DNA from: a virus
DNA length: 64,000 nucleotides
Direction: 5' to 3' (one strand)
Virus record (IMG/VR): IMGVR_UViG_3300043418_000072
Location: 62,001-126,000 of that record
A program made the translations under genes and the position numbers. Below are positions 1 to 64,000 of the stretch, one piece after another. Every line of letters starts with the position of its first letter. Positions within the stretch are counted from its first letter, which is position 1. Under the pieces are notes generated by a model. The model saw nothing but the letters and a program-made list of their open reading frames with translations. It was not told the DNA's origin and did no database searches.

Positions 1-725
1 ACCCACACCTTGTGGAACATCCTCGCCTACGTAATATGCGGGCAGTGAAGGACTTGGACATTGTGTTTATCAGCAATGGCGAGCCAGACGAACAAAAATG
101 GTTTGAGCATACTGAGTACATGAGTAACCGCGATGTAAAATGGATTCGTGGGGTTAATGGGCGTGTTGCTGCATATCAAGCCGCAGCTAATGCCAGCACA
201 ACAGATTGGTTTCTAGCAGTGTTTGCCAAGCTAGAAGTAGTTGGCAATAGAGATATCTGGGAGTTCCGCCCGGACTATTGGCAAGGTCCCAAGCATTACA
301 TCTTTAACGCACAGAATCCTGTCAATGGACTAGTATACGGACACCAAGGAATGATTGCCTACAATAAGAGCCTTGTTTTAGCAAATAACGACCCTGGAAT
401 TGACTTTACCCTGTCACAACCGCACGAATCGGTGCCTATTCTTAGCGGGGTAGCACACTATAACCAAGACGCTTGGACCACATGGCGCACAGCCTTTAGA
501 GAGGTGTTAAAGCTGCGATTGTTTATGGACACACAGCCTACACTGGAAACTGAGCATAGACTGGAAATATGGCGCACAGTTGCGGCAGGCAACTACAGCA
601 ACTACAGCATCGATGGTGCTAACGATGCCGTTGCGTACTATGAAGAAGTACAGGGTGATTTAGCAAAGCTACAGTTGAGCTTTGAATGGGCGTGGCTACG
701 TGCCCGTTACGATGCTAAATACTGA
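1..725 (+). CDS. Conserved phage protein, possibly glycosyltransferase-like (5' end outside window)
   Basis: The reading frame is open to the left edge (codons at 3, 6 and 9 are sense), so the GTG at 12 is probably internal and the gene starts before the window. The visible part is about 240 residues. It has no signal peptide or membrane segment and is rich in aromatic residues (motifs TDWFLAVFAKLEV, HYIFNAQNPVNGLVYGH). Its style matches conserved proteins of T4-like marine and freshwater phages that sit near glycan genes, but I cannot assign a fold firmly. The TGA stop is directly followed by the ATG of the next gene, so the two are co-transcribed. These are the only two plus-strand genes in the window. 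Confidence 0.6.
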   Translation, partial: PHLVEHPRLRNMRAVKDLDIVFISNGEPDEQKWFEHTEYMSNRDVKWIRGVNGRVAAYQAAANASTTDWFLAVFAKLEVVGNRDIWEFRPDYWQGPKHYIFNAQNPVNGLVYGHQGMIAYNKSLVLANNDPGIDFTLSQPHESVPILSGVAHYNQDAWTTWRTAFREVLKLRLFMDTQPTLETEHRLEIWRTVAAGNYSNYSIDGANDAVAYYEEVQGDLAKLQLSFEWAWLRARYDAKY

Positions 726-1565
726 ATGCGAATTAATGAAATTATAACCGAAGCAACTAACCCCGATATTCATCACTCAGAGTTCAAGCACGAGCAAGAG
801 ATTGGGGGACTACTGTATAAGGCCGAAGCAGATAACAACTCAGGCTACGGTACTACACTAGTCATTACAGTATACAATGGTAGAAAACAAATTGCGTCGA
901 CTGAATTCATTATAGACGAAGACCACAATTCACTAGTTAGTGCAAACACCTGGGTTTTGCCCAAGTACCAAGATCGGGGTGTAGCTACCACAATGTATGC
1001 TTATGCTAAGATGTTGGGCAACGACATTGTTCCGAGCAGGATACAAACAGATCAGGGCAACAGCATGTGGCGCTCATGGAATCAATCCAAACAAAGCAAA
1101 CACATTCTGCCCCGTGGTCACAAAGGCTACAACGAAGATACAGTGGGCCAATCTCTTGCTGAACTATTTGAGCCTGGTAAAGACTACAAATGGAGTTTCA
1201 CTGGCAGTGAAGAAGCAGTAGCAGTATTCCACATTGGCGAAGTGCCCTATCAATTCCATGCCTATACCTATCCCGGAGAGAATGGTACGTGGGAAGTGGA
1301 GTTTAAAAATGCCGAACGTGGACGCGGCCGCACTACTAAATTTGGATTAACTGGGACTGGTAATTCAGCTGAAGTAATGTCCACTATCACTGATATTATG
1401 CGTGAGTTCTTGCAGCGTTATCAAGGTAAAGTAACAGCACTCACATTCACAGCAGACGAACAGTCACGTCAATCGTTGTATGCTAGAATGGCCAAACGTT
1501 TATTACCAACGTGGCAGTTAACACAAACCGATAAGCAGTTTATATTAACTGCGCCTGCTAACTAA
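726..1565 (+). CDS. GNAT-like acetyltransferase domain protein with capsid-targeting-like N-terminus
   Basis: 279 residues, starting immediately after the upstream stop. Residues about 80-110 (WVLPKYQDRGVATTMYAYAK) look like the acetyl-CoA-binding motif A of GNAT acetyltransferases (RGxA pattern). The C-terminal ~130 residues are a second, unrecognised domain. The protein begins MRINEIITEA, nearly identical to the start of the gene at 58894-59274 and resembling the T4 internal-protein leader (MKTYQEFIAEA), which prohead protease cuts after Glu. A head-packaged, injected protein is therefore an attractive inference. Its 3' end overlaps the convergent aminotransferase gene by 8 bases. Confidence 0.6.
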   Translation: MRINEIITEATNPDIHHSEFKHEQEIGGLLYKAEADNNSGYGTTLVITVYNGRKQIASTEFIIDEDHNSLVSANTWVLPKYQDRGVATTMYAYAKMLGNDIVPSRIQTDQGNSMWRSWNQSKQSKHILPRGHKGYNEDTVGQSLAELFEPGKDYKWSFTGSEEAVAVFHIGEVPYQFHAYTYPGENGTWEVEFKNAERGRGRTTKFGLTGTGNSAEVMSTITDIMREFLQRYQGKVTALTFTADEQSRQSLYARMAKRLLPTWQLTQTDKQFILTAPAN

Positions 1566-2667
1566 AGAACTTTTTGATTGTGCGAACCACATGTTCGACT
1601 TCGCTATCAGTCATTTCGGGGTAGATAGGCAAGCTCATACATTCGCGTGTATATGCACTTGATTCTCTAAAGAATTCATTCATATAGTCGGTGTATTCGT
1701 AACCAACTGGCAATTCAAACAATGGCTTGTCGTAGTGTATCTTTGTTTCGATGCCTGCGTCACGCATATACTGCATCAATGCGTGTCGGTTACTTAGGCG
1801 AATAACAAACTTGTGCCATGCGTGTACAACATCGTCATTGGGCAGTAGCACATCTACGTAAGACACAAGGTTCTCAATATAGTACTCAGCAATGGCTGTT
1901 CTACGCTTTTGCCAATCATCAAAGTGCTTGAGCTTCACTAACATTTGAGCACAATCACTTTCACTCATTCTACTGTTAGTCCCGGGGATTTGATGCCCGC
2001 TTGTTTTACCATTGTCCCGTAAGTCTACTATGTTGCAGAAGAACTCGTAATCGTCTGTGAGAATCATTCCGCCACTGCCATAGTTGGGAAGATTTTTAGT
2101 AGGATCAAAACTCAGCACACCTGCAGTACCCAGCTTGCCACTGGGGATACCTTTGTAGCTAGCACCAAAGCTCTGTGCAGCATCCTCTAGGATAAACAAG
2201 TCTTGATTAAAGAACTCTGTCATGACTCTAAAGCGATCGTAGTCGATTGTATTGCCAAACAAGTTGGCGTACATAATGGCACCAACTCCTGCACCTTTGA
2301 GTGCATAGTCACTGCTTTCAAGATCGATCAGTGCTTTATAATCGGTGTCGCAAAATACAGGTTCGTGCCCACTTAGTAGCACACTGTTGATTGTGGCAGC
2401 AAAGCTGATAGTGGGTATCATTACTTTGTCTCCGGCTGCAACGCCTGCCATCAAGGAGAAGATAAGTCCCTGCGTACATGACCCAACTGCAACAGCATAG
2501 CGTCTTTGGCAACGTGCAGCAATGGCTTGTTCAAACGTGTATGTTTGATGTCCATTAAGTACCTGACCAGTCTGGTAGACTGCATCGCTTGCATTAAGCA
2601 ATTCTTCACGCAGACTGGCGTACTGACGGGGTAATCCGAAGAACGGTATTAGATTTGGGTTTTCCAA
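1558..2667 (-). CDS. DegT/DnrJ/EryC1-family PLP aminotransferase
   Basis: 369 residues, the usual length for sugar aminotransferases of the DegT/DnrJ/EryC1/StrS family, which transfer an amino group to a keto-sugar nucleotide. The family signature is visible: GSCTQGL near residue 80 (cofactor phosphate region), LEDAAQSFGA near 160, and the Schiff-base lysine in SFDPTKNLPNYGSGG near 190. The best start is TTG at 2667, overlapping the stop of the epimerase gene upstream by 19 bases; there is no ATG nearby. Paired with that epimerase it probably makes an amino sugar for virion or host-surface glycans. It overlaps the convergent gene 3' end. Confidence 0.85.
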   Translation of the reverse strand: MENPNLIPFFGLPRQYASLREELLNASDAVYQTGQVLNGHQTYTFEQAIAARCQRRYAVAVGSCTQGLIFSLMAGVAAGDKVMIPTISFAATINSVLLSGHEPVFCDTDYKALIDLESSDYALKGAGVGAIMYANLFGNTIDYDRFRVMTEFFNQDLFILEDAAQSFGASYKGIPSGKLGTAGVLSFDPTKNLPNYGSGGMILTDDYEFFCNIVDLRDNGKTSGHQIPGTNSRMSESDCAQMLVKLKHFDDWQKRRTAIAEYYIENLVSYVDVLLPNDDVVHAWHKFVIRLSNRHALMQYMRDAGIETKIHYDKPLFELPVGYEYTDYMNEFFRESSAYTRECMSLPIYPEMTDSEVEHVVRTIKKFFS

Positions 2668-3617
2668 AACGGGCTCGATTTAAACCAGTCGTGATACTTT
2701 TGGAAGCCTTCTTCAACATCGACCTTAGGATTAAAGTCAAAGTCTCTACGGGCAGCATCAATGTTTAATGCACCTCGACTAGGAAAGTCTGCGTCTTTGT
2801 CACGTACTTCTACTTTGCCTTTGCCTGCAATCTTAATAGCAAGGCTAGCAGCTTGTAATAAACTACAGCTATGGCTCTTGGTGATGTTGTATGTTCCGTT
2901 AACCGCTTGCTTGCTTAGGGTAGCAGCAACGATTCCGGCAGCAGCATCTTCTACGTATGTAAAGTCCAACGTTTCGTTTGCGCCGTTTACCTTAAGAGTT
3001 TCTCCGCGCATAGCTGAGAGCATAAACTTGGAAACGACTCGGTCTTCCACGTCGTATTCACCATAGACAGCAGAGGGGCGTATAATAACGTGATCAAAAA
3101 TGCCACGACGAGTATAGTCTTTAACAAGGTGTTCTCCCATATATTTCATAATGCCATATTGGCCTTGTGGATTGCAGACAGCCGACTCAGTAACATCGTC
3201 CTTAAAGTCACCGTACACCATGCTAGAGCTGATGTAAACAAACTTGGGAATCCGATTAAGTTTAGTCTGTTCTAGTAAGTTAACTAGAGCAGTAGACATC
3301 ACTTCGCTGCCCCATACAGGGTTAGCTCCTACAACCTTTTGTCTTGGAAAGCTAGCAAGGTGAATCACTGCATCGCAGTTTGCAGAGAATGTTCTAAAGA
3401 AATCCTCCACAGCCTTTCGGTCGCACAAGTCAAAGTGATGAACACTTGCCTTCATTCGACTTCTACGTGATTTGTACAAGTAGTCAAGCTCTTCTCGGTT
3501 AACAAACCCATAGTCAGTTACACTGTCAATCACGAAACATTCGTGTCCTTGTGCTTCTAACTGTCTAACTACGTTGTGGCCAATAAAGCCGGCGCCACCT
3601 GTTACAATGAATTTCAT
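2649..3617 (-). CDS. NAD-dependent epimerase/dehydratase (extended SDR)
   Basis: 322 residues. The N-terminus has the Rossmann NAD-binding motif TGGAGFIGHNVV (GxxGxxG), followed by the SSSMVYG strand near residue 130 and the catalytic YGIMK (YxxxK) near 155. This is the extended short-chain dehydrogenase fold used on nucleotide sugars (UDP-glucose 4-epimerase or dTDP-glucose dehydratase type). The exact substrate cannot be read from sequence. The start codon overlaps the ThyA stop as ATGA, and the 3' end overlaps the aminotransferase, forming a small sugar-nucleotide operon. Confidence 0.85.
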   Translation of the reverse strand: MKFIVTGGAGFIGHNVVRQLEAQGHECFVIDSVTDYGFVNREELDYLYKSRRSRMKASVHHFDLCDRKAVEDFFRTFSANCDAVIHLASFPRQKVVGANPVWGSEVMSTALVNLLEQTKLNRIPKFVYISSSMVYGDFKDDVTESAVCNPQGQYGIMKYMGEHLVKDYTRRGIFDHVIIRPSAVYGEYDVEDRVVSKFMLSAMRGETLKVNGANETLDFTYVEDAAAGIVAATLSKQAVNGTYNITKSHSCSLLQAASLAIKIAGKGKVEVRDKDADFPSRGALNIDAARRDFDFNPKVDVEEGFQKYHDWFKSSPFWKTQI

Positions 3618-4525
3618 ACTGCCATCTCCGCTTTAATTGCTGCATGGCTTTCGTAACCGATCAACTTGATATCGTCCATTGTGAACTTAGTGATATCTTT
3701 GATGTCTGGGTTGATCCATAGTTGTGGCGCAGGTAAGGGTTCACGCTTCAATTGTTCTTTTACCTGCTCTACGTGATTTAGGTATATGTGTGCATCGCCT
3801 AGCACGTGAACGAACTCGCCGACCTGTAAATCGCACACTTTGGCTATCAGATGCGTAAGCAAACTATAGCTGGCGACATTGAACGGTACGCCTAAAAACA
3901 TATCACAACTTCGTTGGTACATCTGGCAACTTAGTTTGCCATCTGATACATAAAACTGAGCTAAGATATGGCACGGTGGCAGGGCCATAGCTTCTAACTC
4001 GCCTGGGTTCCATGCTGATATAATATGTCTTCGTCCGTGCGGATCTCGCTTAATACCGTCGATCAGTTGCATAAGTTGATCGACTTCTTGAAAATGGACA
4101 CTACCCTGTCTATTATATGTAGTGCCAAAGTCATCTCTAAATGTCTCTTGTGTGTGCTCTACTGGCGTGCGCCATTTGCGCCATTGCACTCCGTAAACTC
4201 GTCCGAGGTCTCCTGCGAACTTTGCGTTAGGAGTCCAATAATCAGCTCCAGCGTTACCGGACCAGATAGTTGTCTTGCTAGGGTCACGAGTTCCATGTAA
4301 TATCTCAGCGAGTCGTCTTTCATCGCCCGATCCTTCAATGAACCACAGTAACTCAGATACTACGCTGCGCCAAGCTAGCTTCTTTGTTGTTACTGCGGGA
4401 AATGATTCTGCTAGGTTATAGCGTTGCTGCATACCAAATTGGCTAATAGTGCCAGTTCCGGTACGATCTGTTTTCTCAGTCCCTTTATTCAGGACTTCCT
4501 GTAGTGCGGCCAAATAGGTGTTCAT
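3614..4525 (-). CDS. thyA: Thymidylate synthase (ThyA type)
   Basis: 303 residues. It methylates dUMP to dTMP with methylene-tetrahydrofolate. Visible family motifs are DRTGTGT at residues 20-26 (phosphate-binding loop), the catalytic cysteine in LPPCHILAQFYV (Cys185) and the dUMP-binding RSCDMFLGVPFN at 205-216. Length and motifs fit an intact enzyme. The gene overlaps DHFR by 41 bases, the same td/frd pairing as in T4, where the two enzymes recycle folate during phage DNA synthesis. Confidence 0.97.
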   Translation of the reverse strand: MNTYLAALQEVLNKGTEKTDRTGTGTISQFGMQQRYNLAESFPAVTTKKLAWRSVVSELLWFIEGSGDERRLAEILHGTRDPSKTTIWSGNAGADYWTPNAKFAGDLGRVYGVQWRKWRTPVEHTQETFRDDFGTTYNRQGSVHFQEVDQLMQLIDGIKRDPHGRRHIISAWNPGELEAMALPPCHILAQFYVSDGKLSCQMYQRSCDMFLGVPFNVASYSLLTHLIAKVCDLQVGEFVHVLGDAHIYLNHVEQVKEQLKREPLPAPQLWINPDIKDITKFTMDDIKLIGYESHAAIKAEMAV

Positions 4526-4994
4526 AAATTACGTAAGTGAAATTGTTTGCTGCGTCTGATGTAGCACGTACTGGGCTCCACCCTGTTAGCAGAGATTTTA
4601 AGTTTATCTTAGTATCTATTTTATATGAACCCTTGATGTGAGTCAAGTACATTCTGTCAAAGATACCATCGCATTGTTCCAATACGTTTGGCCCGCCTAC
4701 TACCCAAATGATTTTGTCTGGGTGACGTTTTTCTAATGCAAGGATTTCTTCTTTAAGATCGCCTTTGATCTGTGCTGCATGAAATACAGGCTTAGTGGTT
4801 GCAACATATACCGTACGACCGGTTAAGGGTTTAGGTAACTTAGGATCGTCCCATGAGGTTCGCCCCATTACAACTACATGACCATCTGTAAGTCGTTTAA
4901 AGTGTTTCATATCTTCGGAGTTGTGGGGCCATGGCAGTGTGCCATTAAACCCCATTCCGCCGTATTGGTCTACGGCAAAAAGGGCGTTTATCAT
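4485..4994 (-). CDS. folA: Dihydrofolate reductase
   Basis: 169 residues, typical DHFR length. It reduces dihydrofolate produced by the adjacent ThyA. Motifs: MINALFAVDQYGGMGFNGTLPWPHNSEDMKHF split over residues 1-32 (substrate and NADPH loop, with LPWP), VVVMGRTSWD near 40 (NADPH ribose site) and IWVVGGPNVLEQ near 100. The ATG overlaps the stop of the upstream 114-residue gene (ATGA). The long overlap with thyA implies translational coupling. Confidence 0.95.
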   Translation of the reverse strand: MINALFAVDQYGGMGFNGTLPWPHNSEDMKHFKRLTDGHVVVMGRTSWDDPKLPKPLTGRTVYVATTKPVFHAAQIKGDLKEEILALEKRHPDKIIWVVGGPNVLEQCDGIFDRMYLTHIKGSYKIDTKINLKSLLTGWSPVRATSDAANNFTYVIYEHLFGRTTGSPE

Positions 4995-5335
4995 AAGTTC
5001 TTTAGTAGATTATCTGTTGCTGGTTGCACCGCAAGGCGCACTTGCTCGATGTTAATGTAAAAATCAACATCATCGATGATGTCGTCTAAGGTCTCCAATC
5101 GCTCTTCGAGGTGAATTCTAAGAGCGTCGGGATCGGCCCCTTCGGCAAGCATTTCCTGGATATCAATAACAACTTGTGTTCCATCGGTTAGGTTCACTAC
5201 TATTGACTCCAACATCTCAATGGGCACATCCTCTTTCTCAACGTCTTTGAGGATGGCCTCCCATTGTTTTTTGCTGCTTAGATTAAGCCGCTTGCTTTTT
5301 GGTCGCTTTGGCTTTTGTGGTTTTTCTTGTGCCAT
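4991..5335 (-). CDS. Conserved phage hypothetical, basic N-terminus, acidic C-terminus
   Basis: 114 residues with a very basic first 20 (KPQKPKRPKSKR) followed by an acidic, helical region (DALRIHLEERLETLDDIIDDVDFYI). I do not recognise a named domain. It overlaps the upstream gene by 53 bases in a different frame, and that upstream gene ends in a similarly Lys/Ala-rich tail. It is co-transcribed with DHFR and ThyA. Confidence 0.7.
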   Translation of the reverse strand: MAQEKPQKPKRPKSKRLNLSSKKQWEAILKDVEKEDVPIEMLESIVVNLTDGTQVVIDIQEMLAEGADPDALRIHLEERLETLDDIIDDVDFYINIEQVRLAVQPATDNLLKNL

Positions 5336-5981
5336 CTGTAGTAGGTGCAGTAGGGTTTAGTGTGCTTGCTTCTGTTTCAAGACGAGCAGCTTCGGCTAAC
5401 ATAGCTTCGGCTTGGCGCTTCATATCGGCTGCTTGAGTTAGACGTTGTTGTGCTAGATCTGAATCAGATAGTACACCTGCTACATATTGTTCTGCACTCA
5501 TCGAACCTTCGACACCTGCATTTGCTCTGCTATTAGCAGGCATACCTACTTCACGGGCATCAGCAGCTTGCCCACGCTTGCCGGTCATACCCTTGTTTGC
5601 ATCAATTTCTGCTAGACGCTTAACAGCACCTTCGCCCATTGCCATTTCATTTAAAATCTTGTTTAGTTCATCTAAACGCACACTTGACTTTGCGTTAGGA
5701 GTAACTAGAACTTGGTTACACGGAACCTTCTTGATCATGCCTTCTTGATGCAATACTGACAATAAGATTCGTCCATCTTGCATATATGTTCTGTGTAATA
5801 CATCTGCAATCTCTTTAGCAGATTGTCCAGCATCACCTTCGACAGCTCGCATCAAGTCATCGTGGATCATGCGTGGTAGCAAGTCACTATAAATTACAAG
5901 ACACATGTGTCCTTCGTCTGGAACTTCACGGAATAGAATAACTACTTTCCGATCGTTATGTTTACCTACGTGCTTAGCCAT
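5283..5981 (-). CDS. Conserved T4-like phage protein of unknown function
   Basis: 232 residues. The N-terminal ~115 residues (MAKHVGKHNDRKVVILFREVP, HMCLVIYSDLLPRMIHDDLM, and the later NQVLVTPNAKSSVRLDELNKIL) match in style a conserved protein I associate with T4-like cyanophages. The C-terminal third is low complexity with Ala/Glu coiled-coil repeats and a Thr/Lys-rich tail. Function is not known to me; a structural or assembly role is possible. It overlaps both neighbours. Confidence 0.75.
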   Translation of the reverse strand: MAKHVGKHNDRKVVILFREVPDEGHMCLVIYSDLLPRMIHDDLMRAVEGDAGQSAKEIADVLHRTYMQDGRILLSVLHQEGMIKKVPCNQVLVTPNAKSSVRLDELNKILNEMAMGEGAVKRLAEIDANKGMTGKRGQAADAREVGMPANSRANAGVEGSMSAEQYVAGVLSDSDLAQQRLTQAADMKRQAEAMLAEAARLETEASTLNPTAPTTDGTRKTTKAKATKKQAA

Positions 5982-6216
5982 TTTGATTCTCCTCAGTGGG
6001 TTGTGGTTGTGGTGCAGGCTGTAGTGCTCCGGTAGCAGTTAAGAACTTAACTAGCTTATCGTGCAATGCACCAACTTCGGCCATTTCTTCGGCGCGAATT
6101 GCACCGCGTTGTGCAGTGGCTTGAATAACCTTCAGCATTAAAACCATGTCTGCTAGTTGCAGGCTTGGCGCTTCTGGTTGTACTTGTTCGGGGGTTTGGG
6201 TTTGCTCTGTACTCAT
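5974..6216 (-). CDS. Small Gln/Pro-flanked helical protein
   Basis: 80 residues: a Thr/Gln/Glu/Pro-rich N-terminus, a central helix (LADMVLMLKVIQATAQRGAIRAEEMAEVG) in two amphipathic blocks, and a Pro/Gln tail. Not recognised. The ribosome-binding site (AGGAT, 6222-6226) lies in the arm of a long inverted repeat that also contains a late-promoter-like GTAAATA (see 6219-6263). Confidence 0.65.
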   Translation of the reverse strand: MSTEQTQTPEQVQPEAPSLQLADMVLMLKVIQATAQRGAIRAEEMAEVGALHDKLVKFLTATGALQPAPQPQPTEENQNG

Positions 6217-6218
6217 TG

Positions 6219-6263
6219 TGTATCCTATGCGTAATAACTATAGTTATTTACGATAGGATCACA
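6219..6263 (-). promoter_or_regulatory. RBS-sequestering hairpin with internal late-promoter motif
   Basis: A near-perfect inverted repeat of about 20 bp per arm (arms 6219-6240 and 6241-6263, core AATAACTATAGTTATT). On the minus strand the 3' arm includes the AGGAT ribosome-binding site of the gene starting at 6216, while the 5' arm includes GTAAATA (6245-6251), close to the T4 late consensus TATAAATA. Read-through transcripts would fold and hide the site. Transcripts started at the late motif would lack the 5' arm. Confidence 0.6.
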
Positions 6264-6278
6264 GAGACGAAAAATTTC

Positions 6279-6569
6279 TTAGAAGTCTGATTGATACTGG
6301 TTAATGGTGTCCAGTATTAGACTGAAATAGCTGGCTTCTCCGGGAGTTTCAAATGCAACCATTTTTTGCATGTTAACTCCGCTACCAGTGGATTCGATGT
6401 AGAAGTCGCCTATGTAAAAGCGTCCATCCAAGTGTTCCCAAATCCAATCAGTAACTGTTTTCTCTTGGGTTGCAAGATCAAACGTTACCTTAGTGAAATG
6501 CGGAGGGCAGTGATCTACCCTTCGCAATCCAAAAACAGCAAGCGGATTGACTTCGTTATGCTTTAGCAT
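6279..6569 (-). CDS. Conserved phage hypothetical
   Basis: 96 residues, alpha/beta in appearance, with no signal or membrane segment (HCPPHFTKVTFDLA, then IWEHLDGRFYIGDFY). I do not recognise the family. The start overlaps the stop of the Bax-inhibitor-like gene as TAATG, so it is translationally coupled to it. The 3' end runs into the inverted repeat at 6219-6263. Confidence 0.65.
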   Translation of the reverse strand: MLKHNEVNPLAVFGLRRVDHCPPHFTKVTFDLATQEKTVTDWIWEHLDGRFYIGDFYIESTGSGVNMQKMVAFETPGEASYFSLILDTINQYQSDF

Positions 6570-7261
6570 TAGTCATCGTTGCCCGGGGCAACACCAATCA
6601 GTTGCAGCAAGTTAACAAACAAGTTAATGAAATCTAGATACAGGTTCAGTGCTCCGAGTACTTCTACTGCGGTAGTATCTTCGCCTTCGACACTAACTGC
6701 TTCGCGGATTTGTTGAGTGTCGTATGCGGTGAATCCCAAAAAGATCACAATCGCAATAGCACTAATAACCATCTGCATTACAGTGCTGCCAATGAACAAG
6801 TTAATCAAGCTAGCAATGATAATAGCAATTAGCGCAATGAACAGCATCTGTCCCATGCCACTTAGATCCTTCTTAGTAAAGTATCCGTAAATGCTCATCA
6901 CTCCGAACAGCACAGCAGCGCCCATGAACGCAGTAAAGATACTGCCCATTGAGTAGACTACAAAGATGGCTGACATGCTCAATCCCATTAGTGCAGCAAA
7001 TACATGCAGCAGTCCAACAGATACTGATGCAGGTGGGTCAGCAGCAATCGCAGGAGTGATAAAGAAAATCGCCACTAAGGGTGCAAACAGCACAACCCAT
7101 TTCATTACACCGGTAAAAAAGAATTGCATCAGTTCATGATTGTGTCCCACTAGGAAACTAACAATCATACTGTTAAGTACAGCAGTCATCATGTAAAAAT
7201 ACACGCGACCCATTGCTTGATTGATGCCTGTTGCATCTCGATAAATTCCAGTTACAAACAT
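6569..7261 (-). CDS. Bax inhibitor-1 (TMBIM/YccA-like) integral membrane protein
   Basis: 230 residues with about seven hydrophobic segments, the BI-1 family architecture. The family's C-terminal signature is clear: LGFTAYDTQQI near residue 180 and GALNLYLDFINLFVNLLQLIG near 205-225, with a short polar C-terminus. BI-1 proteins are inner-membrane proteins; bacterial YccA binds and restrains the FtsH protease, and others act as Ca2+/H+ leak channels. In a phage it could protect phage proteins from FtsH or modulate lysis; that is inference. It is coupled by TAATG to both neighbours. Confidence 0.85.
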   Translation of the reverse strand: MFVTGIYRDATGINQAMGRVYFYMMTAVLNSMIVSFLVGHNHELMQFFFTGVMKWVVLFAPLVAIFFITPAIAADPPASVSVGLLHVFAALMGLSMSAIFVVYSMGSIFTAFMGAAVLFGVMSIYGYFTKKDLSGMGQMLFIALIAIIIASLINLFIGSTVMQMVISAIAIVIFLGFTAYDTQQIREAVSVEGEDTTAVEVLGALNLYLDFINLFVNLLQLIGVAPGNDD

Positions 7262-7623
7262 TATGCTTTCTCCTTTGTGTCAGCTTCGTCGTTGGTGACA
7301 ATGGTAATCTTCATTTTCTCTGTTGGGATAGGACGGTCGATTGTGATCTTCTTCTCTAGTGCAGCTTCCGCTTCGCGTCGGAAGCCTTCGAACAATTCAA
7401 ACTGTCGAGTAATCTCAACAATCTCACTTGCACGGGCTAGGTCCTCGAGACGCATCTCAAGTTCCATAATGCGATCGATTGCATCTTGCATGTCAGTAGG
7501 AGCGTTGAGATAATTCTCTTGGCTACGGGCATACTTGGCCTTCTCTGCGTCAGTCATGCCCTCCCACTTTTCGGCAGACATACCGTCTTCGCTTACTTCA
7601 GTTGTGTTAGTTGCTTGTGTCAT
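7261..7623 (-). CDS. Small acidic coiled-coil protein
   Basis: 120 residues from the ATG at 7623, which sits two bases after the VWA gene stop; a longer frame upstream would run over that gene and lacks support. Contains DAIDRIMELEMRLEDLARASEI and a heptad-like region near 60-105, then a beta-like tail ending in an acidic stretch. Unrecognised. Placement directly after the VWA protein and before the BI-1 protein suggests one transcription unit from the promoter at 8914-8947. Confidence 0.65.
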   Translation of the reverse strand: MTQATNTTEVSEDGMSAEKWEGMTDAEKAKYARSQENYLNAPTDMQDAIDRIMELEMRLEDLARASEIVEITRQFELFEGFRREAEAALEKKITIDRPIPTEKMKITIVTNDEADTKEKA

Positions 7624-7624
7624 C

Positions 7625-8893
7625 TCATTTGCCTTTCGTAGCGTTTTCGTAGTGTGCCCACACACCAAACTCGGGTTCGGCACTTGGGTTACCTTTGATA
7701 ATCCACACTGTGTCGCAGTAGTTAGCAACCTTGTCTGGAGTCCAACCAAAGAAGCAGTAGTCAGTAAACATAATCAGCTTCTTAGGCTCAATGCCTTCTT
7801 CGATCAAGCGTTCCCACACGCACATTGGGTCAGTACCGCCGCCGCCGCCTGGCACAAAGCCTGCAATGTCTTCCAAGTTTTCACTTGTAAAGTCTGCGTG
7901 GTTGTGAACTTGGGTATCCCAGCCCATTACGTGGATCTTGTACTCATCGTACGATTCCATAATGCCCTTGATCTCGCTCAAGAAGATCTTCAAGTCGTGG
8001 TCGGTAATAGAACCAGAAGTGTCAATGCCAATCACAACGTCAATGGTCTCGCCGGGCTTTTGTGCAGGCAAGATAGCATCCATGTGCCAGCTCTTACGTC
8101 CGGGACGTGCAAATGTGTAGTCACTCTTGATAGTGCTTTGGATTTGTTGCTCCAACAGCTCTTTCCAAGAAATTTGTGGCTCCAGCATGTCCTTAACAAG
8201 ACGCTTAACACCTGCGGGCAAGTTACCTGCGCCAACAGCCTGTGCAGCAGCAATCATAGCTTCTTTCAGCTCATCTTTGATTGCTTTCTTTTCTGCGGCA
8301 CTCAGCTTAGGGCGGCCCTTGCCATCTTTGTCGCCATCACCATCTTCGTCGTCATCACCGTCGCCATCCAAATGCTCGTCTAACACTTGGCTCAGCAACT
8401 TGCTGATATCCATTTTATTAGCGTTTTGCATCAAGTCGTCGTAGACTTCTTCCATGCTCATGCCTTTGTACTTGGGATCGTACAGCATACCCACTACAGT
8501 GATCTTCTCGCCAACCTTCTGGTCGATCAAGTCTGCGTTAACACAGAAGTCAGCAGCAATGTTAGAGATCTTAGGATCACGGTCGCCTCGGCGTCCCATG
8601 TGGTCGTAAACCGCGTGAAGCACTTCGTGACCTACCAAGAACTCAACTTGCTTGAGTGGCATTTTGTTCACGAATTCGCTATTGTAATAGAACTTGCGAC
8701 CGTCAGTAGCGGCAGTACCGCACCACTCATCTGCATTAGTGAGTGTCATGCGTGTAGCTAAGTTGCCAAAGAAGGGAGCCTTTAACAGCAAGCCAATACG
8801 GGCAGTAATCAGTTTTTCGCGGGCAGCAGCATCCACTTTGGGATCTGTAACTGTTTTAACTTTTGGCTTTTCTGCTTGTGTAGATTCAGACAT
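7625..8893 (-). CDS. Metallopeptidase-like plus von Willebrand A domain protein (MoxR partner)
   Basis: 422 residues. N-terminal domain with a zinc-peptidase-like HEVLH at 89-93 and following RGDRDPKISNIAADF, as in the DUF2201 N-terminal metallopeptidase-like family. A highly acidic Asp/Gly linker (about 174-190) follows. The C-terminal VWA domain has an intact MIDAS motif DTSGS at 291-295. VWA proteins of this type pair with MoxR AAA+ ATPases (CobS/CobT and RavA/ViaA are precedents) to remodel a target protein; the MoxR partner lies just upstream at 9293-10393. The target is unknown. Confidence 0.85.
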   Translation of the reverse strand: MSESTQAEKPKVKTVTDPKVDAAAREKLITARIGLLLKAPFFGNLATRMTLTNADEWCGTAATDGRKFYYNSEFVNKMPLKQVEFLVGHEVLHAVYDHMGRRGDRDPKISNIAADFCVNADLIDQKVGEKITVVGMLYDPKYKGMSMEEVYDDLMQNANKMDISKLLSQVLDEHLDGDGDDDEDGDGDKDGKGRPKLSAAEKKAIKDELKEAMIAAAQAVGAGNLPAGVKRLVKDMLEPQISWKELLEQQIQSTIKSDYTFARPGRKSWHMDAILPAQKPGETIDVVIGIDTSGSITDHDLKIFLSEIKGIMESYDEYKIHVMGWDTQVHNHADFTSENLEDIAGFVPGGGGGTDPMCVWERLIEEGIEPKKLIMFTDYCFFGWTPDKVANYCDTVWIIKGNPSAEPEFGVWAHYENATKGK

Positions 8894-8913
8894 TTGTGTT
8901 CCTTTTTAAACTA

Positions 8914-8947
8914 AGTGTATTATAACACTGTTTTCTTTATTGGTCAA
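8914..8947 (-). promoter_or_regulatory. Sigma70-like promoter with palindrome over the -10 box
   Basis: Minus strand: TTGACC (8942-8947), 17-base spacer, TATAAT (8919-8924), reading towards the VWA gene start at 8893. The -10 box is flanked by inverted arms AGTGT and ACACT (8914-8929). The same arrangement is present upstream of the MoxR gene at 10527-10542, suggesting a shared regulator. Confidence 0.75.
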
Positions 8948-8957
8948 GTTGACCATT

Positions 8958-9254
8958 TTAGTCCCAATACAGTAGATATGCACTTAAACTGGCATCTGCG
9001 AAGTAAAGTTGCATGTGACTGGTATCACGCCACCATGCCCAACTTGCATCTGTGCCCCATGTAGTGTAATCCAACTCTAGACCTGGACCAAAGTTCTCCC
9101 AGCACCACACTCGACGGGCATTGAAATCCTGCATCATCACACTTGGATTTCTCAGGTGTTCTTTTGTTTTCCAGAAATCAACATAATAGGTAAACACGCC
9201 AAACCCTTTATGGCGCTTGTCCATCTTAACTATACTGTATTGTGTATGTGACAT
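8958..9254 (-). CDS. Hypothetical phage protein, Trp-rich
   Basis: 98 residues, unusually rich in Trp/Tyr (WKTKEH, RVWCWENFGPGLELDYTTWG, SWAWWRD). No known domain seen. It lies alone between a terminator (9259-9281) and the promoter of the VWA gene, so it may be read only by leak-through or from an unseen promoter. Confidence 0.6.
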   Translation of the reverse strand: MSHTQYSIVKMDKRHKGFGVFTYYVDFWKTKEHLRNPSVMMQDFNARRVWCWENFGPGLELDYTTWGTDASWAWWRDTSHMQLYFADASLSAYLLYWD

Positions 9255-9258
9255 AGTG

Positions 9259-9281
9259 AAAAAGGGGCCTAAGCCCCTTTT
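9259..9281 (-). terminator. Rho-independent terminator after MoxR gene
   Basis: Nine-base stem AAAAGGGGC / GCCCCTTTT (9260-9268 with 9273-9281) with a four-base loop. On the minus strand it is followed by a run of T. It lies 12 bases past the MoxR stop. The arms are also A/T-flanked on the other side, so it could act in both directions. Confidence 0.85.
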
Positions 9282-9292
9282 GTTAACAGCAA

Positions 9293-10393
9293 TTACTTGC
9301 CAGAAGCTGCGATGATGTACTTGCCAAAACGCTTGTGGAACTCGTCAAAGTTCGGCATCTTGCCTGGCACCATTGGCAGGTTGTAAGTTGTTAGCGCAAC
9401 TCGGGCACCCATAACAACCAACTCAGTAGTGAAGTTAGCCATCATAAAGCTCAGGAAGTTGTCAGCCTGGGCATGCCAGTCAGCCATCTTGTCCTTGCCC
9501 AACTTCTTGTACGAGTCTTGCAACTCGTAGCACATGCTAATGGTCAGGGAGTACATAGCACTCACTTCCTTAACCTTCAACTCCTTGACCTTGCCGGCCA
9601 AGATGTCAGTTGGGTTAGGCATTTGTCCAGCAACCTTGCGGTGAGCCATGAACTGCACAGCAACGCCTTCGCCAACAGTACCTGCGATCAAGTCCATCAA
9701 CTCTGCGTCAGTTGCTTCTTCGTCATACAAGAAGTCTGACACGAAGCTCCATGTACGTGGAGTAGCAAACGCACGGCTTGAAGACTTTGGATCAAAGTCA
9801 AACAAGAATTGCTTGGCGTAACTCAAGTAACCCACAACGTCCTTGTGAACTTTCTTGCCCACAGCCCAAGTCTGCCAAGACTCGAAGTCTGGACGCACTT
9901 CCAAGTGGACGAAACGGTTAGCCAATGGGCTTGGCATACGGTAGCTCACACCCTTGTCGCTTTCGCGGTTACCAGCAGCCACGATAACAACGTTATCAGG
10001 CAACACATACTTGCCCACTCGACGGTTCAAAATCAGCTGGTAGCCAGCAGCTTGAACAGCAGGAGCAGCAGTGTTCATTTCGTCCAAGAACAGCACAACC
10101 ACAGGGAATTGGCTAGCCAACTCGTCGTCTGGCAGGTCAATTGGGGGAGCCCAATCCATCTTGCCGTTGTCCTTGTTGAAGAAAGGAATACCACGAATGT
10201 CAGTGGGTTCCATCTGGCCCAAACGCAAGTCAATCATGTGACCACCAAGTTCGTCAGTCAGCTCTTGCACGAGCTCGGACTTACCGATACCAGGAGGGCC
10301 CCACATAAACACGGGACGTTTGTTTTTAAATGCTCGCAACACACGGCTACGGGCTTCACCTGGGGTGACTGAACGGGACTCGGTAACTGCCAT
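9293..10393 (-). CDS. MoxR-family AAA+ ATPase
   Basis: 366 residues. Walker A GPPGIGKS at 32-39, Walker B VVLFLDEMN near 99-107, sensor-1 VVIVAAGNRE near 136-145, and the arginine finger region PLANRFVHLEV near 157-167 identify a MoxR/AAA_5 ATPase. Such ATPases act as chaperones with a VWA-domain adaptor, here probably the protein at 7625-8893. The C-terminus (FDEFHKRFGKYIIAASGK) is echoed at the C-terminus of the separate protein at 10862-11335. Driven by promoters at 10437-10465 and 10527-10559 and closed by the terminator at 9259. Confidence 0.9.
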   Translation of the reverse strand: MAVTESRSVTPGEARSRVLRAFKNKRPVFMWGPPGIGKSELVQELTDELGGHMIDLRLGQMEPTDIRGIPFFNKDNGKMDWAPPIDLPDDELASQFPVVVLFLDEMNTAAPAVQAAGYQLILNRRVGKYVLPDNVVIVAAGNRESDKGVSYRMPSPLANRFVHLEVRPDFESWQTWAVGKKVHKDVVGYLSYAKQFLFDFDPKSSSRAFATPRTWSFVSDFLYDEEATDAELMDLIAGTVGEGVAVQFMAHRKVAGQMPNPTDILAGKVKELKVKEVSAMYSLTISMCYELQDSYKKLGKDKMADWHAQADNFLSFMMANFTTELVVMGARVALTTYNLPMVPGKMPNFDEFHKRFGKYIIAASGK

Positions 10394-10436
10394 TTTTAAC
10401 TCCTTTGAAATGGACTAACTAACACATTAAAAACTT

Positions 10437-10465
10437 ATTATACAACAAGAGTCTTTTCTTGTCAT
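10437..10465 (-). promoter_or_regulatory. Sigma70-like promoter (proximal) for MoxR gene
   Basis: Minus strand ATGACA (10460-10465), 17-base spacer, TATAAT (10437-10442), about 45 bases upstream of the MoxR ATG at 10393. The leader contains an AAGGAG-like site just before the start. Confidence 0.65.
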
Positions 10466-10526
10466 ATAGTGTGTTGCTTTTACACAACACCCTTGAACTT
10501 TGCTAGCAAGTTGTTTTCTTGCTATG

Positions 10527-10559
10527 AGTGTATTGTAACACTCTTTTCTTTATTGGCAA
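10527..10559 (-). promoter_or_regulatory. Sigma70-like promoter (distal) with palindrome over the -10 box
   Basis: Minus strand TTGCCA (10554-10559), 16-base spacer, TACAAT (10532-10537). The -10 is flanked by AGTGT/ACACT (10527-10542), and the spacer (ATAAAGAAAA) is also shared with the VWA promoter at 8914-8947. Two small hairpins (10502-10524 and 10471-10490) lie between this promoter and the proximal one. Confidence 0.65.
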
Positions 10560-10583
10560 AACTCTTTTTGCATTGTGTTGCAA

Positions 10584-10787
10584 TTAAGCAACAAAGTCAA
10601 ACGCAAACTCTGCAGGAGTCTTGCTAACAATCACACCACCGTTAGTGACGTCGATCAATGCAGTCTCTAGCATGACTGCATCACGTGGTGTGCAAACAAC
10701 AAACAACGTACCGCTAGTGAACGCTGCCGGTGTATCGGTGCCCAGGATGTCAGACACTTTGTTAAGAACACGTTTTTCGAAACTCAT
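10584..10787 (-). CDS. Hypothetical small phage protein
   Basis: 67 residues starting MSFEKRVLNKVSDILG, ending FAFDFVA; mixed alpha/beta with no recognised motif. It has its own promoter (10820-10848) and a Shine-Dalgarno-like AGGAG before the ATG. It resembles the many short early genes of T4-like phages. Confidence 0.6.
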   Translation of the reverse strand: MSFEKRVLNKVSDILGTDTPAAFTSGTLFVVCTPRDAVMLETALIDVTNGGVIVSKTPAEFAFDFVA

Positions 10788-10819
10788 TTAAAACTCCTGT
10801 TTTGCTTTGCTATGTAGTT

Positions 10820-10848
10820 ATTATACCCGATCTTTCATTTCGGGTCAA
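10820..10848 (-). promoter_or_regulatory. Sigma70-like promoter
   Basis: Minus strand TTGACC (10843-10848), 17-base spacer, TATAAT (10820-10825), reading into the gene that starts at 10787. Confidence 0.75.
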
Positions 10849-10861
10849 CCAAAATCTGCAA

Positions 10862-11335
10862 TTATTTGCGGGGTTTTTCGCTGCCAGTGATAATCATGTA
10901 GCCGTAACGCTGGTGGAATTCGTTAAACGTAGTCAAACGGTCCGGGATAATTGCCAACTTCTGATCACGTAAGAGATGCCGTGCAATGTACACTGGAAAA
11001 GCCACCTCTGCAATTACAGGAGGAATCTTGCGCAATTCTGTTTCTAAGGTCTCTCGATCCTTGCCAAACATCGCAACCATTTCATTAACGTCCGACACAT
11101 ACTTTTCTTTGTCTGGATCGGCATAAGGAGAATTTCCGAAGCTAACTGGAGCAGGGAAATTGTTGTGTACAAAAGTATACAGATTGTCCCATGCAGCGCA
11201 AATAGGAGCATTAATCTCAGTACCACGCTCACTGTAGTACCATGTACCAAAGTCACCGTTTGCTGCAATTACTGCATCGTTGACTGCGATGGTGGTGTCC
11301 ATTAATGCCAGTGCGTCTGTGTACTTTTGAAACAT
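10862..11335 (-). CDS. Phage protein sharing the MoxR C-terminal tail
   Basis: 157 residues, mostly helical, without ATPase motifs. Its last ~20 residues (FNEFHQRYGYMIITGSEK) closely match the last residues of the neighbouring MoxR protein (FDEFHKRFGKYIIAASGK); both are in the pattern F-x-E-F-H-x-R-(F/Y)-G. This may be a shared docking tail for a common partner. It has its own promoter at 11365-11393. Confidence 0.65.
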   Translation of the reverse strand: MFQKYTDALALMDTTIAVNDAVIAANGDFGTWYYSERGTEINAPICAAWDNLYTFVHNNFPAPVSFGNSPYADPDKEKYVSDVNEMVAMFGKDRETLETELRKIPPVIAEVAFPVYIARHLLRDQKLAIIPDRLTTFNEFHQRYGYMIITGSEKPRK

Positions 11336-11364
11336 GCCAACCTCTGTTTGTTTGCTATGTATCT

Positions 11365-11393
11365 ATTATACCATAATTTGTCATTTCGGACAA
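11365..11393 (-). promoter_or_regulatory. Sigma70-like promoter
   Basis: Minus strand TTGTCC (11388-11393), 17-base spacer, TATAAT (11365-11370), 30 bases before the ATG at 11335. Confidence 0.75.
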
Positions 11394-11405
11394 ATCAAGA
11401 CGATA

Positions 11406-11456
11406 GGCTGTTGCAATTACGCAACAGCCCAAAACTAATACTTCTGTTTTAGAAGT
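11406..11456 (-). terminator. Paired hairpins after the 151-residue gene (weak terminator or processing site)
   Basis: Two perfect stems: GGCTGTTGC/GCAACAGCC (11406-11414 with 11421-11429) and ACTTCT/AGAAGT (11440-11445 with 11451-11456), the second overlapping the gene's 3' end. Neither is followed by a clear U-run, so intrinsic termination is uncertain. They separate two transcription units. Confidence 0.45.
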
Positions 11457-11904
11457 TTAGTTGTAACAGTCCTTCATGATAGTCCATTAGCAAGTTGTAA
11501 CGCTCGCGCAAGTCATACAGCACACCACGGCCCCATTCGTAGTAGTCACTGTTATGTCTAATAGACACTTTGGTCCGAGGGTTGGTAACCTTCCAGCCTG
11601 TGTAGTGCTGTTCAAAGTAGTAAGCGCCAGTGGCAGTTTCCAATTTGAATCGACGGTTGACTGCACGGGCTTGTTCAGCTTTGGTTTTGTTAGCATCATT
11701 CCCAATGGGTTTGACTTGATAACCTTGGACAATCGCGATACGCTGTTTTCGTTCACGGCTAGCTTTAATGCGATCCAGCTTGCCACCAATGCTAACAAGA
11801 TCCTTACCTGACAGCCCCATCAGCGTGGCATAGTTTACCAATGCCCGCACTTGATCCTGCTTGTCTGCTGAGAATCGTTTAAAAATTAGTTCTTCGTCTT
11901 CCAT
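11449..11904 (-). CDS. Hypothetical phage protein with helical N-terminus
   Basis: 151 residues. The N-terminal part is helical and Lys/Arg-rich (GKLDRIKASRERKQRIAIVQGYQ), and the C-terminal part has aromatic strands (AYYFEQHYTGWKVTNPRT). This could be a nucleic-acid-binding protein, but no family is recognised. It follows the GIY-YIG-like gene directly (stop and start adjacent). Confidence 0.6.
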   Translation of the reverse strand: MEDEELIFKRFSADKQDQVRALVNYATLMGLSGKDLVSIGGKLDRIKASRERKQRIAIVQGYQVKPIGNDANKTKAEQARAVNRRFKLETATGAYYFEQHYTGWKVTNPRTKVSIRHNSDYYEWGRGVLYDLRERYNLLMDYHEGLLQLNF

Positions 11905-12264
11905 TTAGATCACCTTGGTAATTCCGATGTAGCTGTTTTCGATTTCCCACATAACCCAGTCATGCACGGATTGGTGCTCGATGCGCTCATCAATCCATTC
12001 GTAACGATAGTTATCGGTGCCCACAAACAAGTAGCTGTGGAAATCGCTTTTGATTTTAGTTTCAATTTCGCGGATCAATCGTTCTGGCCCAGACCACAAT
12101 CCTGTAAATTTTACAGGGTGTCCCACATGTCCTTCATATCCGTGAATTCGATTTGACGGGTTGCTTGTAATACCAAGACAGGTCCTAGTGACAATTTGCT
12201 CAGTGACGTCATCAACATAACGATGACGCCAAAGATAGAAGTAATATACCTTTGGCGCTGTCAT
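11905..12264 (-). CDS. GIY-YIG-like small protein
   Basis: 119 residues. The pattern YYFYLWRHRY ... TCLGITSNPSNRIHGYEGHVGH ... IREIETKIKSDF ... YEWID resembles the GIY-YIG nuclease fold: a strand, GxT.NPxxR, a helix with Glu, and a terminal EW. The second YIG-like element is degenerate (CLGIT), so catalytic activity is uncertain. Possibly a small endonuclease or an inactive relative. It is stacked between the ParB-like gene and a small basic protein. Confidence 0.5.
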   Translation of the reverse strand: MTAPKVYYFYLWRHRYVDDVTEQIVTRTCLGITSNPSNRIHGYEGHVGHPVKFTGLWSGPERLIREIETKIKSDFHSYLFVGTDNYRYEWIDERIEHQSVHDWVMWEIENSYIGITKVI

Positions 12265-12265
12265 T

Positions 12266-13459
12266 TTAGTACCCTGCGTATTTTTGGCTGTCGGGCACTT
12301 GTGGCAAGCTCAGTTTACCAGCAAACTTAGCAGGATTGTAGTAATCCATTACCAGGATCGGGGTCAAGCAACCGTCGCTCCATGAACGTACCAAGCCGTT
12401 GTCGTCTTGGAACTTTTCCAAGCGTGACTTACAGTCCTTGTGAAAGGATTTGGGAGATCCATACACAGAGCGGAACAGATTGTACAAATCTTGCTCAACC
12501 GCAGGGGTCAATGTCGCTGGTGTCTTGGCAGTTCGAGAAGCGTGATGCAATCGACCAAATGCAAGAATAAAACCACCATCTACGCCCTTTTCAGCAGGGT
12601 AGTACTTGTTGTGCCACGCAAGTGCCCACTCCAGGTCCTGGATAGACTTTTTAAACAACTTCATGTCGGTACCATGTCCTGCAATGGTGTTTAAACCATG
12701 AATGTAAGTTACCATGCCTGGTGTTGCAAGTTGCCCTCGAGCATCACTAGCCTTTGCTGGGAACATGTTGTTCTTTTCCATTGCACACTGGATTGCTTCG
12801 CTTTGTACGTCTTCGTCAAAGTTGCTGGCATATAAACGTACACCGTTAACTCGACTACGATGCAAGTGATACGCATCAATGCCCTTGCGGCCACCACCGT
12901 TAATTTGGCGGAAACCATAGTTACCAACAGCTTCGCCCTGCAAGTCTGTGCCCGGTACTTCCATGTCTTCGTCGAACGCTTTTACTTGCACAAGGAAGTC
13001 GCCGTCGATCAAACCGGCAGTATACAAATGGTAGTACAAGCAGGAAGTTTGTTGACCTTCCCACACACTATAACGACCGTTTGCAAGTTTGGTTGCCATC
13101 ACAGGCATTGCAATACGTGGATCAAATCGTTCAAGCACGTTAGCCTGATGTTCCGCATCCTCGTCGCGCTGAATCTCGATATTGATGTCCAGGTCGCTAA
13201 TTTTAGCCCAGATCAGTTCACCGAAATGTTTGTGGGTGTATTTTTCTCCGCCAAGTCGAATGCGAAGATTGTTTAGTGCTTGCTGCACATGAGAATTGGT
13301 ATGAGCTCGTGCCCCACGTACTGTGAGCGGCTCGTAAATATTTGCTGCGCCTTGAGGCGTCATATTTACATTTTGTTGAATGACCATTGGTGCAAACGGA
13401 TTCGCTCCACGGTTGATTGTGCGTTGCACAGGAGTAGAGACTGGTGCGGCGGTTGCCAT
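12266..13459 (-). CDS. ParB-like nuclease-domain protein
   Basis: 397 residues. After a disordered ~50-residue N-terminus, residues about 85-140 carry the ParB/sulfiredoxin-type pattern: DLDINIEIQRD, AEHQANVLERFDP and ATKLANGRYSVWEGQQT. The latter corresponds to the ParB GHRR-like nucleotide site, here altered to EGQQ. The remaining ~250 residues are phage-specific and helical. ParB-like proteins in phages range from DNA partition to nucleases or CTPase switches; which applies here is unknown. A near-consensus promoter at 13514-13542 drives it. Confidence 0.7.
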   Translation of the reverse strand: MATAAPVSTPVQRTINRGANPFAPMVIQQNVNMTPQGAANIYEPLTVRGARAHTNSHVQQALNNLRIRLGGEKYTHKHFGELIWAKISDLDINIEIQRDEDAEHQANVLERFDPRIAMPVMATKLANGRYSVWEGQQTSCLYYHLYTAGLIDGDFLVQVKAFDEDMEVPGTDLQGEAVGNYGFRQINGGGRKGIDAYHLHRSRVNGVRLYASNFDEDVQSEAIQCAMEKNNMFPAKASDARGQLATPGMVTYIHGLNTIAGHGTDMKLFKKSIQDLEWALAWHNKYYPAEKGVDGGFILAFGRLHHASRTAKTPATLTPAVEQDLYNLFRSVYGSPKSFHKDCKSRLEKFQDDNGLVRSWSDGCLTPILVMDYYNPAKFAGKLSLPQVPDSQKYAGY

Positions 13460-13513
13460 AAGATTTTCCTTTGTATAGAGATTGAATTACCTGTAACTTA
13501 AACAGGTAGTCGA

Positions 13514-13542
13514 ATTATAACGGGAATTTCTTATTGTGTCAA
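13514..13542 (-). promoter_or_regulatory. Consensus sigma70 promoter for ParB-like gene
   Basis: Minus strand TTGACA (13537-13542), 17-base spacer, TATAAT (13514-13519): both boxes are perfect consensus, the strongest promoter in the window. It reads into the gene starting at 13459. Confidence 0.85.
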
Positions 13543-13555
13543 TTACACTAAAGTA

Positions 13556-13924
13556 TTACATTTGCAGGTTATCTAAATATTGACCCAAATTGCCTGCGTG
13601 TAGCTGCAACATTATAGCATCGCTTTCACCATACAGGAAGATGCTTTTATTGGATTTGATAAAGTAAGGCTCTTTAAACAAGCGCTCTAACTGTAGCATC
13701 TGCTTGCCAGTTACTCCTGTTAGAAGATCAATTTGGTGGGAAGGAAACTTGGAACGCTTAGTGAACCAGGTATGACCAATTGAAGTTAGTCGTAGGCTAC
13801 TGTGGTTCAATGGGTTACGCCACCATAGCTTAGTGACATCCCCGACCATGCTAACCTCAAGGCCGGCAGCAACAACGGCCTTGACGAACCAATCGTGCTG
13901 TGGATTACGGGTAGACTTGGTCAC
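13556..13924 (-). CDS. Hypothetical phage protein
   Basis: 122 residues, apparently from a GTG at 13924, overlapping the previous gene by 20 bases. Contains HDWFVKAVVAAGLEVSMVGDVTKLWWRNP and later KQMLQLERLFKEPYFI. Not recognised; soluble and mixed alpha/beta. It ends just past the ParB promoter region. Confidence 0.6.
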   Translation of the reverse strand: MTKSTRNPQHDWFVKAVVAAGLEVSMVGDVTKLWWRNPLNHSSLRLTSIGHTWFTKRSKFPSHQIDLLTGVTGKQMLQLERLFKEPYFIKSNKSIFLYGESDAIMLQLHAGNLGQYLDNLQM

Positions 13925-14192
13925 CGGCTTTTAATAGAACTACTGTAAATTTGTCTGTCTTAAAAAGGGTGTTTAGTTTCTTGGCCAAGTTAATTGCATG
14001 GCCCGGATTGCTAAAAGAATTTTTCCGATACTTCGGCCCTGGGTACGAGATCAAAACATTGCTAGTCTTTAAGTTAATCGGCTGGTTATCATAGAAGACC
14101 GCCCAGATGCCTTCGCTGGCTAATACTTGATCGCTTTTGTAGTTGGTTTTGTTAACGTGTTCTAACAGTACTGTTGGCTTAGGTCTCGACAT
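13905..14192 (-). CDS. Hypothetical phage protein
   Basis: 95 residues with Lys-rich segments (KYRKNSFSNPGHAINLAKKLNTLFKTD). The NPGHAINLAKKLN part looks like a helix following a short loop, as in small phage proteins with a repeated AP2-like unit, but I cannot assign it. It is preceded by a late-promoter-like ATAAATA at 14214-14220. Confidence 0.6.
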   Translation of the reverse strand: MSRPKPTVLLEHVNKTNYKSDQVLASEGIWAVFYDNQPINLKTSNVLISYPGPKYRKNSFSNPGHAINLAKKLNTLFKTDKFTVVLLKAGDQVYP

Positions 14193-14213
14193 TTCATAGT
14201 TCCTTGATAATAA

Positions 14214-14220
14214 TATTTAT
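14214..14220 (-). promoter_or_regulatory. Late-promoter-like motif ATAAATA
   Basis: Minus-strand ATAAATATTATT, close to T4 late consensus TATAAATA, 22 bases upstream of the start at 14192 and just 5' of an AAGGAA ribosome-binding site. Confidence 0.5.
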
Positions 14221-14238
14221 CTCAGTAATCTACGTATA

Positions 14239-14457
14239 TTATTTAAAACCACCGCCATCAACACTAATTTGGATAACTTCGTCTGTCACTGCGCCACCTT
14301 GTGCAGATAACTCTGCAACGTTGGCAAGTAATGCGTAGATGTCGTTATGTAAGCTACGTGCTTCCTGTGCAGACAAGACCACTTGCTTGCCATTGGTTTG
14401 GTTTAGTTGCTTTACCCGATCATTGAATGTACGGATAGCCAAGGATAGTTGTTCCAT
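14239..14457 (-). CDS. Small conserved T4-like phage protein
   Basis: 72 residues: helical (IRTFNDRVKQLNQTNGKQ, LSAQEARSLHNDIYALLANVAEL) with a short ISVDGGGFK tail. I associate this combination of helix and GGGFK tail with small proteins of T4-like phages, but its function is not known to me. ATG overlaps the preceding stop by one base. Confidence 0.7.
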   Translation of the reverse strand: MEQLSLAIRTFNDRVKQLNQTNGKQVVLSAQEARSLHNDIYALLANVAELSAQGGAVTDEVIQISVDGGGFK

Positions 14458-14927
14458 TATGCTTTTAATTCTTTAATTTTATTAGTGGCTTCTGTTTTGG
14501 TTATAAATGGCCCGTGGTGCTCATAGCGACTAACTGTAATGTTCTTGGGGCAAAACTCTGTGATCCAAGTGTTGTTGAATTTAATTGCATAGTGCCCTGC
14601 GCAATATAAACTCTTGCTCTTAGGCTCCTTGCTATAGATAGGCAGCTTGCGCTGAACATCCCATACTTGATTATATGGTTTGCTGGAGCAAGGGAATCCA
14701 TACGCTTCGTGTGTAATCTTTGTTTTAGTTGGCTTAGTGGTATCAAATACAATATTGTACTTTTTGCTAATTAGCTTGATACTTGCAAATTGCTCGCGAG
14801 TATCGTCATGCACGTATGCGTATCCGCCACCCTCTTCAATTGCTTGGATTGTGGCAATTTTAGTACCATCTGATTCCACAATCCAGTACTTGTTTTTAAT
14901 AACTGGCTTTGCTACGATTGTCATCAT
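14457..14927 (-). CDS. Conserved phage hypothetical
   Basis: 156 residues starting MMTIVAKPVIKNKYWIVESDG (the second Met at 14924 is an equal candidate). Beta-rich N-terminal half (KIATIQAIEEGGGYAYVHDD, FASIKLISKKYNIVF) and a Cys-containing C-terminal half (GFPCSSKPYNQVWDV, SLYCAGHYAIKF, WITEFCPKNI) that could bind a metal. The family recurs in T4-like marine phages as I recall it, with unknown role. Confidence 0.7.
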   Translation of the reverse strand: MMTIVAKPVIKNKYWIVESDGTKIATIQAIEEGGGYAYVHDDTREQFASIKLISKKYNIVFDTTKPTKTKITHEAYGFPCSSKPYNQVWDVQRKLPIYSKEPKSKSLYCAGHYAIKFNNTWITEFCPKNITVSRYEHHGPFITKTEATNKIKELKA

Positions 14928-14929
14928 TC

Positions 14930-15226
14930 TTAATCTTTCTTAAGGCAAGTTAGTGTAATAATCTTACCAATTTCTGAGCCTAAATCTTGGTCATTGGATA
15001 CAATGTGTAGATCCGGAACACGATTGTAACTTGATCTAGGGTTAATGCTAACAATATACCCACCGGTAGCAGGAGTTACACGAATATCAATGCCCTGATC
15101 AAACTCATGCCTTGTACCAGTATCGACACCAGCCATCAGACCTGACCCAGCAATAGCGTAGGGACCACCTGCACCTAATGCACCTAATGTAACGTGATTT
15201 GCAGTGGCCATATTAGCTTGTGACAT
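14930..15226 (-). CDS. Small phage protein, paralogue of next gene (a)
   Basis: 98 residues. The C-terminal ~55 residues (IDIRVTPATGGYIVSINPRS ... DLHIVSNDQDLGSEIGKIITLTCL) align with the neighbouring 92-residue protein (IQFTVSAARGGLIVCVRTYD ... NHIIHDDEDVSKNVADIVSVELM). The shared pattern is a beta-hairpin with GG, then an Asp-Asp turn and a final amphipathic helix. Tandem duplicates of a small phage family; function unknown. Confidence 0.65.
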   Translation of the reverse strand: MSQANMATANHVTLGALGAGGPYAIAGSGLMAGVDTGTRHEFDQGIDIRVTPATGGYIVSINPRSSYNRVPDLHIVSNDQDLGSEIGKIITLTCLKKD

Positions 15227-15227
15227 A

Positions 15228-15506
15228 TTAGGCCTTCATCAATTCTACAGACACAATGTCTGCAACATTTTTGGATACATCTTCATCGTCGTGGATAATG
15301 TGATTAACGTAATCGTGACGGTCACGTTGCTTATCGTAAGTGCGGACACACACAATCAACCCACCACGTGCTGCTGATACTGTGAACTGTATTTCACTTG
15401 CTGTCTCAACTCGATTTGCATACTTTGCAGTTGATGCACTAATTGACACAGCCTCGTCGGCTGGGTACAAGAATTGATGTAGTCGATTTCTTAGCCATCT
15501 TTTCAT
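15228..15506 (-). CDS. Small phage protein, paralogue of previous gene (b)
   Basis: 92 residues with a basic N-terminus (MKRWLRNRLHQFLYP) and the same GG-hairpin/Asp-Asp/helix fold as 14930-15226. It starts by overlapping the stop of the 119-residue gene (ATGA). Separate N-termini suggest the copies have diverged in targeting or partner. Confidence 0.65.
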   Translation of the reverse strand: MKRWLRNRLHQFLYPADEAVSISASTAKYANRVETASEIQFTVSAARGGLIVCVRTYDKQRDRHDYVNHIIHDDEDVSKNVADIVSVELMKA

Positions 15507-15862
15507 TTATTTTCTTCCTCTGTTAGAGCAACAATAACTTTAAGTTTTTCGTATGCTTCGTTGATTGTGTTTACTGCATCCGCTACAGCAGGATGCTTTT
15601 CGGCTAGCCGCTTGATGCTTTCTTCTTCGGCCATCTTTTCTTGTACCCAGTGGATAGCAGATTGTGCTGTCCCAGTTAGCGAAATACTCGGAAAGGCCCC
15701 GCCTACGTGTATCCACGTCGACCCGTCAAATACTTGGAGATCGTTGCCTGTGATGCGCAACATTCCCTGCATTGGGTTGTTTGAATTTTGGCTGATATAC
15801 GGCATAGTAGAATACCCACTATCAACTACAATGCCAGTGCCCCCAGTAACACTCTTAATCAT
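15503..15862 (-). CDS. Virion-associated-looking phage protein
   Basis: 119 residues from the ATG at 15862, chosen because it overlaps the stop of the membrane protein as ATGA. The N-terminal half (MIKSVTGGTGIVVDSGYS, MLRITGNDLQVFDGSTWIHVGG) resembles the short beta-rich modules found on phage tail or head-decoration proteins (LQVFDGSTW). The C-terminal half is a helix (IKRLAEKHPAVADAVNTINEAYEKLK). Structural role inferred only from style. Confidence 0.6.
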   Translation of the reverse strand: MIKSVTGGTGIVVDSGYSTMPYISQNSNNPMQGMLRITGNDLQVFDGSTWIHVGGAFPSISLTGTAQSAIHWVQEKMAEEESIKRLAEKHPAVADAVNTINEAYEKLKVIVALTEEENK

Positions 15863-16227
15863 GCACACACCATATAAGCTAACAGGATGTAGGTAACTTG
15901 ATGCACCATTTGATCAAGTCCCAAGTGCGCCCAAAACGCAGGAGTTTGAATATCTCTATTGCCCCAGTTCATTTTAGCCCAGTCGGTGTGATAGTGAATC
16001 ACAAAGTCAACTAGTGCGATAACTAGAGCAAAGATCCAATACTCTGCACCAACTACTAGTGCCACTGCAATGTAGGTACCGAGTCCGTGTTTAAGGCTGT
16101 GGCGAATACCTAGCCATTGTCCGTAATGACCTTTGCTGTTAACTTCGTCCATGTCTTGGTTAACAAAGTCGATGTACCAGTGTTTAAGTTGGAACAAGAC
16201 CAGTAGTAATAGTGCAGCTTCAATCAT
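15859..16227 (-). CDS. DUF3307-like integral membrane protein
   Basis: 122 residues, three to four hydrophobic segments (MIEAALLLLVLFQLKHW, YIAVALVVGAEYWIFALVIALVDFVIHY split, and VTYILLAYMVCA) with conserved-looking HWYIDFVNQ and IHYHTDW. This matches DUF3307-type small membrane proteins of unknown function, found in bacteria and phages. Overlaps both neighbours. Confidence 0.7.
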   Translation of the reverse strand: MIEAALLLLVLFQLKHWYIDFVNQDMDEVNSKGHYGQWLGIRHSLKHGLGTYIAVALVVGAEYWIFALVIALVDFVIHYHTDWAKMNWGNRDIQTPAFWAHLGLDQMVHQVTYILLAYMVCA

Positions 16228-16450
16228 GATTTAGTTTCTCCCACATTAATTCGTTGTCGTGTACGTGTGATACCAATTGCAGGTAACCTTTTGCTAGTGC
16301 AAAATTAACCATGTCTCGAACGTCAGGCGGACATTGGGGCAGGATATGCGCCATTGCGCGGGGGTATATAGAAAACCCGTCTACTAGTGTAAAGTCTGCT
16401 TCGCCTTGCCTAATGGCACGGATAGTGGATTTGTGTTTAGCAAACGTCAT
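16220..16450 (-). CDS. Hypothetical small protein
   Basis: 76 residues, helical and soluble (FALAKGYLQLVSHVHDNELMWEKL). No family recognised. It overlaps the preceding gene by four bases and the membrane-protein gene by eight. Confidence 0.6.
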   Translation of the reverse strand: MTFAKHKSTIRAIRQGEADFTLVDGFSIYPRAMAHILPQCPPDVRDMVNFALAKGYLQLVSHVHDNELMWEKLNHD

Positions 16451-16677
16451 AGTCCAAATCTCCGATTAATAGCAGACTCTGCGCCTGCGAGAGTGGCTTC
16501 GTATTGGCCTTGATCAAAGTTTGTGCAAATGTGACCACGCTCGCCTTCAGTCAGGGCAGAGATACATTCAGCAATTACTAACCTGGTATACGACTCCATT
16601 TGCGAACGATTCACGCTCGGGTAATGACTGCCACCTGCTTGCAGTGCTAACTCAGTTACTTTAGCCTTGAAATCCAT
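16447..16677 (-). CDS. Small conserved phage protein
   Basis: 76 residues: FKAKVTELALQAGGSHYP, then a helix with RLVIAECISAL. The combination of ELALQAG and RLVIxEC is common in short proteins of many myoviruses, to my recollection, but has no assigned function. Overlaps both neighbours. Confidence 0.65.
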   Translation of the reverse strand: MDFKAKVTELALQAGGSHYPSVNRSQMESYTRLVIAECISALTEGERGHICTNFDQGQYEATLAGAESAINRRFGL

Positions 16678-17203
16678 CTGCGCCCTCTACAACTTCTTCT
16701 GCATGATCGATGGCCAGTTGCAATATTTCTGCAACCATTTCGTTCAATGTAATGTTCTTTGCATGTGCTCGCAACATCAAGTCGTGCAATGTGTCTCGGT
16801 CAAGGTCCAGTGGAATACTAACCATTGTGTCGTATTCTTGCTCTGACATAATAGCAGTCATTTTTTCCACAAAGTCTTCTTCAACTTCGAGATCAACGTA
16901 GTTAACATCATCCCATGCTTGCTTATGTCCTACGTTGCGTACCAATGCTTCTGCGGTGTGCATACGACGAAGATCATCACTGCCAAATAGTCGATAAGCG
17001 CGGTTGTTTTTGTAATCGTAACAAGCAGCTTGATAGACTTCTTGCGTTACTCGATCAAAAATAATTGATGCGCTGTTGCTATCCCATCCACTGATCTGCA
17101 CGTCTAATGCGTAGGCATTTGGACCAAAGCATTGCCATTGGAAATCGCTACCTTCGGTAACACGGTACTGGCCTGCTTCAAGGAATTGTTTTAATGTAAT
17201 CAT
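16661..17203 (-). CDS. Phage protein with RHH-like C-terminal domain
   Basis: 180 residues from the ATG at 17203, which overlaps the 5' nuclease stop (ATGA); the longer upstream frame is not needed. Residues ~10-120 are an aromatic-rich alpha/beta domain (FQWQCFGPNAYALDVQISGWD, ACYDYKNNRAYRLF). Residues ~130-170 (VSIPLDLDRDTLHDLMLRAH, ITLNEMVAEILQLAI) look like a strand-helix-helix ribbon-helix-helix unit, suggesting DNA binding or dimerisation. Function unknown. Confidence 0.65.
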   Translation of the reverse strand: MITLKQFLEAGQYRVTEGSDFQWQCFGPNAYALDVQISGWDSNSASIIFDRVTQEVYQAACYDYKNNRAYRLFGSDDLRRMHTAEALVRNVGHKQAWDDVNYVDLEVEEDFVEKMTAIMSEQEYDTMVSIPLDLDRDTLHDLMLRAHAKNITLNEMVAEILQLAIDHAEEVVEGADGFQG

Positions 17204-18189
17204 TCTGGATATGCCTTTGAAAGAAAGTCTACGTAGTTTTGCAAGTTGTCGCTGATGCGTTTCAATTCGTACTTGCCGCAAAATTTAAGAAACTTTGTAC
17301 CAATTTGTGCTACATCTTTTGGAACACTGTTAGTTGCAATAGTTTCTGCAATTTGCAGTTTAACATCGTCGGGTTGGGCAGTCAAGTCAATGAGTGTGAC
17401 GTTTCGGTTGTAGTCATCCAACACCTTGTGCTCGACCCCATTATGGTCGACCCAACGTTGCAACATTAGATTGTTCCACGCGAACCCTTTAGCCTCACGA
17501 TCCCCGAACGCCTCCTCGAGTCCAACCTTATTTTTTGTACCCTTGGTCCGTACTCCCGGGTAGGCCGAGAAGACGTTATCGCTAGTGTCGCCGCGCATAC
17601 ACTTTTCGAAGAGAATCCACTTAGGGTCCGGTATCTTTTTGGGTTCTTTAGTTTTCTTATCTTTGACTGGGGCACCTTTCGCATCGAAGATACCTTTGAT
17701 TGTGTGGAGCTCATCGCTAATCCCGTTATATTGTTGGACATTTTCTGACAGTAACTGGTAGAAGTCGCTGTCACTACTAACGATTGTGTGTTGATCTTCT
17801 GGGTGGGCTTGGATGAAGCCGGCAATCAAATCATCGGCTTCCAAGTTAGGGTGTTGCAGGATTGTGCAGTTGCTTTTCTCAATAAAGAAAGTTTTAAGTT
17901 CGTCGAAACTTTCCCAGAACAGCTTTTCTTCTTCTTGCTCGGCTTCGGTAAGTGCAGCACGAGCCACAGTACGATTGGCCTTGTACGGAGTATAGTAACC
18001 TTTGCGCCAGCTCTTGCCTTCTAAGCAGATGATAACGTGGTCTGCTTTTTGTTCACGGAACGCTTTGCCGATGCTAGCCAGGGTAACGTGGATAGCAAAA
18101 CCCAATCGGTCCCATGTATCAGCTTGTCGATGTGCCGCATGTCGTGCGCGGAAGAAAGTGTTTGCAGTGTCTACGATTAAATATTTCAT
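17200..18189 (-). CDS. rnh: 5'-3' nuclease / flap endonuclease (T4 RNase H type)
   Basis: 329 residues from the ATG at 18189 (MKYLIVDTANTFFRARHAAH, the conserved N-terminus with the first metal-binding Asp). Other motifs: YYTPYKANR near 70 (Arg/Lys gateway), LEADDLIAGF near 120 (acidic cluster), and IVSSDSDFYQLL near 140. This is the FEN/T4 RNase H family that removes RNA primers and 5' flaps during lagging-strand replication. The promoter is so close (18195-18223) that the mRNA may be leaderless. Confidence 0.9.
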   Translation of the reverse strand: MKYLIVDTANTFFRARHAAHRQADTWDRLGFAIHVTLASIGKAFREQKADHVIICLEGKSWRKGYYTPYKANRTVARAALTEAEQEEEKLFWESFDELKTFFIEKSNCTILQHPNLEADDLIAGFIQAHPEDQHTIVSSDSDFYQLLSENVQQYNGISDELHTIKGIFDAKGAPVKDKKTKEPKKIPDPKWILFEKCMRGDTSDNVFSAYPGVRTKGTKNKVGLEEAFGDREAKGFAWNNLMLQRWVDHNGVEHKVLDDYNRNVTLIDLTAQPDDVKLQIAETIATNSVPKDVAQIGTKFLKFCGKYELKRISDNLQNYVDFLSKAYPE

Positions 18190-18194
18190 GTGTA

Positions 18195-18223
18195 ATAATA
18201 GCACATTGTGCCAATAACGTCAA
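18195..18223 (-). promoter_or_regulatory. Sigma70-like promoter immediately upstream of 5' nuclease
   Basis: Minus strand TTGACG (18218-18223), 17-base spacer, TATTAT (18195-18200). The -10 box ends six bases before the ATG at 18189, so initiation would fall at or next to the start codon, and no Shine-Dalgarno is visible. The -35 lies just past the stop of the methyltransferase gene's far end (18230). Confidence 0.6.
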
Positions 18224-18229
18224 TGTGTG

Positions 18230-19324
18230 TTACGCCCAATTATTGAGCATAAAGTACCATTCTTCAGTATAACCCCTACGCAACCAAAATAGACTGCGCT
18301 CAGTTAAGCTCATTTGGTATTCTTTTGCTAGCTTATGTACTGAGTGCTGTCCTCCAGTTTCGGTTTCTTGATTGACACTAAAGAAAGTCTTGGACCTAGA
18401 ATTGATAATGTCTAGATAGTTACGCACATGCTCAATTGCCATTTCGGGCATACTGTCAGTGTTAACTACACAATCAAAATGGGCAGTATCTGTTGCAATT
18501 TGATCTGGGGTCAGCCAACGAATCGCTGCGGTACCAGATTCATTTGGTAACAACAAATGCTCTTTACCTAAGTTTGCAGATAACTGATATGCTTGGCAAA
18601 TGATAATAGTGGGTAGATCTACCATAGTAATATTGCGATGCCCCATTAGGTGCAGCCAATAGGGAATATATCCACCACCGCCACCGATTTCCATAATAGC
18701 TGCATCAGCAGTAGGGAATCGTGCATGTATCTTATGTGCTAGATAGAGTGAAGTAAGGTCTCGCTCGCCCATGATACCAATATTAGTGTTTAACCCATAC
18801 AGACCTCCTTGCCACTTTAGTGGACGGTAGCCCGGTACATTACTTGATAGTAGATATGCGAGGGTGTCAATTGGCACAGATAATGCAACTGGACCTTGTT
18901 CGGGATTTTGCACAGGAACGATAGCCAGGTACTCGCATACTCCAAGTAATACGTCCCAGATGCGATTGCAAATCTGTTGTGCAATAATTTGGTCACTGCG
19001 GATATTGTTTGCTGACCAATCACCTTGTGTAATGCCGTGCATTAACGGAGTATCATGAAAGTGATTGAGGTAGTTGTGTGCATCGCGTAACTGATCGTTA
19101 AGCAAGTAATTCATTAGAACTGCGTGATTAGCAGAATGTCCGTTCCACATCGCACCATAGTTATGCAATGTAGATTGGGATTTGGCAAAGGCTGCAAGCC
19201 TTGACATAAACTCTTCATCGTATTCACATGTGGTTTTGCCCCATGCACCAGTTGGTGTAACTGGCATTCCGCTACGAGCAATTTCTAAGTTTCTAGTTGG
19301 TAATAATGCAAATTGTTCTCTCAC
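18230..19324 (-). CDS. Putative sugar O-methyltransferase (SAM-dependent)
   Basis: 364 residues from a GTG at 19324, which overlaps the preceding stop as GTGA; the longer frame begins with a TTG inside the upstream gene. Residues about 235-270 (AIMEIGGGGGYIPYWLHLMGHRNI with VDLPT following) form the SAM-binding glycine loop and acidic strand end. The N-terminal ~200 residues are helical, as in 'putative sugar O-methyltransferase' families from glycan clusters. Consistent with the many sugar-modifying genes here. Confidence 0.75.
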   Translation of the reverse strand: MREQFALLPTRNLEIARSGMPVTPTGAWGKTTCEYDEEFMSRLAAFAKSQSTLHNYGAMWNGHSANHAVLMNYLLNDQLRDAHNYLNHFHDTPLMHGITQGDWSANNIRSDQIIAQQICNRIWDVLLGVCEYLAIVPVQNPEQGPVALSVPIDTLAYLLSSNVPGYRPLKWQGGLYGLNTNIGIMGERDLTSLYLAHKIHARFPTADAAIMEIGGGGGYIPYWLHLMGHRNITMVDLPTIIICQAYQLSANLGKEHLLLPNESGTAAIRWLTPDQIATDTAHFDCVVNTDSMPEMAIEHVRNYLDIINSRSKTFFSVNQETETGGQHSVHKLAKEYQMSLTERSLFWLRRGYTEEWYFMLNNWA

Positions 19325-20034
19325 TGCAATCCTTGAATATGTGGTATTAGGTAGTTGGCCCAAGCGGCATGTGCGTCCTTACCATAATGGTACGAGTGTT
19401 CACTAACTGTTTTGTATCCATTGTCCCTTAACCAATGGAAGTATGTACTGTTTTCGTCATATGGGTTGATGTAATTGTTACCCCAGTTGTATCTAGGCAA
19501 ACTGTTTAGTTTTACATGTCCAAAGTAACTGTAGGTGTTGAAGAACAGGTGCTTAATACCTAAGCTGTTGAGCTTTTGATGGTAGTCCCATATACGCTTA
19601 TGCCACGTTAGCTCATTGTTTGCGTATTGCTGCTCCCTGGATATCACCCACTGTTTGTATTTGTTGCGTAACTCGAGCGGTACGTGGTCAGTTCCGCTTG
19701 CGCTAATTTGATAGTATACACTGTTGTGCAGCCACTCTTCACGCTCCCACGTCGTCCATCCAATTAATAATACTAGATCCTTGATATCGCTGGTTTCAAG
19801 GAAGATATCTGTTGTGCGAATGATACGGTCGTTACTACCGCCGCTTTCGCCTTGGTTGATCCAACTGCAATCGAGCTGATCTGCAATCTTCTTACTGTAG
19901 CTAACTGCAATATTGTCTCGATGGCCGTGTCGGTTGGGGGTGTCCCAATACGCATGGCCATCGTTAGCAAACGCTGCCGGATTTACAGCCTCTGCCGCAA
20001 CACTGTGGCTGTCGCCATTAACATATAGAATCAT
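19321..20034 (-). CDS. SGNH/GDSL-hydrolase-like phage protein
   Basis: 237 residues. N-terminal ILYVNGDSHSV (block I, with GDS serine), GESGGSNDRIIR near 62-73 (Gly and Asn blocks), and C-terminal GKDAHAAWANYL near 220 (Asp-x-x-His block) follow the SGNH esterase pattern. It may de-esterify or acetyl-modify glycans. ATGA overlap with the gene before it and GTGA with the methyltransferase after it suggest they act on the same carbohydrate. Confidence 0.7.
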   Translation of the reverse strand: MILYVNGDSHSVAAEAVNPAAFANDGHAYWDTPNRHGHRDNIAVSYSKKIADQLDCSWINQGESGGSNDRIIRTTDIFLETSDIKDLVLLIGWTTWEREEWLHNSVYYQISASGTDHVPLELRNKYKQWVISREQQYANNELTWHKRIWDYHQKLNSLGIKHLFFNTYSYFGHVKLNSLPRYNWGNNYINPYDENSTYFHWLRDNGYKTVSEHSYHYGKDAHAAWANYLIPHIQGLQ

Positions 20035-20234
20035 AATTTCAATTGTATAAATGTAGCCATCTTGGGATCATCAAACCTTGCTACGGACCTTCCCTTGTTT
20101 GACGGATCACCGGGCCTAACGTCCCATCCATCGCCACCTATGCGATTGTGTAGGACAAACTTCCGTGGACCAACGTGCTTTTCTAACTGGTCAGCTAACC
20201 ACAAGTATCCGCAATCGATTTCTATTTCAACCAT
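20031..20234 (-). CDS. Hypothetical small protein
   Basis: 67 residues (MVEIEIDCGYLWLADQLEKH, VLHNRIGGDGWDVRPG). Unrecognised, soluble. Coupled by short overlaps to both neighbours. Confidence 0.55.
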   Translation of the reverse strand: MVEIEIDCGYLWLADQLEKHVGPRKFVLHNRIGGDGWDVRPGDPSNKGRSVARFDDPKMATFIQLKL

Positions 20235-20538
20235 TTGCTCTTACCAATTCAACAACCACTCGTAGTCGTTCTAACTCATCTGCCACTGCTGGGTTGTCAT
20301 AATAAAATGCGGCATCGTTTAACAGATTCATGATACTGTCGTGCCTCTCAATATCAGTTATCATTTGGTAAAGATACGTAGTCCCATCGGCCATGATATT
20401 AGCAATGGTGCCGCGTGGGCCACTAACGTGAATAAGGTCTCCTGCTCCCGGGGGACTAGAGAAGCTCACTGTGTTTTTAGCAGTAACATAGTCTATACCG
20501 GGTACTTGGAGCACTCCGTTTATGTGGACTGATATCAT
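20227..20538 (-). CDS. Small phage structural-like protein
   Basis: 103 residues. The first ~45 residues (VHINGVLQVPGIDYVT, TVSFSSPPGAGDLIHVSG) match the 'NGxxQ.PGxDY...F..PP..GD' module common in tail-fibre and appendage proteins. The rest is a helix (ADELERLRVVVELVRANG). Standalone occurrence is unusual. Likely virion-associated, by analogy only. Confidence 0.55.
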   Translation of the reverse strand: MISVHINGVLQVPGIDYVTAKNTVSFSSPPGAGDLIHVSGPRGTIANIMADGTTYLYQMITDIERHDSIMNLLNDAAFYYDNPAVADELERLRVVVELVRANG

Positions 20539-20786
20539 TCTGTGTACGCCGGATTAGGAAACTCTAGTTCAAAGATATGCCACGTTGGTTTTGTTATTCC
20601 GGCAGCAGTTGTATCTTTAAGAATTTCGAGTGTACGCATGTGTTCGGCTTCTTGTAGTGAGAGATAAAACCCAATGCCCATCGAAAGTGAGTTTGGCGTA
20701 GATGACGATACTCCGCTGATGTATGCGCCAGTCATTTTAAGAAGCTGGTATACCTTTATAGTTTTAGGGATCGGTAGGGATTCCAT
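20535..20786 (-). CDS. Hypothetical phage protein
   Basis: 83 residues with IGFYLSLQEAEHMRTLEILK and WHIFELEFPNPAY; looks like a small alpha/beta domain. Not recognised. Overlaps both neighbours (ATGA, TAATG). Confidence 0.6.
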   Translation of the reverse strand: MESLPIPKTIKVYQLLKMTGAYISGVSSSTPNSLSMGIGFYLSLQEAEHMRTLEILKDTTAAGITKPTWHIFELEFPNPAYTE

Positions 20787-21325
20787 TAGCTTACTTCTGT
20801 TTTTCCGCCACCTAAGTCACGACGGTCGATAACACGTGGCCGCATTTCTTCTGGTTGGTTAGCTTCCCATTGCTCATACTCTTCTGTGAGAATATTACGG
20901 CAAATGGTCTTGAACCAATTGTCGACAACATCGGCATCGGTTTTGCCTTGGTAGCCTGCACGTACTAATTTAGCAACAAAGATGTCGTTCCAATCTAGTT
21001 CAAATGCTCCGTTGCCAATATTATCAGTATCTAGCTCTACGCTAGTAATAGTCACATACGGGTCTCCTTTTGCTGTTGCTACATCCTTGGGACTCTTGCC
21101 TTTAACTGTTAGTTTAGCTTTTGCTGGGGTAGCAGGCTTCTTAGCAGGTGCCTTCTTAGGAGACATAGCACTAGTCATTTTATTGATTGTTGCATCGCTT
21201 AGTTTACGCTTTGCCGTCTTTGGTGTAGGTTCGGCTACTGTCTTTTTAGCGACTGTCTTTTTAGCAGTCACTGGTTTCTTAGCTGGTACTGTCTTTTTAG
21301 CAGTCACTGGTTTCTTTGTTGCCAT
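20786..21325 (-). CDS. Histone-tail-like basic protein with conserved phage C-terminal domain
   Basis: 179 residues. Residues 1-85 are Lys/Ala/Thr-rich with a repeated KKPVTAKKTV unit, like histone H1 or AlgP-type tails, likely binding DNA. The C-terminal domain (YVTITSVELDTDNIGNGAFE, LDWNDIFVAKLVRAGYQGKT, DADVVDNWFKTICRNI) is a conserved phage domain I recall from T4-like cyanophages. DNA condensation or polymerase/terminase association is possible. The repeat is encoded by near-identical DNA (see 21252-21316). Confidence 0.7.
   Translation of the reverse strand: MATKKPVTAKKTVPAKKPVTAKKTVAKKTVAEPTPKTAKRKLSDATINKMTSAMSPKKAPAKKPATPAKAKLTVKGKSPKDVATAKGDPYVTITSVELDTDNIGNGAFELDWNDIFVAKLVRAGYQGKTDADVVDNWFKTICRNILTEEYEQWEANQPEEMRPRVIDRRDLGGGKTEVS
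21252..21316 (-). repeat. Direct repeat, two 29-base copies (36-base period)
   Basis: Copies at 21252-21280 and 21288-21316 are identical. They encode the KKPVTAKKTV repeat of the basic N-terminal tail. The 36-base (12-codon) period indicates recent in-frame duplication; copy number could vary between relatives. Confidence 0.85.
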
Positions 21326-21326
21326 A

Positions 21327-21557
21327 TTAAATTCCTTTTATCATCATTATAATCGCTTCGTGTCTGTGGTACCAACGATCTTCAATCACAGGCGTTCCCG
21401 GTCCTGTGATAATCCTACGCCCGCGAATGGACACTTCCATAAACATCCAGCGCCCTGTATTATAACACTTACGTGGCCAAGCACAGAACACGTATTTAAA
21501 ATGTGCCCTGTTATTGAACGGATCGTACATTTGCACACCCGGATCAAATCCCGACAT
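21327..21557 (-). CDS. Hypothetical phage protein
   Basis: 76 residues: KYVFCAWPRKCYNTGRWMF, MEVSIRGRRIITGPGTPVIE, WYHRHEAIIMMIKGI. Small beta-rich protein with two Cys. Not recognised. TAATG-coupled to the DUF2061-like gene upstream. Confidence 0.6.
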   Translation of the reverse strand: MSGFDPGVQMYDPFNNRAHFKYVFCAWPRKCYNTGRWMFMEVSIRGRRIITGPGTPVIEDRWYHRHEAIIMMIKGI

Positions 21558-21733
21558 TATCTCTTACCCCATTTAATTCGTAGCCATGCTCGTTCCATTG
21601 TGTATTGCACAATAGCCAATATAAAATGGATAGCTACTGCATCACCTAGCCCTGTCCATAGGGCAGTTATCAGTAATGCTACTAATCGATAAGTAACAGT
21701 CCGTGCAATAGTTCTAATGTGTGTTTCGCTCAT
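21557..21733 (-). CDS. DUF2061-like small membrane protein
   Basis: 58 residues from the ATG at 21733 (an in-frame ATG at 21757 would add eight residues). SETHIRTIARTVTYRLVALL followed by GDAVAIHFILAIVQYTMERAW matches the DUF2061 pattern: basic RTIAxxxTYR, two membrane helices and a terminal ERxW. Unknown function, found in many bacteria and phages. Confidence 0.7.
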   Translation of the reverse strand: MSETHIRTIARTVTYRLVALLITALWTGLGDAVAIHFILAIVQYTMERAWLRIKWGKR

Positions 21734-21911
21734 TTCGTCTTTCGAATATTTCATCAAAAACCGCTCTTAGCTCTGCATTGACTCGAGCAATAGCTTCGGG
21801 GCTGTTCTGCGCTTGCCACTCTGCGCTACGTTCCAGTCCTTGACCTTCCATAACGCAGGGGCAATGTGCTTCACCACATTGTGGTCCTAAACATGCACAT
21901 GGATTGGTCAT
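21714..21911 (-). CDS. Cys-rich small protein
   Basis: 65 residues starting MTNPCACLGPQCGEAHCPCV: five Cys and one His in the first 20 residues suggest a zinc or iron site. The rest is a helix (IARVNAELRAVFDEIFERRNE). Overlaps QueE (ATGA), so it is probably made together with it. No family recognised. Confidence 0.6.
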   Translation of the reverse strand: MTNPCACLGPQCGEAHCPCVMEGQGLERSAEWQAQNSPEAIARVNAELRAVFDEIFERRNERNTH

Positions 21912-22780
21912 GCTAGGCTCGCATATAAGTGCATTTGCAGGTTGAGTTTGAACCCATGCTCAATGCAATAGTGTGCAGCGTATTCATGGTTGGCCTGGTT
22001 GGCCTTCAAGTCTAACAAGCCCGGTTCCCAGAAGCTGATAACTTCATCAACTGTGCTGCGTTCAGCCATTGTGATGTTGCCTTTTTCTGCACGAAGCAAT
22101 TTGATCTTCTGTGGGAAACTGTTGTACACGTTCATTGGGCTGCAATAGATCTCTTTGCCTGTTGCTACTTTCCAGTCATGTGCCCACTGCGGTACGCTGT
22201 TATACGGACTGTCTGCATCTGCACTCATAACAAACTTCAAACAGTCTGCACGTTGCAAGATAGTTGCCGACGGCGCAAAGTATTTGGTAGCTTTACCATC
22301 TTTCTCGGCACACTTAGGGCTACACACTAGCGTTACACCAACAGGAACATCAGTAACAGGAATGCCGTTACTTTCGACTTGAACTGCCTTGAAATGTGCA
22401 AGTTGACGTGCCATAAATGCACTAATGTTCTCCTGCAGGAGCGGTTCGCCGCCAGTCATTACTAACACAACACCGGGATAGTTATTTAAACCATTGTTTG
22501 CCCATGTTGGTGTTGCTTTACCTTGCTTGTTCCAATAGTCGTTGATAGCTGCATACATTTTGCCTTCGATTTGATCGTAAGTCATCCAATCGCCGTCATC
22601 AAAAAATGTATCACAAAAACTGCATACTAGATTACATTTAGCCAATCGAATAAACAATGCGGGCATACCTGCATAAGGGCCTTCGCCTTGCAGTGTAAAG
22701 AACATGCTAGTTACAAACAAGCTGTCTGCCGGAGCATCCTTAAAATACTTCTTACCAATAATTTCATTTGTTCCAAACAT
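21908..22780 (-). CDS. queE: 7-carboxy-7-deazaguanine synthase (radical SAM)
   Basis: 290 residues. CxxxCxxC [4Fe-4S] motif in KCNLVCSFCDTFF (Cys49, Cys53, Cys56), preceded by FTLQGEGPYAGMPALFIRL, the QueE-specific N-terminus; GGEPLLQ near 111-117 is the SAM-binding motif. Converts carboxy-tetrahydropterin (QueD product) to 7-carboxy-7-deazaguanine. In phages this feeds 7-deazaguanine DNA modification. It is in the same coupled block as QueD and close to FolE. Confidence 0.93.
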   Translation of the reverse strand: MFGTNEIIGKKYFKDAPADSLFVTSMFFTLQGEGPYAGMPALFIRLAKCNLVCSFCDTFFDDGDWMTYDQIEGKMYAAINDYWNKQGKATPTWANNGLNNYPGVVLVMTGGEPLLQENISAFMARQLAHFKAVQVESNGIPVTDVPVGVTLVCSPKCAEKDGKATKYFAPSATILQRADCLKFVMSADADSPYNSVPQWAHDWKVATGKEIYCSPMNVYNSFPQKIKLLRAEKGNITMAERSTVDEVISFWEPGLLDLKANQANHEYAAHYCIEHGFKLNLQMHLYASLA

Positions 22781-22781
22781 A

Positions 22782-23000
22782 TTATTTCATCAATCCTTGT
22801 GCTAGTGTTTTTAGTTCTTCGTCTGTCATTAGAAAATTGTATGTGCTAGTGAAGTCAACTTCTCCGTCGCGCATACATTCTTGAATAATCTCTAAGCTAT
22901 TTAGGTCAGTGGGACTAGTGCATTTCCACATACGCACTCGCATACGGAACGCAGTTTCGTCCTTAACTGTAAATTCTTTTACTTCGATGTTGGGGTGCAT
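22782..23000 (-). CDS. Hypothetical small protein next to QueE
   Basis: 72 residues (VKEFTVKDETAFRMRVRMWK, then FLMTDEELKTLAQGLMK). Small alpha/beta; not recognised. Overlaps the MazG-like gene by 22 bases and lies one base from queE. Confidence 0.6.
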   Translation of the reverse strand: MHPNIEVKEFTVKDETAFRMRVRMWKCTSPTDLNSLEIIQECMRDGEVDFTSTYNFLMTDEELKTLAQGLMK

Positions 23001-23272
23001 GAGTCGTCCTTAAAAATATTTGACCAGTGGTGTAGCTTTTCTCGCTTGGCAAGGATAGCAGCTTGTACGCTAGCAGCGTCAATCACTCCGCGCTCGTTTA
23101 GCAGTTCAATCATGCAAAGCACATCACCTATCTCTGTTTCTAGATTCTCTCGCTGTGTCTTACCAGACTTGTGAGAGTTATCTAGGCCAAATCGACGGGC
23201 TTTACTAACTGCTTGGATTACTTCTGCACATTCTTCTTGCAGGATGTCCATAATTTCTTGTTGTTTATTCAT
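22979..23272 (-). CDS. MazG-like nucleotide pyrophosphohydrolase
   Basis: 97 residues. EECAEVIQAVSKARRFG near 13-29 (ExxE metal ligands) and ETEIGDVLCMIELLNE near 45-60 (ExxD) are the MazG/all-alpha NTP-PPase signature. Such enzymes hydrolyse (d)NTPs; in phages MazG has been linked to (p)ppGpp or to cleansing of unmodified nucleotides. Embedded in the deazaguanine block, it might remove competing or damaged guanine nucleotides; that is inference. Confidence 0.85.
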   Translation of the reverse strand: MNKQQEIMDILQEECAEVIQAVSKARRFGLDNSHKSGKTQRENLETEIGDVLCMIELLNERGVIDAASVQAAILAKREKLHHWSNIFKDDSCTPTSK

Positions 23273-24113
23273 CTTTAATCTTGTTATCCCTTACCCATTT
23301 GCCAAAGTGTACGCAATGGTCTTCGTATCGGTTCATGGCTTTCATTAATGGAAAGTAATTGCCTTTTTGTAATTCAGCAGTAGCAACATCTTCTTTGAAC
23401 ACTGTTTCTAGTGTCTCAAAGATAAACCGTCTGTCGGCACTTGCATTGCTATTGTAATAGAATTGTGTGATCCAGTCAAACCCGTATTCGCTCTTAATGT
23501 CATGTGGAATAACAGTATTAACCATAACCATTCCGTCACGCCCGTATTCAACAAACGTAAACGGGAAAATATACAACCACCAACCAGTAGGATGTGTTTG
23601 CAAGATCCAGCCATCACCTTGGTCCATCTGGATGTCACCTAAGTCCACTTGCTTTGACAAGAATGGATGGATACCATTTTGATGTACGTGCAACAGGTCT
23701 GCTTCTGCGTCCATTAACCAAAGCCAGCTACCCTTGCTCGTACCCTTGCAACTGTGGCTATATTCCAGCGCATCTTCAGCAGCTAGGTCTTGTACCCATG
23801 AATGATCGGGTTCCACAAAGTCCTTGAACACTAACCCACTACGCCCAACTTGTGCAGTTCCGCAGGTTAGTTTCTTGGGATTGTTTAATGGTGTACCGTC
23901 TACTGCCCATTTAAAGTCATGAAACTTACAATAGACTTCTTGTACTACTTCTCCGGGTGAGTGCATTGGGTACATGCGATGCGGACAAAATCTATGAAAC
24001 AAATTAGCAACTGTGTCTGTGCCTTGATTGAGAATAACTTCGGGCGTAACAAAGTTGCCTGCGCTCATCGCAGACTTATGCGCATAGATTTTTGGTATAT
24101 TTTTAAACATCAT
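23265..24113 (-). CDS. Rieske [2Fe-2S] oxygenase-like protein, copy 1
   Basis: 282 residues from the ATG at 24113, which overlaps the preceding stop (ATGA). Rieske motif CPH (Cys43, His45) and CKFH (Cys62, His65): a canonical C-x-H...C-x2-H cluster site. The central region has DLLHVHQNGIHPF, resembling the D-x2-H-x4-H mononuclear-iron triad of ring-hydroxylating oxygenases, here with extra spacing. The rest (GWWLYIFPFTFVEY, EDVATAELQKGNYF) matches copy 2 at 27406-28227. Substrate unknown; no reductase or ferredoxin gene is in the window. Confidence 0.8.
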   Translation of the reverse strand: MMFKNIPKIYAHKSAMSAGNFVTPEVILNQGTDTVANLFHRFCPHRMYPMHSPGEVVQEVYCKFHDFKWAVDGTPLNNPKKLTCGTAQVGRSGLVFKDFVEPDHSWVQDLAAEDALEYSHSCKGTSKGSWLWLMDAEADLLHVHQNGIHPFLSKQVDLGDIQMDQGDGWILQTHPTGWWLYIFPFTFVEYGRDGMVMVNTVIPHDIKSEYGFDWITQFYYNSNASADRRFIFETLETVFKEDVATAELQKGNYFPLMKAMNRYEDHCVHFGKWVRDNKIKDE

Positions 24114-24286
24114 TGATTCCAATGCTTTATCACGCCCGCTACAATAAAGCAGTTGGTTATGACGTAGCACATTACGATGGCAGTTCGAATGCAGGCAATA
24201 CGGTCTGCTTCTGCATCCGAGCTGCCTGCTTTTTCTCCTAGGGCCTTAGCCCATAGATGCCAAAATTTACGCAAATAGGTCTTCAT
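24110..24286 (-). CDS. 58-residue single-pass membrane protein
   Basis: The ATG at 24286 (MKTYLRKFWHLWAKALGEKA) lies inside the 3' end of QueD, overlapping by 20 bases. Basic, amphipathic N-terminus, then one membrane helix (TAIVMCYVITNCFIVAGVI). Small proteins of this form recur in T4-like freshwater phages as I recall. Function unknown; its stop overlaps the Rieske start. Confidence 0.7.
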   Translation of the reverse strand: MKTYLRKFWHLWAKALGEKAGSSDAEADRIACIRTAIVMCYVITNCFIVAGVIKHWNQ

Positions 24287-24767
24287 TCCATTCACGGTGG
24301 CCGTCACGGTATGCCATGTTGCTTTGTGTTTCACGAACTTCCACGCGGTAACACCACAAACGAGCTGCTTCATGTGGGCCCCACATTTCTGGAATGTAAA
24401 CACCATTCACATACTTGTACAGCATGTCACTTAGTGCTTCGCATCCTAGTGCAGGCAACACAACAATCTTGGCCATGCCCTTCTCTTGTAGCAGTTTGAA
24501 TGTCTCCATTTCTGGATCATCTTGTGCAACGATAAGAGTGTGGTCAAATTGATCTTCGAGTGTCTTCTTTAGTTCTTTAAGTCCACCGTAATCAGCGGCC
24601 CAGTTACGAACGTCTAGGTCATTAGTTCCAAAATAGAACTTCATGCTAAATGCGTAGCCGTGAATCTTATTGCAGTGCGAGTCAGCACGCCATTGTCTGT
24701 ATGCAACAGGAAATGCGTTATGGTACTCTTTAGTACTTGTATATTTGTATTGAACGGGTGTCGTCAT
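24267..24767 (-). CDS. queD: 6-carboxy-tetrahydropterin synthase
   Basis: 166 residues. Zinc ligand region HCNKIHGYAFSMKFYFG (His31, His36), DYGGLKELKKTLEDQFDHTLIV near 83-104 (with the catalytic FDH), and a C-terminal CYRVEVRET (Glu binding the pterin) identify QueD/PTPS. It uses dihydroneopterin triphosphate from FolE (29546) and passes product to QueE (21908). Preceded by a 61-base gap, the only sizeable gap in the block. Confidence 0.92.
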   Translation of the reverse strand: MTTPVQYKYTSTKEYHNAFPVAYRQWRADSHCNKIHGYAFSMKFYFGTNDLDVRNWAADYGGLKELKKTLEDQFDHTLIVAQDDPEMETFKLLQEKGMAKIVVLPALGCEALSDMLYKYVNGVYIPEMWGPHEAARLWCYRVEVRETQSNMAYRDGHREWNEDLFA

Positions 24768-24828
24768 GCTTATTCTCCTATGTTAAATTTTAGCATAGGC
24801 AGCAGAATTTGTATAGCGGGATGATGCT

Positions 24829-25677
24829 CTAAAGGCCGCTGAACTTATTGAGTAGTGTATCTCTATTTATAAAGAACGCTTGGTGCTCTGGGTTTTTACC
24901 TAACTTACTCAAACTCTTTTTAATAATAAATTCAAGTTCGGGCAATTGGTAAAAGTTGAAAAAGGATGATTGTATTTTTGATCTGCAGAGAATACCATAC
25001 AAGTCAGCTTTTGCTATTTGGGTGTTCTTAGTTGTGTCAAGCTCCCTAACCAGTGCAGCAAATAATTCGGGAGTGTATGAGAAAAATGCACCGGGATGCT
25101 TAGATCCGTGTACCACATCTAAAAAATAATCGTGGTCAGTTAACTCAACTAGGTCGCCAATGGGTTCGTAAAAAGTAGATGAAACATGAACCGGATCGCC
25201 GTACCCTGTTAATACACAGGCGTTGGGCAGTAAGTCTGCAACAATGTTTACAATCAAAGAACGGTCAAATGGCAAACAATGTTTATGGGCATGTGCAATA
25301 AGCATTTTAACTAATTCAGTATGCTTTTCTTTCCCGCTAAAATCTAATACTAGCGGGGTTAGGTTATTATCTTGGCAGAATTTATAAGCATACCAATTCT
25401 CTGATTCAACATAGTCAGCAGCCACTATCACCGGAGTGAACGCGATACTGTTTCTAACTAACACTTTAGCCACAAACTCGCTATCAAGGCCGCCACTTAA
25501 ACACAGGTGCAGGTTGGCGTACTTGTCTGCAACCAACTGTGCAGTATAATCAGCAGCATCATCAAATGACATTACCGCCGGGGTCGCAGTTGTTTCAAAT
25601 GCAAACGGTGATGTTATATTCCCGGGGCTATTATTTTCTAAGTTAATAGATGCCCACTCATTGTGTCCAATTTTCAT
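24829..25677 (-). CDS. PP-loop ATP-pyrophosphatase-like protein, copy 1
   Basis: 282 residues. PP-loop SGGLDS at 61-66 in HLCLSGGLDSEFVAKVL, as in asparagine synthase and N-type ATP pyrophosphatases, which adenylate a carboxylate or carbonyl. A family-specific HPGAFFSYTPELFAAL lies near 197-212. First ~40 residues have a beta leader (HNEWASI). It is one of three tandem paralogues. Unlike QueC it lacks the N-terminal start at the PP-loop and the C-terminal Cys cluster, so I do not call it QueC. Confidence 0.75.
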   Translation of the reverse strand: MKIGHNEWASINLENNSPGNITSPFAFETTATPAVMSFDDAADYTAQLVADKYANLHLCLSGGLDSEFVAKVLVRNSIAFTPVIVAADYVESENWYAYKFCQDNNLTPLVLDFSGKEKHTELVKMLIAHAHKHCLPFDRSLIVNIVADLLPNACVLTGYGDPVHVSSTFYEPIGDLVELTDHDYFLDVVHGSKHPGAFFSYTPELFAALVRELDTTKNTQIAKADLYGILCRSKIQSSFFNFYQLPELEFIIKKSLSKLGKNPEHQAFFINRDTLLNKFSGL

Positions 25678-26528
25678 CTCAACAGTAACTTAATCAATTG
25701 GTCTTTGTGCCACGTGAGTGCAGGGAAGAAACTATACATACCTACGCCTGCAAATTCCGCTAACTGTTTCCTAACTGCTAACGAAATTGGTAGTGTTGGA
25801 TTCGTGTCCTTGGGTTTGTACGGAAGACTATACAATTCAGCCTTGCCTGCAGATTCGCTTACGTTGACATTAAGCGACTTTGCTATTGCAAGGAACAGCT
25901 CTGGTGTATATTGGAAAAATGCGCCAGGATGTACGCCGGGCTGCATAAACTCGGTAATAAACGAAAACCACTCAATGTCGAATATCTCCCCAGCTGGCTG
26001 ATAGTAGTCATCAGTGTGAGCCCCGATTGGACTATCGCCCACTAACAGTTGGCCGCCTTTGTTGCTAACGTATTCAGCTAAGTAGGATACTATGTTAGTT
26101 AGCCCCGACACTTGCTTCAGGTCTTTTGCAATTAATCTAAACTGGCGTACCAGCCTTGGATCATTCTCAATAAAGGTGAGTATAACTGGTTCTATGTTGT
26201 GTAGTTTGCACCAATGTAATGCGCAATGAGTTTCAACGTTGTCTGGCGTTATTGCAATTATTGGAGTAAACGAGATACCGTTTCGGAATAATACTTCAGC
26301 AACATAGTCACTATCAAGGCCTCCGCTCATTGCTAAGTAGAGATTGCTACATCGATCATTAATTAACTTAGCAGTATAATCGGCGGCCTCATGGAATGTT
26401 AATGTATCGATGACCTCTGTGTGATTAAAGCTCATACTAACTGTTGACAACCTAGGGTGCTCGACTGCTATTAATGTAACTGAATACCAGTTACTGTGTC
26501 CAGCATTGATCGTTACTGAGTGCGACAT
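25674..26528 (-). CDS. PP-loop ATP-pyrophosphatase-like protein, copy 2
   Basis: 284 residues. SGGLDS at 68-73 (YLAMSGGLDSDYVAEVL), same leader (HSNWYSV), and the HPGAFFQYTPELF motif. About as similar to copy 1 as an old tandem duplicate: FRNGISFTPIIA versus VRNSIAFTPVIV. It ends with an ATGA overlap with copy 1 and begins with a 16-base overlap with copy 3. Substrate unknown. Confidence 0.75.
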   Translation of the reverse strand: MSHSVTINAGHSNWYSVTLIAVEHPRLSTVSMSFNHTEVIDTLTFHEAADYTAKLINDRCSNLYLAMSGGLDSDYVAEVLFRNGISFTPIIAITPDNVETHCALHWCKLHNIEPVILTFIENDPRLVRQFRLIAKDLKQVSGLTNIVSYLAEYVSNKGGQLLVGDSPIGAHTDDYYQPAGEIFDIEWFSFITEFMQPGVHPGAFFQYTPELFLAIAKSLNVNVSESAGKAELYSLPYKPKDTNPTLPISLAVRKQLAEFAGVGMYSFFPALTWHKDQLIKLLLR

Positions 26529-27406
26529 AGTATTTTTAAAAATTCTTCTCTATCAGGGCATGGAGCAAAATCTCTGGCACCCCAATTCAATGGTACATGT
26601 GCGTGTGCCCATTTAAACAAATCGTTATACTCGGGGATAGTCTTGGCTATATAGTTATGAGTAAAGAACTCGCACCCGGTTAGCTTAGGACGAGGCAGCA
26701 AATCAAACAGACGCCATTTGTTATCCTCAACAGGCTGAGAAGTGTCCCAATGATAAATTACGCTTGCAAGCATTTCCGGAGACCAATAAAAGAAAGCCCA
26801 CGGGTGCTTGTTTGGGTTTACTATCTCTATATAGAAATCGCTCTCGTCAAACATAAACCCACGAAAAGTTTCCGCAAATTCACGATCTGCTTTAACAAGT
26901 CGCAATTTTGGATCAGGGTAATATGATGGTAATGCGCCAGTTACTAAGTATCCACCTAGACGTTCAACTTCATTGGCTACTAAGTTAACAGTTGCGCCGA
27001 ACCAACTGATACCTTTAATTCTTCCTACTGTGCGCTTACCGTAATCTATAAATTCAAACGGGTCTACTTCAAACTTAATAAGTTCAACATCATTTTCAGC
27101 ACACCACTTATCGGCGTACCATTCGCCAATCATGAGATAACCTTTACAAGTCATCATAATGGCTTTGAACGGGACTCCAGCAGCTTTAAAGCTCTTTGCT
27201 ACATATTCGCTATCGCAACCACCACTAAGTGCAACGTAGATATTTGGGTACATTGCATAGATTTCCTTGGCAGTTGAAATAGCTATTTCTTCCAGTGGCA
27301 GTATCTTATCTGCTTGCTCTGTGAATTGTACAGTTAAATCCTCATCACGAATACGGCGAGGATTTCCGCCAAACGAATAAGTGAGCCAGTTGTTTCTACA
27401 GTACAT
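26513..27406 (-). CDS. PP-loop ATP-pyrophosphatase-like protein, copy 3
   Basis: 297 residues, the most divergent of the three. PP-loop variant SGGCDS at 61-66 (YVALSGGCDSEYVAKSF) with Cys replacing Leu; motif HPWAFFYWSPEM replaces HPGAFF. Leader RNNWLTYSFGG matches in position. Start overlaps the Rieske copy 2 stop (TAATG). Retained PP-loop in all three copies suggests all are active, maybe on different substrates. Confidence 0.72.
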   Translation of the reverse strand: MYCRNNWLTYSFGGNPRRIRDEDLTVQFTEQADKILPLEEIAISTAKEIYAMYPNIYVALSGGCDSEYVAKSFKAAGVPFKAIMMTCKGYLMIGEWYADKWCAENDVELIKFEVDPFEFIDYGKRTVGRIKGISWFGATVNLVANEVERLGGYLVTGALPSYYPDPKLRLVKADREFAETFRGFMFDESDFYIEIVNPNKHPWAFFYWSPEMLASVIYHWDTSQPVEDNKWRLFDLLPRPKLTGCEFFTHNYIAKTIPEYNDLFKWAHAHVPLNWGARDFAPCPDREEFLKILCRTQ

Positions 27407-28227
27407 TAGGTGTTTGCTTTATACCAATCATAGAAGTGCTTGATGTCTACTTCTAGTGGGTCGAGAGTTTTTGATGGTGTTCTGTATTTATTGTTTAGCG
27501 ATAGCCGATTAACTGCATCTACGTCTTCGTCAAATGTGACTTCTGCTACCTTAATAAAGTTTTCTCGCACATGCTGCGGAGTAGACTCATTAAACAAGTA
27601 ATGGATGTATACTTCATACCCATAGTCGGTTTGTACCATTTCGCTAAAGTACAAGCATCCTGGTTCCCACTCGATATGAGTGAATGGGTAAATGAATAGC
27701 CACCATCCGTGTTCATGGTGCTGACAAACCCAATCACTACCGTATTCAGTTTGCAACTTGTGTATGTCTACGTAACTAGTTAGCAATGGGTGAATCTTGT
27801 CAACGTGTAGCAGATCCACGTGCATTTCCATTTGCCACTTCCAGTCACCGGTTCCTGTTCTGCGTGTACTGTGACTATAGGTAAACGAATCGTTAGCCAA
27901 GTCATTGACCCATTTTGCGTCAGAGGGTTCCTGCCAGTCCATAAACATCAGCCCACTTTTGCCAACTGTAAGATTACGGGGCTTTAAACATGCCGAGTTA
28001 TTAGTAGGCGTTCCGTCATCGTTCCATTGCCAGCCATGTAGCTCGCAACGCATATTATCTGCAACGCCAGCTGGCTGCAAAATAGGAAATCCGCGATGCG
28101 GACAGATGTTAGTAAATGCTTCGAACTGTTGGTTAATAACAAACTTGTTAGATGCAAAAAACTTATTATCTTTTAAACTATCCTTGTGCCCAAAAAGTCT
28201 TGGCACCGGTCCTTTAAACAAATCCAT
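27406..28227 (-). CDS. Rieske [2Fe-2S] oxygenase-like protein, copy 2
   Basis: 273 residues. CPH (Cys42, His44) and CELH (Cys61, His64) form the Rieske site. HVDLLHVDKIHPLL near 140 gives a perfect D-x2-H-x4-H mononuclear-iron motif. Shared segments with copy 1: GKSGLMFMDWQEP / GRSGLVFKDFVEP, HGWWLFIYPFTHIEW / TGWWLYIFPFTFVEY, FDEDVDAVNRL. It heads the three PP-loop genes, making a Rieske + PP-loop set. Probably hydroxylates or oxidises a small molecule or a modified base. Confidence 0.82.
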   Translation of the reverse strand: MDLFKGPVPRLFGHKDSLKDNKFFASNKFVINQQFEAFTNICPHRGFPILQPAGVADNMRCELHGWQWNDDGTPTNNSACLKPRNLTVGKSGLMFMDWQEPSDAKWVNDLANDSFTYSHSTRRTGTGDWKWQMEMHVDLLHVDKIHPLLTSYVDIHKLQTEYGSDWVCQHHEHGWWLFIYPFTHIEWEPGCLYFSEMVQTDYGYEVYIHYLFNESTPQHVRENFIKVAEVTFDEDVDAVNRLSLNNKYRTPSKTLDPLEVDIKHFYDWYKANT

Positions 28228-28552
28228 GTTCTACTCTATCTTGTACTTCTTTTAAATTATGTGCAGTTACATTATCCATGAACTTGAGCAAGAACATGCT
28301 TGCTGTTGAAGCATCATCTCCGTGAAAGTGTATGCGGATACCACCGGTGCCGTTTTGATGATAGTGGCACCACTTGGCTTTACCAAATGCAATGTACTCT
28401 TTATCTATTTTGTTGCCACGGTGATTGTAATAGCTGTCAACTTTCTTACGGCCGCCAACTAGCTCGCACCACTCAATGAGTTCAGTAGTCATTTCCTTAA
28501 CGTCAATCCATACTGCATAGGTTACAGTGCATCCTGGTGGTAGTGCAATCAT
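28214..28552 (-). CDS. Hypothetical phage protein
   Basis: 112 residues with many His/Lys/Tyr (AKWCHYHQNGTGGIRIHFHG) and an N-terminal beta-like segment (GCTVTYAVWIDVKEM). A ferredoxin-like fold is plausible. Overlaps the Rieske start by 14 bases and the previous gene by four, so it is part of the same operon. Confidence 0.6.
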   Translation of the reverse strand: MIALPPGCTVTYAVWIDVKEMTTELIEWCELVGGRKKVDSYYNHRGNKIDKEYIAFGKAKWCHYHQNGTGGIRIHFHGDDASTASMFLLKFMDNVTAHNLKEVQDRVEHGFV

Positions 28553-28896
28553 TGTTTAAGTATCCGTTCGTTAATGATCATGTCCATGATAGACTCAATT
28601 CTACAATTCTGTATTAGGTGCCCGTATACTATGCTAAACATCAGGATAGTGTCTTCGTCTGGAAAGAATACTCTAGTACCTGTATTGCCACCGGCGCGGT
28701 TGCTATAACTAGGCTTGCACCCAGGGAACTGCACTAGATAGGATACAGTGCCCCACGACGTTGTGCTACTCGGGATAACTGCTCCACGAGCACGTAGGTA
28801 CTCAGCTGCCTCTTCTGTAAGCTCAAACAAGTCTACAGGATAGGATCCGTTCATTATTGTGATCTGCTTGCTAGATATTTTTGCCATTGTATCCAT
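28549..28896 (-). CDS. Hypothetical phage protein
   Basis: 115 residues; start at 28896 is favoured by an AAAGG before it, though an ATG three codons on is possible. Contains AEYLRARGAVIPSSTTSWG and GGNTGTRVFFPDEDTILMFS. Not recognised. Overlaps the cupin gene by 43 bases. Confidence 0.6.
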   Translation of the reverse strand: MDTMAKISSKQITIMNGSYPVDLFELTEEAAEYLRARGAVIPSSTTSWGTVSYLVQFPGCKPSYSNRAGGNTGTRVFFPDEDTILMFSIVYGHLIQNCRIESIMDMIINERILKQ

Positions 28897-29312
28897 GTGC
28901 CTTTACTAAGGAATCCCCATTCGCGACGCTTACGACCTGGCATAAACAGTGTCCAACATTCAATACTGGGATCAAGCTCAATGCGATGATAGCTATTGGC
29001 TTTTGCACTACGGAATGATCCAGCACCACGCCATGTTGCAATCTCGCCAATCTTGTGACCCTTGCTGTTAAACTGAGGTTGCCATTCCCAGTACCCGCCC
29101 TTTAAGATAAGAGTTCGGTAATTCCAAGGATGATCATGCACGTCATCGGGATCTGACTTAAGAAACTTGTGCAGAAAAATGTTAAAGGGGAAATTCTCAC
29201 GGTCTTTAAGAAATACATAGTAACGCTCTAAATAGGGTTCGTTGTTTACACGGTCCATAACAATACGTTTGCGACCGTGTGCTTCAAGCCAGTTGAGAAT
29301 CCACTGCTTCAT
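28854..29312 (-). CDS. Cupin-like metal-binding protein
   Basis: 152 residues from the ATG at 29312; an upstream extension would overlap the previous gene. FLHKFLKSDPDDVHDHPWNY, then RTLILKGGYWEWQPQ near 60-80 resembles the first cupin motif (HDHPW...GGYWE), and YHRIELDPSIECWTLFMPG near 120 the second. Likely a small cupin, possibly an isomerase or oxygenase; substrate unknown. Lies between FolE and the Rieske/PP-loop set. Confidence 0.65.
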   Translation of the reverse strand: MKQWILNWLEAHGRKRIVMDRVNNEPYLERYYVFLKDRENFPFNIFLHKFLKSDPDDVHDHPWNYRTLILKGGYWEWQPQFNSKGHKIGEIATWRGAGSFRSAKANSYHRIELDPSIECWTLFMPGRKRREWGFLSKGTWIQWQKYLASRSQ

Positions 29313-29320
29313 AGTTGGCT

Positions 29321-29536
29321 TTACTTGCAGGTGTCTAAAAATTGATCTAAACGCATACACGCTTCGTCAAAGTCTACGCCCCAGACATGTGCGTAAATAA
29401 TACCATCTTTAATTTGCATATCAAATGGTACCATACCGTTAAATCTAAAGTCACTAGGCATTTCAGTTGTGACCATAAACTCGTTTAATACCTTTGCACG
29501 ATTGATCAGTGCTGTTGTCATGTCTGCGGCGTTCAT
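29321..29536 (-). CDS. Hypothetical small protein
   Basis: 71 residues (INRAKVLNEFMVTTEMPSDF, GIIYAHVWGVDFDEACMRL). Amphipathic; not recognised. It follows FolE by nine bases. Confidence 0.6.
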   Translation of the reverse strand: MNAADMTTALINRAKVLNEFMVTTEMPSDFRFNGMVPFDMQIKDGIIYAHVWGVDFDEACMRLDQFLDTCK

Positions 29537-29545
29537 GTTGTTTCC

Positions 29546-30247
29546 TTAGCGTGGTGCAAACTCTTGTTGCAATTTGATGTTGTCAAAGAACTCTTTCTTT
29601 ACGCTTGCGTCTTCTTTAAAGGCTCCGCGTAGTACTGTGGTCTGAGTAAGGCTAGAGTGAGCCATGATACCACGATTCTCACAACACCCGTGGGTAGCTT
29701 GAATATAAACTGCAACGTCCTGTGATCCAGTTGCAAGTTCAATCTCACGAGCGATGTCCATACACAGTTCTTCTTGTAGTGTTCCACGTCTTGCGCACCA
29801 CTGCGCAATCCTGGTATACTTCGATAATCCGATGAGTTTCTGTCCAGCAATAATACCAATGTAAGCCACACCTGTAACAGGTTGGTGATGATGGCTACAC
29901 ATGCTCTTAAGCTCACTGCGCACAACCAACATTCCGTCGTATGCGCCATCGCTATCATTGGGAAACGCAGTTGCGCTAGGGCTCGCATCGTACCGCCCAG
30001 CCATAATTTCGTTGTAGTACATTTTTGCAAGACGCCTTGCTGTGCCTTTTGAGTTCGGATCATTTTCACGGTCAATCAATAGTGTGTCAAGTACTTTTTC
30101 AAATGCTTCTGCTGCTTCGCTAATCAATGATTCTTTTTCTTCTTCGCCAACATACTCACTAATGTTGTCGCCTGCCCAAAAGCGTTTATTGTCTGCTCGC
30201 ATCTTGTCGCGAATAACTTGTGATAAGTTTTTACTTGTATCTGTCAT
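29546..30247 (-). CDS. folE: GTP cyclohydrolase I
   Basis: 233 residues, normal FolE length. Zinc ligands in SMCSHHHQPV (Cys117, His119/120) and THGCCENRG (Cys188/189), with GLSKYTRIAQWCARR near 140-154. Converts GTP to dihydroneopterin triphosphate, the first step to 7-deazaguanines (via QueD, QueE) and also to folate, which would support ThyA/DHFR. With QueD and QueE in the same direction within 9 kb, the deazaguanine role is the simplest. Confidence 0.93.
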   Translation of the reverse strand: MTDTSKNLSQVIRDKMRADNKRFWAGDNISEYVGEEEKESLISEAAEAFEKVLDTLLIDRENDPNSKGTARRLAKMYYNEIMAGRYDASPSATAFPNDSDGAYDGMLVVRSELKSMCSHHHQPVTGVAYIGIIAGQKLIGLSKYTRIAQWCARRGTLQEELCMDIAREIELATGSQDVAVYIQATHGCCENRGIMAHSSLTQTTVLRGAFKEDASVKKEFFDNIKLQQEFAPR

Positions 30248-30248
30248 T

Positions 30249-30845
30249 TTAGTCCTTGATAGTGATTGTTCTTAGGTCTGGGTACTCAACGGTTACTGGT
30301 TTGGGTTTATTAACCTTAACTCCTTCAAGCAATGCAAGTCCTTGTACTGCTTCTTCAGGTGTAGGCTTATAATGATACCCAACTCTAAACTCTTTCTGAG
30401 ATTCCCATGGTTTAATATTTAGGTCGCGTCCATCATAGCGCATTAAAATTAACGCATCATAGGCCGCCTTGTCATCTAGTAGTATAGCACCTCCGCGACC
30501 AATATGTAAAGGCTTTGTGTGCCCAAAACTCAAACATTGAATTTGCCCCGGATGATACATGTTTTCTTCCAATCGTCTAGCACTATCCCAGATTCTAGTT
30601 TTTCGAAACTTGTATTCGCCTACCCATTGTGCAGGTGACCCAACTTCGTAGTAATATTGAATATTGAGTTTGTGCATCAACATCGGAATACTCAAGTATG
30701 TAAATGGGGTAAATGCGCAAAACTCTACCTTGTCATATCTCATACAAAGTTCAATTGCATGTGTGCAGCAATCGGTCATGATTGCATAGGGTGCGCCGGT
30801 AAATTCTGCTAACGCAATTTCAAATTTCTTAATTTTATCAAACAC
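30249..30845 (-). CDS. Short DegT/DnrJ/EryC1-like protein
   Basis: 198 residues from a GTG at 30845 (a TTG at 30875 would extend it into GalE). FEIALAEFTGAPYAIMTDCC and CLSFGHTKPLHIGRGGAILLDD keep the cofactor region and Schiff-base Lys context of DegT-type PLP enzymes. However, the protein is about half the usual ~370 residues and lacks the C-terminal substrate domain. It could be a compact active variant, a regulatory half or a decaying copy. A full-length relative is at 1558-2667. Confidence 0.7.
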   Translation of the reverse strand: MFDKIKKFEIALAEFTGAPYAIMTDCCTHAIELCMRYDKVEFCAFTPFTYLSIPMLMHKLNIQYYYEVGSPAQWVGEYKFRKTRIWDSARRLEENMYHPGQIQCLSFGHTKPLHIGRGGAILLDDKAAYDALILMRYDGRDLNIKPWESQKEFRVGYHYKPTPEEAVQGLALLEGVKVNKPKPVTVEYPDLRTITIKD

Positions 30846-31821
30846 GATTCTTGTACCAGTTATATGCTGTGTCAATGATGTTTTTTATACTGCTGTTAAT
30901 TGGATACCATCCCAATACTGAGTTAGCCACAGATGGATCTGCTACTAACAGGTCTGGATCACCCTGTCTACGTGGACCATACTTGACTGTAGTTAATCCG
31001 TATGTTTCGTAAACGTAGTCAACGATTTCTTTGTTACTGTACCCGCTACCGGTACCTAAGTTAAACACATGATGGCCAGCAATAGTGTCTGGGCCATAAT
31101 GGATAGCAAAGAACTCTGCTGCCTTAGTGTGTGCCACAGCAATATCCCAAACGTGTACGTAGTCGCGAACGCAGGTACCATCTAATGTGTCAAAGTCGTC
31201 GCCATTGATAGTAACTAATCTGCCGCTTAGGCTTGCTTCAATTGCTCGTGCAACTAGATGTGTTGCATCGGGCTCTTGCCCTAAGTCACCAGTTACTGCC
31301 GCGCCAGCAGCATTAAAATATCTAAAGCAAATGGTGTTAAATCCATATGCGGAACCGTAATCCTTTAGCACTTGTTCAACGATCATTTTAGTTGAACCGT
31401 AAGGGCTAATTGGCTGTAAGGGGCTGTTTATTGTTATTGGTGATTCTTTGGGAACCCCATATACGCTGGCGCTACTACTAAACATAATAGTAGGCCGCTT
31501 TGGTAAATCCTTTAACACATCCAGCATCTTAATAGTCTTACTAACGTTGTTATCGTAATACTCTGCTGGATTTGTCATGCTTGGGCCAACTAGACTAGTG
31601 CCTGCACAATGCACAATAATGTCTGGTTGCAGCATGATGTACATGCTGAGTGCAGCTTTGCTAGCAAAGCAATTGATCAAATGACCGTCAATGTCCTTGA
31701 CAGTGTGTTCACGGTAAACAGTGTCAACAATGTGTACAGTGTAGCCTTCTTGTTTGAAAGCTCGAGCAACGTGACTACCAATGTACCCACATCCGCCAGT
31801 GACAATAACGGTCTTTGACAT
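30838..31821 (-). CDS. galE: UDP-glucose 4-epimerase-like
   Basis: 327 residues. IVTGGCGYIGSHVARAF at the N-terminus (NAD site), FSSSASVYG near 123, YGSTKMIVEQVL near 147 (YxxxK), and CFRYFNAAGA near 173-182, the hallmark of GalE. It interconverts UDP-glucose and UDP-galactose, feeding glycosylation. It overlaps the short DegT-like gene downstream and abuts the H1-like gene. Confidence 0.92.
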   Translation of the reverse strand: MSKTVIVTGGCGYIGSHVARAFKQEGYTVHIVDTVYREHTVKDIDGHLINCFASKAALSMYIMLQPDIIVHCAGTSLVGPSMTNPAEYYDNNVSKTIKMLDVLKDLPKRPTIMFSSSASVYGVPKESPITINSPLQPISPYGSTKMIVEQVLKDYGSAYGFNTICFRYFNAAGAAVTGDLGQEPDATHLVARAIEASLSGRLVTINGDDFDTLDGTCVRDYVHVWDIAVAHTKAAEFFAIHYGPDTIAGHHVFNLGTGSGYSNKEIVDYVYETYGLTTVKYGPRRQGDPDLLVADPSVANSVLGWYPINSSIKNIIDTAYNWYKNRV

Positions 31822-32004
31822 TTAGGCCTTTTTAGCTTCTGCTCGTGCGTTCTTGGTTTCAGTGATTTCGTTGCGACGAGCTTTTACGCCCTTAGCAAGT
31901 TCTTGCAATGCTTTACGAGCACGGGTGCCGGCTGCATTGTTGCCTGATTCAAACTTTTCATTCTCTGCCAAATATGCGTCGAATAGTGGTTGTAGATTTG
32001 TCAT
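31822..32004 (-). CDS. Histone H1-like (Hc1-type) small protein
   Basis: 60 residues; the GNNAAGTRARKALQELAKGVKARR segment (split here as GTRARKALQELAKG) matches Hc1/H1-like small DNA-binding proteins. Very basic and Ala/Lys-rich. Probably compacts or coats phage or host DNA. Common in large phages. Confidence 0.75.
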   Translation of the reverse strand: MTNLQPLFDAYLAENEKFESGNNAAGTRARKALQELAKGVKARRNEITETKNARAEAKKA

Positions 32005-32027
32005 TTTATTTTCCTTTTGTTAAATGA

Positions 32028-32693
32028 TTATTTAGATTGGTTAGCGAGGCCACGCCATTGCTTAACGGTTTCTTTGATGGACTTACCATCATCTTTCCAT
32101 GCTTTACCAGTCCAAGTCAACATTAGTTGTTTTGGATAAGGCCAAGCATCAACTTCAGACATCTCACATTCGTAGATGCCTTTGTGTACGGGGTTAATTT
32201 TAGCAGGGAACCAATCGGTTAGCAATGGTTCTGGTGTCACAGTAGGTAACTCAATGGTATGCACAACAGTGGCGGGGTCGGTTGATCCTAACCATTCTTC
32301 GCCAGTGTCTACGTTAGTTAGTCGCAATGGGCCATTTAAATAGTATTCGCATTCGTTTTGGCTCCATCCTTCGCCTTCAAGCCCTTCGTACCATAGTTCG
32401 TTCCATAGTGCTCGTAGACGGTCTTGCTCTTCCTCGGGCATATCGTCAGGGAATTCCCAATCAGTCCAACACCCATCATTAAGACTATCTAGTTCCCAGT
32501 CATTGCCATCGTCGTCAATGCGGTAATCGCTACCTTCGTTAGCTAAGTCAATGTCGGGTTGATCATCACTTTCGCAAACAAACGTGCCCCAACGGTAGCC
32601 TTCTGTTTTACGAATGATTTGGCCGTCTTTGAACCATAGTTGAACTTCTAGTGCGCTTTTCTTTTGTTCTGCTTCGATGCTCCATTTAGCCAT
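32028..32693 (-). CDS. Acidic conserved phage protein
   Basis: 221 residues, strongly acidic, with clusters such as EGYRWGTFVCESDDQPDIDL, DDGNDWELDSLNDGCWTDWE and GEGWSQNECEYYLNGP, then a C-terminal domain with YECEMSEVDAWPYPKQL. Family seen in T4-like phages as I recall; unknown function. Might mimic nucleic acid because of its charge. Confidence 0.65.
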   Translation of the reverse strand: MAKWSIEAEQKKSALEVQLWFKDGQIIRKTEGYRWGTFVCESDDQPDIDLANEGSDYRIDDDGNDWELDSLNDGCWTDWEFPDDMPEEEQDRLRALWNELWYEGLEGEGWSQNECEYYLNGPLRLTNVDTGEEWLGSTDPATVVHTIELPTVTPEPLLTDWFPAKINPVHKGIYECEMSEVDAWPYPKQLMLTWTGKAWKDDGKSIKETVKQWRGLANQSK

Positions 32694-32695
32694 TA

Positions 32696-32881
32696 TTAAA
32701 TTCCTTTGAGAGTTTTTAGCATTATGTATTGTTCAAATACTTCAACTATCTCGGGATCTCCCCCGAGATAGTATTCACTAGCAGCCCTCATGCTTAACGC
32801 TAAAGCAGCCGCTTCTGATAATGTAGGCCAACGTGCTTGACAGCACTCGACCCAAATTTCTTGTTTAGTATTTAGACTCAT
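32696..32881 (-). CDS. Hypothetical small protein
   Basis: 61 residues from the ATG at 32881, overlapping the glycosyltransferase by 17 bases. IWVECCQARWPTLSEAAALA looks like a small helical domain. Not recognised. Confidence 0.55.
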   Translation of the reverse strand: MSLNTKQEIWVECCQARWPTLSEAAALALSMRAASEYYLGGDPEIVEVFEQYIMLKTLKGI

Positions 32882-34043
32882 GTGTATGCTTGCGATAGTC
32901 AGTCGACATACGCAACCACTGTTCGCCTTTGCCTTCAATAATGTCAACAATGCGATCAGCAGTACCGCTAGTCCATGCGCTAATCTTGCCCATGTTTTCG
33001 CTTGGCTTTTGTAGCAACTTCTCTAGCTTGTCTAATGCGTCATCAATGCTCCACGGTACATACATACGAGTATGATCATTTCCAAAAGTTTCAGGGAAAG
33101 AGCGATATGCAGGATACAGTACATTACATCCCAACGCGTCAGCTTCGGAGACAGTGTTGGAGACCCAATCTTGTAAAGCACAATTAAATACAACACGAGA
33201 GTTATTAACAATGTCATAGTACTGATTCTTTTCTAGGTCTTCGTAAATGGTTAACAATCCTGCAGTCTGCATGCCACGTGTACGTTCCATGTAGCTATCG
33301 TTATTGCTTTTAAGAACAGCACCCGAGCAAACAGCAAACTCTACTCCCGAACCAGGATGACGTTCGTGCCATGCTTTGATAACATCCATGTAAAAATCTG
33401 GTTGCTTTTCTTGGTCCCAACGTGCAGAGAATACCACGCGATGCTTACGCTCATTCCATGGAGTAATCTTATTGCCCACACGCTCTTGAACTTCTTCGGT
33501 GTTAAACACCAATCCTGAAATATTGTAGATTGGTGATTTCCAACCTGCAATCTTCATGTGCATTACCATTTCTTCATTAGTGGCCAACACGCCATCGACA
33601 AAGCTGTCCACCATGCGTTCATAGTGACCCATAAATTCACCCATTCCCCAAACATGTACGAAATCGTCAGGGTCAATAGACTGAGCGAGACAACGAACAA
33701 AGATTCTTGGGCGCGAAGCCTCTGGGATTTGTTTAAGGATGTAGGGTAGGCTTTCAATCCCTGGTTGGAACATGTCTTCGAAATATACAACATCATCTTT
33801 AGTTACTGCTCCTTGTTGCATCAACCGAACCAAATTCATAATCTGGCTCATACCAAAGTAGCTGCGACCGTGTGCGTCCAGTACTTGTCCTGTAACAATC
33901 TTTTGACTGTTATCTAGTGTTAGGCCCGGAACATACACTGCTTCAACACCGCGACGATCAAACACACGTTTGTTCCATTCTGTAAGTTGTAGGGTATAGC
34001 GAGCTTTGTAACTCTCTAGTCCCATGTAATATAGCTTGCCCAT
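32865..34043 (-). CDS. Glycosyltransferase (GT-B-like)
   Basis: 392 residues. Two-domain layout: N-terminal half ending near GLVFNTEEV, then HRVVFSARWDQEKQPDFYMD near 203-222, the start of a C-terminal Rossmann domain as in GT4-like enzymes, and SNTVSEADALGCNVLYPAYR near 315 (the E-containing nucleotide-sugar motif). Could glycosylate virion, host surface or modified DNA bases. Downstream sugar-nucleotide enzymes (GalE, DegT-like) fit. Confidence 0.75.
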   Translation of the reverse strand: MGKLYYMGLESYKARYTLQLTEWNKRVFDRRGVEAVYVPGLTLDNSQKIVTGQVLDAHGRSYFGMSQIMNLVRLMQQGAVTKDDVVYFEDMFQPGIESLPYILKQIPEASRPRIFVRCLAQSIDPDDFVHVWGMGEFMGHYERMVDSFVDGVLATNEEMVMHMKIAGWKSPIYNISGLVFNTEEVQERVGNKITPWNERKHRVVFSARWDQEKQPDFYMDVIKAWHERHPGSGVEFAVCSGAVLKSNNDSYMERTRGMQTAGLLTIYEDLEKNQYYDIVNNSRVVFNCALQDWVSNTVSEADALGCNVLYPAYRSFPETFGNDHTRMYVPWSIDDALDKLEKLLQKPSENMGKISAWTSGTADRIVDIIEGKGEQWLRMSTDYRKHTHESKY

Positions 34044-34450
34044 TAAATAGGACCTCCGTTAATTTTTGTTAAGTAATCGCGCATGGTGATATCGCTCATA
34101 TTCTGACGCCATTTATCAGCGTATGGGTCAACTGCGTGTTGCCAGTTGTATGAGTTATACGAGCGAGTAGCAGTTTCATTGCGAGATAGTGCATCGGTGA
34201 TGTGGCGTACTTGGTCTTCTAGACCGCGAATGCGACTGTGTACGGCATCCAAATCACGCTCCATTGCACGTAGCGGACCGATATCACCTTTAGCATCAGC
34301 GTCTTCGGGGTTAGTAAGCGCCACAATCATCAACAGATTGCGAAGGGCGTTTACTACACGCTCATCTTTACTGATTAGGGCAGTATCAAACAGATCCATG
34401 ACCCGTTGTAGATCAAATTCTGCTTGGCCCATGTCGTTTGTGGCGCTCAT
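34043..34450 (-). CDS. Hypothetical coiled-coil protein
   Basis: 135 residues, with GPLRAMERDLDAVHSRIRGL and EDQVRHITDALSRNET forming a coiled coil near 55-95, then a polar tail (YNWQHAVDPYADKWRQ). Not recognised; overlaps the glycosyltransferase by one base. Confidence 0.6.
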   Translation of the reverse strand: MSATNDMGQAEFDLQRVMDLFDTALISKDERVVNALRNLLMIVALTNPEDADAKGDIGPLRAMERDLDAVHSRIRGLEDQVRHITDALSRNETATRSYNSYNWQHAVDPYADKWRQNMSDITMRDYLTKINGGPI

Positions 34451-34452
34451 AA

Positions 34453-34716
34453 TCAGCGGTACTTCCAGTTGCTGTTTTTGTCACGAGGTTTAAATTCGCG
34501 ACGCTCTTTTGGATACGGACTCCAATTGTCCTTGGGGAACTTGCCAGCTTTAACTCGCTGCATTTCGCCCCACGGTGTTTTCTCGTTGTAGAGATGGCTT
34601 TCGTCGTAGACGTAGCCCTGCTTCTTACAGAACGCCAAGTACTCTTCGAGGTCATTGAATAGACGCGAAACTTCGGGTTTCATCTTCAAGTACTTTTGCA
34701 GGTGTTCGTTTGCCAT
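34453..34716 (-). CDS. Conserved phage hypothetical
   Basis: 87 residues (FNDLEEYLAFCKKQGYVYDE, GKFPKDNWSPYPKERREFKP). Basic C-terminal tail. I recall similar proteins in T4-like phages near the queuosine-type genes, without an assigned function. Confidence 0.65.
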   Translation of the reverse strand: MANEHLQKYLKMKPEVSRLFNDLEEYLAFCKKQGYVYDESHLYNEKTPWGEMQRVKAGKFPKDNWSPYPKERREFKPRDKNSNWKYR

Positions 34717-34727
34717 TTTATATTTCC

Positions 34728-35177
34728 TTAGATACTAATCAGTTGTGGGCGGTGAGATTCATATTTAATTAAAGCGCCGTTCTCACCATCTTCGGCAACT
34801 TCAATCCAGACACTGCGGTCAGGATACTTTGTGTTGATTTGTGTGTACAAATCATCTGCAATCATTTCGCAACTCTTAAAGTTGAGCTCTAGCGTACCGC
34901 CTGCATACAAGTTTTCGAGCCAACGTTTAAATTGGATAAACTCAATGTCGCGGTCGTTGTGAAACACGTCAATCCATACACGGAAGTGAAAGATATGACG
35001 ATGTGGTAGGCCGAGGAACGAAACGTCGTACTCGTCGCCTGTTGCTAGTGCTGGATCAGTTGCTGCTGCTGGGTATTTGTGAATGCCTTCTTTCTTGAAG
35101 GTTACCCAAATTTGTCGGTCTGCACGTTGCATGATACGCTCACGCTTATCTGCTAGTGCTTGGTCTCGTTGGCTCAT
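34728..35177 (-). CDS. T-fold (QueD/PTPS-like) protein
   Basis: 149 residues. FLGLPHRHIFHFRVWIDVFH (His cluster), RDIEFIQFKRWLENLY, then SCEMIADDLYTQINTKYP and WIEVAEDGENGALIKY. The order (H-x-H strand, a helix after EF, Cys/Glu helix, terminal Glu strand) resembles tunnelling-fold pterin enzymes, and lies in the DpdA neighbourhood. It is not a second standard QueD: the catalytic triad is arranged differently. May act on a pterin or deazapurine, or be structural. Confidence 0.55.
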   Translation of the reverse strand: MSQRDQALADKRERIMQRADRQIWVTFKKEGIHKYPAAATDPALATGDEYDVSFLGLPHRHIFHFRVWIDVFHNDRDIEFIQFKRWLENLYAGGTLELNFKSCEMIADDLYTQINTKYPDRSVWIEVAEDGENGALIKYESHRPQLISI

Positions 35178-35359
35178 CTAATAATTCCTTGTGAGTCGGT
35201 TGTGGTATGTAAGTCAATGACTTCGTTTGCTACGTCTGAATAGTGAGTAGTACATGCAGTTTGCATTTCGTCCCACATAGCTTCAAAATCGCTATCTGAA
35301 ATGTCTGGGCGCATTTCTGCAATCACAAGACGTAACTGCTCTTTACGGAGGTTGTTCAT
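35174..35359 (-). CDS. Small acidic protein between T-fold and DpdA-region genes
   Basis: 61 residues from the ATG at 35359, selected because it overlaps the preceding stop (ATGA). LRLVIAEMRPDISDSDFEAM is helical. Its own stop overlaps the T-fold start. Not recognised. Confidence 0.65.
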   Translation of the reverse strand: MNNLRKEQLRLVIAEMRPDISDSDFEAMWDEMQTACTTHYSDVANEVIDLHTTTDSQGIIR

Positions 35360-35859
35360 AAAGTTTCGTCTTTCGTATAGCTGGACCAATCAGTAAATAC
35401 TTTTCGATCCATAAGGTTGTGAACACTGTGGCACCAAACACCTGGGTTAGTTGCTGCAAAGTCTTTGTCGTCTAGCTTAATTGTAGCATTATAACCTAGC
35501 TGTTGTAAATACGGCAGTTTCACCGAAATCATCGGAATAAAGTTATGATGTTCGCATAGACATCCTTCTAGTAGGCCTTCAACACATTTAGCATCAATGT
35601 CTAGCGTACAAGTATATCCTTTTTCCAAAAACGGACGAATCATGTTTTCCCAATCGTTCCAAACCGGATCGTTAATTGCAGGATTCGGAAAGCTCATATT
35701 GGCACCAAAGTAGATATGGTCCGCACCGTGTAGGTTAAGTGCAATATCTGCCAATGGCTGTATGCCCACTACAAACAGGGTTTGTTTTCCAAATGCGGGA
35801 GTATGTTCTACTTCCTTGCCTTGGAAGAACTTGACTTCTTCGTGGCCTTCTCTGATCAT
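35356..35859 (-). CDS. DpdA-linked conserved protein
   Basis: 167 residues with LFVVGIQPLADIALNLHGAD, HIYFGANMSFPNP, YTCTLDIDAKCVEGLLEG, CLCEHHNFIPMISVKLPYL and GYNATIKLDDKDFAATNPGV. Several conserved-looking Cys/His suggest a metal site. It overlaps the DpdA-like gene by ATGA, so the products are likely made in fixed ratio. I do not know its family's function; a role in base modification is inferred from coupling. Confidence 0.65.
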   Translation of the reverse strand: MIREGHEEVKFFQGKEVEHTPAFGKQTLFVVGIQPLADIALNLHGADHIYFGANMSFPNPAINDPVWNDWENMIRPFLEKGYTCTLDIDAKCVEGLLEGCLCEHHNFIPMISVKLPYLQQLGYNATIKLDDKDFAATNPGVWCHSVHNLMDRKVFTDWSSYTKDETL

Positions 35860-37550
35860 TGTGTGTCCTCTAAGTTGTCTAATGCTGTTTCGTCAAATTC
35901 AGTGTCGTCGTCGCTGCTTGGATCTTCTACAATAAACAGCTTGCCAAACATTGGTCGAGCACTTACTGCCTTCTTGCCCTTAAATCCGCGAGTACCAATA
36001 ATCTCAGTCCAGTAACCATTTGGGCCACCGTACATTTCGATAATCTCTTCTGCTGTTTCGCGATCAGGTGCTGCAAAAATAGCTTCAACAATGTCTTCAA
36101 AGAAAGGCGCAAGCGGCTTTTCTGATCGCATCATTGCTGGATGCTCACCTGCATCAAATCGTCTATTAGCTTCTTGTACCGCAGTCAAGTGCATCCATAC
36201 GTTATGTCCCATAAGCAATGCGTAACTAAAACTATCCCATGATGTTTTGCCCTCCTTGCTAATCTTATTTAGATCGCCGGGTTTATAGATGCAAATATCT
36301 TTCATTTTAAACAAGTCACTTAGTGGACTGTCTTCCCAGTTATCGTAGATACCATCTGCAACTACACCGGCACTCCACTTACGTGTATCGGTTGCGTACT
36401 TCTTATCATCTGCGCTCGGCGCCATACGATAAGACCATTTACCATCCTGTGGGAATACATTTTCAAAATATACTTGTCCATTAGCAGTGGCCAGAAACGG
36501 GCTTGCACAGTCGAAGCTAATAGTAAACGCAGGATTAACATACTTACGAATTGCACGTTGGATGACTGTGAGCAATACTGCCCATTCTAGTTTACTTGTG
36601 CCCAAGAAGTGCATCCAATCATGTTTGCCCTCTTGTAGTAAGTTGTCGTAACGTAGGGCCACTAGGCGTTTTAAGATCAAGTGTACGTCACACATGTTCT
36701 GACCTCCCATTGCCCAGCCATCAAAGTGCGTATCGGGATACTTAACAGGATCGCAATACTCTTTCATTACTTGATACCAATCTTCTGCGCTGTCATGATT
36801 GTCACCCTGGAGCACGTTTAAGAACTTAGTACCGCCGTTGTTCTTACCTTTACGCTGCGCCATAAAGTATTCGTTGTTATACTTTGTGGCCGCTACTGCT
36901 TCGTTGAGGGTTTTGATACCGCAGGCATCGCTGGCCTTCTTGTCATGGATAACCCAAGTTGGAATATCTAATCCCATACCGTAGTTACTGATACTATCTA
37001 GCCAGGTTAGAATCGCACTGCGCTTCTTTTGTGCTGCATCAATTAAATTTTGATAGTTTTTAGCATGATCAATAGTAACAGTCTTAGGGCCTTTTTTACC
37101 AATAACTGGCTTACCAGCTTTGTCTAACACCGGCTTAACTTCTACACCTAGTGCTACCATTGCAGCCATTTTGTCTTTGACTTCTTGGCTGTTAGGATCA
37201 CGCCATTCGCCTTCCCACAAGCCTTTGGCAATCTGGAATCCACCCGAGTCACCTAGCAGGATAGTGTTTGGGTCACGTTTGCGAACCATGTCCTCACTTG
37301 GGTCTTCTTTAGTGAGATCTAAGTTAGCATGTCCACCTGAATAGAGACTCCACTTATACGGGAACAAGCCCTTTTGATCGTTAAGCCAGTTCATCTGCTC
37401 CATGTCAGTTAGTCCTTGCGGGAAACGTGCTGGATCAACATAGTCGTTGTTAACACGCTGTTTGCCCACAAACGTACCGTAGAAGCCGCTAATAGCTGGC
37501 AAGAATACTGCGTAATCTTTTTGTTTGCTTGTTAAATTATCTTGGCTCAT
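35856..37550 (-). CDS. dpdA: DpdA-like 7-deazaguanine DNA transglycosylase
   Basis: 564 residues. TGT-fold signatures: LLGDSGGFQIAKGLWEG near 93-109 (the TGT 'DSGGFQ' with nucleophilic-type Asp), WLDSISNYGMGLDIP near 186-200 and FDGWAMGGQNMCDVHLIL near 278-295 (the 'GGxxxG' substrate loop), then an Ala/Ser-rich FTISFDCASPF. Longer than tRNA TGT (~375) as in phage and Dpd-cluster enzymes, which swap guanine in DNA for preQ0-type bases. With FolE, QueD and QueE here, the phage probably modifies its DNA. Confidence 0.85.
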   Translation of the reverse strand: MSQDNLTSKQKDYAVFLPAISGFYGTFVGKQRVNNDYVDPARFPQGLTDMEQMNWLNDQKGLFPYKWSLYSGGHANLDLTKEDPSEDMVRKRDPNTILLGDSGGFQIAKGLWEGEWRDPNSQEVKDKMAAMVALGVEVKPVLDKAGKPVIGKKGPKTVTIDHAKNYQNLIDAAQKKRSAILTWLDSISNYGMGLDIPTWVIHDKKASDACGIKTLNEAVAATKYNNEYFMAQRKGKNNGGTKFLNVLQGDNHDSAEDWYQVMKEYCDPVKYPDTHFDGWAMGGQNMCDVHLILKRLVALRYDNLLQEGKHDWMHFLGTSKLEWAVLLTVIQRAIRKYVNPAFTISFDCASPFLATANGQVYFENVFPQDGKWSYRMAPSADDKKYATDTRKWSAGVVADGIYDNWEDSPLSDLFKMKDICIYKPGDLNKISKEGKTSWDSFSYALLMGHNVWMHLTAVQEANRRFDAGEHPAMMRSEKPLAPFFEDIVEAIFAAPDRETAEEIIEMYGGPNGYWTEIIGTRGFKGKKAVSARPMFGKLFIVEDPSSDDDTEFDETALDNLEDTQ

Positions 37551-38163
37551 TGTAATAGTTTGCTGTTTTAATTAGTTCGTAGTCGGCAGCATATCGCGCA
37601 ATAATCTTAGCACGTAGAACGGGATCTTGTTCTACTCTGAATCTCATGTGCTTGGCAATCATTTTAGTATCGTAATTGTCTTCGCCTGCGTTATCTGCTA
37701 TAGGGTTATTTAGACCTAGCTTGCAATCTAAAAAACTTTCTAAGTTCATTCCCAACTCGTAATTGAGTTTAAAGAATGTAATCTTATGGTCACCTAGTTG
37801 CTCTACGTATTTTACTTGTTCAGTGGTGTGGTCGTCAAATACAATTTGATCAAAGATGATTCGCTGTGTGAGATCATTATAGTCTTCCCTGAAATGATCG
37901 CTACCATATCCTTCCCCGAGCAACCAGCTAGCTGCATACGTTGCAAAGCCACTGAGCCAACGATCAACTGGATCACGTAGAACAACTATACATTCCTTAA
38001 TATCGGGACTGTATACGTCATTGTGACACCAATCATTGGCAACCAGCAAATTGCTCATATATGTGCTGGCGTTCTTGGGGATACTTAAATAGAAAATCCC
38101 AGTAGGGGATATTAACCCACTACCGGGACGGTATCCTCTAGGTATCAGATGACCTAAAGACAT
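37537..38163 (-). CDS. Sulfotransferase-like protein
   Basis: 208 residues. FYLSIPKNASTYMSNLL near 25-41 contains the PAPS 5'-phosphosulfate loop (PKNAST), and CIVVLRDPVDRWLSGF near 58-73 the 3'-phosphate motif (RDPxxRxxS). Transfers sulfate from PAPS to an acceptor, likely a glycan of virion or host. Overlaps clamp (TAATG) and DpdA (14 bases). Confidence 0.85.
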   Translation of the reverse strand: MSLGHLIPRGYRPGSGLISPTGIFYLSIPKNASTYMSNLLVANDWCHNDVYSPDIKECIVVLRDPVDRWLSGFATYAASWLLGEGYGSDHFREDYNDLTQRIIFDQIVFDDHTTEQVKYVEQLGDHKITFFKLNYELGMNLESFLDCKLGLNNPIADNAGEDNYDTKMIAKHMRFRVEQDPVLRAKIIARYAADYELIKTANYYNEPR

Positions 38164-38897
38164 TACTTCTGTTGAGCAGGAATAATGTAGCTGTAATCAG
38201 CAATGCCGCTGTCAACGGTAATCATTGCAGCACCTTCATCGCTGATCTTGAAGGTCTTGTCACCCGGCAATCCGAGGATGCTAATAACTGCGTCTACTGG
38301 CCAAGACCAGCTCTTAGTTAATGTGCCACTAACGTTGTTATCAAAAACAAAGTTACCTGCGTGACTTGACGAATCACCGAAGAAGAACTTGAGTGCTCCG
38401 TTTTCTGTTTTAGCAGTAAACGTAGTTTCTTCGCTGTTAGCACTAGCCATGAAGCGCATACGCTGGATGCTGGCAATAGTAGGAACTACATCAACACCCC
38501 AACGAACGCCTTTGAACTTAACTGCTTTGAGTTTGTCGTTAACAACTTCTGCACTCATGAAGCGATAATCGTTCTTAAAGTCACCATCTTTGTTTTCAAA
38601 GTGGATACCAGCTGGAACAGTTTCGCCTGCAGAGTTTTGCTGTGTGTTAATGCTCAACTTAGCATCGTCGCGATATACTTCGATGTTAAGGATTGTTTTT
38701 AGTTTGCCCAAGTTAGGCATACCAAACGTACCAACAAATTCTGGTACTGGGTTTTTAAATTTAGCCTCAACAATAACCGAACGATCTTCGGCGATTGTGT
38801 TTAGGACTGTTTCGCTTGCAGTGCCGGTCACTTTAACCAACTCAATTGAACCTAGTCCAAATGTGTGCTGTACGATGTCTTTTAGATTGTCTTGCAT
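38163..38897 (-). CDS. 45: DNA polymerase sliding clamp (T4 gp45 type)
   Basis: 244 residues (T4 gp45 is 228). Beta-rich repeats such as KFKGVRWGVDVVPTIASIQR, FNNVSGTL-type strands and a terminal ADYSYIIPAQ tail fit the trimeric clamp, which tethers the polymerase and, in T4, also activates late transcription. Located two genes from the DNA polymerase. A late-type motif CTAAATA (38931-38937) lies upstream. Confidence 0.82.
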   Translation of the reverse strand: MQDNLKDIVQHTFGLGSIELVKVTGTASETVLNTIAEDRSVIVEAKFKNPVPEFVGTFGMPNLGKLKTILNIEVYRDDAKLSINTQQNSAGETVPAGIHFENKDGDFKNDYRFMSAEVVNDKLKAVKFKGVRWGVDVVPTIASIQRMRFMASANSEETTFTAKTENGALKFFFGDSSSHAGNFVFDNNVSGTLTKSWSWPVDAVISILGLPGDKTFKISDEGAAMITVDSGIADYSYIIPAQQK

Positions 38898-38930
38898 GTG
38901 TTCTCCAATGTAATGTGTAGTATATAGATA

Positions 38931-38937
38931 TATTTAG
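38931..38937 (-). promoter_or_regulatory. Late-promoter-like motif CTAAATA
   Basis: Minus strand CTAAATATAT, 34 bases upstream of the clamp start codon (38897), in the only gap between the methyltransferase and clamp genes. Confidence 0.45.
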
Positions 38938-38943
38938 AAAATA

Positions 38944-39879
38944 TCAAGGGTTAACGTATTTTATTTCACCTAAAACTTGATGAGCTTTAATCATTTTAAG
39001 TGTTCCGGGTTTTCTGATCTCTAACCAGCTTACTGCGGGTTCGATATCAGTTGTGCCAATCACTTCATACCCAAGTTCTTCGCAAATGGGAACTAGAAGA
39101 TGCTTGGGCGCATAGCTCATAAAGTAGCTGTCGGCATACGCTGCGCCTGCTGCTAAGTCTGCGTTGTTGTAACTGAACATGAATGTTCCGCCTGGGCGAA
39201 GCAGAGTGAATACCTGTGTTAGATAATGTTTAATGTTAGCCAATGTCAAGTAGTTAAAGAAGTTCCAACTAAACACAAAACCATATTGATTCTGAGGTAG
39301 CATGGATAGATTTTGATTTTCAATCAAGTATGGGCGCAGGCGTTGTTGGTACTCTTCAGGATAGTTACTGGATGTGCTATCTAAAAACTCCTGGAATACA
39401 TCTGTAATGTACAATGGGTCGCAACTTACTAGATACTTGGTCCAGTGTCCATCACGGCAACCGATTTCCAATCCAGGGTATCGCCAATCAACATATAAGT
39501 CAATGGCCCTAGTAACGATTTCGTCTGCACCGTTTGGTACATACAGTTGACGCACTTGACGTATACGTTCTGCATTAGCATACCGCAATTCATCTTGATA
39601 ATCGACTGCATCAAACTTAGCAGTGGCATCAGTTAGGTCTTGTCCAACAATATCTTTAATGTCATCAACTAGCGCCAATGGCTTATGCAAGCTAGCCTTG
39701 ATTTCTCGTAAGCTAGTTTGCAATTGATCTAATCTGTAGGCATAGTCTTCTGTGTACTTTCCCTTGATTAGATCAATATTGCCTACTATAGCATCAATCT
39801 CGTGCTCAATGCCTTTAGTAGGCACCAAGTCCACAAGAGCTTGCTGTAGCTCTACAACATCGTGTAGTTTCATAGTCAT
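38944..39879 (-). CDS. SAM-dependent methyltransferase with N-terminal coiled coil
   Basis: 311 residues. N-terminal ~95 residues are helical (YAYRLDQLQTSLREIKASLH). The methyltransferase core starts at PGLEIGCRDGHWTKYLVS near 133 (motif I) with VFSWNFFNYLTL near 205 (motif IV region) and LRPGGTFMFSYNNAD near 230 (post-IV). Substrate unknown: sugar or protein. Sits between polymerase and clamp. Confidence 0.8.
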   Translation of the reverse strand: MTMKLHDVVELQQALVDLVPTKGIEHEIDAIVGNIDLIKGKYTEDYAYRLDQLQTSLREIKASLHKPLALVDDIKDIVGQDLTDATAKFDAVDYQDELRYANAERIRQVRQLYVPNGADEIVTRAIDLYVDWRYPGLEIGCRDGHWTKYLVSCDPLYITDVFQEFLDSTSSNYPEEYQQRLRPYLIENQNLSMLPQNQYGFVFSWNFFNYLTLANIKHYLTQVFTLLRPGGTFMFSYNNADLAAGAAYADSYFMSYAPKHLLVPICEELGYEVIGTTDIEPAVSWLEIRKPGTLKMIKAHQVLGEIKYVNP

Positions 39880-39882
39880 GGA

Positions 39883-42552
39883 TTATTCCCAACTAAACAA
39901 ACTATCAAACGTTGTTTTAATGTCAGTGCTCTCAGAGATCTTCCACTCCAATACTCCCAACAAGTTCTCAACCTTTTGGTCCACGATAGTGGTTTCCATT
40001 AAGTCTTGGTCAAACGGCAAATCCTTGAACCATTGCGGGATGTGTGCTTCGTCGGTTGGATAACCAACGCTGGTATAACCCAATGGATTATCCTTTAGCT
40101 TACATACGATAGTCTTCATACCGTCAACAATACCTGTTGAGTAGTTGTCACTGTGCATACGCTTTAGGCTGTTCCAGTTCATAGCGGCGCGAACGTGTCC
40201 GGGCATGTTGGCTTTACCTTGTGCAACTTCTGCCGCAGTGTACTTGGTTAAGTTGTTTACACGTTTGGGTGTGCCCTTTTCCCAAGCTGGCTTTGCAGCA
40301 AACTCTAGTTTGAAGTTACGCACCTTGTCAATTACAACTTGGCGTACATCGTCGCCTTCGCTAGTTAACACATCAAGCAAAATCTCACTCAGGAAGTCTT
40401 GTACAATCTTAGGTGTATCACTACGCTTCAAGTCAAGGCCCATGGCTTTAACTTTGCCTGGCTTACCATCTGTATCCAATCGCTTGTTTTCCAAATCGTA
40501 AATTAGCACTGCGTAACGTTTCTTCTTGATAAACAAACCTTTGTAAGCAACTAGTTCACGTCCACCTTTAATGATAGCACCCATTTCTCGCGGACAGTGA
40601 CATGCACGTTCCATGAATTCCGGAAAGCTATCGTTGACTCCGTCAGCAATGGTATCGTAGAGTTGAACGCAGATGTCTTTGTTCCACTCCATCGTACCTG
40701 CTTCTACTTCCGCTTTAATGGCAGGCCACGCACTAAAGTATACCGAGTCTGTGTCACCGTAGATAACCGAGTCACCAACGTGGTCATATTTGCCAGTAAT
40801 CGCTTCGTTGACTGTTGCGTCCATGTGCTTGGCGATGATGCGGCCAGTGAGCGTTGTGCTCTGACCAATGCGTTGATCGAAGAAGCGACAACCTGCATTG
40901 AGGATGGCGCCGTATAAGCTGTTGAGGTTAATTTTTTTAACGAGCTGTCGCTTGTCCCAGAACGCTGTGTCCTCAGGAGTTGTTGCGGTCTTCTTTTTGG
41001 CTTGCATTTCTTTTCGTTCGGCATACCATCTTTCTAGCAGTCCGGGAATAATACCCTTCATGTCATATTTAAAAATTGTACCATTGGCACTGATAGTCCA
41101 AGGCTGATTACCTTCAAAGATAATCTTCCACACATCGGCTGCACTGTGTACAGTTTCGCCGCCACCTTCCCAATCAATGGTGATTTCTGTACCGGGCTTG
41201 CCTTCCATTACCGCTTGATACTCTAGTGTACCAAACATGTTTTCCCAAGCATCTGCAAAACTAGACCCTGCGGCCATTTTGTCTGCAATATACTTGTCAG
41301 TCATTGTGGTTCGCAGTTGTCCGACGATTGTTTCTGGGCCCATGTTAAGGGCTCGAATAGCCGAGGGGTAGAGCGAGTTAATGTCAATCGCTCCGATGTA
41401 GTTGTGTACTCCCTTTTTGGGGTAAGCAACGTAGGCACCTGCCGCTTGTGTTTCACCTTGATCATCTCGACTCTTTCTATTAGGAACAATCATACCTCTT
41501 GCGTGAGCTTCGTTGATAATCGCCTGCTCCGTTACAGCTACCGCACCCATTGTGGTCTGTAACAACACGGTGTTGTCGTGTGCAAGTTCGTTAGCAAGAT
41601 CTAGGAAACGTAGTTTCTTGTCTAGCTTTGCTAACAACATGGTATCTTGTCGGTTATATTCAATAAACGTAGGAAAGTCTTTGTTGTACAATTGGTCCAA
41701 CGTGCCTTCGTAGGCTGTCTTACGCTCATCTAGTTCATATTCGCCAATGGCGTCCAAACTATAACTGTGTCGTTCTTCATATGTGTACTTGCGGTACAGT
41801 TGCATATAGTCCAAATGCACACGACCCAACAAGTCGAATGTCAATTGTTCTGCACCAAAACGTTCAAACATACGCTGCTTCGGCATTTGTCCCCACAAGC
41901 ATAATCGTCTAGTGTCGTCTTTACTCAACACCTTAGTAATACGCATTGTGGTATAGGGAATATCAAAGCCTTCACTGTTCCAACCACTTAGGATGTCTGC
42001 GTCTTCAATCAAGTCAAGGAACGTGTCTAGCATGTCCTTTTCTTTTTCAAACAGATAGCAGTTTTCAAAGCGATTACAAATCTCTTGTGCAGTTTCCCAG
42101 CTATAGGTCTTAGGTGGTACTACTAGAGTAACCATCTTGTCTAGCCAGTCTAGGTACACAGAGATAGCAGTAATTGGGTTAAAGGGATCTTCAGGTCGAC
42201 TGTAACCACGTACTGGATCAAAGTCGACCTCAATGTCGAAAAAGGCTGTTTGTAGCTTAGGTGAGCTAGCGCCTAAGTAGTTACTTTCAAGGCAACGAAA
42301 GATTGGGTTAATATCACTTTCCCAAAGTCTCTTGTCGCTGTTGATGCGTAGCTCTTTCTGGTACTCTTTGTTGTTACGAGTACTAAATCTAGACACAGGT
42401 GTGTCGTAGATGGTGCGGAACTTGCCGCGTGGATCGTCATAATAAAACATGTATTCGGCTGGGTATTCACGAAAAACACGTTCGCCGTTAACTCGTTCTA
42501 CTACATGGATCTTGTCTTTTGCTCTGTCAAAGATTGCGTCAACGTAACTCAT
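39883..42552 (-). CDS. 43: Family B DNA polymerase (T4 gp43 type)
   Basis: 889 residues (T4 gp43 is 898). Exonuclease motif I AFFDIEVDF (Asp106, Glu108), Exo II near NSEGFDIPYTTMRI, polymerase motif A DINSLYPSAIRALNMGPETI near 393, motif B KKINLNSLYGAIL near 548, and motif C YGDTDSVYFSA near 608. C-terminal tail ...TTFDSLFSWE ends in a clamp-binding-like FxxLF motif. The replicative polymerase of the phage. ATGA overlap with the small Cys protein. Confidence 0.97.
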   Translation of the reverse strand: MSYVDAIFDRAKDKIHVVERVNGERVFREYPAEYMFYYDDPRGKFRTIYDTPVSRFSTRNNKEYQKELRINSDKRLWESDINPIFRCLESNYLGASSPKLQTAFFDIEVDFDPVRGYSRPEDPFNPITAISVYLDWLDKMVTLVVPPKTYSWETAQEICNRFENCYLFEKEKDMLDTFLDLIEDADILSGWNSEGFDIPYTTMRITKVLSKDDTRRLCLWGQMPKQRMFERFGAEQLTFDLLGRVHLDYMQLYRKYTYEERHSYSLDAIGEYELDERKTAYEGTLDQLYNKDFPTFIEYNRQDTMLLAKLDKKLRFLDLANELAHDNTVLLQTTMGAVAVTEQAIINEAHARGMIVPNRKSRDDQGETQAAGAYVAYPKKGVHNYIGAIDINSLYPSAIRALNMGPETIVGQLRTTMTDKYIADKMAAGSSFADAWENMFGTLEYQAVMEGKPGTEITIDWEGGGETVHSAADVWKIIFEGNQPWTISANGTIFKYDMKGIIPGLLERWYAERKEMQAKKKTATTPEDTAFWDKRQLVKKINLNSLYGAILNAGCRFFDQRIGQSTTLTGRIIAKHMDATVNEAITGKYDHVGDSVIYGDTDSVYFSAWPAIKAEVEAGTMEWNKDICVQLYDTIADGVNDSFPEFMERACHCPREMGAIIKGGRELVAYKGLFIKKKRYAVLIYDLENKRLDTDGKPGKVKAMGLDLKRSDTPKIVQDFLSEILLDVLTSEGDDVRQVVIDKVRNFKLEFAAKPAWEKGTPKRVNNLTKYTAAEVAQGKANMPGHVRAAMNWNSLKRMHSDNYSTGIVDGMKTIVCKLKDNPLGYTSVGYPTDEAHIPQWFKDLPFDQDLMETTIVDQKVENLLGVLEWKISESTDIKTTFDSLFSWE

Positions 42553-42701
42553 TTGTTTTCGCCTCTGATCATTGCTACGTCTTCTAGCACAAAGCTGTCA
42601 ATGGCGCACTGTCTAATGCAGCCATTTGGGTGAAAGCAGTTTTCGCACTGCTCGCAAATTTCGATGAGGTCCTCATCTTCGAAGTAATTTCGATTACTCA
42701 T
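42549..42701 (-). CDS. Small Cys-rich protein coupled to DNA polymerase
   Basis: 50 residues from the ATG at 42701 (AGGAGA upstream); the longer frame adds a non-translated leader. Cys in CEQCENCFHPNGCIRQC suggests a zinc or iron-sulfur knuckle. Its stop overlaps the polymerase start codon. Possibly a polymerase-associated factor; inference. Confidence 0.65.
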   Translation of the reverse strand: MSNRNYFEDEDLIEICEQCENCFHPNGCIRQCAIDSFVLEDVAMIRGENK

Positions 42702-42766
42702 ATTTTCTCCTAAGTGTAATTTTGAGCTCACACATACTCTACATGCCCGTAAGGTGGGCGATTCCG

Positions 42767-43054
42767 TTACATTGTGACTAACCTAAACAATGCAACACTG
42801 TCAATACTTACCAATAACACATAGTTAGCTAACATTCCAAAGCTACCTCTAGACCACGCACTCCACCCAAAAATAGCACACTGACTAATAAACAGTGGGT
42901 ACAGTATAAGGAAGGGTGGGGTAGGAACAGTCAGCATCATAGTGACAGAACACCCGATACTAGCTATCCACGCCGCTACTTCTAAACAGAAACGGAAGGG
43001 CCAGGCCTTAAAGTCGGCCTTAATCCATTTCCAAATGTCAATAACAACGTTCAA
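42767..43054 (-). CDS. Small 3-TM membrane protein
   Basis: 95 residues from a TTG at 43054 overlapping the preceding stop (TTGA). Three hydrophobic spans (VAAWIASIGCSVTMMLTV, FLILYPLFISQCAIFGWSAW, FGMLANYVLLVSIDSVALF) with GFWSAWSRGSFGM-like centre. Similar small membrane proteins occur in T4-like cyanophages as I recall; role unknown. Confidence 0.6.
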   Translation of the reverse strand: MNVVIDIWKWIKADFKAWPFRFCLEVAAWIASIGCSVTMMLTVPTPPFLILYPLFISQCAIFGWSAWSRGSFGMLANYVLLVSIDSVALFRLVTM

Positions 43055-43326
43055 AGGGTTTTGCCCACAGTTTCGAGGATTGTGTTAAGCTCGTCGTGAT
43101 CGCGATTGGTCTCACCTAACTTAGCCTTGTATGCAATGCGTACTGCTTTCTTAAGGATAGCTGGTTTGATTTCCAGTTCTTCTGCGATAGCTTTGATTGT
43201 GTCGTTAAGGCCTTCGTTCAAAGTCTCAACTTCATTCATGACTTGCATGCCTTCGTTAACCAATTGAAGCAATTTGATTTTTGCATCACCGTTGAAGCTG
43301 CGGTTGTATCCGTTGTCGTTATCCAT
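43051..43326 (-). CDS. DsbA-like small DNA-binding protein
   Basis: 91 residues from the ATG at 43326 (CAGGAGA at good spacing; the upstream extension has no site). Helical KIKLLQLVNEGMQVMNEVE, GLNDTIKAIAEELEIKPAIL, KKAVRIAYKAKLGETNRDH, LNTILETVGKTL resembles the size and order of T4 DsbA, a late-promoter DNA-binding protein that aids late transcription. Assigned on style only. Promoter at 43349-43377. Confidence 0.5.
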   Translation of the reverse strand: MDNDNGYNRSFNGDAKIKLLQLVNEGMQVMNEVETLNEGLNDTIKAIAEELEIKPAILKKAVRIAYKAKLGETNRDHDELNTILETVGKTL

Positions 43327-43348
43327 ATAATCTCCTGTTGAAAAACAT

Positions 43349-43377
43349 ATTGTACAGTTACTTATTTGCAAAAGCAA
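43349..43377 (-). promoter_or_regulatory. Sigma70-like promoter for DsbA-like gene
   Basis: Minus strand TTGCTT (43372-43377), 17-base spacer, TACAAT (43349-43354), about 22 bases upstream of the ATG at 43326. Confidence 0.65.
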
Positions 43378-43387
43378 CGGATATCGG

Positions 43388-43502
43388 AAAAAGTGCTCAC
43401 TTTAGCAAGAGCCTGGCGTAGCCGATTGCTGGGGCAGCAGCCGCCCCTGTGACGCCTGGAGCAGAGCTCCTAACCGTTGACATCAACGGACCTAAGGTAG
43501 GT
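43388..43502 (-). ncRNA. Structured noncoding segment (chain of five hairpins plus terminator-like stem)
   Basis: Perfect short stems follow each other: 43420-43430 (AGC/GCT), 43431-43447 (GGGGC/GCCCC), 43458-43470 (GGAGC/GCTCC), 43474-43489 (CCGTTGA/TCAACGG) and 43490-43502 (ACCT/AGGT). On the minus strand they end in AAAGTG/CACTTT (43390-43403) and short T-run. G+C is clearly above the surrounding genes. No tRNA T-loop (GTTCRA) or anticodon arm is present on either strand. Could be a small RNA or leader element; unassigned. Confidence 0.4.
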
Positions 43503-43511
43503 TTGGTTTCT

Positions 43512-44603
43512 TCACAAGCTCAATTCGTCATCTTGCTTGTGAAGGTGTGCTTTTATTAATTTATCAATATATCCAAGGTTGCGTAAAACTTTGTAGGCCA
43601 AGTTTTCTACACCAAACTCACCGTATTGGTCTAGTCCACTTCTGCGCATCTTGCGGATCTTATCTGTAATGCGTTGTATGTCTGCTGAATCATCTGCGGT
43701 AGCTAATGCGGTATCGATTTGTTTAATTAGGTCGTGTACTTTGTGGTTAACCGCAGAATCATCAATGCTTGGTGGTTCAAACTTGGGTTCGTTAATCCAA
43801 CGATCGTTCAGGATACTGTAGACACCTGCACTAACTGGTGGTTCTTCAGAATCCTCTACATATAGTTCTACATCGTATCCACGAATGGTTACATCGTGTG
43901 CGTCATTCCATATTTGTTTTTTAGCACGATAAAACGCCGCAGCAATATCGTCGCATTGTAGGTCAGAGTAGCGAGTGACAATATGAAGGTCAAAATCGCT
44001 GTATTTCGTGTAGTTATAGTTACACATACTACCGGTTAAGACGATATCTAGCACCTTAAAGTCAGGTATTTCCAAGTAGTCTACAAACACCTTGGCGATC
44101 TGCATTAGCTTTAATTTAACTTCTGGACGTAAGCGATCGTTTTTCCATGCAGCAGAATTTAGGGTGTCGTGGTAAGCAATGTTGTTTTGTACGTATTCAA
44201 AGTCTTCTTTGATAATAGCAGGCTCGTTAAAGAACTTAGGGTACTTCTTGCCAAACTCACGCAAAACAACCCCAGCCATTGCGTTTGCTTCATTTTCTTC
44301 TGGACTACCTGTTGCGCCTGCGCCGGGTGGTAAACGATCTTCTTCGCGCTGCCGCCAATGCACTAGCTCGTGTGCTAGTGTACGTAGAATATCAATCGGG
44401 TGACGGTGTTCGATTGCAATGTAAATGGTTTCCGTTGCATCGTTATATGCACCAAAGCTACCTTGTTCATCATTGCCCGGCATTACTAGTACCGGGACAA
44501 TTTTAGGTAGCTTTTCAATCTCAAGGATGCGAACAGCGATAGGCAAAAACTTTGCTATCGCATGTACGAATCCCGAAGTTGATTTATCTGTGCTTCTTGG
44601 CAT
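43512..44603 (-). CDS. Zinc metallopeptidase-like plus nucleotidyltransferase fusion
   Basis: 363 residues from the ATG at 44603 (a TTG three codons upstream is possible). N-terminal domain: LAHELVHWRQREEDRL (HExxH) with a downstream Glu in GSPEENEANAMAG near 103-115 that could complete the zinc site. C-terminal domain: LTGSMCNYNYTKYSDFDLHI near 185-205 is the GS-x...DxD nucleotidyltransferase motif (Pol-beta/MNT-like), with YDVELYVED as third Asp/Glu strand. Fusion of a protease and an NTase is unusual. It lies at the start of the multidomain, possibly head-packaged gene set. Confidence 0.7.
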   Translation of the reverse strand: MPRSTDKSTSGFVHAIAKFLPIAVRILEIEKLPKIVPVLVMPGNDEQGSFGAYNDATETIYIAIEHRHPIDILRTLAHELVHWRQREEDRLPPGAGATGSPEENEANAMAGVVLREFGKKYPKFFNEPAIIKEDFEYVQNNIAYHDTLNSAAWKNDRLRPEVKLKLMQIAKVFVDYLEIPDFKVLDIVLTGSMCNYNYTKYSDFDLHIVTRYSDLQCDDIAAAFYRAKKQIWNDAHDVTIRGYDVELYVEDSEEPPVSAGVYSILNDRWINEPKFEPPSIDDSAVNHKVHDLIKQIDTALATADDSADIQRITDKIRKMRRSGLDQYGEFGVENLAYKVLRNLGYIDKLIKAHLHKQDDELSL

Positions 44604-45753
44604 CGTTGGCAAATTGTTTGTTAGTTGCTTTAACTATGCCACTAAATCGTTTGTTACCACGATCATACTCGCCACGCTTGTCGGATGCACTTGCATCGGC
44701 GGCAGCGGTTGTTTTGTATTGTGCTAACTTCTCATTAGACAATTCATTAATTGGATTGTCGCTAGTTGGCAATTTAGCACGTAGCTGATCTGCCATTTGT
44801 TTGAAGTGCTGTGCTTGGGTATCACGGCCATAGCGTTCTGCTTTAGCTTGACGCTTTTCGTAGTCAGTGATCTGTGCCCATAGTGCATTGTGCTTGCGCT
44901 CGTCTGCACCTTCTGCTACTTTATTAGTGTAATCGTCGCTCGGGCCGCTTGGATACTTCTCGTACTCAGTATAACGCTGTCTTGCCAACTTCTTGGCTTC
45001 TGGGTTAGCGTCACGTAATTGTTTGTATGTGCCCATGTGTTGAGCCATAATCTGTTCGGATGTGCCCACACGCACTCTTACAGGTAGATAATCTTTATAG
45101 CTTGGGCAGAACAATTTAAACAATGATTCGGGGTGTTTGACTTTATAGTACTCAACAGTGTCTGTCATCCACTGGTCAATGTCTGCTCTACCACGTGGGT
45201 AGTTCCCTGGATCGGCCATCTCCGGTTCTGGTGCTTTCTTCTTGAAGCGATCGAGGATACCTTCTTTAACTTCAGCAGGTGCAGCTAGTGTCATCTTGCT
45301 CATGCCCTTGCCCGATTGCTGCCAAACACGATACATTTTACCATCTGCACCTTTTAACACCATAGCATTGCCAGGAATACGACTAGAATCATATTGTACA
45401 ACCATGGCATTTTGTCCACCAACTCGAACGTGTGGTTTTTGGTCATCAAAATGTTGAGCTCCGACTGCTAGTGCGCCAGCAACAACCGGGGCGCCAAGTA
45501 ATGTAGCAGTATCTTTCCAGCTTTCTGGTAATTCGTGCCCTGTAACTTCCTCAACTTCGCCACCTGTGCTGTATACAATCTCTTCAATTTGATTAAAGAT
45601 TGAACGGGGAGCAGTCATGTAATCACCGGCCCAATCAATGTAGTTCCCAAACTTCTGCATTACATGTTCATATGAACGTTCACCGTCAATGACAAAAGTT
45701 ACGGTACTTTCTGTACCCTTGTTGAGCCCCTCAAATATCTGATTTAAAAACAT
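44584..45753 (-). CDS. Multidomain phage protein with short-leader N-terminus
   Basis: 389 residues starting MFLNQIFEGLNKG. Middle: GALAVGAQHFDDQKPHVRVG, IPGNAMVLKGADGKMYRVWQ; C-terminal third: NKVAEGADERKHNALWAQIT, DYEKRQAKAERYG and INELSNEKLAQYKTTAAADA. The KVAEG resembles the QGVAEG linkers of the next two genes, and the KLAQYKTA...KRFSGIVKATNKQF tail is a recurrent module in related freshwater phage proteins as I recall. Likely a virion or internal protein; inferred. Confidence 0.6.
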   Translation of the reverse strand: MFLNQIFEGLNKGTESTVTFVIDGERSYEHVMQKFGNYIDWAGDYMTAPRSIFNQIEEIVYSTGGEVEEVTGHELPESWKDTATLLGAPVVAGALAVGAQHFDDQKPHVRVGGQNAMVVQYDSSRIPGNAMVLKGADGKMYRVWQQSGKGMSKMTLAAPAEVKEGILDRFKKKAPEPEMADPGNYPRGRADIDQWMTDTVEYYKVKHPESLFKLFCPSYKDYLPVRVRVGTSEQIMAQHMGTYKQLRDANPEAKKLARQRYTEYEKYPSGPSDDYTNKVAEGADERKHNALWAQITDYEKRQAKAERYGRDTQAQHFKQMADQLRAKLPTSDNPINELSNEKLAQYKTTAAADASASDKRGEYDRGNKRFSGIVKATNKQFANDAKKHR

Positions 45754-45754
45754 G

Positions 45755-48109
45755 TTATACTCCGCCGCCGGCCTTCTTTATTAGTGTATTTAGTTGGGTA
45801 GCAGTTGACGGGTTTGACATAACATTACCAATGGCAGGAGCCATTGCAGCAATGGTATCTTTATCCATTGAATTCATTGGTGCACCGGTGTCAGTCTTTT
45901 GCAATGTCTGTGCTGCCTTAGCAGGGTCAATTTGCACCCCAGCGGTCTTTAAGTTAGCTAGATTTTGTTGTAGCTTGGCTTGATTTTGTTTAGCTGCCGC
46001 AGCTTGTGCTGGATTAGGTGCAGCGCCCGGGGCGGTTGCTTGTGTAGATGGTTGAGTTGCACCAGCTACGCCACCTGCGGTAGCAACAGGAGCAGGAACT
46101 GCTTCGTCAACTGTTTCTTGACCGGGGCAAATATCGTTGTAGTTGTCCATAGTCAATGTTTGACCACCTGCGCTTAATTTAATTAAACGTTCAGCAACGT
46201 CATGTAGATCCATATCTGTTTTGGCATCTTCGCGAGCATATTCAAACAAGCGAATCATTAATGGAATATCCATTGTAACTGTGTCAGTTGGGTTTGTCCC
46301 TTCTTCCATTGATTGCGCTGCTGCACGAATACCTATTACTGTAGCGTTCTTGCTGTCAGCCCACTTGTATGCTGCTTCTTGACTGCTGAATTCCTTGCGC
46401 CACATTACACGCTGATCGCGCTTGTTGTAAGCATAACCATATGCTTCAACGGCTGTGTCGTTTTGAATAGGCTGTGCTTCGTCGCTGTAGTTTTCTTGTA
46501 CCTGTGGTTCAACTAATTCGCCAATCTTGTTACGAATAAGACCAATTAGCTTGCGATGTGTACCAGTTAACACACGGTTCTTTTCAATGAAGTTAAGAAT
46601 GTGCTCTGTTTCTGCTTTATACTTTGCTCTCCACTGCGGAGTTCTAGCGGTAGTAATGTCCTTGACGTTGTCTAATCTATCGGCAAGTTTAATTACAAGA
46701 CCGTAGCTGCTCATTGCAGCCATCTTGTGTGCTAAGTACTGAGCCTTGCCCATCTGTTTAATTTGTTCAGGATCACTTGTTAGTTCTTGGACCAGGCTAG
46801 CAACTAGACCACCAAACAAGTCATGCAAAATCTCATGTGTAGTATCGGTATCTTCAACTGTGTCGTGCAAATATGCAGCACTAATTAGTGCTTCAAGGTT
46901 GTGAGATTGTTTATATTGTCTAATATGATCAGCAACACGCATCGGGTGAGTGATGTATGGATCACCACCGGCTCTAGTTTGACCAGCGTGAGCTTGAGTT
47001 GCGTACTGTAACGCTTCTTCCTCGCCTTCAGCCATTGGTCTATCTGCGCCGTTGATAGTAATCATTGGGTTACGAACACCCTTCTTCTTGCACCATGCTT
47101 CAACTTTAGCTTCTGCTTCTTCTGTTGATGTTGCTGTTACTGTGACAAAATGTGCGTCTGCCGCAGTAGGTCCGTACTCAACTGTTGCACGGTACTTGAC
47201 TGGTTGAGATTGTTCTTCCGCCACACCTTGCCTTGGTAATAACTTGTTAATAGTAGTTTTAACTTTCAATCCCTTTTGTGGATGGTCAAATATAACGCCA
47301 ACATCATTGATGTCTTTGATGAATGCAATTTTGCCTGAACCCTGATAGCCACGCACACAAACAGTATCGCCTACTTTATATTTGGGAGTTGCTGCGAATC
47401 CACCTCCGCCACCTAAGCCTTCCGCCACACCTTGCTGTTGTGGGTTGAACTCTAAGGCACCTTGTGTATTACCCATGATGATATTGGCAATCTTGTAGAT
47501 GTTGTCAAAGGTCAAATCAAAGTGACGCTCAAACGGATGACCTTTTAACAAACTAAATGTAGTGAGTAGTTTGCCTTTTATTTGTCCAGTAAAGCCGCCG
47601 CCAGTGTACTTACCAATTTGGATAGCTCCGCGAGTGCTATGCGCACCCTTACGACCTGCTCTAGTCTCGTAGTATGAGTAAAGCATTGTTGGACCAAACT
47701 CCATTGGGTCATGTGGAACAAAGCGGGCTTTGATTGTTGTCTTAACAACGTTTTCTACACAGTCAAAGTCTTTAGCTACGATTTGTTTTACTTGTTCGAT
47801 GAATTCTGCCCATGGAATAAACTTACGTGAGCCTCCACCTTCGTCTGGGGCAAATTCGTCTACTTGTTGTTTGTACTGCGCGAACTCTTCTGCAAGTGAA
47901 TGTTTAACTGCATTCTCGGTTAGTTCTTTTTCTAGATCAGCAAGCATGTTCTTGCTTTCTGCTGCGCCCACTAAACGACCAGCAAAAGGATGTTTACCAT
48001 CTTTACGCTTAGTGGCTTTTTCAGTACCGCGAACTTGATCGCCGGGTTTTTGTTCTGGCTCTCCAGCGAACTTGTTCATTGACTCTAGTAGTTTACGCAT
48101 ATCGCTCAT
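45755..48109 (-). CDS. Large multidomain protein with SpoT/MESH1-like HD domain and QGVAEG linkers
   Basis: 784 residues. N-terminal MSDMRKLLESMNKF segment; domain I about 95-220; QGVAEG at 226-231; a small SH3/KOW-like beta domain at 242-292 (YKVGDTVCVRGYQGSGKIAF); QGVAEE at 294-299; an alpha/beta domain at 303-358; MAEG at 359-362. An HD domain of the (p)ppGpp hydrolase type spans ~365-530: YATQAHAGQTRAGGDPYITH, LHDTVED at 414-420, and LVIKLADRLDNVKD near 471-484. Then a helical module (TDMDLHDVAERLIKLSAGGQ). The SpoT-type synthetase domain is absent. Overlaps previous gene by ATGA. Confidence 0.72.
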   Translation of the reverse strand: MSDMRKLLESMNKFAGEPEQKPGDQVRGTEKATKRKDGKHPFAGRLVGAAESKNMLADLEKELTENAVKHSLAEEFAQYKQQVDEFAPDEGGGSRKFIPWAEFIEQVKQIVAKDFDCVENVVKTTIKARFVPHDPMEFGPTMLYSYYETRAGRKGAHSTRGAIQIGKYTGGGFTGQIKGKLLTTFSLLKGHPFERHFDLTFDNIYKIANIIMGNTQGALEFNPQQQGVAEGLGGGGGFAATPKYKVGDTVCVRGYQGSGKIAFIKDINDVGVIFDHPQKGLKVKTTINKLLPRQGVAEEQSQPVKYRATVEYGPTAADAHFVTVTATSTEEAEAKVEAWCKKKGVRNPMITINGADRPMAEGEEEALQYATQAHAGQTRAGGDPYITHPMRVADHIRQYKQSHNLEALISAAYLHDTVEDTDTTHEILHDLFGGLVASLVQELTSDPEQIKQMGKAQYLAHKMAAMSSYGLVIKLADRLDNVKDITTARTPQWRAKYKAETEHILNFIEKNRVLTGTHRKLIGLIRNKIGELVEPQVQENYSDEAQPIQNDTAVEAYGYAYNKRDQRVMWRKEFSSQEAAYKWADSKNATVIGIRAAAQSMEEGTNPTDTVTMDIPLMIRLFEYAREDAKTDMDLHDVAERLIKLSAGGQTLTMDNYNDICPGQETVDEAVPAPVATAGGVAGATQPSTQATAPGAAPNPAQAAAAKQNQAKLQQNLANLKTAGVQIDPAKAAQTLQKTDTGAPMNSMDKDTIAAMAPAIGNVMSNPSTATQLNTLIKKAGGGV
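47215..47231 (-). repeat. 17-base repeat encoding the QGVAEE linker
   Basis: CTTCCGCCACACCTTGC, identical to copies at 47419-47435 and 48870-48886. On the minus strand it encodes QGVAE(E) between two domains of the HD protein. Confidence 0.85.
47419..47435 (-). repeat. 17-base repeat encoding the QGVAEG linker
   Basis: Second exact copy of CTTCCGCCACACCTTGC, encoding QGVAEG at residues 226-231 of the HD-domain protein. Confidence 0.85.
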
Positions 48110-49569
48110 TTGTAGATTCCTGTACCGATCTTAGGGGTTAAACGTTTTGCAACATTCTTTACACGCTTAGGAACACCTGTCCCTGGCTTGCCTGTTCCGC
48201 CTGCTGGGCCAGTAGCAAATCCACCTGCGCCTGTGCCGCCAGCAGTCATCTCGCTAACTGTTTGCTTGCCTTCAGCAACACCTTGACCTTTTAAGCTACG
48301 AGTAGCTGCATTCAATTGACTAATACTTACACTGCGAGTTGTATCGCTGTTCCAGATTAAGTCAACACGTAAAGGTCTGCCATTTTTATAAAAATGCAAT
48401 TCGTTGCTGGTAGTTTTGAAATTATCTGCACCATACTGACGTAACACTTTTACAGCGTCATTCAATGGCATTGTTTCTGCAACGCCCTCAGCAACACCTT
48501 GCTCCAAAAACTCTTCGTCGGTTAAATTACCGGCTAGCAATGCTTCTAGGGTGTCAATCTGTTGATTATAGATGTCGATTAGATATTCAATTTCCATGTC
48601 GTCGTAAGCATCTGAACCGTCATACCATGTTTCGTCAACTGCTTCTGCTTCGGCATCTGTCAGTCGACGCTTTTGTGCCAATAGCTTTTTCTCTAGCATG
48701 TTGGCAATAGGTGCATACTTACGCACAACCTGTTGCCACATAGGCTCTTGTGCAAACTCTGGAAACTGTGCAGCGGCACCTTCCACCGGATCAAAGTCCT
48801 GGAATAGGTTTAGTGCTAGCACATCCTTAACTGGCATGCCAGCTTTTACTAAGTATTCGTTTAGTTGGCCTTCCGCCACACCTTGCTCACCATCTTGTTG
48901 TGCTTTGGCAGCGGCCGCACGCTTCTTGCGGAAGATTTCACGGAAGTATGCTTCATCATCTGGGTTTACACCAGGTGTTTGTTGACCACGGTGTCTCTGC
49001 TTTGCAGGAGCATTACGAGCTGCGTAATAATCTTCGTCGCTGTCAAAGTTGCGTGGATCCACTTCGTTTACTTGTCCAGTGAAGCCTTTATATGCGCCTT
49101 TAACTGCGCCAGTTACGCCGCCAACAATCTTCTTGCCCACTTGCGCCATAAACGGAGTCTTCTCCTGTGGAGCAGTCATTCTGTCCACTGACTTACGTGC
49201 ATTAGCTTCTGCGTCACGCTGTACATCAGCCATTGAATAACCTTCTTCCAATGCAGCTTGCAATTGAGCTTCGGCTGATTCAAATGCAAATGTAGGCATC
49301 GCATGTAAGTCAACTTCTTTGTCTTCGTAGCTTAGGTATTCGTATACTGTACGTAGGTAATCGTTTGCAAGAGTAATCTTCTCGCTTACCCATCCCTCGA
49401 TGTTACCATTGTCGTTAGCTTGGGCTAGAATCTTGTGTAGCTTGATAGCGTAGTCTGCTGCGTGGTAGCAGTCGGCACGAGCCATTTGTACTTCGTGGTC
49501 TGAGTGCATTTCACCTGCATCTTGGGCGATAAATGCGTTGTGTTCTGTGATAAAATCTGTTGTCTTCAT
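48106..49569 (-). CDS. Multidomain phage protein with capsid-targeting-like start and QGVAEG linkers
   Basis: 487 residues starting MKTTDFITEHNAF, akin to the T4 IPI leader MKTYQEFIAEA. The helical N-terminal domain (MARADCYHAADYAIKLHKIL, WVSEKITLANDYLRTVYEYL) is followed by QGVAEG at 229-234, a second domain (QLNEYLVKAGMPVKDVLALN), EQGVAEGVAET at 356-366, a third small domain (DAVKVLRQYGADNFKTTSNE), QGVAEG at 429-434, and a Gly-rich basic tail. No enzyme motif. A late-type motif is at 49589-49595. Confidence 0.7.
   Translation of the reverse strand: MKTTDFITEHNAFIAQDAGEMHSDHEVQMARADCYHAADYAIKLHKILAQANDNGNIEGWVSEKITLANDYLRTVYEYLSYEDKEVDLHAMPTFAFESAEAQLQAALEEGYSMADVQRDAEANARKSVDRMTAPQEKTPFMAQVGKKIVGGVTGAVKGAYKGFTGQVNEVDPRNFDSDEDYYAARNAPAKQRHRGQQTPGVNPDDEAYFREIFRKKRAAAAKAQQDGEQGVAEGQLNEYLVKAGMPVKDVLALNLFQDFDPVEGAAAQFPEFAQEPMWQQVVRKYAPIANMLEKKLLAQKRRLTDAEAEAVDETWYDGSDAYDDMEIEYLIDIYNQQIDTLEALLAGNLTDEEFLEQGVAEGVAETMPLNDAVKVLRQYGADNFKTTSNELHFYKNGRPLRVDLIWNSDTTRSVSISQLNAATRSLKGQGVAEGKQTVSEMTAGGTGAGGFATGPAGGTGKPGTGVPKRVKNVAKRLTPKIGTGIYK
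48268..48288 (-). repeat. QGVAEG linker coding repeat (synonymous variant)
   Basis: Encodes GQGVAEG with different codons (GTT-GCT-GAA for V-A-E) from the exact 17-base copies. The synonymous changes show that the peptide, not the DNA, is what is kept. Confidence 0.75.
48481..48504 (-). repeat. QGVAEG linker coding repeat (synonymous variant, followed by second VAE)
   Basis: Encodes EQGVAEGV with codons GTT-GCT-GAG; the adjacent codons (48469-48480) add another VAET, giving two successive VAE sites. Confidence 0.75.
48870..48886 (-). repeat. 17-base repeat encoding the QGVAEG linker
   Basis: Third exact copy of CTTCCGCCACACCTTGC, in a different gene, encoding QGVAEG at residues 229-234. Confidence 0.85.
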
Positions 49570-49588
49570 GCGAATTTCCTGTATATTA

Positions 49589-49595
49589 TATTTAG
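49589..49595 (-). promoter_or_regulatory. Late-promoter-like motif CTAAATA
   Basis: Minus strand CTAAATATAATAT, about 20 bases before the ATG at 49569 with an AGGAA site between. Confidence 0.5.
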
Positions 49596-49865
49596 TTACA
49601 CAATAAACTTGAGGCCTGCACCTTGTCCGTTTACTGCAACATTGTTAGTGATAAATTGTGCATCAGTGTTGCTGCATTTTTCAATACGTAATTCATGCCA
49701 GCCATTGTCTAAATAAACTTCAATGTGCTCACGGATATAGTGTCTACTGGTTTCCCAAATAAACGTGCGCTCCGTTAGCAGTTGGTCATCAATATAGACT
49801 CTGTATGCTGGCGGTGTTGTGTCCCACTTGCACCAAACGTCTACGTCAATGCAAGTGTGGTTCAT
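49596..49865 (-). CDS. Small beta-rich phage protein
   Basis: 89 residues (VDVWCKWDTTPPAYRVYIDD, TERTFIWETSRHYIREHIEV, GWHELRIEKCSNTDAQFITN). Beta-sandwich style with HELRIE; the family is probably a virion decoration or carbohydrate-binding module, as also for 51615-52085. ATGA overlap with the NTase gene. Confidence 0.6.
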   Translation of the reverse strand: MNHTCIDVDVWCKWDTTPPAYRVYIDDQLLTERTFIWETSRHYIREHIEVYLDNGWHELRIEKCSNTDAQFITNNVAVNGQGAGLKFIV

Positions 49866-51577
49866 TTTCTAGCCTTTAGGGTCGCTAACTGTTCTTGTAA
49901 CTGTGTTAAACGGCTTAATAACTGCTCTGCTTCTTTGATCTTGTGTTTAGGTAACTTACGGGTTAAGCCGTATGCTTTCATCATTTTAGGTAATGTGCTA
50001 GCGTCAACATCATTTTGATCGCCCATGGTGGCCATTACGTATCGTGGATCTTTGCTGTTGCTAACAACACCTACACCTGCTGCATCTTCGCCTAGTGGGT
50101 TATGCAATGCGCCCCACCCGGGATGACGTGGATCGTTAATGTCCAACGAGCTATCGTCTGCTGGTTTGCGTTTAGCTAACCGGTCTTTTTCATGTTCTTT
50201 GTCAATCAAGTCACCAACTAATGCTTTCATCGGATCAGTCTTGCGCAATTCTTCACGTGCTCTTAGCTGCGCCATGTGACGATTGAAGTCTGCCGCATTA
50301 AATGGGGCATTGTGGTCGTAGGCTTCATCAATGGCAGCATCTGGCAATTCTACATTAAATTTTATTGCAATTTCGGCTCTAAAATTGTCATATGCTTTGC
50401 TATTATCGAATATAAACGTGTGTGACATTCCGTGTTTGCTTGTTTGATTGCTCGGAAATTTAATAGTCTCGCCTGCATCGTTTACAAATAAGTATTGATT
50501 TCCACTTTTTCCAACTAGCGTTGCATGTATAAGATCGGAGTTGAGTGGTATGATTCTATTCTGAATCAGCATCAATGGAGTCACAATGTATTTTTTATTT
50601 TTTACTGGCGTACTAGAAAATCTATCTAGCCCGGTAAAATATTCAGCGGTGTGGTTATCTGATTCTAGCAATGTTCCATCAATGTAGTATGCTTCGAAGA
50701 TAGCCATCTTGTCTTCTATTGACAGCTCCTCACCCAACTCTGTCCACTGCGGGACTGCATTTTCATTGGCATGCTTAAAGTACTGCACTTCGCGCTCGTG
50801 CTTTTGTGCAGCGGCTTTAGTTGGGAAAGTACCTAGATTTTTGTTACCATGCTTACTAAGCAAACGGTACTGACTACCGTGTTTAACAATATGCTCGCTA
50901 ATACCAGGAATAGCACTTGCACTGTCTGTAGCATGTGGACTGATAGAGTCCTCATTCATTGGGATTTTGTCTAGGATACGGCCCACTTCTGGGTCATTGC
51001 GACCGTACATTTGCAATAGGTATTCGCCACGTGCTTTAGCATCGTTACGGATACTGTTCCACAATGCGCGATTTTCAGTGCCGTGGCTAGCATCGTATTG
51101 CTGACCATTGATTGTGATGACTTTCTTGCGTTCTGCTGCAATAATAACGTAGCCATGCTTATCGGCAGTTTGACACTTGTTTAGATCTTCAAACTTTTGG
51201 TAGTAACTAGGCTGGCCATCTTTCTTGTATGTGCCAGGCTTTAGGCGATCTGCGTCAGGGGCGCCAACTGCAACTACAAACACAGTAGATGCAGGGTCAA
51301 ATTGTGGAGGAAGGATGTAAGGGCTTTTAACTTCTAAGATGCGATCGTTAGGCACACCAGCGGCGTGCATTAACACTGTCTTGTCTGTGAAGTTAAAGGG
51401 ACTTTTAGGCAGCTCTGTCTTGTTGCTAGTTGCAATGTAGACGTTATCGCGACCGTATTTGGCTTGTAGGCTTTCAAATACGTCGCGATGTCCTAGATGG
51501 AAGGGCTGGAAACGCCCTGGGTAAATTACAACTACTTGCGGCTGTGCCGCTTCAGTAAACATTTCAGCAATAAACAT
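49862..51577 (-). CDS. NMNAT/PPAT-superfamily nucleotidyltransferase with capsid-targeting-like start
   Basis: 571 residues. Starts MFIAEMFTEAAQP, a possible prohead-protease leader (FTE before Ala). Residues ~15-180 form a HxGH nucleotidyltransferase domain: VVVIYPGRFQPFHLGHRDVF near 15-34 and a catalytic Lys region SNKTELPKSPFN; this superfamily includes NMN adenylyltransferase. C-terminal modules: KHGSQYRLLSKHGNKNLGTF, FPTKAAAQKHEREVQYFKH; a beta domain near 320-400; and a helical tail (EAEQLLSRLTQLQEQLATLK). May restore NAD or make a nucleotide sugar; substrate unproven. Confidence 0.75.
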   Translation of the reverse strand: MFIAEMFTEAAQPQVVVIYPGRFQPFHLGHRDVFESLQAKYGRDNVYIATSNKTELPKSPFNFTDKTVLMHAAGVPNDRILEVKSPYILPPQFDPASTVFVVAVGAPDADRLKPGTYKKDGQPSYYQKFEDLNKCQTADKHGYVIIAAERKKVITINGQQYDASHGTENRALWNSIRNDAKARGEYLLQMYGRNDPEVGRILDKIPMNEDSISPHATDSASAIPGISEHIVKHGSQYRLLSKHGNKNLGTFPTKAAAQKHEREVQYFKHANENAVPQWTELGEELSIEDKMAIFEAYYIDGTLLESDNHTAEYFTGLDRFSSTPVKNKKYIVTPLMLIQNRIIPLNSDLIHATLVGKSGNQYLFVNDAGETIKFPSNQTSKHGMSHTFIFDNSKAYDNFRAEIAIKFNVELPDAAIDEAYDHNAPFNAADFNRHMAQLRAREELRKTDPMKALVGDLIDKEHEKDRLAKRKPADDSSLDINDPRHPGWGALHNPLGEDAAGVGVVSNSKDPRYVMATMGDQNDVDASTLPKMMKAYGLTRKLPKHKIKEAEQLLSRLTQLQEQLATLKARK

Positions 51578-51596
51578 AAAAATTCCGTTATTGCTG

Positions 51597-51603
51597 TATT
51601 TAG
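51597..51603 (-). promoter_or_regulatory. Late-promoter-like motif CTAAATA
   Basis: Minus strand CTAAATACAGC, 20 bases upstream of the ATG at 51577. Confidence 0.5.
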
Positions 51604-51614
51604 TCTAAAACGGC

Positions 51615-52085
51615 TTATAGGTTTTCCAATAGCCAGAGGTAGAAAGGACTGCTAAATTCGAGAATGTACGTACCAGTCCACCCCATGTTTACACACTGAT
51701 CAATGCGATCAACAATAGCACCGTTATATACTTGCTTTTTAACTGGAGCGTAATGGCTCTTTGAGTGTCTCAAGTGCCCAATGTCAATGTCGTCGATTTC
51801 AATGTGATCAACGTTAAGTAACATATCCTTTACGATAGTAAAGTTTTCGCCAGAGTTGTCCTTAACAGTGTCTGAGCTTTCTTTGTTTAACAAGGAAATC
51901 TCCAATTGATGATCGCCGTCAACTAAGTCAACTAAGAATTCGTGGTATTCTGTTTCACCAGATGCAGCGGCAATATATCCCGCTGCATATTCTTTACCAG
52001 AAATAGCAATGCTGTACTGGGGTTTCTTGTCCCAGTACGTACCACTAATGCCGATTCGAAACTTGATCTTTTCAATTTCTTGCAT
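51615..52085 (-). CDS. Beta-rich phage protein (virion-associated?)
   Basis: 156 residues, mostly beta (IKFRIGISGTYWDKKPQYSI, GDHQLEISLLNKESSDT) and a C-terminal FSSPFYLWLLENL. Reminiscent of carbohydrate-binding or tail-decoration modules; not assigned. TAATG overlap with the glycosyltransferase-like gene. Confidence 0.6.
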   Translation of the reverse strand: MQEIEKIKFRIGISGTYWDKKPQYSIAISGKEYAAGYIAAASGETEYHEFLVDLVDGDHQLEISLLNKESSDTVKDNSGENFTIVKDMLLNVDHIEIDDIDIGHLRHSKSHYAPVKKQVYNGAIVDRIDQCVNMGWTGTYILEFSSPFYLWLLENL

Positions 52086-52975
52086 TATGCGTCCTTTTTA
52101 ACAGCCATATTCATAGCATCGGTTAATGCCTGTGGTAACTGTTGGCCTTCTGGCTGTGCAACTGGTGCACCAAACTGTGGCATCTTACTCAAGTCACCTT
52201 GGAACTCGTAGTGCCCAATGTGGTTCAACAACACTTTACCGTGTGCCCAAATCTCGCCACCTAGTTTTTGCCATCGACGGCAGAACAACCAGTCTTCACT
52301 CAAGTAATGCCCGCGCTCATCAATTTCACAATCAAAGATGCTGTACATCATTGGCTCGTATTGCTTACCTAATCCCACGTCATCAACATACTTGGTCTCT
52401 GGGTGTGCTGCAATCAACTGCTCGTACACTGTCTTTTTAAACATCAAGAAGCCTGTGCCCATTGTATCTACTGTAAAGATATCGCCTTGTACCTTTGTTT
52501 GTGGGTTCAAGTTAATAACGTAGTTGACTGGTAATGCTTTCTTGGGATACAGGCCACCAATAACTTCCTTGTCACATGCCATCATCTTTAATGGAGCGTC
52601 GGGTTCAAAACGGATGTCTGCATCGATGAAGAAAAAGTGTGTGGCTTGAGGATTAGTCATCATCTTAGCCATTAAGTTATTGCGAGCACGGGTAACTAAT
52701 GATTCATTGACCATTGTATCCAGGCTCCAGTTTAGTCCCACTTGTTGTGCAAGCAAAATAAAACGCAACAAACTGGTAACAGTTGGCTCGCTCATCATGC
52801 CGCCATAGCAAGGAATACCGATGTGCAAATGGCACTTAGAGAAATCAAACGGCGTACCTTGTGGCTTTGGAGCAGGTGCTGCTGTTTGTTGTGCTGCTTC
52901 TGATGCTGCTTTGATTGCAGCAATAGCGTCAGAGGTGGATTGCCCAGAGGCGGGTGTAGTTACTTTTTTAACCAT
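52085..52975 (-). CDS. Glycosyltransferase-like protein (GT-A, DxD)
   Basis: 296 residues from the ATG at 52975, chosen because an upstream ATG would overlap the small gene before it. After a low-complexity start, HIGIPCYGGMMSEPTVTSLL, then ATHFFFIDADIRFEPDAPLK near 110-130 holds the metal-binding DxD of GT-A folds; GGLYPKKALP and EDWLFCRRWQKLGG near 240 complete the family pattern. Probably adds sugars to a phage or host component. Confidence 0.75.
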   Translation of the reverse strand: MVKKVTTPASGQSTSDAIAAIKAASEAAQQTAAPAPKPQGTPFDFSKCHLHIGIPCYGGMMSEPTVTSLLRFILLAQQVGLNWSLDTMVNESLVTRARNNLMAKMMTNPQATHFFFIDADIRFEPDAPLKMMACDKEVIGGLYPKKALPVNYVINLNPQTKVQGDIFTVDTMGTGFLMFKKTVYEQLIAAHPETKYVDDVGLGKQYEPMMYSIFDCEIDERGHYLSEDWLFCRRWQKLGGEIWAHGKVLLNHIGHYEFQGDLSKMPQFGAPVAQPEGQQLPQALTDAMNMAVKKDA

Positions 52976-52994
52976 GTTTACTTTCTTGTGTGAG

Positions 52995-53162
52995 TTATCC
53001 AGCTGCAACTTCGACTACTACGCCGGCTGCAACCAATTCTTGTGTTACTTGTTCTAAGCTAGCAACAACTTCTTCAGTTGCTAGGTCTGGGTAGTGATCG
53101 TCGGAATCTTTAACCAATTTGCTAAGTCTGATTACGATTACTTGTTCTTGAATTTTTGCCAT
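52995..53162 (-). CDS. Small hypothetical protein, 55 residues
   Basis: A short frame with a strong AAGGAG site before the ATG and a late-type ATAAATA (53188-53194) upstream. Sequence KIQEQVIVIRLSKLVKDSDD, TEEVVASLEQVTQELVAAGV: an amphipathic helix between two beta strands, typical of a small dimeric protein. Stop is 19 bases before the glycosyltransferase start. Not recognised. Confidence 0.65.
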   Translation of the reverse strand: MAKIQEQVIVIRLSKLVKDSDDHYPDLATEEVVASLEQVTQELVAAGVVVEVAAG

Positions 53163-53187
53163 CTCGGGCTCCTTGATATTATAGTAG

Positions 53188-53194
53188 TATTTAT
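53188..53194 (-). promoter_or_regulatory. Late-promoter-like motif ATAAATA
   Basis: Minus strand ATAAATACTACT, closest in the window to the T4 late consensus TATAAATACTATT, 26 bases before the ATG at 53162. Confidence 0.55.
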
Positions 53195-53195
53195 T

Positions 53196-53951
53196 TCACG
53201 GTTTCACGATCTCGTGAATTTTTCCGACCATCCCCGGAGCAATCAATCCGATCATTGTTGTAATAGATGGGTCGTTGGTATAAACAAAACAACCCCATAT
53301 GTATTTCAATGGGCCCGATAACATGTTCATATTAGCTTTAGAAACTTTAACTTCGCTGCCCATTGTTTTTAAATAATTAACAATTGACTGCTTGGTTTCC
53401 ATGCTGTAGGATCCGTCTCTGAGCACTATCTTGTATTTGTATTCTTGCTTAGAATTAGGTGCTGCAATAATATGACCCGCTTCTAGCAATGCCTGCTGTT
53501 CCGGGCTAGCTGGTGTACTAATACTTAATAGTCTGCTAGCAATAGTTCGATCGTAGTTTAGTCTTGTGGCAATGTCTCTAAGAGTCTGCTCGTCTTTAGT
53601 ATAAACCTGTAGCCAGGGCTCCTCAATGCGCATTCGTATACGATTACCATATCCATTTTTGATACTGCGCAATTCTTCAAGGAATACAGGGTCTGATTTT
53701 TTTAGTTCATCTGCTTGCCGCAGTGCCCAATTGGATTGTGATGCCCAACTTCCGCCATAGTTAAAATGCTTTTGCTTAGATAGTCTGTCGGCTAAGTGAT
53801 TTGCAATGTAATCATTGGGCCTCGTGTCGGTGATAGACCTACTACCGTGAGCCTCTATGACCAGCTTATAACAAAACTGGCCATAGAACTGCTTACGTGT
53901 ATCTTCGCAAACGATCTTAGGATTTAGTTTGGTCCAGAACAATGAAACCAT
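53196..53951 (-). CDS. Conserved phage hypothetical
   Basis: 251 residues. FWTKLNPKIVCEDTRKQFYG near the start, KLVIEAHGSRSITD, AGHIIAAPNSKQEYKYKIVL, ETKQSIVNYLKTMGSEVKVS and CFVYTNDPSITTMIGLIAPG. Alpha/beta, soluble. Starts inside the last 35 bases of ClpA. I have seen the style in T4-like phages but cannot name it. Confidence 0.65.
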   Translation of the reverse strand: MVSLFWTKLNPKIVCEDTRKQFYGQFCYKLVIEAHGSRSITDTRPNDYIANHLADRLSKQKHFNYGGSWASQSNWALRQADELKKSDPVFLEELRSIKNGYGNRIRMRIEEPWLQVYTKDEQTLRDIATRLNYDRTIASRLLSISTPASPEQQALLEAGHIIAAPNSKQEYKYKIVLRDGSYSMETKQSIVNYLKTMGSEVKVSKANMNMLSGPLKYIWGCFVYTNDPSITTMIGLIAPGMVGKIHEIVKP

Positions 53952-56208
53952 CTTCGTTTACTGTAGGTTGTGGTGCGATGTCAAACGCTGATTGTGCTTC
54001 GAATGTAAACTCTTTATTAACATAGTCTACTACCATGATGGTGTTAGGACCAATGTTATCAAACAAGATTTTCTTACTCAATGGTACTTTAATCAAGTCG
54101 TTAATCTTACGTTGCACAGGGCGAGCACCCATCTTAGCATCAAAGCCTGTAGCAATGATTTCATCAATAGCCGACTCGCTCAAGCGCACTTTGATCTGAC
54201 GTTCTGCAAGCAACACGTTGATTTCGTTAACAAACTTGCTGACAATCTTGCGCATACTCAATTGGTCCAGCTTGTTGAACTTAACAATGCCGTCTAAGCG
54301 ATTGCGGAACTCTGGCTTAAAGAAGTCCTTAACTGCTTTGTCATCCTCGTCAGTCTTTTGCATACTGCGACCAAAACCAATGTTGTTACGCTCGTTTGCT
54401 GCTGCACCCAAGTTACTTGTAAGGATCACAATACAGTTACGGCAGTCAGCTTTCTTGCCGTTGCTGCTAGTAACCATACCTTCATCCATTAAGCTCAACA
54501 AGATGTTAGATACGTCGGGGTGAGCTTTTTCAATCTCATCCATTAAGATGATACTGTTAGGGCTTTTCTCAACGTCACTAATCAACATTCCGCCGCCCAA
54601 GTTGCCATCGTCGTAACCAACATAGCCAGGAGGCGCACCAATCAGTTTAGCCACGCTGTGCTTCTCTTGGTACTCGCTCATATCGTAACGCAACAGTTTC
54701 ATGCCCAAGTTCTCTGCAAGTAACTTAGCCAGTTCAGTTTTACCTGTACCAGTTGGGCCAAGGAACAAGAAGTTACCAACGGGTTTGTTCAAGCTCTTCA
54801 AGCCAGCTCGTGCCACGTAGATCTTTTCCAATACAGAATCAACCGCTTGGTCTTGTCCATACAATTTAACTTTAATGTTGCTTTCAAGGTTAGTGATTGC
54901 ACCACCATTGTTGGTATTACCAATTTGTTCAACCGGGATCTTAGTAAACTTGCTGATTGCATCCACAATATGGCTACGTGTAACAACAAAGTCCACAGTC
55001 TTAATCTTAAGACGAGCACATGTGCTGTCAATCAAGTCAATTGCTTTGTCAGGCAGCTTCTTGTCAGTTTGGTAACGAACGCTAAGATCAACTGCTGCGT
55101 CAATAGCTTCGTCTGTAATAACGCCACCATGGAATGATTCGAACTTCTCTTTGAGACCTTTAAGAATATCCTTAGCAACTGCTGGAGTTGGCTCATCAAC
55201 AGTAATACGCTGGAAACGGCGCATCAATGCACGATCCTTCTCAAAGCTCTGGCTGTATTCTTCCCAAGTTGTGCTTGCTAACACTTTGATTTGGCCTTTA
55301 GTCAATGCAGGCTTGATCATATTACCAAAGTCGACGCTGCTGTTGCTACCAGAACCTGCCCCACGCATCTGGTGCGCTTCGTCAATAAACAAAATTGCCT
55401 TGCCTTTTGCTTTGAGACCTTTAATAACGTCTTGGAACTTTTCTTCAAACTCGCCGCGGTACTTAGATCCAGCAAGCAAGCTACCAATGTCCAAGTTGTA
55501 GACAGTGTGGTCTTTCAAGTACTCAGGTACAGTGCCGTTGACAATGTTAAGGGCAAGACCTTCTGCAATGGCAGTTTTACCTACACCGGGATCGCCAATC
55601 AACAACACGTTGCTCTTGTTACGCTTAGCCAACACTTCTGCAATTTCGTCCAGCTCGTATTCGCGACCAATTACTGGATCGATGGTGCCTTCGATTGCCT
55701 GCTTGTTTAGATTAGCACAGTACTGCTCAATGAACTCGTCTGCTTTCTCTTTGCCAGCTTCTTTGCGATGTGCTTCTTCTGTATAGTGCTTGTTGTAGTA
55801 GTCGACAAGTTTTGCACGATCCATGCCGTACTTGACCATGAAGTAGTGTGCATAGGTGCTGTTCTCAGAGTGCAAGCTCAGGAACAAGTCAATGACTTGA
55901 ACGTGTGTACGTGCAGAAAATAACACTTGCGTAAATGCTCGATTAAACACACGCTCCAGCGCATGAGTCTTCTTTGGCTCAGTAACATCGGGGTTAACCA
56001 AGTCTGTTAGGCCTGCAATGTATGTTTCGAGGTCTTTGACCAAGCCATCAGTATCGATGCCGTAGCCGTAAATCAATTCATTGAATGGCTTGTATTTAAC
56101 AAGACAGAGCAACATGTGTTCTGCAACCACGTACTCGTGTTTGTGTTCTTTTGCAAGGTTTGTTGCTTCTGCAACGATGTGGTCAATTTCTGGATTAGTT
56201 TGTAGCAT
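53917..56208 (-). CDS. clpA: ClpA-like AAA+ unfoldase
   Basis: 763 residues. N-terminal Clp_N-like helices (1-150). AAA1: Walker A GDPGVGKT at 205-212, Walker B ILFIDEAH at 272-279. AAA2: Walker A GPTGTGKT at 484-491, Walker B SIILMDEIEK near 552-561. C-terminal D2-small domain. A tripeptide IGF at 610-612 (ERNNIGFGRS) corresponds to the ClpP-docking IGL/IGF loop of ClpA/ClpX, absent from ClpB, so it may dock onto host ClpP. Next to a DnaJ. Phage-encoded ClpA-type unfoldase is unusual. Confidence 0.88.
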   Translation of the reverse strand: MLQTNPEIDHIVAEATNLAKEHKHEYVVAEHMLLCLVKYKPFNELIYGYGIDTDGLVKDLETYIAGLTDLVNPDVTEPKKTHALERVFNRAFTQVLFSARTHVQVIDLFLSLHSENSTYAHYFMVKYGMDRAKLVDYYNKHYTEEAHRKEAGKEKADEFIEQYCANLNKQAIEGTIDPVIGREYELDEIAEVLAKRNKSNVLLIGDPGVGKTAIAEGLALNIVNGTVPEYLKDHTVYNLDIGSLLAGSKYRGEFEEKFQDVIKGLKAKGKAILFIDEAHQMRGAGSGSNSSVDFGNMIKPALTKGQIKVLASTTWEEYSQSFEKDRALMRRFQRITVDEPTPAVAKDILKGLKEKFESFHGGVITDEAIDAAVDLSVRYQTDKKLPDKAIDLIDSTCARLKIKTVDFVVTRSHIVDAISKFTKIPVEQIGNTNNGGAITNLESNIKVKLYGQDQAVDSVLEKIYVARAGLKSLNKPVGNFLFLGPTGTGKTELAKLLAENLGMKLLRYDMSEYQEKHSVAKLIGAPPGYVGYDDGNLGGGMLISDVEKSPNSIILMDEIEKAHPDVSNILLSLMDEGMVTSSNGKKADCRNCIVILTSNLGAAANERNNIGFGRSMQKTDEDDKAVKDFFKPEFRNRLDGIVKFNKLDQLSMRKIVSKFVNEINVLLAERQIKVRLSESAIDEIIATGFDAKMGARPVQRKINDLIKVPLSKKILFDNIGPNTIMVVDYVNKEFTFEAQSAFDIAPQPTVNEDGFIVLDQTKS

Positions 56209-57040
56209 CTTGATTTTTAGTTAGTTGACGAATGGCTTCTACCTGAGTTTCTGTTAAATTTGTTGGAACAGTGATATTTGCAATCAAATACAAATTACCC
56301 CTGTTGGATTGATTTAGCGCATAAAGACCCTGTCCTCCAATTTTAAATTTAGTCCCGGGCTGCGTACCTTGTGGTACTGTGAGACTAAAAGTTCGGTTGT
56401 CTAAAGTGGTAAACTCTTTGCTACATCCAATTATAGCATCAAGGCAATCAATGTCAATGGATGTGAACAAATCAATTCCGTTAATTTGGAATCTCGGGTG
56501 CGGCATAACAACAATATTAACATACAAATCGCCACGCGGCAATGTGGTAAAAAGGTTGTCGCCGAGACCCGGATACTTAATGCTGCTGTCTGAGTATACA
56601 CCACGCGGGATTTCGATATCAACTACTTGGTCTGATGTTGACCGGTTTGTATTGATATTCAGTGTGCGCTTTTGAACTTCCAATGTTTCTGCTAAGTTTA
56701 TTTGCACAGTAACTCGAATGTCTCGGTTACGCTGTTGGCGCTGTTGGAATCCGGCACCATTAAATGCAAACCCAAAATTACGCATTAGGTCATTGATATC
56801 CATATTGCCGGTATTAAAGCCGTGCTGTCTATTGCCAAATGGGTTACTGCGTTCAGCATCGTATTGCTCACGCTTTTCGGGAGTTTCAATCGCTGCGTAT
56901 GCTGCTTGGATTTCTTGGAACTTAGCTGTGTTGCCACCTTTGTCGGGATGGTTCTTGCTGGCAAGACTGCGATATGCCTTTTTGATATCGTCTTGTGTTG
57001 CCGACTCGGTTAAGCCAAGCGTTTCATAGTGAGTTGACAT
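56195..57040 (-). CDS. dnaJ: DnaJ-like J-domain co-chaperone
   Basis: 281 residues. J domain at 1-70 with HPD at 31-33 (SKNHPDKGG); a Gly/Phe-poor linker with FNGAGFQQRQQRNR; C-terminal peptide-binding domain (GVYSDSSIKYPGLGDNLF, RGDLYVNIVVMPHPRF). Lacks the Cys-rich zinc finger, so it is CbpA/type-B-like. Stimulates Hsp70 (host DnaK). 14-base overlap with ClpA suggests a joint chaperone role. Confidence 0.9.
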   Translation of the reverse strand: MSTHYETLGLTESATQDDIKKAYRSLASKNHPDKGGNTAKFQEIQAAYAAIETPEKREQYDAERSNPFGNRQHGFNTGNMDINDLMRNFGFAFNGAGFQQRQQRNRDIRVTVQINLAETLEVQKRTLNINTNRSTSDQVVDIEIPRGVYSDSSIKYPGLGDNLFTTLPRGDLYVNIVVMPHPRFQINGIDLFTSIDIDCLDAIIGCSKEFTTLDNRTFSLTVPQGTQPGTKFKIGGQGLYALNQSNRGNLYLIANITVPTNLTETQVEAIRQLTKNQDATN

Positions 57041-57239
57041 ATTTTAATTGATACCAAGTATAGTCTTGTTCGGGTGCAAACACTGGCGTCACCTTCGCTT
57101 CTGACCTTTTAAGGTTAAACTGTACATCTACTAGACCCGGGATTCCTAAAGCTAGAATTTCATTCCTGATTTGAAACTGCGTAGGAACATCCCATACATC
57201 ATATTGATGATTAGATAATAGTTCATAAATTGGGTTCAT
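57024..57239 (-). CDS. Small hypothetical protein
   Basis: 71 residues from the ATG at 57239, right after the terminator hairpin; the longer upstream frame would run through that hairpin. FQIRNEILALGIPGLVDVQF and QDYTWYQLKYVNSL. Not recognised. 17-base overlap with DnaJ. Confidence 0.6.
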   Translation of the reverse strand: MNPIYELLSNHQYDVWDVPTQFQIRNEILALGIPGLVDVQFNLKRSEAKVTPVFAPEQDYTWYQLKYVNSL

Positions 57240-57241
57240 AA

Positions 57242-57273
57242 AAAAGTCCTGTATGTATATTATACAGGACTTT
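57242..57273 (-). terminator. Rho-independent terminator
   Basis: Perfect 12-bp stem (57243-57254 with 57262-57273), loop GTATATT, then a T-run on the minus strand. It closes the lysis-module transcript after the small secreted protein. Confidence 0.85.
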
Positions 57274-57290
57274 CCATTTGGTGTCAAGTG

Positions 57291-57488
57291 TTACTTAGTT
57301 GGTACTTTTTCGCCTTCGACCTTCTTGTGGACCTTAATAGTCTTACAAGATTGCTTTGTGCTACCATCTTTGTTCTTAACCACTTTGCCTGCTTTGTCTT
57401 TTACTTCAGTGCAGACTTCTTTCTTTTCGCCACCAGCATGTGCGGTTAATGCACACACTGCGATTACGATTGCTAATAGATCTTTCAT
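57291..57488 (-). CDS. Small secreted Lys-rich protein
   Basis: 65 residues with a signal peptide (MKDLLAIVIAVCALTAHAGG) and a mature Lys-rich tail containing two Cys (EVCTEVKDKAGKVVK, SCKTIKVHKKVEGE). Likely exported to the periplasm. Sits in the lysis-gene region, but no lysis motif is seen. Confidence 0.7.
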   Translation of the reverse strand: MKDLLAIVIAVCALTAHAGGEKKEVCTEVKDKAGKVVKNKDGSTKQSCKTIKVHKKVEGEKVPTK

Positions 57489-57497
57489 ATTATTTCC

Positions 57498-57995
57498 TTA
57501 TAGTAATGGTTGTTCAGCTTCTGGGACAATCTTCTTGCCACTTGCTGTTGTTGCTACCACAGTCGGTGCAGCAAAGGTTGGAGTAAACGCTGCTGGTGCA
57601 GGAGTTGCAGTTGGTGCCACTGCTGGAGTCGCTGTAGATAATGTTGGGCTAGGCAAACCTGCTGCATCGGGTACTGCTGATTGTCCAGCTAACTTCTCTT
57701 GTGTACGACCATATGCACTTACGCCTAATACTGCACACATACTCACATGGAACAAGCCACCGCCTTGTAGTGTAATTGGTACCCATTGACGGAATGCATC
57801 ATTGGCCGCTTGTGTTTCCCAAAACTGCACAACGGTGAACATAATTGGGAAGATGGCAAAGTCGCATAAACAGCATGCCATGTACATAAAGGCCGCACAT
57901 GGACGCCAGTATTTCTGCATCCATTCGCCTTTGCCTACTACTTCTGTTTCGACTACTTCTACTTCTACTTCTGGTTTAGTTGATTTCTTAAACAT
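57498..57995 (-). CDS. Holin of the 3-TM type
   Basis: 165 residues. Region around residue 30 (WMQKYWRPCAAFMYMACCLC, DFAIFPIMFTVVQFW) and VSMCAVLGVSAYGRTQ near 85-100 follow the 3-TM holin pattern (WRP...F). The remainder is Pro/Ala/Thr-rich, low complexity. It would form membrane holes that release the GH19 endolysin. Confidence 0.7.
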   Translation of the reverse strand: MFKKSTKPEVEVEVVETEVVGKGEWMQKYWRPCAAFMYMACCLCDFAIFPIMFTVVQFWETQAANDAFRQWVPITLQGGGLFHVSMCAVLGVSAYGRTQEKLAGQSAVPDAAGLPSPTLSTATPAVAPTATPAPAAFTPTFAAPTVVATTASGKKIVPEAEQPLL

Positions 57996-58005
57996 TGTTT
58001 ACTCC

Positions 58006-58551
58006 TTAGAACCAAAGCCAAATGCCTTGACTTAGTAAAACAATGCCAATAACAGCAACCACTTCACTAAACTTATACATCTTATTGTTAACTGACAAGA
58101 TACTTGCACTCAACAACACAATAGCCAATTGGAACGCCATGCTAGCAAACGTTAACCATGGGCTGTGCTTACTTGCTTGGTCGCGGGCAGCTTCGTATGC
58201 TTGCGCTTTTGCTAGCAATTCTTTTTTACCTTCGCCCTTGACTGGATCGCTTTCGTAACGGTCAATTTTTGCTTGCAATGATTCGGCTTTAGCCTTATCC
58301 CCGCGAGCTAGATAGTCATCACGTTGACCTTCGGCGATAGTTTGCTTGATACTCTTAGACTGGAAGAAAGCGTATGTGTCAGTTGCCTTTAACATATTCT
58401 TCAATGCTGCGCCACTGTGTATGTTTGCAAAGTATGTAGTTACCGCCATGAACAATGCCATGATAACAATCACCAAGCCTGCTTTGTCTTTAATTTGTGC
58501 TTCACGCTCCGAGCGTGATAGGGGTTTTGCTTCCTTGATTTCTTCTGCCAT
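58006..58551 (-). CDS. DUF4337-like membrane protein
   Basis: 181 residues. A charged N-terminus, TM (GLVIVIMALFMAVTTYFAN), a helical region with EGQRDDYLARGDKAKAESLQ, then two or three TM (WLTFASMAFQLAIVLLSASI, VVAVIGIVLLSQGIWLW). Architecture and the SPWLTFASMAFQ segment match DUF4337. Function unknown; located in the lysis region with AAGGAGA before its ATG. Confidence 0.7.
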   Translation of the reverse strand: MAEEIKEAKPLSRSEREAQIKDKAGLVIVIMALFMAVTTYFANIHSGAALKNMLKATDTYAFFQSKSIKQTIAEGQRDDYLARGDKAKAESLQAKIDRYESDPVKGEGKKELLAKAQAYEAARDQASKHSPWLTFASMAFQLAIVLLSASILSVNNKMYKFSEVVAVIGIVLLSQGIWLWF

Positions 58552-58571
58552 CTTTGATCTCCTTTATAGTT

Positions 58572-58628
58572 TTAGTTCTTTGGATGCTTGTGTCCACAAT
58601 GTGGACATTCTTCTTTACGGTCGCTCAT
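58572..58628 (-). CDS. 18-residue Cys/His micropeptide ORF
   Basis: MSDRKEECPHCGHKHPKN from the ATG at 58628, which overlaps the lipoprotein stop as ATGA, exactly like the other coupled genes here. The CPHCGHKH spacing would suit a zinc knuckle. The stop at 58572 precedes the next gene's ribosome-binding site. Short, so it may be spurious. Confidence 0.45.
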   Translation of the reverse strand: MSDRKEECPHCGHKHPKN

Positions 58629-58894
58629 TTAGATACTCCCTCAAAAATTTGTTTTTGTACTCGATACCATTCCTGCCAGGTATCAACCTTTACTGCACAC
58701 TCGTAGTAGGTGCTGTAATTCTGCGTCACCGTCGCAGTCAACTCACTCAACTTCACCCCGTTCTCTACTGTCGTCAGCTGTGGACATGACTCCATAGCGG
58801 CTTTGCCCGGTTCGTCGGGGAACTTAGCCACAACCGGTGCAGTTGTGCTACATCCTGATAATAATAGTGCAAACGCGATTAACGTATATTTCAT
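58625..58894 (-). CDS. Outer-spanin-like lipoprotein
   Basis: 89 residues from the ATG at 58894 (MKYTLIAFALLLSGCSTTAP), which overlaps the preceding stop as TAATG. The signal peptide ends in the lipobox LSGC, so it is an outer- or inner-membrane lipoprotein. Pairs naturally with the membrane/coiled-coil protein two genes upstream as an Rz/Rz1-type spanin, though the lipoprotein is longer and more structured than most Rz1. Confidence 0.7.
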   Translation of the reverse strand: MKYTLIAFALLLSGCSTTAPVVAKFPDEPGKAAMESCPQLTTVENGVKLSELTATVTQNYSTYYECAVKVDTWQEWYRVQKQIFEGVSK

Positions 58895-59274
58895 TAGCAA
58901 TTCCATTTACGCAAAGCCAGTGCCTTGCGAGTTGGCTTACCGTTTTCGTCCTTCATTGGGCCTTCCATGCCACTCATTCGAGCACAGAAACTCTTACGGC
59001 GCTTGGCATCTTTGCTGTCCGGCTTTAGTTCACTAGGCTTTTTAGTGACTGCGGTTTGTAGTTTGCTGCCTGGATGCTCTCTACGATAGCTGTCAACACC
59101 CTTTTGATTTAGGCCGCCATTTTTATTCTTACCTGACTTCTTTTGCCAAGCTGCGGTTTCGTCAACGGCACTTTCTTCTGCCTTTTCACAACTACCCGGA
59201 GAATACTCCTTTGTACCAGGAACACGCTTATAACCGTCCCAACATGCTTCTGTAATAATTTCGTTAATTTTCAT
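58894..59274 (-). CDS. DUF6321-like protein with capsid-targeting-like start
   Basis: 126 residues. Begins MKINEIITEACWDGY, sharing MxINEIITEA with the gene at 726; the codons differ, so the peptide is conserved. The rest (YKRVPGTKEYSPGSCEKAEE, GGLNQKGVDSYRREHPGSKL, KRRKSFCARMSGMEGPMKDE, ALALRKWNC) matches DUF6321-type phage proteins. Inferred head-associated after leader removal. Sits within the lysis gene order. Confidence 0.7.
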   Translation of the reverse strand: MKINEIITEACWDGYKRVPGTKEYSPGSCEKAEESAVDETAAWQKKSGKNKNGGLNQKGVDSYRREHPGSKLQTAVTKKPSELKPDSKDAKRRKSFCARMSGMEGPMKDENGKPTRKALALRKWNC

Positions 59275-59732
59275 TTAATGGCCTCGTTCTTTGCTGCGGC
59301 GTTGTGTGCTTTAACTACCGGCTCGGGGATCTTGCAGGTAGCATCATATTTGGTAACTTCACGAGTGATGTATTGTTTAACCACTACAGCCTTCTCACGA
59401 ATTACTCGAACTTTTTCCTTACTCTTCTTTGCTAGCTTATCATTGGCAGTTTTAGCTTCAGCTTCTGCTGCTGCTACTTTAACTTCCATTTCAGCAACCC
59501 GGGCACGCCATTGCGTTTCCGCTGCATACCCACCTTCGAAGTAAACACCTGCAGCCAAGGTAATTGCACTAACAAGCTGTGCTATATTAACGTAACTAGA
59601 CAACATTGGCAGAGACATAAGAATCCTGTTAACAACAAAGAAACTTAGGAATGTACCGATGATACCCGCAATTAAGATAGCGTGAACTACAAATTGCAGG
59701 AAGCTGTCGGGTAGGAAATGTAGCAACCACAT
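59271..59732 (-). CDS. Inner spanin / holin-like membrane protein
   Basis: 153 residues. Two membrane helices (FVVHAILIAGIIGTFLSFFV, NIAQLVSAITLAAGVYF) then a coiled coil (MEVKVAAAEAEAKTANDKLA) and a periplasmic C-terminus with EVTKYDATCKIPEPV. Placement between endolysin and lipoprotein fits an i-spanin (Rz-like), but two spans instead of one would make it a holin-spanin hybrid. Overlaps the DUF6321 gene by ATGA. Confidence 0.6.
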   Translation of the reverse strand: MWLLHFLPDSFLQFVVHAILIAGIIGTFLSFFVVNRILMSLPMLSSYVNIAQLVSAITLAAGVYFEGGYAAETQWRARVAEMEVKVAAAEAEAKTANDKLAKKSKEKVRVIREKAVVVKQYITREVTKYDATCKIPEPVVKAHNAAAKNEAIK

Positions 59733-59733
59733 A

Positions 59734-60360
59734 TCAAGCGCCTAGTACGTGCAATGCGTGTTGGTAATGCTTAATGCGATCCTCAAGTCCAATGGTACCG
59801 CCATTAATGCGTTTAGTCAACATTAGAATGTCGCCTTTATCAGCAAATTGGTTCAAGTTGTTAGATTCCCAGAACCAAGCTGCACTTTGTACACAACCCT
59901 CAAATGTAGTTAAATGCTCGCTAGCTTCTTCTACATCAATTTCAAGACTTTGTGCATAGCGGGTGTAATTGTCTTTACCAGTTAGCTGGATTAAGCCACG
60001 CCCGCAATAGCGATATCCGTCACCCGATTCTTCTGGGCCGTTGCCCATACGGTTGGCGTAAATTCTGTTAGCAATCGCAGCTTGCTTATCTGGCATAGCG
60101 CAATAGCGAGTAGCAGTTTCGAGGTCAAAGTACTTCTTAAACAATGTCACTAGGGTAGCAGGACGATAGTTTAAGTTTTCTTTAATAGCAGTAAATCCGC
60201 CGCTTTCGTGGGCGCATTGTGCAAGGAACGCTGCAAGGCGTTGGGGTGTGTCAATATCGTAGTCCGGAAGGATTTCGCACAAGGCTTCGTGCCAATGCTC
60301 TACGTGTTTGTTACCGGGGATGATTTGTTTTAATTGGTCGAGCGACAGGTTTAAACTCAT
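59734..60360 (-). CDS. GH19 (chitinase-type) endolysin
   Basis: 208 residues. GH19 fold: FLAQCAHESGGFTAIKENLN near 45-64 (catalytic Glu52 and Glu61), YRYCGRGLIQLTGKDNYTRY near 116-135 and FWESNNLNQFAD near 160-175. Cleaves peptidoglycan glycan. Lacks a signal peptide, so it depends on the holin. Its ribosome-binding site is inside a hairpin with an internal late-promoter motif (60367-60402), as for T4 lysozyme gene e. Confidence 0.92.
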   Translation of the reverse strand: MSLNLSLDQLKQIIPGNKHVEHWHEALCEILPDYDIDTPQRLAAFLAQCAHESGGFTAIKENLNYRPATLVTLFKKYFDLETATRYCAMPDKQAAIANRIYANRMGNGPEESGDGYRYCGRGLIQLTGKDNYTRYAQSLEIDVEEASEHLTTFEGCVQSAAWFWESNNLNQFADKGDILMLTKRINGGTIGLEDRIKHYQHALHVLGA

Positions 60361-60366
60361 TGAAAA

Positions 60367-60402
60367 GCTCCTAAATAGCTACAGTATTTAGCTAGTAGGA
60401 GC
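60367..60402 (-). promoter_or_regulatory. Hairpin hiding the endolysin RBS, with late-promoter motif in its loop
   Basis: Arms GCTCCTA (60367-60373) and TAGGAGC (60396-60402), extended by AGCT/AGCT. On the minus strand the 3' arm is the TAGGAGC ribosome-binding site for the endolysin. The loop holds CTAAATACT (60383-60391), matching the T4 late consensus. Late transcripts would start downstream of the 5' arm and leave the site open; earlier read-through transcripts would fold and be silent. Confidence 0.65.
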
Positions 60403-60411
60403 CAAAATGGA

Positions 60412-60972
60412 TTAGCGGATTCCTGCTGCGATTCTTAGAGATTCAGTGAAATCGTTCTTAGGAGCTTTAGTAGTTACTTCTACTCCTGCTGCTGCTTTCA
60501 TTTTATCAATGTCTTCTTTGCCGTATCGCTCATTGTATGATTTAGCAGATAACGGAACTAGGTCAGCGATGCTATTAACAGTTGCTTCGTGATCGGTTTC
60601 GTCTGAGCGGTAACGTACACGCCAATCTTCGATGCTCTGCTCTGTCAAGTTCATCATGTCTTGTAACAGTTTGTGTACATTCTTTGGGAGATCGTAATCG
60701 CGTTCTAATTCGACAAACACCAGGTATGCGCCGTCATCTAATTCGCCGCTACTAACATCAGCATCGATTACCCACTCGTACCCTTTTTCGCAAAAACTAA
60801 CTAGGTCTTCTGCTGGTTCTTTTGTGGCAAGTTTAAAACTTAGTACTGCAACATCTTCGTCGCGCCCTAGCTTGCTCTTGTATTCATCAATATGCAACTC
60901 AGGGTGGATAAGGCGCTTTAAGTCGCCGTACTCTAGCCCTTCTTTAAGCTGCTGGTGCTGGTGCTGGTTCAT
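60412..60972 (-). CDS. Conserved phage hypothetical upstream of endolysin
   Basis: 186 residues. LEYGDLKRLIHPELHIDEYK, VLSFKLATKEPAEDLVSFCE, YEWVIDADVSSGELDDGAYL, and IEDWRVRYRSDETDHEATVN. Alpha/beta; its style matches conserved proteins of T4-like marine phages. May be virion-associated. 29-base overlap with the preceding gene. Confidence 0.65.
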   Translation of the reverse strand: MNQHQHQQLKEGLEYGDLKRLIHPELHIDEYKSKLGRDEDVAVLSFKLATKEPAEDLVSFCEKGYEWVIDADVSSGELDDGAYLVFVELERDYDLPKNVHKLLQDMMNLTEQSIEDWRVRYRSDETDHEATVNSIADLVPLSAKSYNERYGKEDIDKMKAAAGVEVTTKAPKNDFTESLRIAAGIR

Positions 60973-61510
60973 TACCTGGTCCTTGTTGTGGATTTACTTG
61001 TTCTGCGTTGCCGGTCTTGTACATCTTATCGTCTTGACCAGTTTCATATGCTTGCTCAATGTCTTCCATATCGATACTACCAGACTCAAGTTCCAAGCTA
61101 CCTTGGTGGATTTCTTGCATAAGCGTCTTAGGCATTACAATCTTAACTAACCAAACCGGGCTCTCGCCTTTCTTAGGCACCTTCGTTCCGGGCTTAAAGT
61201 CGTTGGGGTTTTTAACTTTAATCGGATATTCTAGAGTGTCTCGCTTGTAATAGACTTCGCAGTTATATTCTACTAGGCGCTCTGCTGCACGTGGGTCGGG
61301 CATAAATTTGTGCGGCCACATAAACGTGCAAGTAACAAAGTACTTCTCGTAGATTGGGCCTTCTACTAACTCCCCGTTCTTCCAGTTTTTAAACGCATAC
61401 AAGTCTAACTCGTCAATTACACGTTCAAAGTCCATAAGGGTAGCTAATGCACTGTCTGTCATAGTCAGTGTTTTTGTATTGTTAATTACATCTTTAATGC
61501 TCTGAGCCAT
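60944..61510 (-). CDS. Conserved phage structural-like protein
   Basis: 188 residues. MTDSALATLMDFERVIDELD, YFVTCTFMWPHKFMPDPRAA, VYYKRDTLEYPIKVKNPNDF, then a long acidic/Pro-rich tail. Beta-rich centre; structural (baseplate or tail) role is possible but unproven. A late-type motif at 61532-61538 precedes it. Confidence 0.62.
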   Translation of the reverse strand: MAQSIKDVINNTKTLTMTDSALATLMDFERVIDELDLYAFKNWKNGELVEGPIYEKYFVTCTFMWPHKFMPDPRAAERLVEYNCEVYYKRDTLEYPIKVKNPNDFKPGTKVPKKGESPVWLVKIVMPKTLMQEIHQGSLELESGSIDMEDIEQAYETGQDDKMYKTGNAEQVNPQQGPGNEPAPAPAA

Positions 61511-61514
61511 TGTT

Positions 61515-62150
61515 TTATTCCGCTTTTGTATTATTTAGCCCGCTTGCTGTTCTAACTACAAGGTCTAATGGCTGATCCCCTACTGCGGAAAAATACTTAG
61601 CATTGGGATCTTGTGACAATATTTCATCTAGCTTAACTGGATCGACATGCACCGGAAACTCTAGCTGTTTAGCAATACTCTTAATATAATTTGCTTTATA
61701 CAAATACAATAACTCAGTGCTTAGGTATACTGGATTGTGTCCCATTAAATATGGAATAGCTTTTTCAAAGTGCGGTAAAGTAATCTGTCCGCGCAATCTA
61801 GTCTGCTGATGCTCTAAGATGTTTTTGTCTCTACCAATTATTGCAAATTTTAAGTTATACCCTATGTCTTTTGCTGCGTTAACAAAACCTTTATAATCCG
61901 GGATTGATACGCTTCCTTTATACATATAGGGGCAGCTTATGCTAGTAAACGCAAACTTATCAAACTGTATGTCTTTAAGTGAGAGAGGCCGACGCCAAGC
62001 TTCGGCAAATGGTTCTTGATCGTGTGGCGCCCAGTAATTATTTGTTAGATAGTCCCACCCAAACACATTTGCATTGGCTGCAAATATTTTTGAAAATAAA
62101 TGATTCCCGGACCCCTGGGGGCCGGTTATCACCAATAAGGTTTTTGACAT
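61515..62150 (-). CDS. P-loop kinase or sulfotransferase-like protein
   Basis: 211 residues. LLVITGPQGSGNHLFSKIFA at the N-terminus is a Walker-A-like loop (GPQGSGNHL) with a variant ending. Remaining: FAFTSISCPYMYKGSVSIPD, FAIIGRDKNILEHQQTRLRG, YLSTELLYLYKANYIKS. The IGRDxxILEHQQTR part resembles the 3' motif of sulfotransferases. Could be either; overlaps TctC (TGATG). Confidence 0.6.
   Translation of the reverse strand: MSKTLLVITGPQGSGNHLFSKIFAANANVFGWDYLTNNYWAPHDQEPFAEAWRRPLSLKDIQFDKFAFTSISCPYMYKGSVSIPDYKGFVNAAKDIGYNLKFAIIGRDKNILEHQQTRLRGQITLPHFEKAIPYLMGHNPVYLSTELLYLYKANYIKSIAKQLEFPVHVDPVKLDEILSQDPNAKYFSAVGDQPLDLVVRTASGLNNTKAE
61532..61538 (-). promoter_or_regulatory. Late-promoter-like motif CTAAATA
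   Basis: Minus strand CTAAATAATAC, 22 bases before the ATG at 61510. Confidence 0.5.
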
Positions 62151-63109
62151 CAGTCTAGTAAGTTAATTTGTTGACTTAACGGAATGAACACGCTGCGCAA
62201 CTGCTCAATGTGTCGATTAAACCCCGAAGGAGTAAGTTCACGCTCGTCAATGAATATTAGATTGGTATCGTAATACTGCTTGATCTCTGCGCTACGCAAT
62301 GCAGGGATGAAATTTTTAGCATACCAGTCCACAATCTCTTTAGGGGTGTTTGGCGGCAATGCAAGTGCCCATGCTGCAAATACGTTAATGTAGCTGCCGC
62401 CCACTCGAATAGGTTCTGCTGCGGGCAAATTAGCAAGGCGCTTTTCACCAGTGATGCCAATTACTTTAACGTGCCCGCTTTGTACTAGTGGCAGCGCAAT
62501 AGCAATGGGCATGATTCCAAACTCAATTCCTGCATCGCTAGCCACGGCTGTAACTGCCTGCAACGGGCCAGGGAACTGTGTAAACTTAACTTGAGTTTTG
62601 TTTCCACCAGCTTTCATCATAAAGAACTCGTATGCCATTCTGTGAGCTCCTCCACCAATTGCAAAAGTAATTGGCTTGTCTGTTTCTTTAACTAACTTAG
62701 CAAGTTCTGCAGGAGTAGTAATCTTGCTCTTGGGATTGGCAACGATCGCCAACGGACTCTTGCCCATACCAAATGCAGTTGTAAAACTGTTGTATTGGAA
62801 CTGCTTAATGTCCTTTTGCCAAATGTCATTTGTTACGTAGGTACTCATGTAACTGGGGATAGCAATAGTGTGGCCATCAGGTTTGGCGTTATATAGCAAG
62901 TTCATTGATACTACGCTGTCTGCGCCGGGCTTGAGGTCAATTACAAACACAGCAGGATTGGTTTTGTTAACCACTGCACTAATGGCGCGAAATCCAACTT
63001 CGTTGCCTGAGCCGGGTTGGTTACCAATTAAGACTGTAATGGGTTTAGTGGGTTCCCATGCAAACGCTAGCACAGGGATTAGTAGTAAGGTGATTAAAAA
63101 CTTTTTCAT
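62150..63109 (-). CDS. TctC/Bug-type periplasmic solute-binding protein
   Basis: 319 residues with a signal peptide (MKKFLITLLLIPVLAFA). KPITVLIGNQPGSGNEVGFR, LLYNAKPDGHTIAIPSYMST, FGMGKSPLAIVANPKSK, TFAIGGGAHRMAYEFFMMKA and VKVIGITGEKRLANLPA follow the TTT substrate-binding fold that captures carboxylates in Burkholderiales. An auxiliary gene likely acquired from a host; ATGA-overlap with the preceding phage gene shows it is integrated into the operon. Binding target unknown. Confidence 0.88.
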   Translation of the reverse strand: MKKFLITLLLIPVLAFAWEPTKPITVLIGNQPGSGNEVGFRAISAVVNKTNPAVFVIDLKPGADSVVSMNLLYNAKPDGHTIAIPSYMSTYVTNDIWQKDIKQFQYNSFTTAFGMGKSPLAIVANPKSKITTPAELAKLVKETDKPITFAIGGGAHRMAYEFFMMKAGGNKTQVKFTQFPGPLQAVTAVASDAGIEFGIMPIAIALPLVQSGHVKVIGITGEKRLANLPAAEPIRVGGSYINVFAAWALALPPNTPKEIVDWYAKNFIPALRSAEIKQYYDTNLIFIDERELTPSGFNRHIEQLRSVFIPLSQQINLLD

Positions 63110-63792
63110 ATTGTTCTCCGATTTAAATTAGTTTTAGATAGCAACCGGACTGGGTGCAAGTTAATCCAGTTATCTATGTGAGTTTGTTGAGGTTCGTTAA
63201 TTGAAAGGTCAAAATTGTTAAGTAATGCAGTACCAGGATCGTTAACTAGGTCTTTTAAAGAAACTTTAACATCAGCTTGGTCCATTGCCTGCTGCACCCC
63301 TTTTGTATAAATCTCACCGTCGATTACTTCTGCATTTCGTATAGCAAGTTTTGTACGCCTAATAGCTTCAGTTGTAGTTACAATTTCGTCTTTATACCAT
63401 TTTTTATAATATGCAAATGCTTTCTTATACCATGCCAATCTAAGCTCAGTGCGTAAGTCAGTATAGAGAAAAACTTTCTTCCCTGGTAAAGATTCCCACT
63501 GTTCAATATGATTGCAAGTGAAATATATTTTGTGTTTCCCAAGGTCCATTGTTTGAGTAACAGAATTTATAGGCCACGATTCAGTATTCTTCCATTCCGT
63601 CCCAACGGTCCACTGATTCTTGTATACTACTTTTTTAAAAAATAAAAACCATGACCGGTAAGAGTTGAGGGTGATATTTTCATGATGGAAATGGCATGTA
63701 TAGTTGCCACTTAACAATAACAAGTGCAAGAATAAAAAGCCGCCACTGCCACCGTAGTAGAATATATTTAGATCGCTAGAGTCTTTGCTCAT
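63106..63792 (-). CDS. P-loop/sulfotransferase-like phage protein
   Basis: 228 residues. LNIFYYGGSGGFLFLHLLLL (glycine-rich loop), LGKHKIYFTCNHIEQWESLP, KKVFLYTDLRTELRLAWYKK, then DLVNDPGTALLNNFDLS. The layout (loop, D-x-R-T near 130, terminal helix) recalls divergent phage sulfotransferase-like proteins. Function unproven. Overlaps TctC and the edge gene by ATGA. Confidence 0.55.
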   Translation of the reverse strand: MSKDSSDLNIFYYGGSGGFLFLHLLLLSGNYTCHFHHENITLNSYRSWFLFFKKVVYKNQWTVGTEWKNTESWPINSVTQTMDLGKHKIYFTCNHIEQWESLPGKKVFLYTDLRTELRLAWYKKAFAYYKKWYKDEIVTTTEAIRRTKLAIRNAEVIDGEIYTKGVQQAMDQADVKVSLKDLVNDPGTALLNNFDLSINEPQQTHIDNWINLHPVRLLSKTNLNRRTI

Positions 63793-64000
63793 TTAATAAT
63801 TGTGACTAGTATATCACTATGCTGTTTAGTTAATCGCACGTCGTGACCAAAGTTATTTTTAATCCATGCATCAGTGAAGTGGTTCCAGGTTGCATCGTGT
63901 TGGTATGCAAACTCCAGTATCCTTTTGTTCTGTACGCTGATCTCATGTAACATAGTTGGACTGTCTTGGTACCAACTGTAGTCAGGGTACTCAATATCAA
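63789..64000 (-). CDS. 3' end of a gene that continues beyond the window
   Basis: The minus-strand frame is open from the right edge to the TGA at 63789-63791, which overlaps the next start as ATGA. The visible 69 residues include IEYPDYSWYQDSPTMLHEIS, ATWNHFTDAWIKNNFGHDVR and ILVTIIK at the end. Too short to classify. Confidence 0.6.
   Translation of the reverse strand, partial: DIEYPDYSWYQDSPTMLHEISVQNKRILEFAYQHDATWNHFTDAWIKNNFGHDVRLTKQHSDILVTIIK

Follow-up and report, generated by a model that had tools for sequence, protein, structure and literature searches.

Probable internal-head polyproteins of a T4-like jumbo phage, built from modules joined by a repeated QGVAEG linker

Introduction

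In bacteriophage T4, the prohead protease gp21 cuts after L/I-x-E, and a leader of about 10 residues on the internal protein IPIII is the T4 capsid targeting sequence (CTS) (PMC9026906). IPI-III and Alt carry a CTS and are matured by gp21; as described, they have terminal propeptides only. Polyvalent proteins (Iyer et al. 2017, PMC5512222) combine several unrelated domains in one polypeptide and are thought to be delivered with the DNA; these authors already draw a polyprotein analogy, and an in-chain zincin or assemblin is common, but not universal, among them. In phiKZ-like phages and SPN3US, a Glu-specific prohead protease has several sites in ejection proteins (PMC10052503). The PeSL cassettes of T4-type phages are intergenic promoter and stem-loop units, short repeated DNA that apparently mediates modular exchange. 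Kyanoviridae cyanophages encode modular DUF6321-containing proteins, for which no processing is described in the literature that we examined on them.

The locus analysed here shares with T4 IPI-III and Alt a short leader ending in hydrophobic-x-Glu (hxE), predicted head packaging, and a T4-type capsid and gp21-family protease encoded in the same or closely related phages, the protease being inferred for this phage from its relatives. It departs from them in that as many as six internal linkers separate different modules, the linker peptide is a standard one, and modules are shuffled at the putative cut sites. Its proteins meet the polyvalent criterion of at least two distinct domains, with an HD domain and other recurrent modules; unlike polyvalent proteins, the two central ones have no in-chain zincin or assemblin above cut-off, and processing would occur in trans, with a prohead protease acting on the conserved linkers that separate almost every module from the next. 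In phiKZ-like phages and SPN3US, by contrast, the additional sites are found within propeptides, which are removed, and P3 is A or S rather than V, I, L or M. The linker repeat differs from PeSLs in being coding and in frame (218/222 copies) and in encoding a putative protease site, so the intergenic criterion is not met. The Kyanoviridae DUF6321 proteins have modules in common with these proteins and hxE boundaries, but those inspected lack the QGVAEG repeat. A full-text literature search, confined to open-licence papers, found neither QGVAEG nor any prior description of phage polyproteins of this kind.

Results

Linkers and modules in the window

The window is a 64,000-nucleotide stretch (positions 62,001 to 126,000) of IMG/VR record IMGVR_UViG_3300043418_000072, a 354-kb record that we examined through pattern searches and selected stretches. 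A preliminary description, made without database searches, had reported QGVAE(G/E) at five places between domains of two adjacent proteins, starting at residues 226 and 294 of a 784-aa protein and 229, 357 and 429 of a 487-aa protein, with KVAEG and MAEG variants nearby. All of this held. The features are as follows.

45755..48109, minus strand: 784-aa modular protein with two QGVAE linkers and one MAE/G site (ORF)
47417..47434, minus strand: linker QGVAE/G, residues 226-231 of the 784-aa protein (pattern search)
47213..47230, minus strand: linker QGVAE/E, residues 294-299 of the 784-aa protein (motif positions)
47024..47035, minus strand: MAE/G boundary, residues 359-362 of the 784-aa protein, immediately preceding the HD domain (motif and module contexts)
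46580..47014, minus strand: HD phosphohydrolase domain, residues 366-504 of the 784-aa protein (PF13328, E=3.4e-15; phrog_990, E=1.4e-31)
48106..49569, minus strand: 487-aa modular protein with three QGVAEG linkers (ORF; relatives L149 and L184)
49543..49569, minus strand: N-terminal leader MKTTDFITE/H of the 487-aa protein, resembling a T4 CTS (leader comparison)
48868..48885, minus strand: linker 1, QGVAE/G, residues 229-234 of the 487-aa protein, CAAGGTGTGGCGGAAGGC (pattern search)
48502..48867, minus strand: mobile module QLNE/YLVKAGM...NLTDEEFLE, residues 235-356 of the 487-aa protein (comparison with relatives)
48484..48501, minus strand: linker 2, QGVAE/G, residues 357-362 of the 487-aa protein, CAAGGTGTTGCTGAGGGC, with GVAE/T immediately after (pattern search)
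48286..48474, minus strand: small alpha/beta module TMPLNDAVKVL..., between GVAE/T366 and linker 3 of the 487-aa protein (model pLDDT 70-82)
48268..48285, minus strand: linker 3, QGVAE/G, residues 429-434 of the 487-aa protein, CAAGGTGTTGCTGAAGGC (pattern search)
44584..45753, minus strand: 389-aa modular protein, next to the 784-aa ORF, with leader MFLNQIFE/G, junction KVAE/GADERK and C-terminal module NPINE/LSNEKLAQYK (ORF; phrog_26930)
44908..44922, minus strand: KVAE/G junction in the 389-aa protein (in relative L160 the same module follows a leader)
49862..51577, minus strand: 571-aa protein with a cytidylyltransferase domain and leader MFIAEMFTE/A (PF01467, E=1.5e-5)

Three of the five linker copies are identical over 17 bases (GCAAGGTGTGGCGGAAG) and the remaining two use different codons, as had been claimed; these are GTTGCT. 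The degenerate pattern CARGGNGTNGCNGARGG has four matches in the whole 354-kb record, all in these genes and all in frame, against none for its reversed control over the same sequence, and the linkers are therefore not a product of chance. GGNGTNGCNGAR occurs nine times in the record, six of them inside the 487-aa and 784-aa genes.

Leaders of about 10 residues ending in hydrophobic-x-Glu are present in the 487-, 571- and 784-aa proteins (MSDMRKLLE/S in the last), and the leader ending ITE noticed earlier on the 487-aa protein is among them. Enzymes related to the 571-aa protein occur in cyanophage virions (PMC3037559, PMC10665884). The 487-aa protein matched no Pfam or PHROG family above cut-off, and no peptidase family, zincins and assemblins included, was found above cut-off in it or in the 784-aa protein (DUF6782, at E=0.003, falls short). 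A neighbouring 366-aa ORF (43512-44612) has an HExxH motif (HELVH) and a weak match to the phrog_87 metallo-protease family.

AlphaFold models of both central proteins are poor (mean pLDDT 41 and 36), too poor to show linker exposure. The only confidently modelled part is residues 365-428 of the 487-aa protein, and a PDB fold search with that part returned nothing significant; weak HicA-like matches (6g26, E=1.1) offer no more than a lead.

The linker is shared among phages and conserved as DNA

The search of relatives that the preliminary description had proposed found the in-frame 18-bp linker CAAGGTGTGGCGGAAGGC in about 100 IMG/VR phage contigs, with at most six copies per gene; 218 of the 222 copies lie in frame inside ORFs. 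The modules are small (50-170 aa) and recur in varied orders. Among close relatives, entire modules have been relocated with endpoints running exactly from linker to linker: in L149, the YLVKAGM module sits in the homologue of the 784-aa protein instead of the 487-aa one. Because of these exact swaps, and because the HD domain starts just past MAE/G, we conclude that the linkers fall between domains. The arrangement is thus confirmed, and is far more general than had been stated.

The exact 18-mer gave 26 isolated matches and no arrays in 84,980 bacterial and archaeal genomes. These matches look like chance, and the linker is probably virus-specific.

It had been argued that copies with different codons place the peptide under selection. 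This held only in part. Synonymous positions of the linker are strongly conserved across relatives (GTG in 84% against a background of 24%, GCG in 84% against 11%), and selection on the peptide alone is rejected on that ground. The conserved DNA block is sharply bounded, at about -2 to +17 nt. In all likelihood the linker is selected, or has spread, at the DNA level as well, a recombination junction being the simplest reading; that it is conserved as DNA and marks the point of module exchange had been missed before. The possibility that translation starts internally, at the GTG of the linker, was dropped on inspection, as AAGG abuts the GTG too closely for a ribosome site.

Module boundaries follow a hydrophobic-x-Glu rule

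Among linker variants collected without conditioning on the peptide, Glu at P1 and V/I/L/M at P3 are almost invariant, while P2 and P4 vary (P1 versus P2 constraint, Fisher p=0.0008). V at P3 lies outside the published T4 consensus of L or I.

Module boundaries match I/L/V/M-x-E sites even without QGVAEG DNA. All the different contexts of the LSNEKL module (23/23) have [ILV]xE before it, with nine different residues at P2, and hxE precedes the WSEKYK, NPHNYDSD and HD modules in 11/12, 7/7 and 5/5 contexts, respectively; within each of the four the offset of the Glu is constant. For the DUF6321-type module an hxE boundary is found in about 26/28. The same module can follow either a leader or a junction, as with MKINEILTE/GSDERK (in L160) versus NKVAE/GADERK, and MKPSDFLTE/LSTEKL versus GLNE/LSNEKL.

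Alignment ends fall on hxE sites in 54% of cases against 25% expected, and the excess remains at z=8 once GVAE-type linkers are removed. There is no enrichment of hxD, hxK or hxQ at alignment ends; non-hydrophobic xxE is also in excess at boundaries, but less so. As a short motif, hxE has many sites inside modules, where folding must protect them if cutting occurs.

T4-like capsid-targeting leaders are enriched in multi-linker proteins (32/55, compared with 165/633 controls; p=3e-6), and 23 of the 55 lack an obvious leader. Resemblance of VAE/G to T4-type prohead protease sites, proposed earlier, is supported by the constraint on P1 and P3. The hxE rule at module boundaries corresponds to the specificity of T4 gp21, and this signature is strong; cutting at the boundaries is an inference from sequence alone, without cleavage data.

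Protease, capsid and virion evidence

The window's own record has no match to the prohead protease family PF03420, but it ends inside gp23. We attribute the missing protease to that truncation and infer its presence from relatives. Linker phages whose head genes are retained have a gp21-family protease next to a T4-type capsid gene: PF03420 adjoins gp23 (PF07068) in five linker contigs and occurs in 11 of 15 long module contigs. These include the close relative G041, whose matching proteins are 89-95% identical to those of the window's record and in which the protease (L275:811-1446) lies beside gp23; the protease that the preliminary description had proposed to locate is found there and not in the record itself. 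A separate gp22-like scaffold gene adjoins the protease, and a site L-x-E/(N/S)A is conserved in the major capsid protein of these phages.

ORF29 of cyanophage S-SCSM1 (SSCSM1_29) has common modules and hxE boundaries, VSE/GAAWTK being one such site, and is annotated as a virion protein; a virion mass-spectrometry study of S-SCSM1 has been published, and virion proteomes also exist for S-CREM2 and S-SM1. For the window proteins, support for a place in the head is indirect only, through this annotation, as no mass-spectrometry data exist for these phages.

Discussion

The linkers, the modularity, the exact linker-to-linker swaps, the hxE boundary rule, the DNA-level conservation, the leaders, and the protease and capsid genes in these phages are shown. 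We think it likely that the proteins are internal-head, ejected polyproteins of a T4-like jumbo phage, cut by a gp21-type protease, whose 18-bp linker also lets modules swap. In this model, the short N-terminal leader ending in (I/L)-x-E would target the polyprotein into the prohead core. As the head matures, the prohead protease would cleave behind each hydrophobic-x-Glu site that is accessible, so that the leader is lost and modules of 50-170 aa are released, among them the HD phosphohydrolase and numerous domains whose function is unknown; these modules would be packaged with the DNA and then injected. QGVAEG would be the standard cut-site linker of this lineage. Since the 18-bp DNA is near-identical at all junctions and in frame, polyprotein genes may acquire, lose and exchange modules through homologous recombination. 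That the proteins are cut, that they are packaged in this phage and injected, and that recombination at the linker does the shuffling are inferences. The earlier proposal of cut, head-packaged polyproteins is supported, in that those of its computational predictions that we could test held, with cleavage and packaging unproven.

The linker might instead be no more than a DNA-level exchange point acting through microhomology, in multidomain proteins that stay uncut, its likeness to a gp21 site being incidental. Synonymous conservation far over background, the sharp-edged block and linker-to-linker movement all favor this reading. It does not account for the retention of [ILVM]xE, with P2 freely variable, at boundaries without QGVAEG DNA, for hxE enrichment without GVAE linkers, or for the enrichment of capsid-targeting-type leaders, and we consider it unlikely. 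We also doubt that the polyproteins belong to the prohead core in the manner of T4 gp22, being cut at maturation into fragments that are mostly discarded rather than delivered. T4 gp22 and gp67 are indeed cleaved into several pieces, most of which exit the head (PMC9026906), under the same protease rule. However, a folded enzyme-family domain (the HD phosphohydrolase) and fast-swapped modules suggest cargo over scaffold, and a separate gp22-like scaffold gene already exists.

Two further alternatives seem more remote still. Phages are known to encode polyvalent proteins of 2-15 domains, for which injection is predicted (PMC5512222), and the linkers could be ordinary flexible connections within intact proteins of this type, packaged with the DNA; connections of that sort would not call for Glu at a fixed position, or for an N-terminal leader that ends in the same Glu. 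Alternatively, the linkers might be cut not by the prohead protease but by a zinc metallopeptidase, such as the HELVH protein of the neighbouring 366-aa ORF. The HExxH motif and weak phrog_87 match of that ORF support this, and some polyvalent proteins are believed to be processed by zincins (PMC5512222). Against it, the gp21 family is the one with hxE specificity, and most long module contigs carry PF03420.

A bolder extension of the polyprotein reading, which we can neither favor nor discount, is a combinatorial cargo system in which one 18-bp in-frame repeat would serve twice, as the site where the protease frees injected effector modules inside the head and as the recombination junction for module exchange between polyprotein genes and between phages. 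The logic would be comparable to that of gene cassettes, with protein domains as the units exchanged.

Phage proteins that enter the cell along with the DNA act first against host defence, and the majority of them are unknown. Should the rule hold, hxE boundaries, T4-type leaders and QGVAEG repeats would allow large 'hypothetical' proteins of jumbo phages and cyanophages to be split into their true mature units, and hundreds of injected domains would become recognisable. Existing cyanophage virion mass-spectrometry data could be re-searched at once for Glu-derived neo-N-termini. If true, the linker would be a clear case of one sequence serving as both a protein-processing site and a DNA exchange site.

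Linkers in the window genes and in other viruses

The preliminary description had placed five QGVAE copies in two adjacent genes, and the ORF and residue positions held as described:

45755-48109, minus strand: 784-aa ORF, QGVAE at residues 226 and 294
48106-49569, minus strand: 487-aa ORF, QGVAE at residues 229, 357 and 429

Three copies have 17 identical bases in common, and the other two carry GTTGCT. Across the whole 354,098-bp virus record, CARGGNGTNGCNGARGG occurs four times, always in frame and only in these two genes (control, 0). A pattern scan of IMG/VR with CAAGGTGTNGCNGAAGG returned at least 120 stretches; some single matches, such as those in GC-rich ORFs, are probably due to chance. 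In the fetched loci, 49 ORFs contain two or more linkers, some as many as six, and 218 of the 222 near-identical copies keep the reading frame of their ORF. No arrays of the exact 18-mer were found in 84,980 cellular genomes.

Linker conservation in DNA and peptide

Codon usage was counted only in linkers that the search pattern left free. GTG encodes 84% of the valines (background, 24%), GCG 84% of the alanines (11%), and GGT reaches 92% (45%); GTT, which supplies one third of valines generally, is absent. The information content of linker DNA rises steeply at -2 and drops at about +17. The earlier reading, that selection acts on the peptide only, is therefore incomplete, since synonymous codon bias in a sharp-edged block points to the DNA level as well. 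The GTTGCT copies are rare variants and neighbours within one gene, a possible hint of local copying, which we only infer.

Peptide variation was scored in a set allowing ≤3 DNA mismatches with the peptide unconstrained. P2 often changes from Ala to Glu, Ser, Val or Gly, and P4 and P5 also vary often; P3 Val is replaced by M, I or L, and the P1 Glu is almost never lost (P1 versus P2 change, p=0.0008). The substitution pattern is thus hydrophobic-x-Glu (hxE).

Module boundaries and exchange

In an all-against-all comparison of 151 linker proteins, 26% of local alignment ends fell at GVAE-type linkers against 6.6% expected (fourfold), and 54% at hxE sites against 25% (twofold), with no excess at hxD, hxK or hxQ. 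When GVAE-type linkers were masked the hxE excess survived (z about 8), and non-hydrophobic xxE was also in excess, to a smaller degree. Anchoring on single modules gives a clearer boundary signal than alignment ends. [ILV]-x-E precedes the module LSNEKLAQYK in every distinct context (23/23), and nine different residues occur at x. Among these contexts are N-terminal leaders (FLTE↓, the arrow marking the presumed cut), linkers (GLNE↓) and, in the window itself, NPINE↓.

Other modules preceded by hxE
WSEKYK: 11/12
NPHNYDSD: 7/7
HD: 5/5
WKDTATLL: 4/4
FAPDEGGG: 5/5
DUF6321-type: about 26/28, cyanophages included

Spacing to hxE is looser or weaker for AYGYAYNKRD, VTMDIPL, CPHCGGPM and QRLDPKCW.

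Proteins of the relative at locus L149 are 89-95% identical to those of the window. The YLVKAGM...NLTDEEF module is absent from its homologue of the 487-aa protein, there 359 aa, and stands in its homologue of the 784-aa protein (846 aa) in place of the KYKVGDTVCVRGYQ module, with both breakpoints inside linkers. At a second locus, L184, a different segment of the 487-aa homologue is swapped, bounded by LEE↓G and (V/M)NE↓V, which are hxE sites other than QGVAE. A third, L160, encodes a 286-aa protein composed of a leader and modules known from the window's 389-aa and 784-aa proteins.

One module shows weak HicA-like matches (6g26, E=1.1):

48286-48474, minus strand: residues 366-428 of the 487-aa protein, predicted helix, strands, helix

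Leaders, protease and capsid genes

The leaders MKTTDFITE, MRAQEFITE, MKLSEIIIE and MKPSDFLTE resemble the T4 capsid targeting sequence. T4 gp21 cleaves after L/I-x-E, and ten IPIII residues are enough for targeting (PMC9026906). An hxE ending at residue 6-13 was found in 32/55 multi-linker proteins versus 165/633 control ORFs (p=3e-6); D, K, Q or N in place of the Glu gave no significant enrichment in this comparison.

The gp21-type protease family PF03420 was detected in 5/40 records searched, with gp23 in the same five, most of the others being short fragments, and in 11/15 further module-bearing records. The window's record breaks off within gp23 (L143, L276), so this phage's protease gene would lie past the record end. 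A close relative, G041, has the protease, scaffold and capsid protein genes as an intact series, and it shares with the window's record a desaturase-like gene lying 3' of the capsid gene. Major capsid proteins of linker/module phages share a conserved L-x-E↓(N/S)A. The desaturase-like product (L276; L275 in G041) is a membrane protein with histidine-box motifs, an odd gene for this location.

Cyanophage homologues and virion data

A tblastn query with one linker polyprotein matched modules in 369 records of phages, almost all of them T4-like cyanophages. The S-RIM8 modular protein is encoded downstream of tail sheath stabilizer and terminase small subunit genes. The S-SCSM1 homologue, ORF29, is annotated 'virion protein', presumably on the strength of MS, which detected 45 virion proteins in that phage (PMC9602691). 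Cytidylyltransferase or NMNAT-like proteins have been found repeatedly in cyanophage virions (PMC3037559, PMC10665884, PMC9602691), and one such gene neighbours the window polyproteins:

49862-51577, minus strand: cytidylyltransferase, leader MFIAEMFTE↓A

Other features nearby

43512-44612, minus strand: 366-aa ORF adjoining the polyproteins, with a HELVH zincin-like motif (weak phrog_87) and a nucleotidyltransferase-like part (phrog_36119, E=4.9e-51)
53917-56208, minus strand: ClpA/B-like ATP-dependent protease ATPase (phrog_4871, E=5.7e-242)

Outside the window, at about 151-154 kb of the record (L146, L147), >15 short ORFs of 70-156 aa stand in tandem on the minus strand, and almost all of them share a C-terminal motif resembling (F/M)xL(R/K)W(S/A/G). 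Several of these ORFs incorporate parts of other, unrelated phage genes, among them stretches of gp23 and an ATPase-like Walker A segment, which suggests that gene fragments were captured repeatedly ahead of a conserved tail.

Proposed mechanism

Internal proteins, processing by gp21 and injected multi-domain proteins all have precedents. In the open-licence literature searched, we found no description of a cargo polyprotein built of modules in which a standard cut-site linker doubles as an exchange junction. The modular architecture, hxE boundaries, leaders, and protease and capsid genes are shown, whereas we only infer that the proteins are packaged, cleaved and injected and that linker DNA has a role in recombination. 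In the model we favour, the modular proteins would serve as cargo polyproteins of the phage head, and the gp21-type protease would cleave them in trans.

Follow-up and report, generated by a model that had tools for sequence, protein, structure and literature searches.

A candidate late promoter within a ribosome-binding-site hairpin before the GH19 endolysin gene of a jumbo phage

The lysozyme gene e of phage T4 has a leader that folds into a hairpin over the ribosome-binding site (RBS), and a late promoter lies in the part that encodes the 5′ arm and the loop (McPheeters et al. 1986, reviewed in PMC3014915). Gene e is located on early read-through RNA (PMC3014915). T4 soc, gene 49, I-TevI/II/III, and segB, as well as mobE of Aeh1, also have the Shine-Dalgarno sequence (SD) or the AUG sequestered in a long RNA and freed by a late start (PMC3014915, PMC2988022). 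These regulated genes differ from the one described here, and none is a lysis gene. The gene e switch was described in close T-even phages, and the review notes none in the more distant gene e-bearing phages Aeh1, 44RR, 25, and 31 (PMC3014915). The mechanism class is already known from T4 e, soc, 49, and I-TevI (PMC3014915, PMC2988022). New aspects are the enzyme family and the lineage in which it is seen here, its support by covariation, and the evidence that it arose more than once. An earlier report of such control for GH19 endolysins or jumbo phages was not found in open-access full texts.

The hairpin and its gene neighborhood

The window is a stretch of 64,000 nucleotides from a phage genome of 354 kb. 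On its minus strand, just 5′ of a GH19 endolysin gene, there is a two-part RBS hairpin of approximately 36–38 nt (60366–60403) that buries the SD. Read on the minus strand it consists of GGCTCCTA, C, TAGCTA, AATACTG, TAGCTA, TT, and TAGGAGCT, and it is followed by the TTTCAATG of the endolysin gene (start at 60360). The 5′ arm occupies 60403–60396, the inner arms 60394–60389 and 60381–60376, and the 3′ arm 60373–60366. A preliminary description of this DNA had proposed that the arms GCTCCTA and TAGGAGC pair the endolysin RBS. Both arms were located (plus-strand positions 60367–60373 and 60396–60402), and RNAfold places the SD, AGGAG (60368–60372), wholly within the paired 3′ arm. The SD core GGAG (60371–60368) is 7 nt from the ATG. 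The predicted fold has 8 outer and 6 inner base pairs and a free energy of -19.1 kcal/mol (z -2.64), and 4 of 200 dinucleotide shuffles were equally stable. The exact 7+7 inverted repeat occurs only once in the genome. The gap between the upstream virion gene (60972–60412) and the endolysin gene (60360–59734) is 51 nt, and 38 of these belong to the hairpin.

The endolysin (59734–60360, minus strand; 208 aa) is encoded by the first gene of a lysis cassette and was identified through PF00182 (E 1.9e-6) and the phrog_181 endolysin family (E 1.4e-74). A Pfam search of the product gave no match to the T4-lysozyme family, so homology to gene e itself was not found. The other cassette genes are on the same strand. 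The second encodes an i-spanin-like protein (59271–59732; phrog_312 Rz-like spanin, E 1.4e-4) and has no late motif of its own. An o-spanin-like, Rz1-type protein (58625–58906) matches the phrog_456 Rz-like spanins (E 3.9e-6) and, below the cut-off, Pfam LysC (E 0.001). A holin-like membrane protein (57498–57995) matches GTA_holin_3TM in Pfam just below the cut-off (E 2.5e-4). The cassette also contains a gene for a DUF4337 membrane protein (58006–58551, minus strand; E 1e-28).

Upstream of the hairpin on the minus strand are two virion genes. The nearer one (60412–60972; phrog_13138 virion structural, E 1.3e-21) encodes a head protein and is the source of a putative read-through RNA. The second (60944–61510; phrog_12928, E 6.7e-35) is preceded at 28 nt by a late-type motif, CTAAATA (61532–61538, minus strand). 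This putative promoter is 1.1 kb from the hairpin and is the likely start of a late read-through RNA. A gene for a TctC-type tricarboxylate-binding receptor (62150–63109, minus strand; PF03401, E 3e-18), probably host-derived, is also found near the virion genes.

Late promoter motif and accessibility of the SD

A late-type promoter element, CTAAATA, is present within the hairpin (60385–60391, minus strand). Hexamers from -48 to -14 of SD-ATG starts were counted in 164 kb of the genome (the window and five 20-kb stretches), with no motif set beforehand. TAAATA was the top enriched hexamer, with 20 seen and 2.2 expected (p 4e-13). The genome thus has a TAAATA core enriched just 5′ of its starts, as in a T4-type late promoter set. 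It also encodes a gp55-type late sigma factor of 289 aa (phrog_12791, E 5e-75; T4 gp55 family phrog_234, E 1.5e-23). These results support CTAAATA in the hairpin as a probable late promoter. The TAAATA core and the gp55-family sigma are shared with T4, whose late promoters read TATAAATA; in this phage, unlike T4, the base preceding TAAATA is mostly A or C. A direct search with the T4 gp45 protein gave no match and is uninformative on the presence of gp45. The second enriched class upstream of starts is TATAAT/TATAATA, which fits the expectation for host-sigma promoters. Perfect sigma70 promoters (TTGACA-17-TATAAT class) are found in the window at 57287–57259 and at 13519, both on the minus strand, and the first precedes a DnaJ-like gene (56195–57040).

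The late-type CTAAATACT (60391–60383) had been described as lying in the loop. The outer stem encloses it, but only part of it falls in the apical loop; its first bases belong to the inner stem. From T4 late-promoter spacing, RNA would start near 60379, approximately 12 nt downstream of the motif's first base. The assumed start is the sixth base beyond TAAATA, as in T4 late promoters. An RNA with this start would lack the whole 5′ arm.

Accessibility of the SD was expressed as the predicted cost of opening four of its bases, with 100 shuffles of the upstream half as the control. The cost is 10.0 kcal/mol in the read-through RNA and 3.5 kcal/mol in the predicted late RNA. By this prediction the long RNA locks the SD into a helix and holds it tighter than in 100 of 100 shuffles (p 0.01). 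When the assumed 5′ end was moved, any start from approximately 8 nt before the motif onwards gave a cost of about 5 kcal/mol or less. The predicted release of the SD is therefore independent of the exact RNA start.

T4 gene e was fetched as a control and gave 12.4 vs. 2.9 kcal/mol by the same method. The gene e-like logic that had been suggested for this locus, with an unrelated sequence and a GH19 enzyme, is supported: the enzyme matches PF00182, and the predicted opening costs are parallel. The two leaders share an RBS hairpin, a probable internal late promoter, a gp55-type sigma, a lysis gene, and their folding behavior. In contrast to T4, the enzyme here is GH19 and not T4 lysozyme, the hairpin sequence is unrelated, the upstream genes are virion and not early genes, and the jumbo-phage lineage is far from T4.

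Conservation and origin among relatives

Searches of viral contigs with the endolysin and with the upstream head protein gave approximately 80 loci that belong to a single jumbo-phage lineage. Within the window's own endolysin clade, a stem surrounds the promoter motif in the window itself and in L275, L250, L284, L294, L272, L322, and L004. Two of these are weak, as SD burial reaches only p 0.08 in L004 and only 0.05 in L284, which has a G x G mismatch. In L004 the design persists even though an extra gene separates the endolysin gene from the head gene. L316 is the sole clade member without hairpin and promoter. The preliminary description had called for a comparison of the arms for compensatory changes, and this bore it out: the arms are kept and the outer stem covaries. 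The outer-stem pair beside the CTCC/GGAG core is UA in three, AU in two, and GC in two of seven sequences. In the alignment of these seven leaders, where the inner helix is less surely aligned, the covariation score was 0.209 compared to 0.106 in shuffles. Only 1 of 500 shuffles scored as high, and slid controls were lower.

The same comparison bears on whether the hairpin is an intrinsic terminator that closes the virion operon and overlaps the RBS incidentally. The stem is G+C-rich and followed by TTTTC, and TTTT is invariant in the near clade. However, there are four T only, and a terminator scan gave no call. Hairpin-bearing relatives can lack the T run (L252 has AGTTATG and L004 has AACAGC), and the hairpin-less L269 and L323 retain TTTTCAATG. 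The T run occurs without the hairpin in some relatives and the hairpin without the T run in others, which points to the T run as part of the SD spacer. A T-rich tract is therefore not conserved with the stem, and a terminator is quite improbable. In Microcystis phage Mel-JY01 (L331:540–600), a near-perfect hairpin (-26.8 kcal/mol) without a late motif precedes a GH19 gene and is perhaps a terminator.

More distant relatives have other stems. L252 and L268, with endolysins approximately 50% identical, have perfect stems of different sequence around the promoter motif. L318 follows a second layout and uses the downstream flank of the promoter itself as the 5′ arm. In lineages where a spanin gene comes first, the late motif and an inverted repeat precede the spanin gene and not the endolysin gene. 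In the cultured Vibrio phages pv27 and SRILMA, which have GH19 endolysins, the layout is shared but the stem is a different one: TATAAATACTC pairs with GAGTATTT over the SD, and the predicted opening costs are 8.6 vs. 2.1 and 11.0 vs. 2.2 kcal/mol, respectively. In PA5oct and Phosso, an endolysin annotated beside the head gene was not found.

The device also occurs before other late genes. A head-tail adaptor gene of this phage (phrog_211; L105:15461–16358, minus strand; G000:326358) has the same layout, with AAGTCCTGT and ACAGGACTT around ATAAATACT, and its predicted SD opening costs are 13.8 vs. 1.6 kcal/mol. Adaptor homologues that are 67% identical (L233, L246, and L247) have an unrelated stem and another layout with the same logic.

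Further hairpins of this kind were observed. An 80-aa gene in the window (6216–6251, minus strand) has its SD covered by a strong hairpin, ATCCTAT..ATAGGAT, whose stem contains GTAAATA, a doubtful promoter. A psbD-like gene on a phage contig (L108:1325–1347) has CTAAATACTATA within an RBS hairpin (-17.6 kcal/mol); such control of a photosynthesis gene would deserve attention. The GRISGPLL... protein family is preceded by TAAATACTGTAT..ATACAGTATG hairpins in L226, L227, L230, L234, L238–L243, and L245; the search itself imposed this pattern.

Among endolysin late starts, 10 of 26–27 have SD burial at p<=0.05, compared with 4 of 56 late starts of other genes (Fisher p 0.001). Most positives belong to one clade, which includes eight of the hairpin-bearing endolysins. 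Taken as a single case, this clade leaves a weak excess over other late genes, so the independent excess is modest. There are 17 related endolysins with the motif and no significant SD burial, and 38 of the 66 endolysins in the tree have no late motif. The hairpin device is real but optional and dispensable, because many related endolysins have the promoter motif without SD burial, or neither. The many relatives with a promoter and no hairpin would also suit a stem that is real and has another purpose, such as a site for an RNA-binding protein or RNase III or a role in mRNA stability, with release by the internal promoter as a by-product. Against this, the unrelated stems share just the layout of 5′ arm, promoter, and SD, whereas conservation of sequence would be expected of a protein site. 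We consider another purpose highly improbable.

The preliminary description had left convergence and deep conservation side by side. Mapped on the endolysin tree of 66 jumbo-phage relatives, presence of the hairpin requires 5 changes. One origin for all jumbo-phage endolysin hairpins (11 rows as one clade) was rejected by an AU test (p 5e-10) that left out the Vibrio phages and used a hairpin group named after the data were seen. Common ancestry with the T4 e leader was also rejected, as the gene families differ and the structures are patchy. The choice thus leans toward convergence, in view of the AU test, the differing stems, and the patchiness, and away from deep conservation. Repeated evolution on a shared sigma and promoter system is favored over descent of one leader, because hairpins vary in sequence and layout from relative to relative and are missing from many, a single clade was rejected, and distant T4-like phages are without the structure (PMC3014915).

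Probable insulation of the endolysin gene from upstream transcription

The hairpin, the SD burial, the motif enrichment, the sigma homologue, and the conservation with covariation were computed. We consider it probable that this locus combines a late promoter with a translational insulator that acts in cis. RNA entering from upstream would fold into the hairpin and bury the endolysin SD, so that no endolysin would be made from it. The gp55-type late RNA polymerase would use CTAAATA inside the hairpin and start RNA near 60379. With the whole 5′ arm missing, the SD of this RNA would be free and translated. Endolysin output would then be tied to its own promoter and shielded from read-through of the neighboring virion genes. 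Where the RNA starts, whether read-through RNA exists, how translation is affected, and the timing are suppositions of this scheme. The predicted late RNA retains some SD pairing (3.5 kcal/mol), which counts against an insulator.

It had been suggested that only late transcripts would have a free site. A rival to the insulator is a strict early/late switch of the T4 kind that silences early read-through RNA. Such a switch has the same anatomy as the insulator and differs only in the RNA that is silenced. This anatomy equals that of T4 e, and strong sigma70-like promoters are present on the same strand approximately 11 kb upstream, the nearest of this host type. However, plus-strand genes intervene between them and the endolysin gene, and the adjoining upstream genes encode virion proteins and have a late motif of their own. 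Late read-through RNA from the motif at 61538 would therefore also carry the closed hairpin. The suggestion holds for RNA from the internal promoter (motif at 60391, start near 60379), which would be free, and is too broad for late virion read-through, which would be closed. Because the two genes upstream code for virion proteins and look late themselves, given a separate CTAAATA, and the host-type promoters are 11 kb off beyond plus-strand genes, insulation of lysis from read-through is more likely than a pure early/late switch, which appears rather unlikely.

It is possible, and we propose it tentatively as nearly an even chance, that gp55 phages have evolved a late promoter in an RBS hairpin repeatedly, as a recurrent device. 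This device would uncouple certain genes, namely the first lysis gene (for endolysin or for spanin) and some virion genes, from read-through of neighboring late operons, and would serve mainly for operon insulation and not as an early/late timer. Stems that covary, found before the gene of an unrelated lysis enzyme in a jumbo-phage lineage, together with different stems on homologous genes, suggest that selection keeps rebuilding the device.
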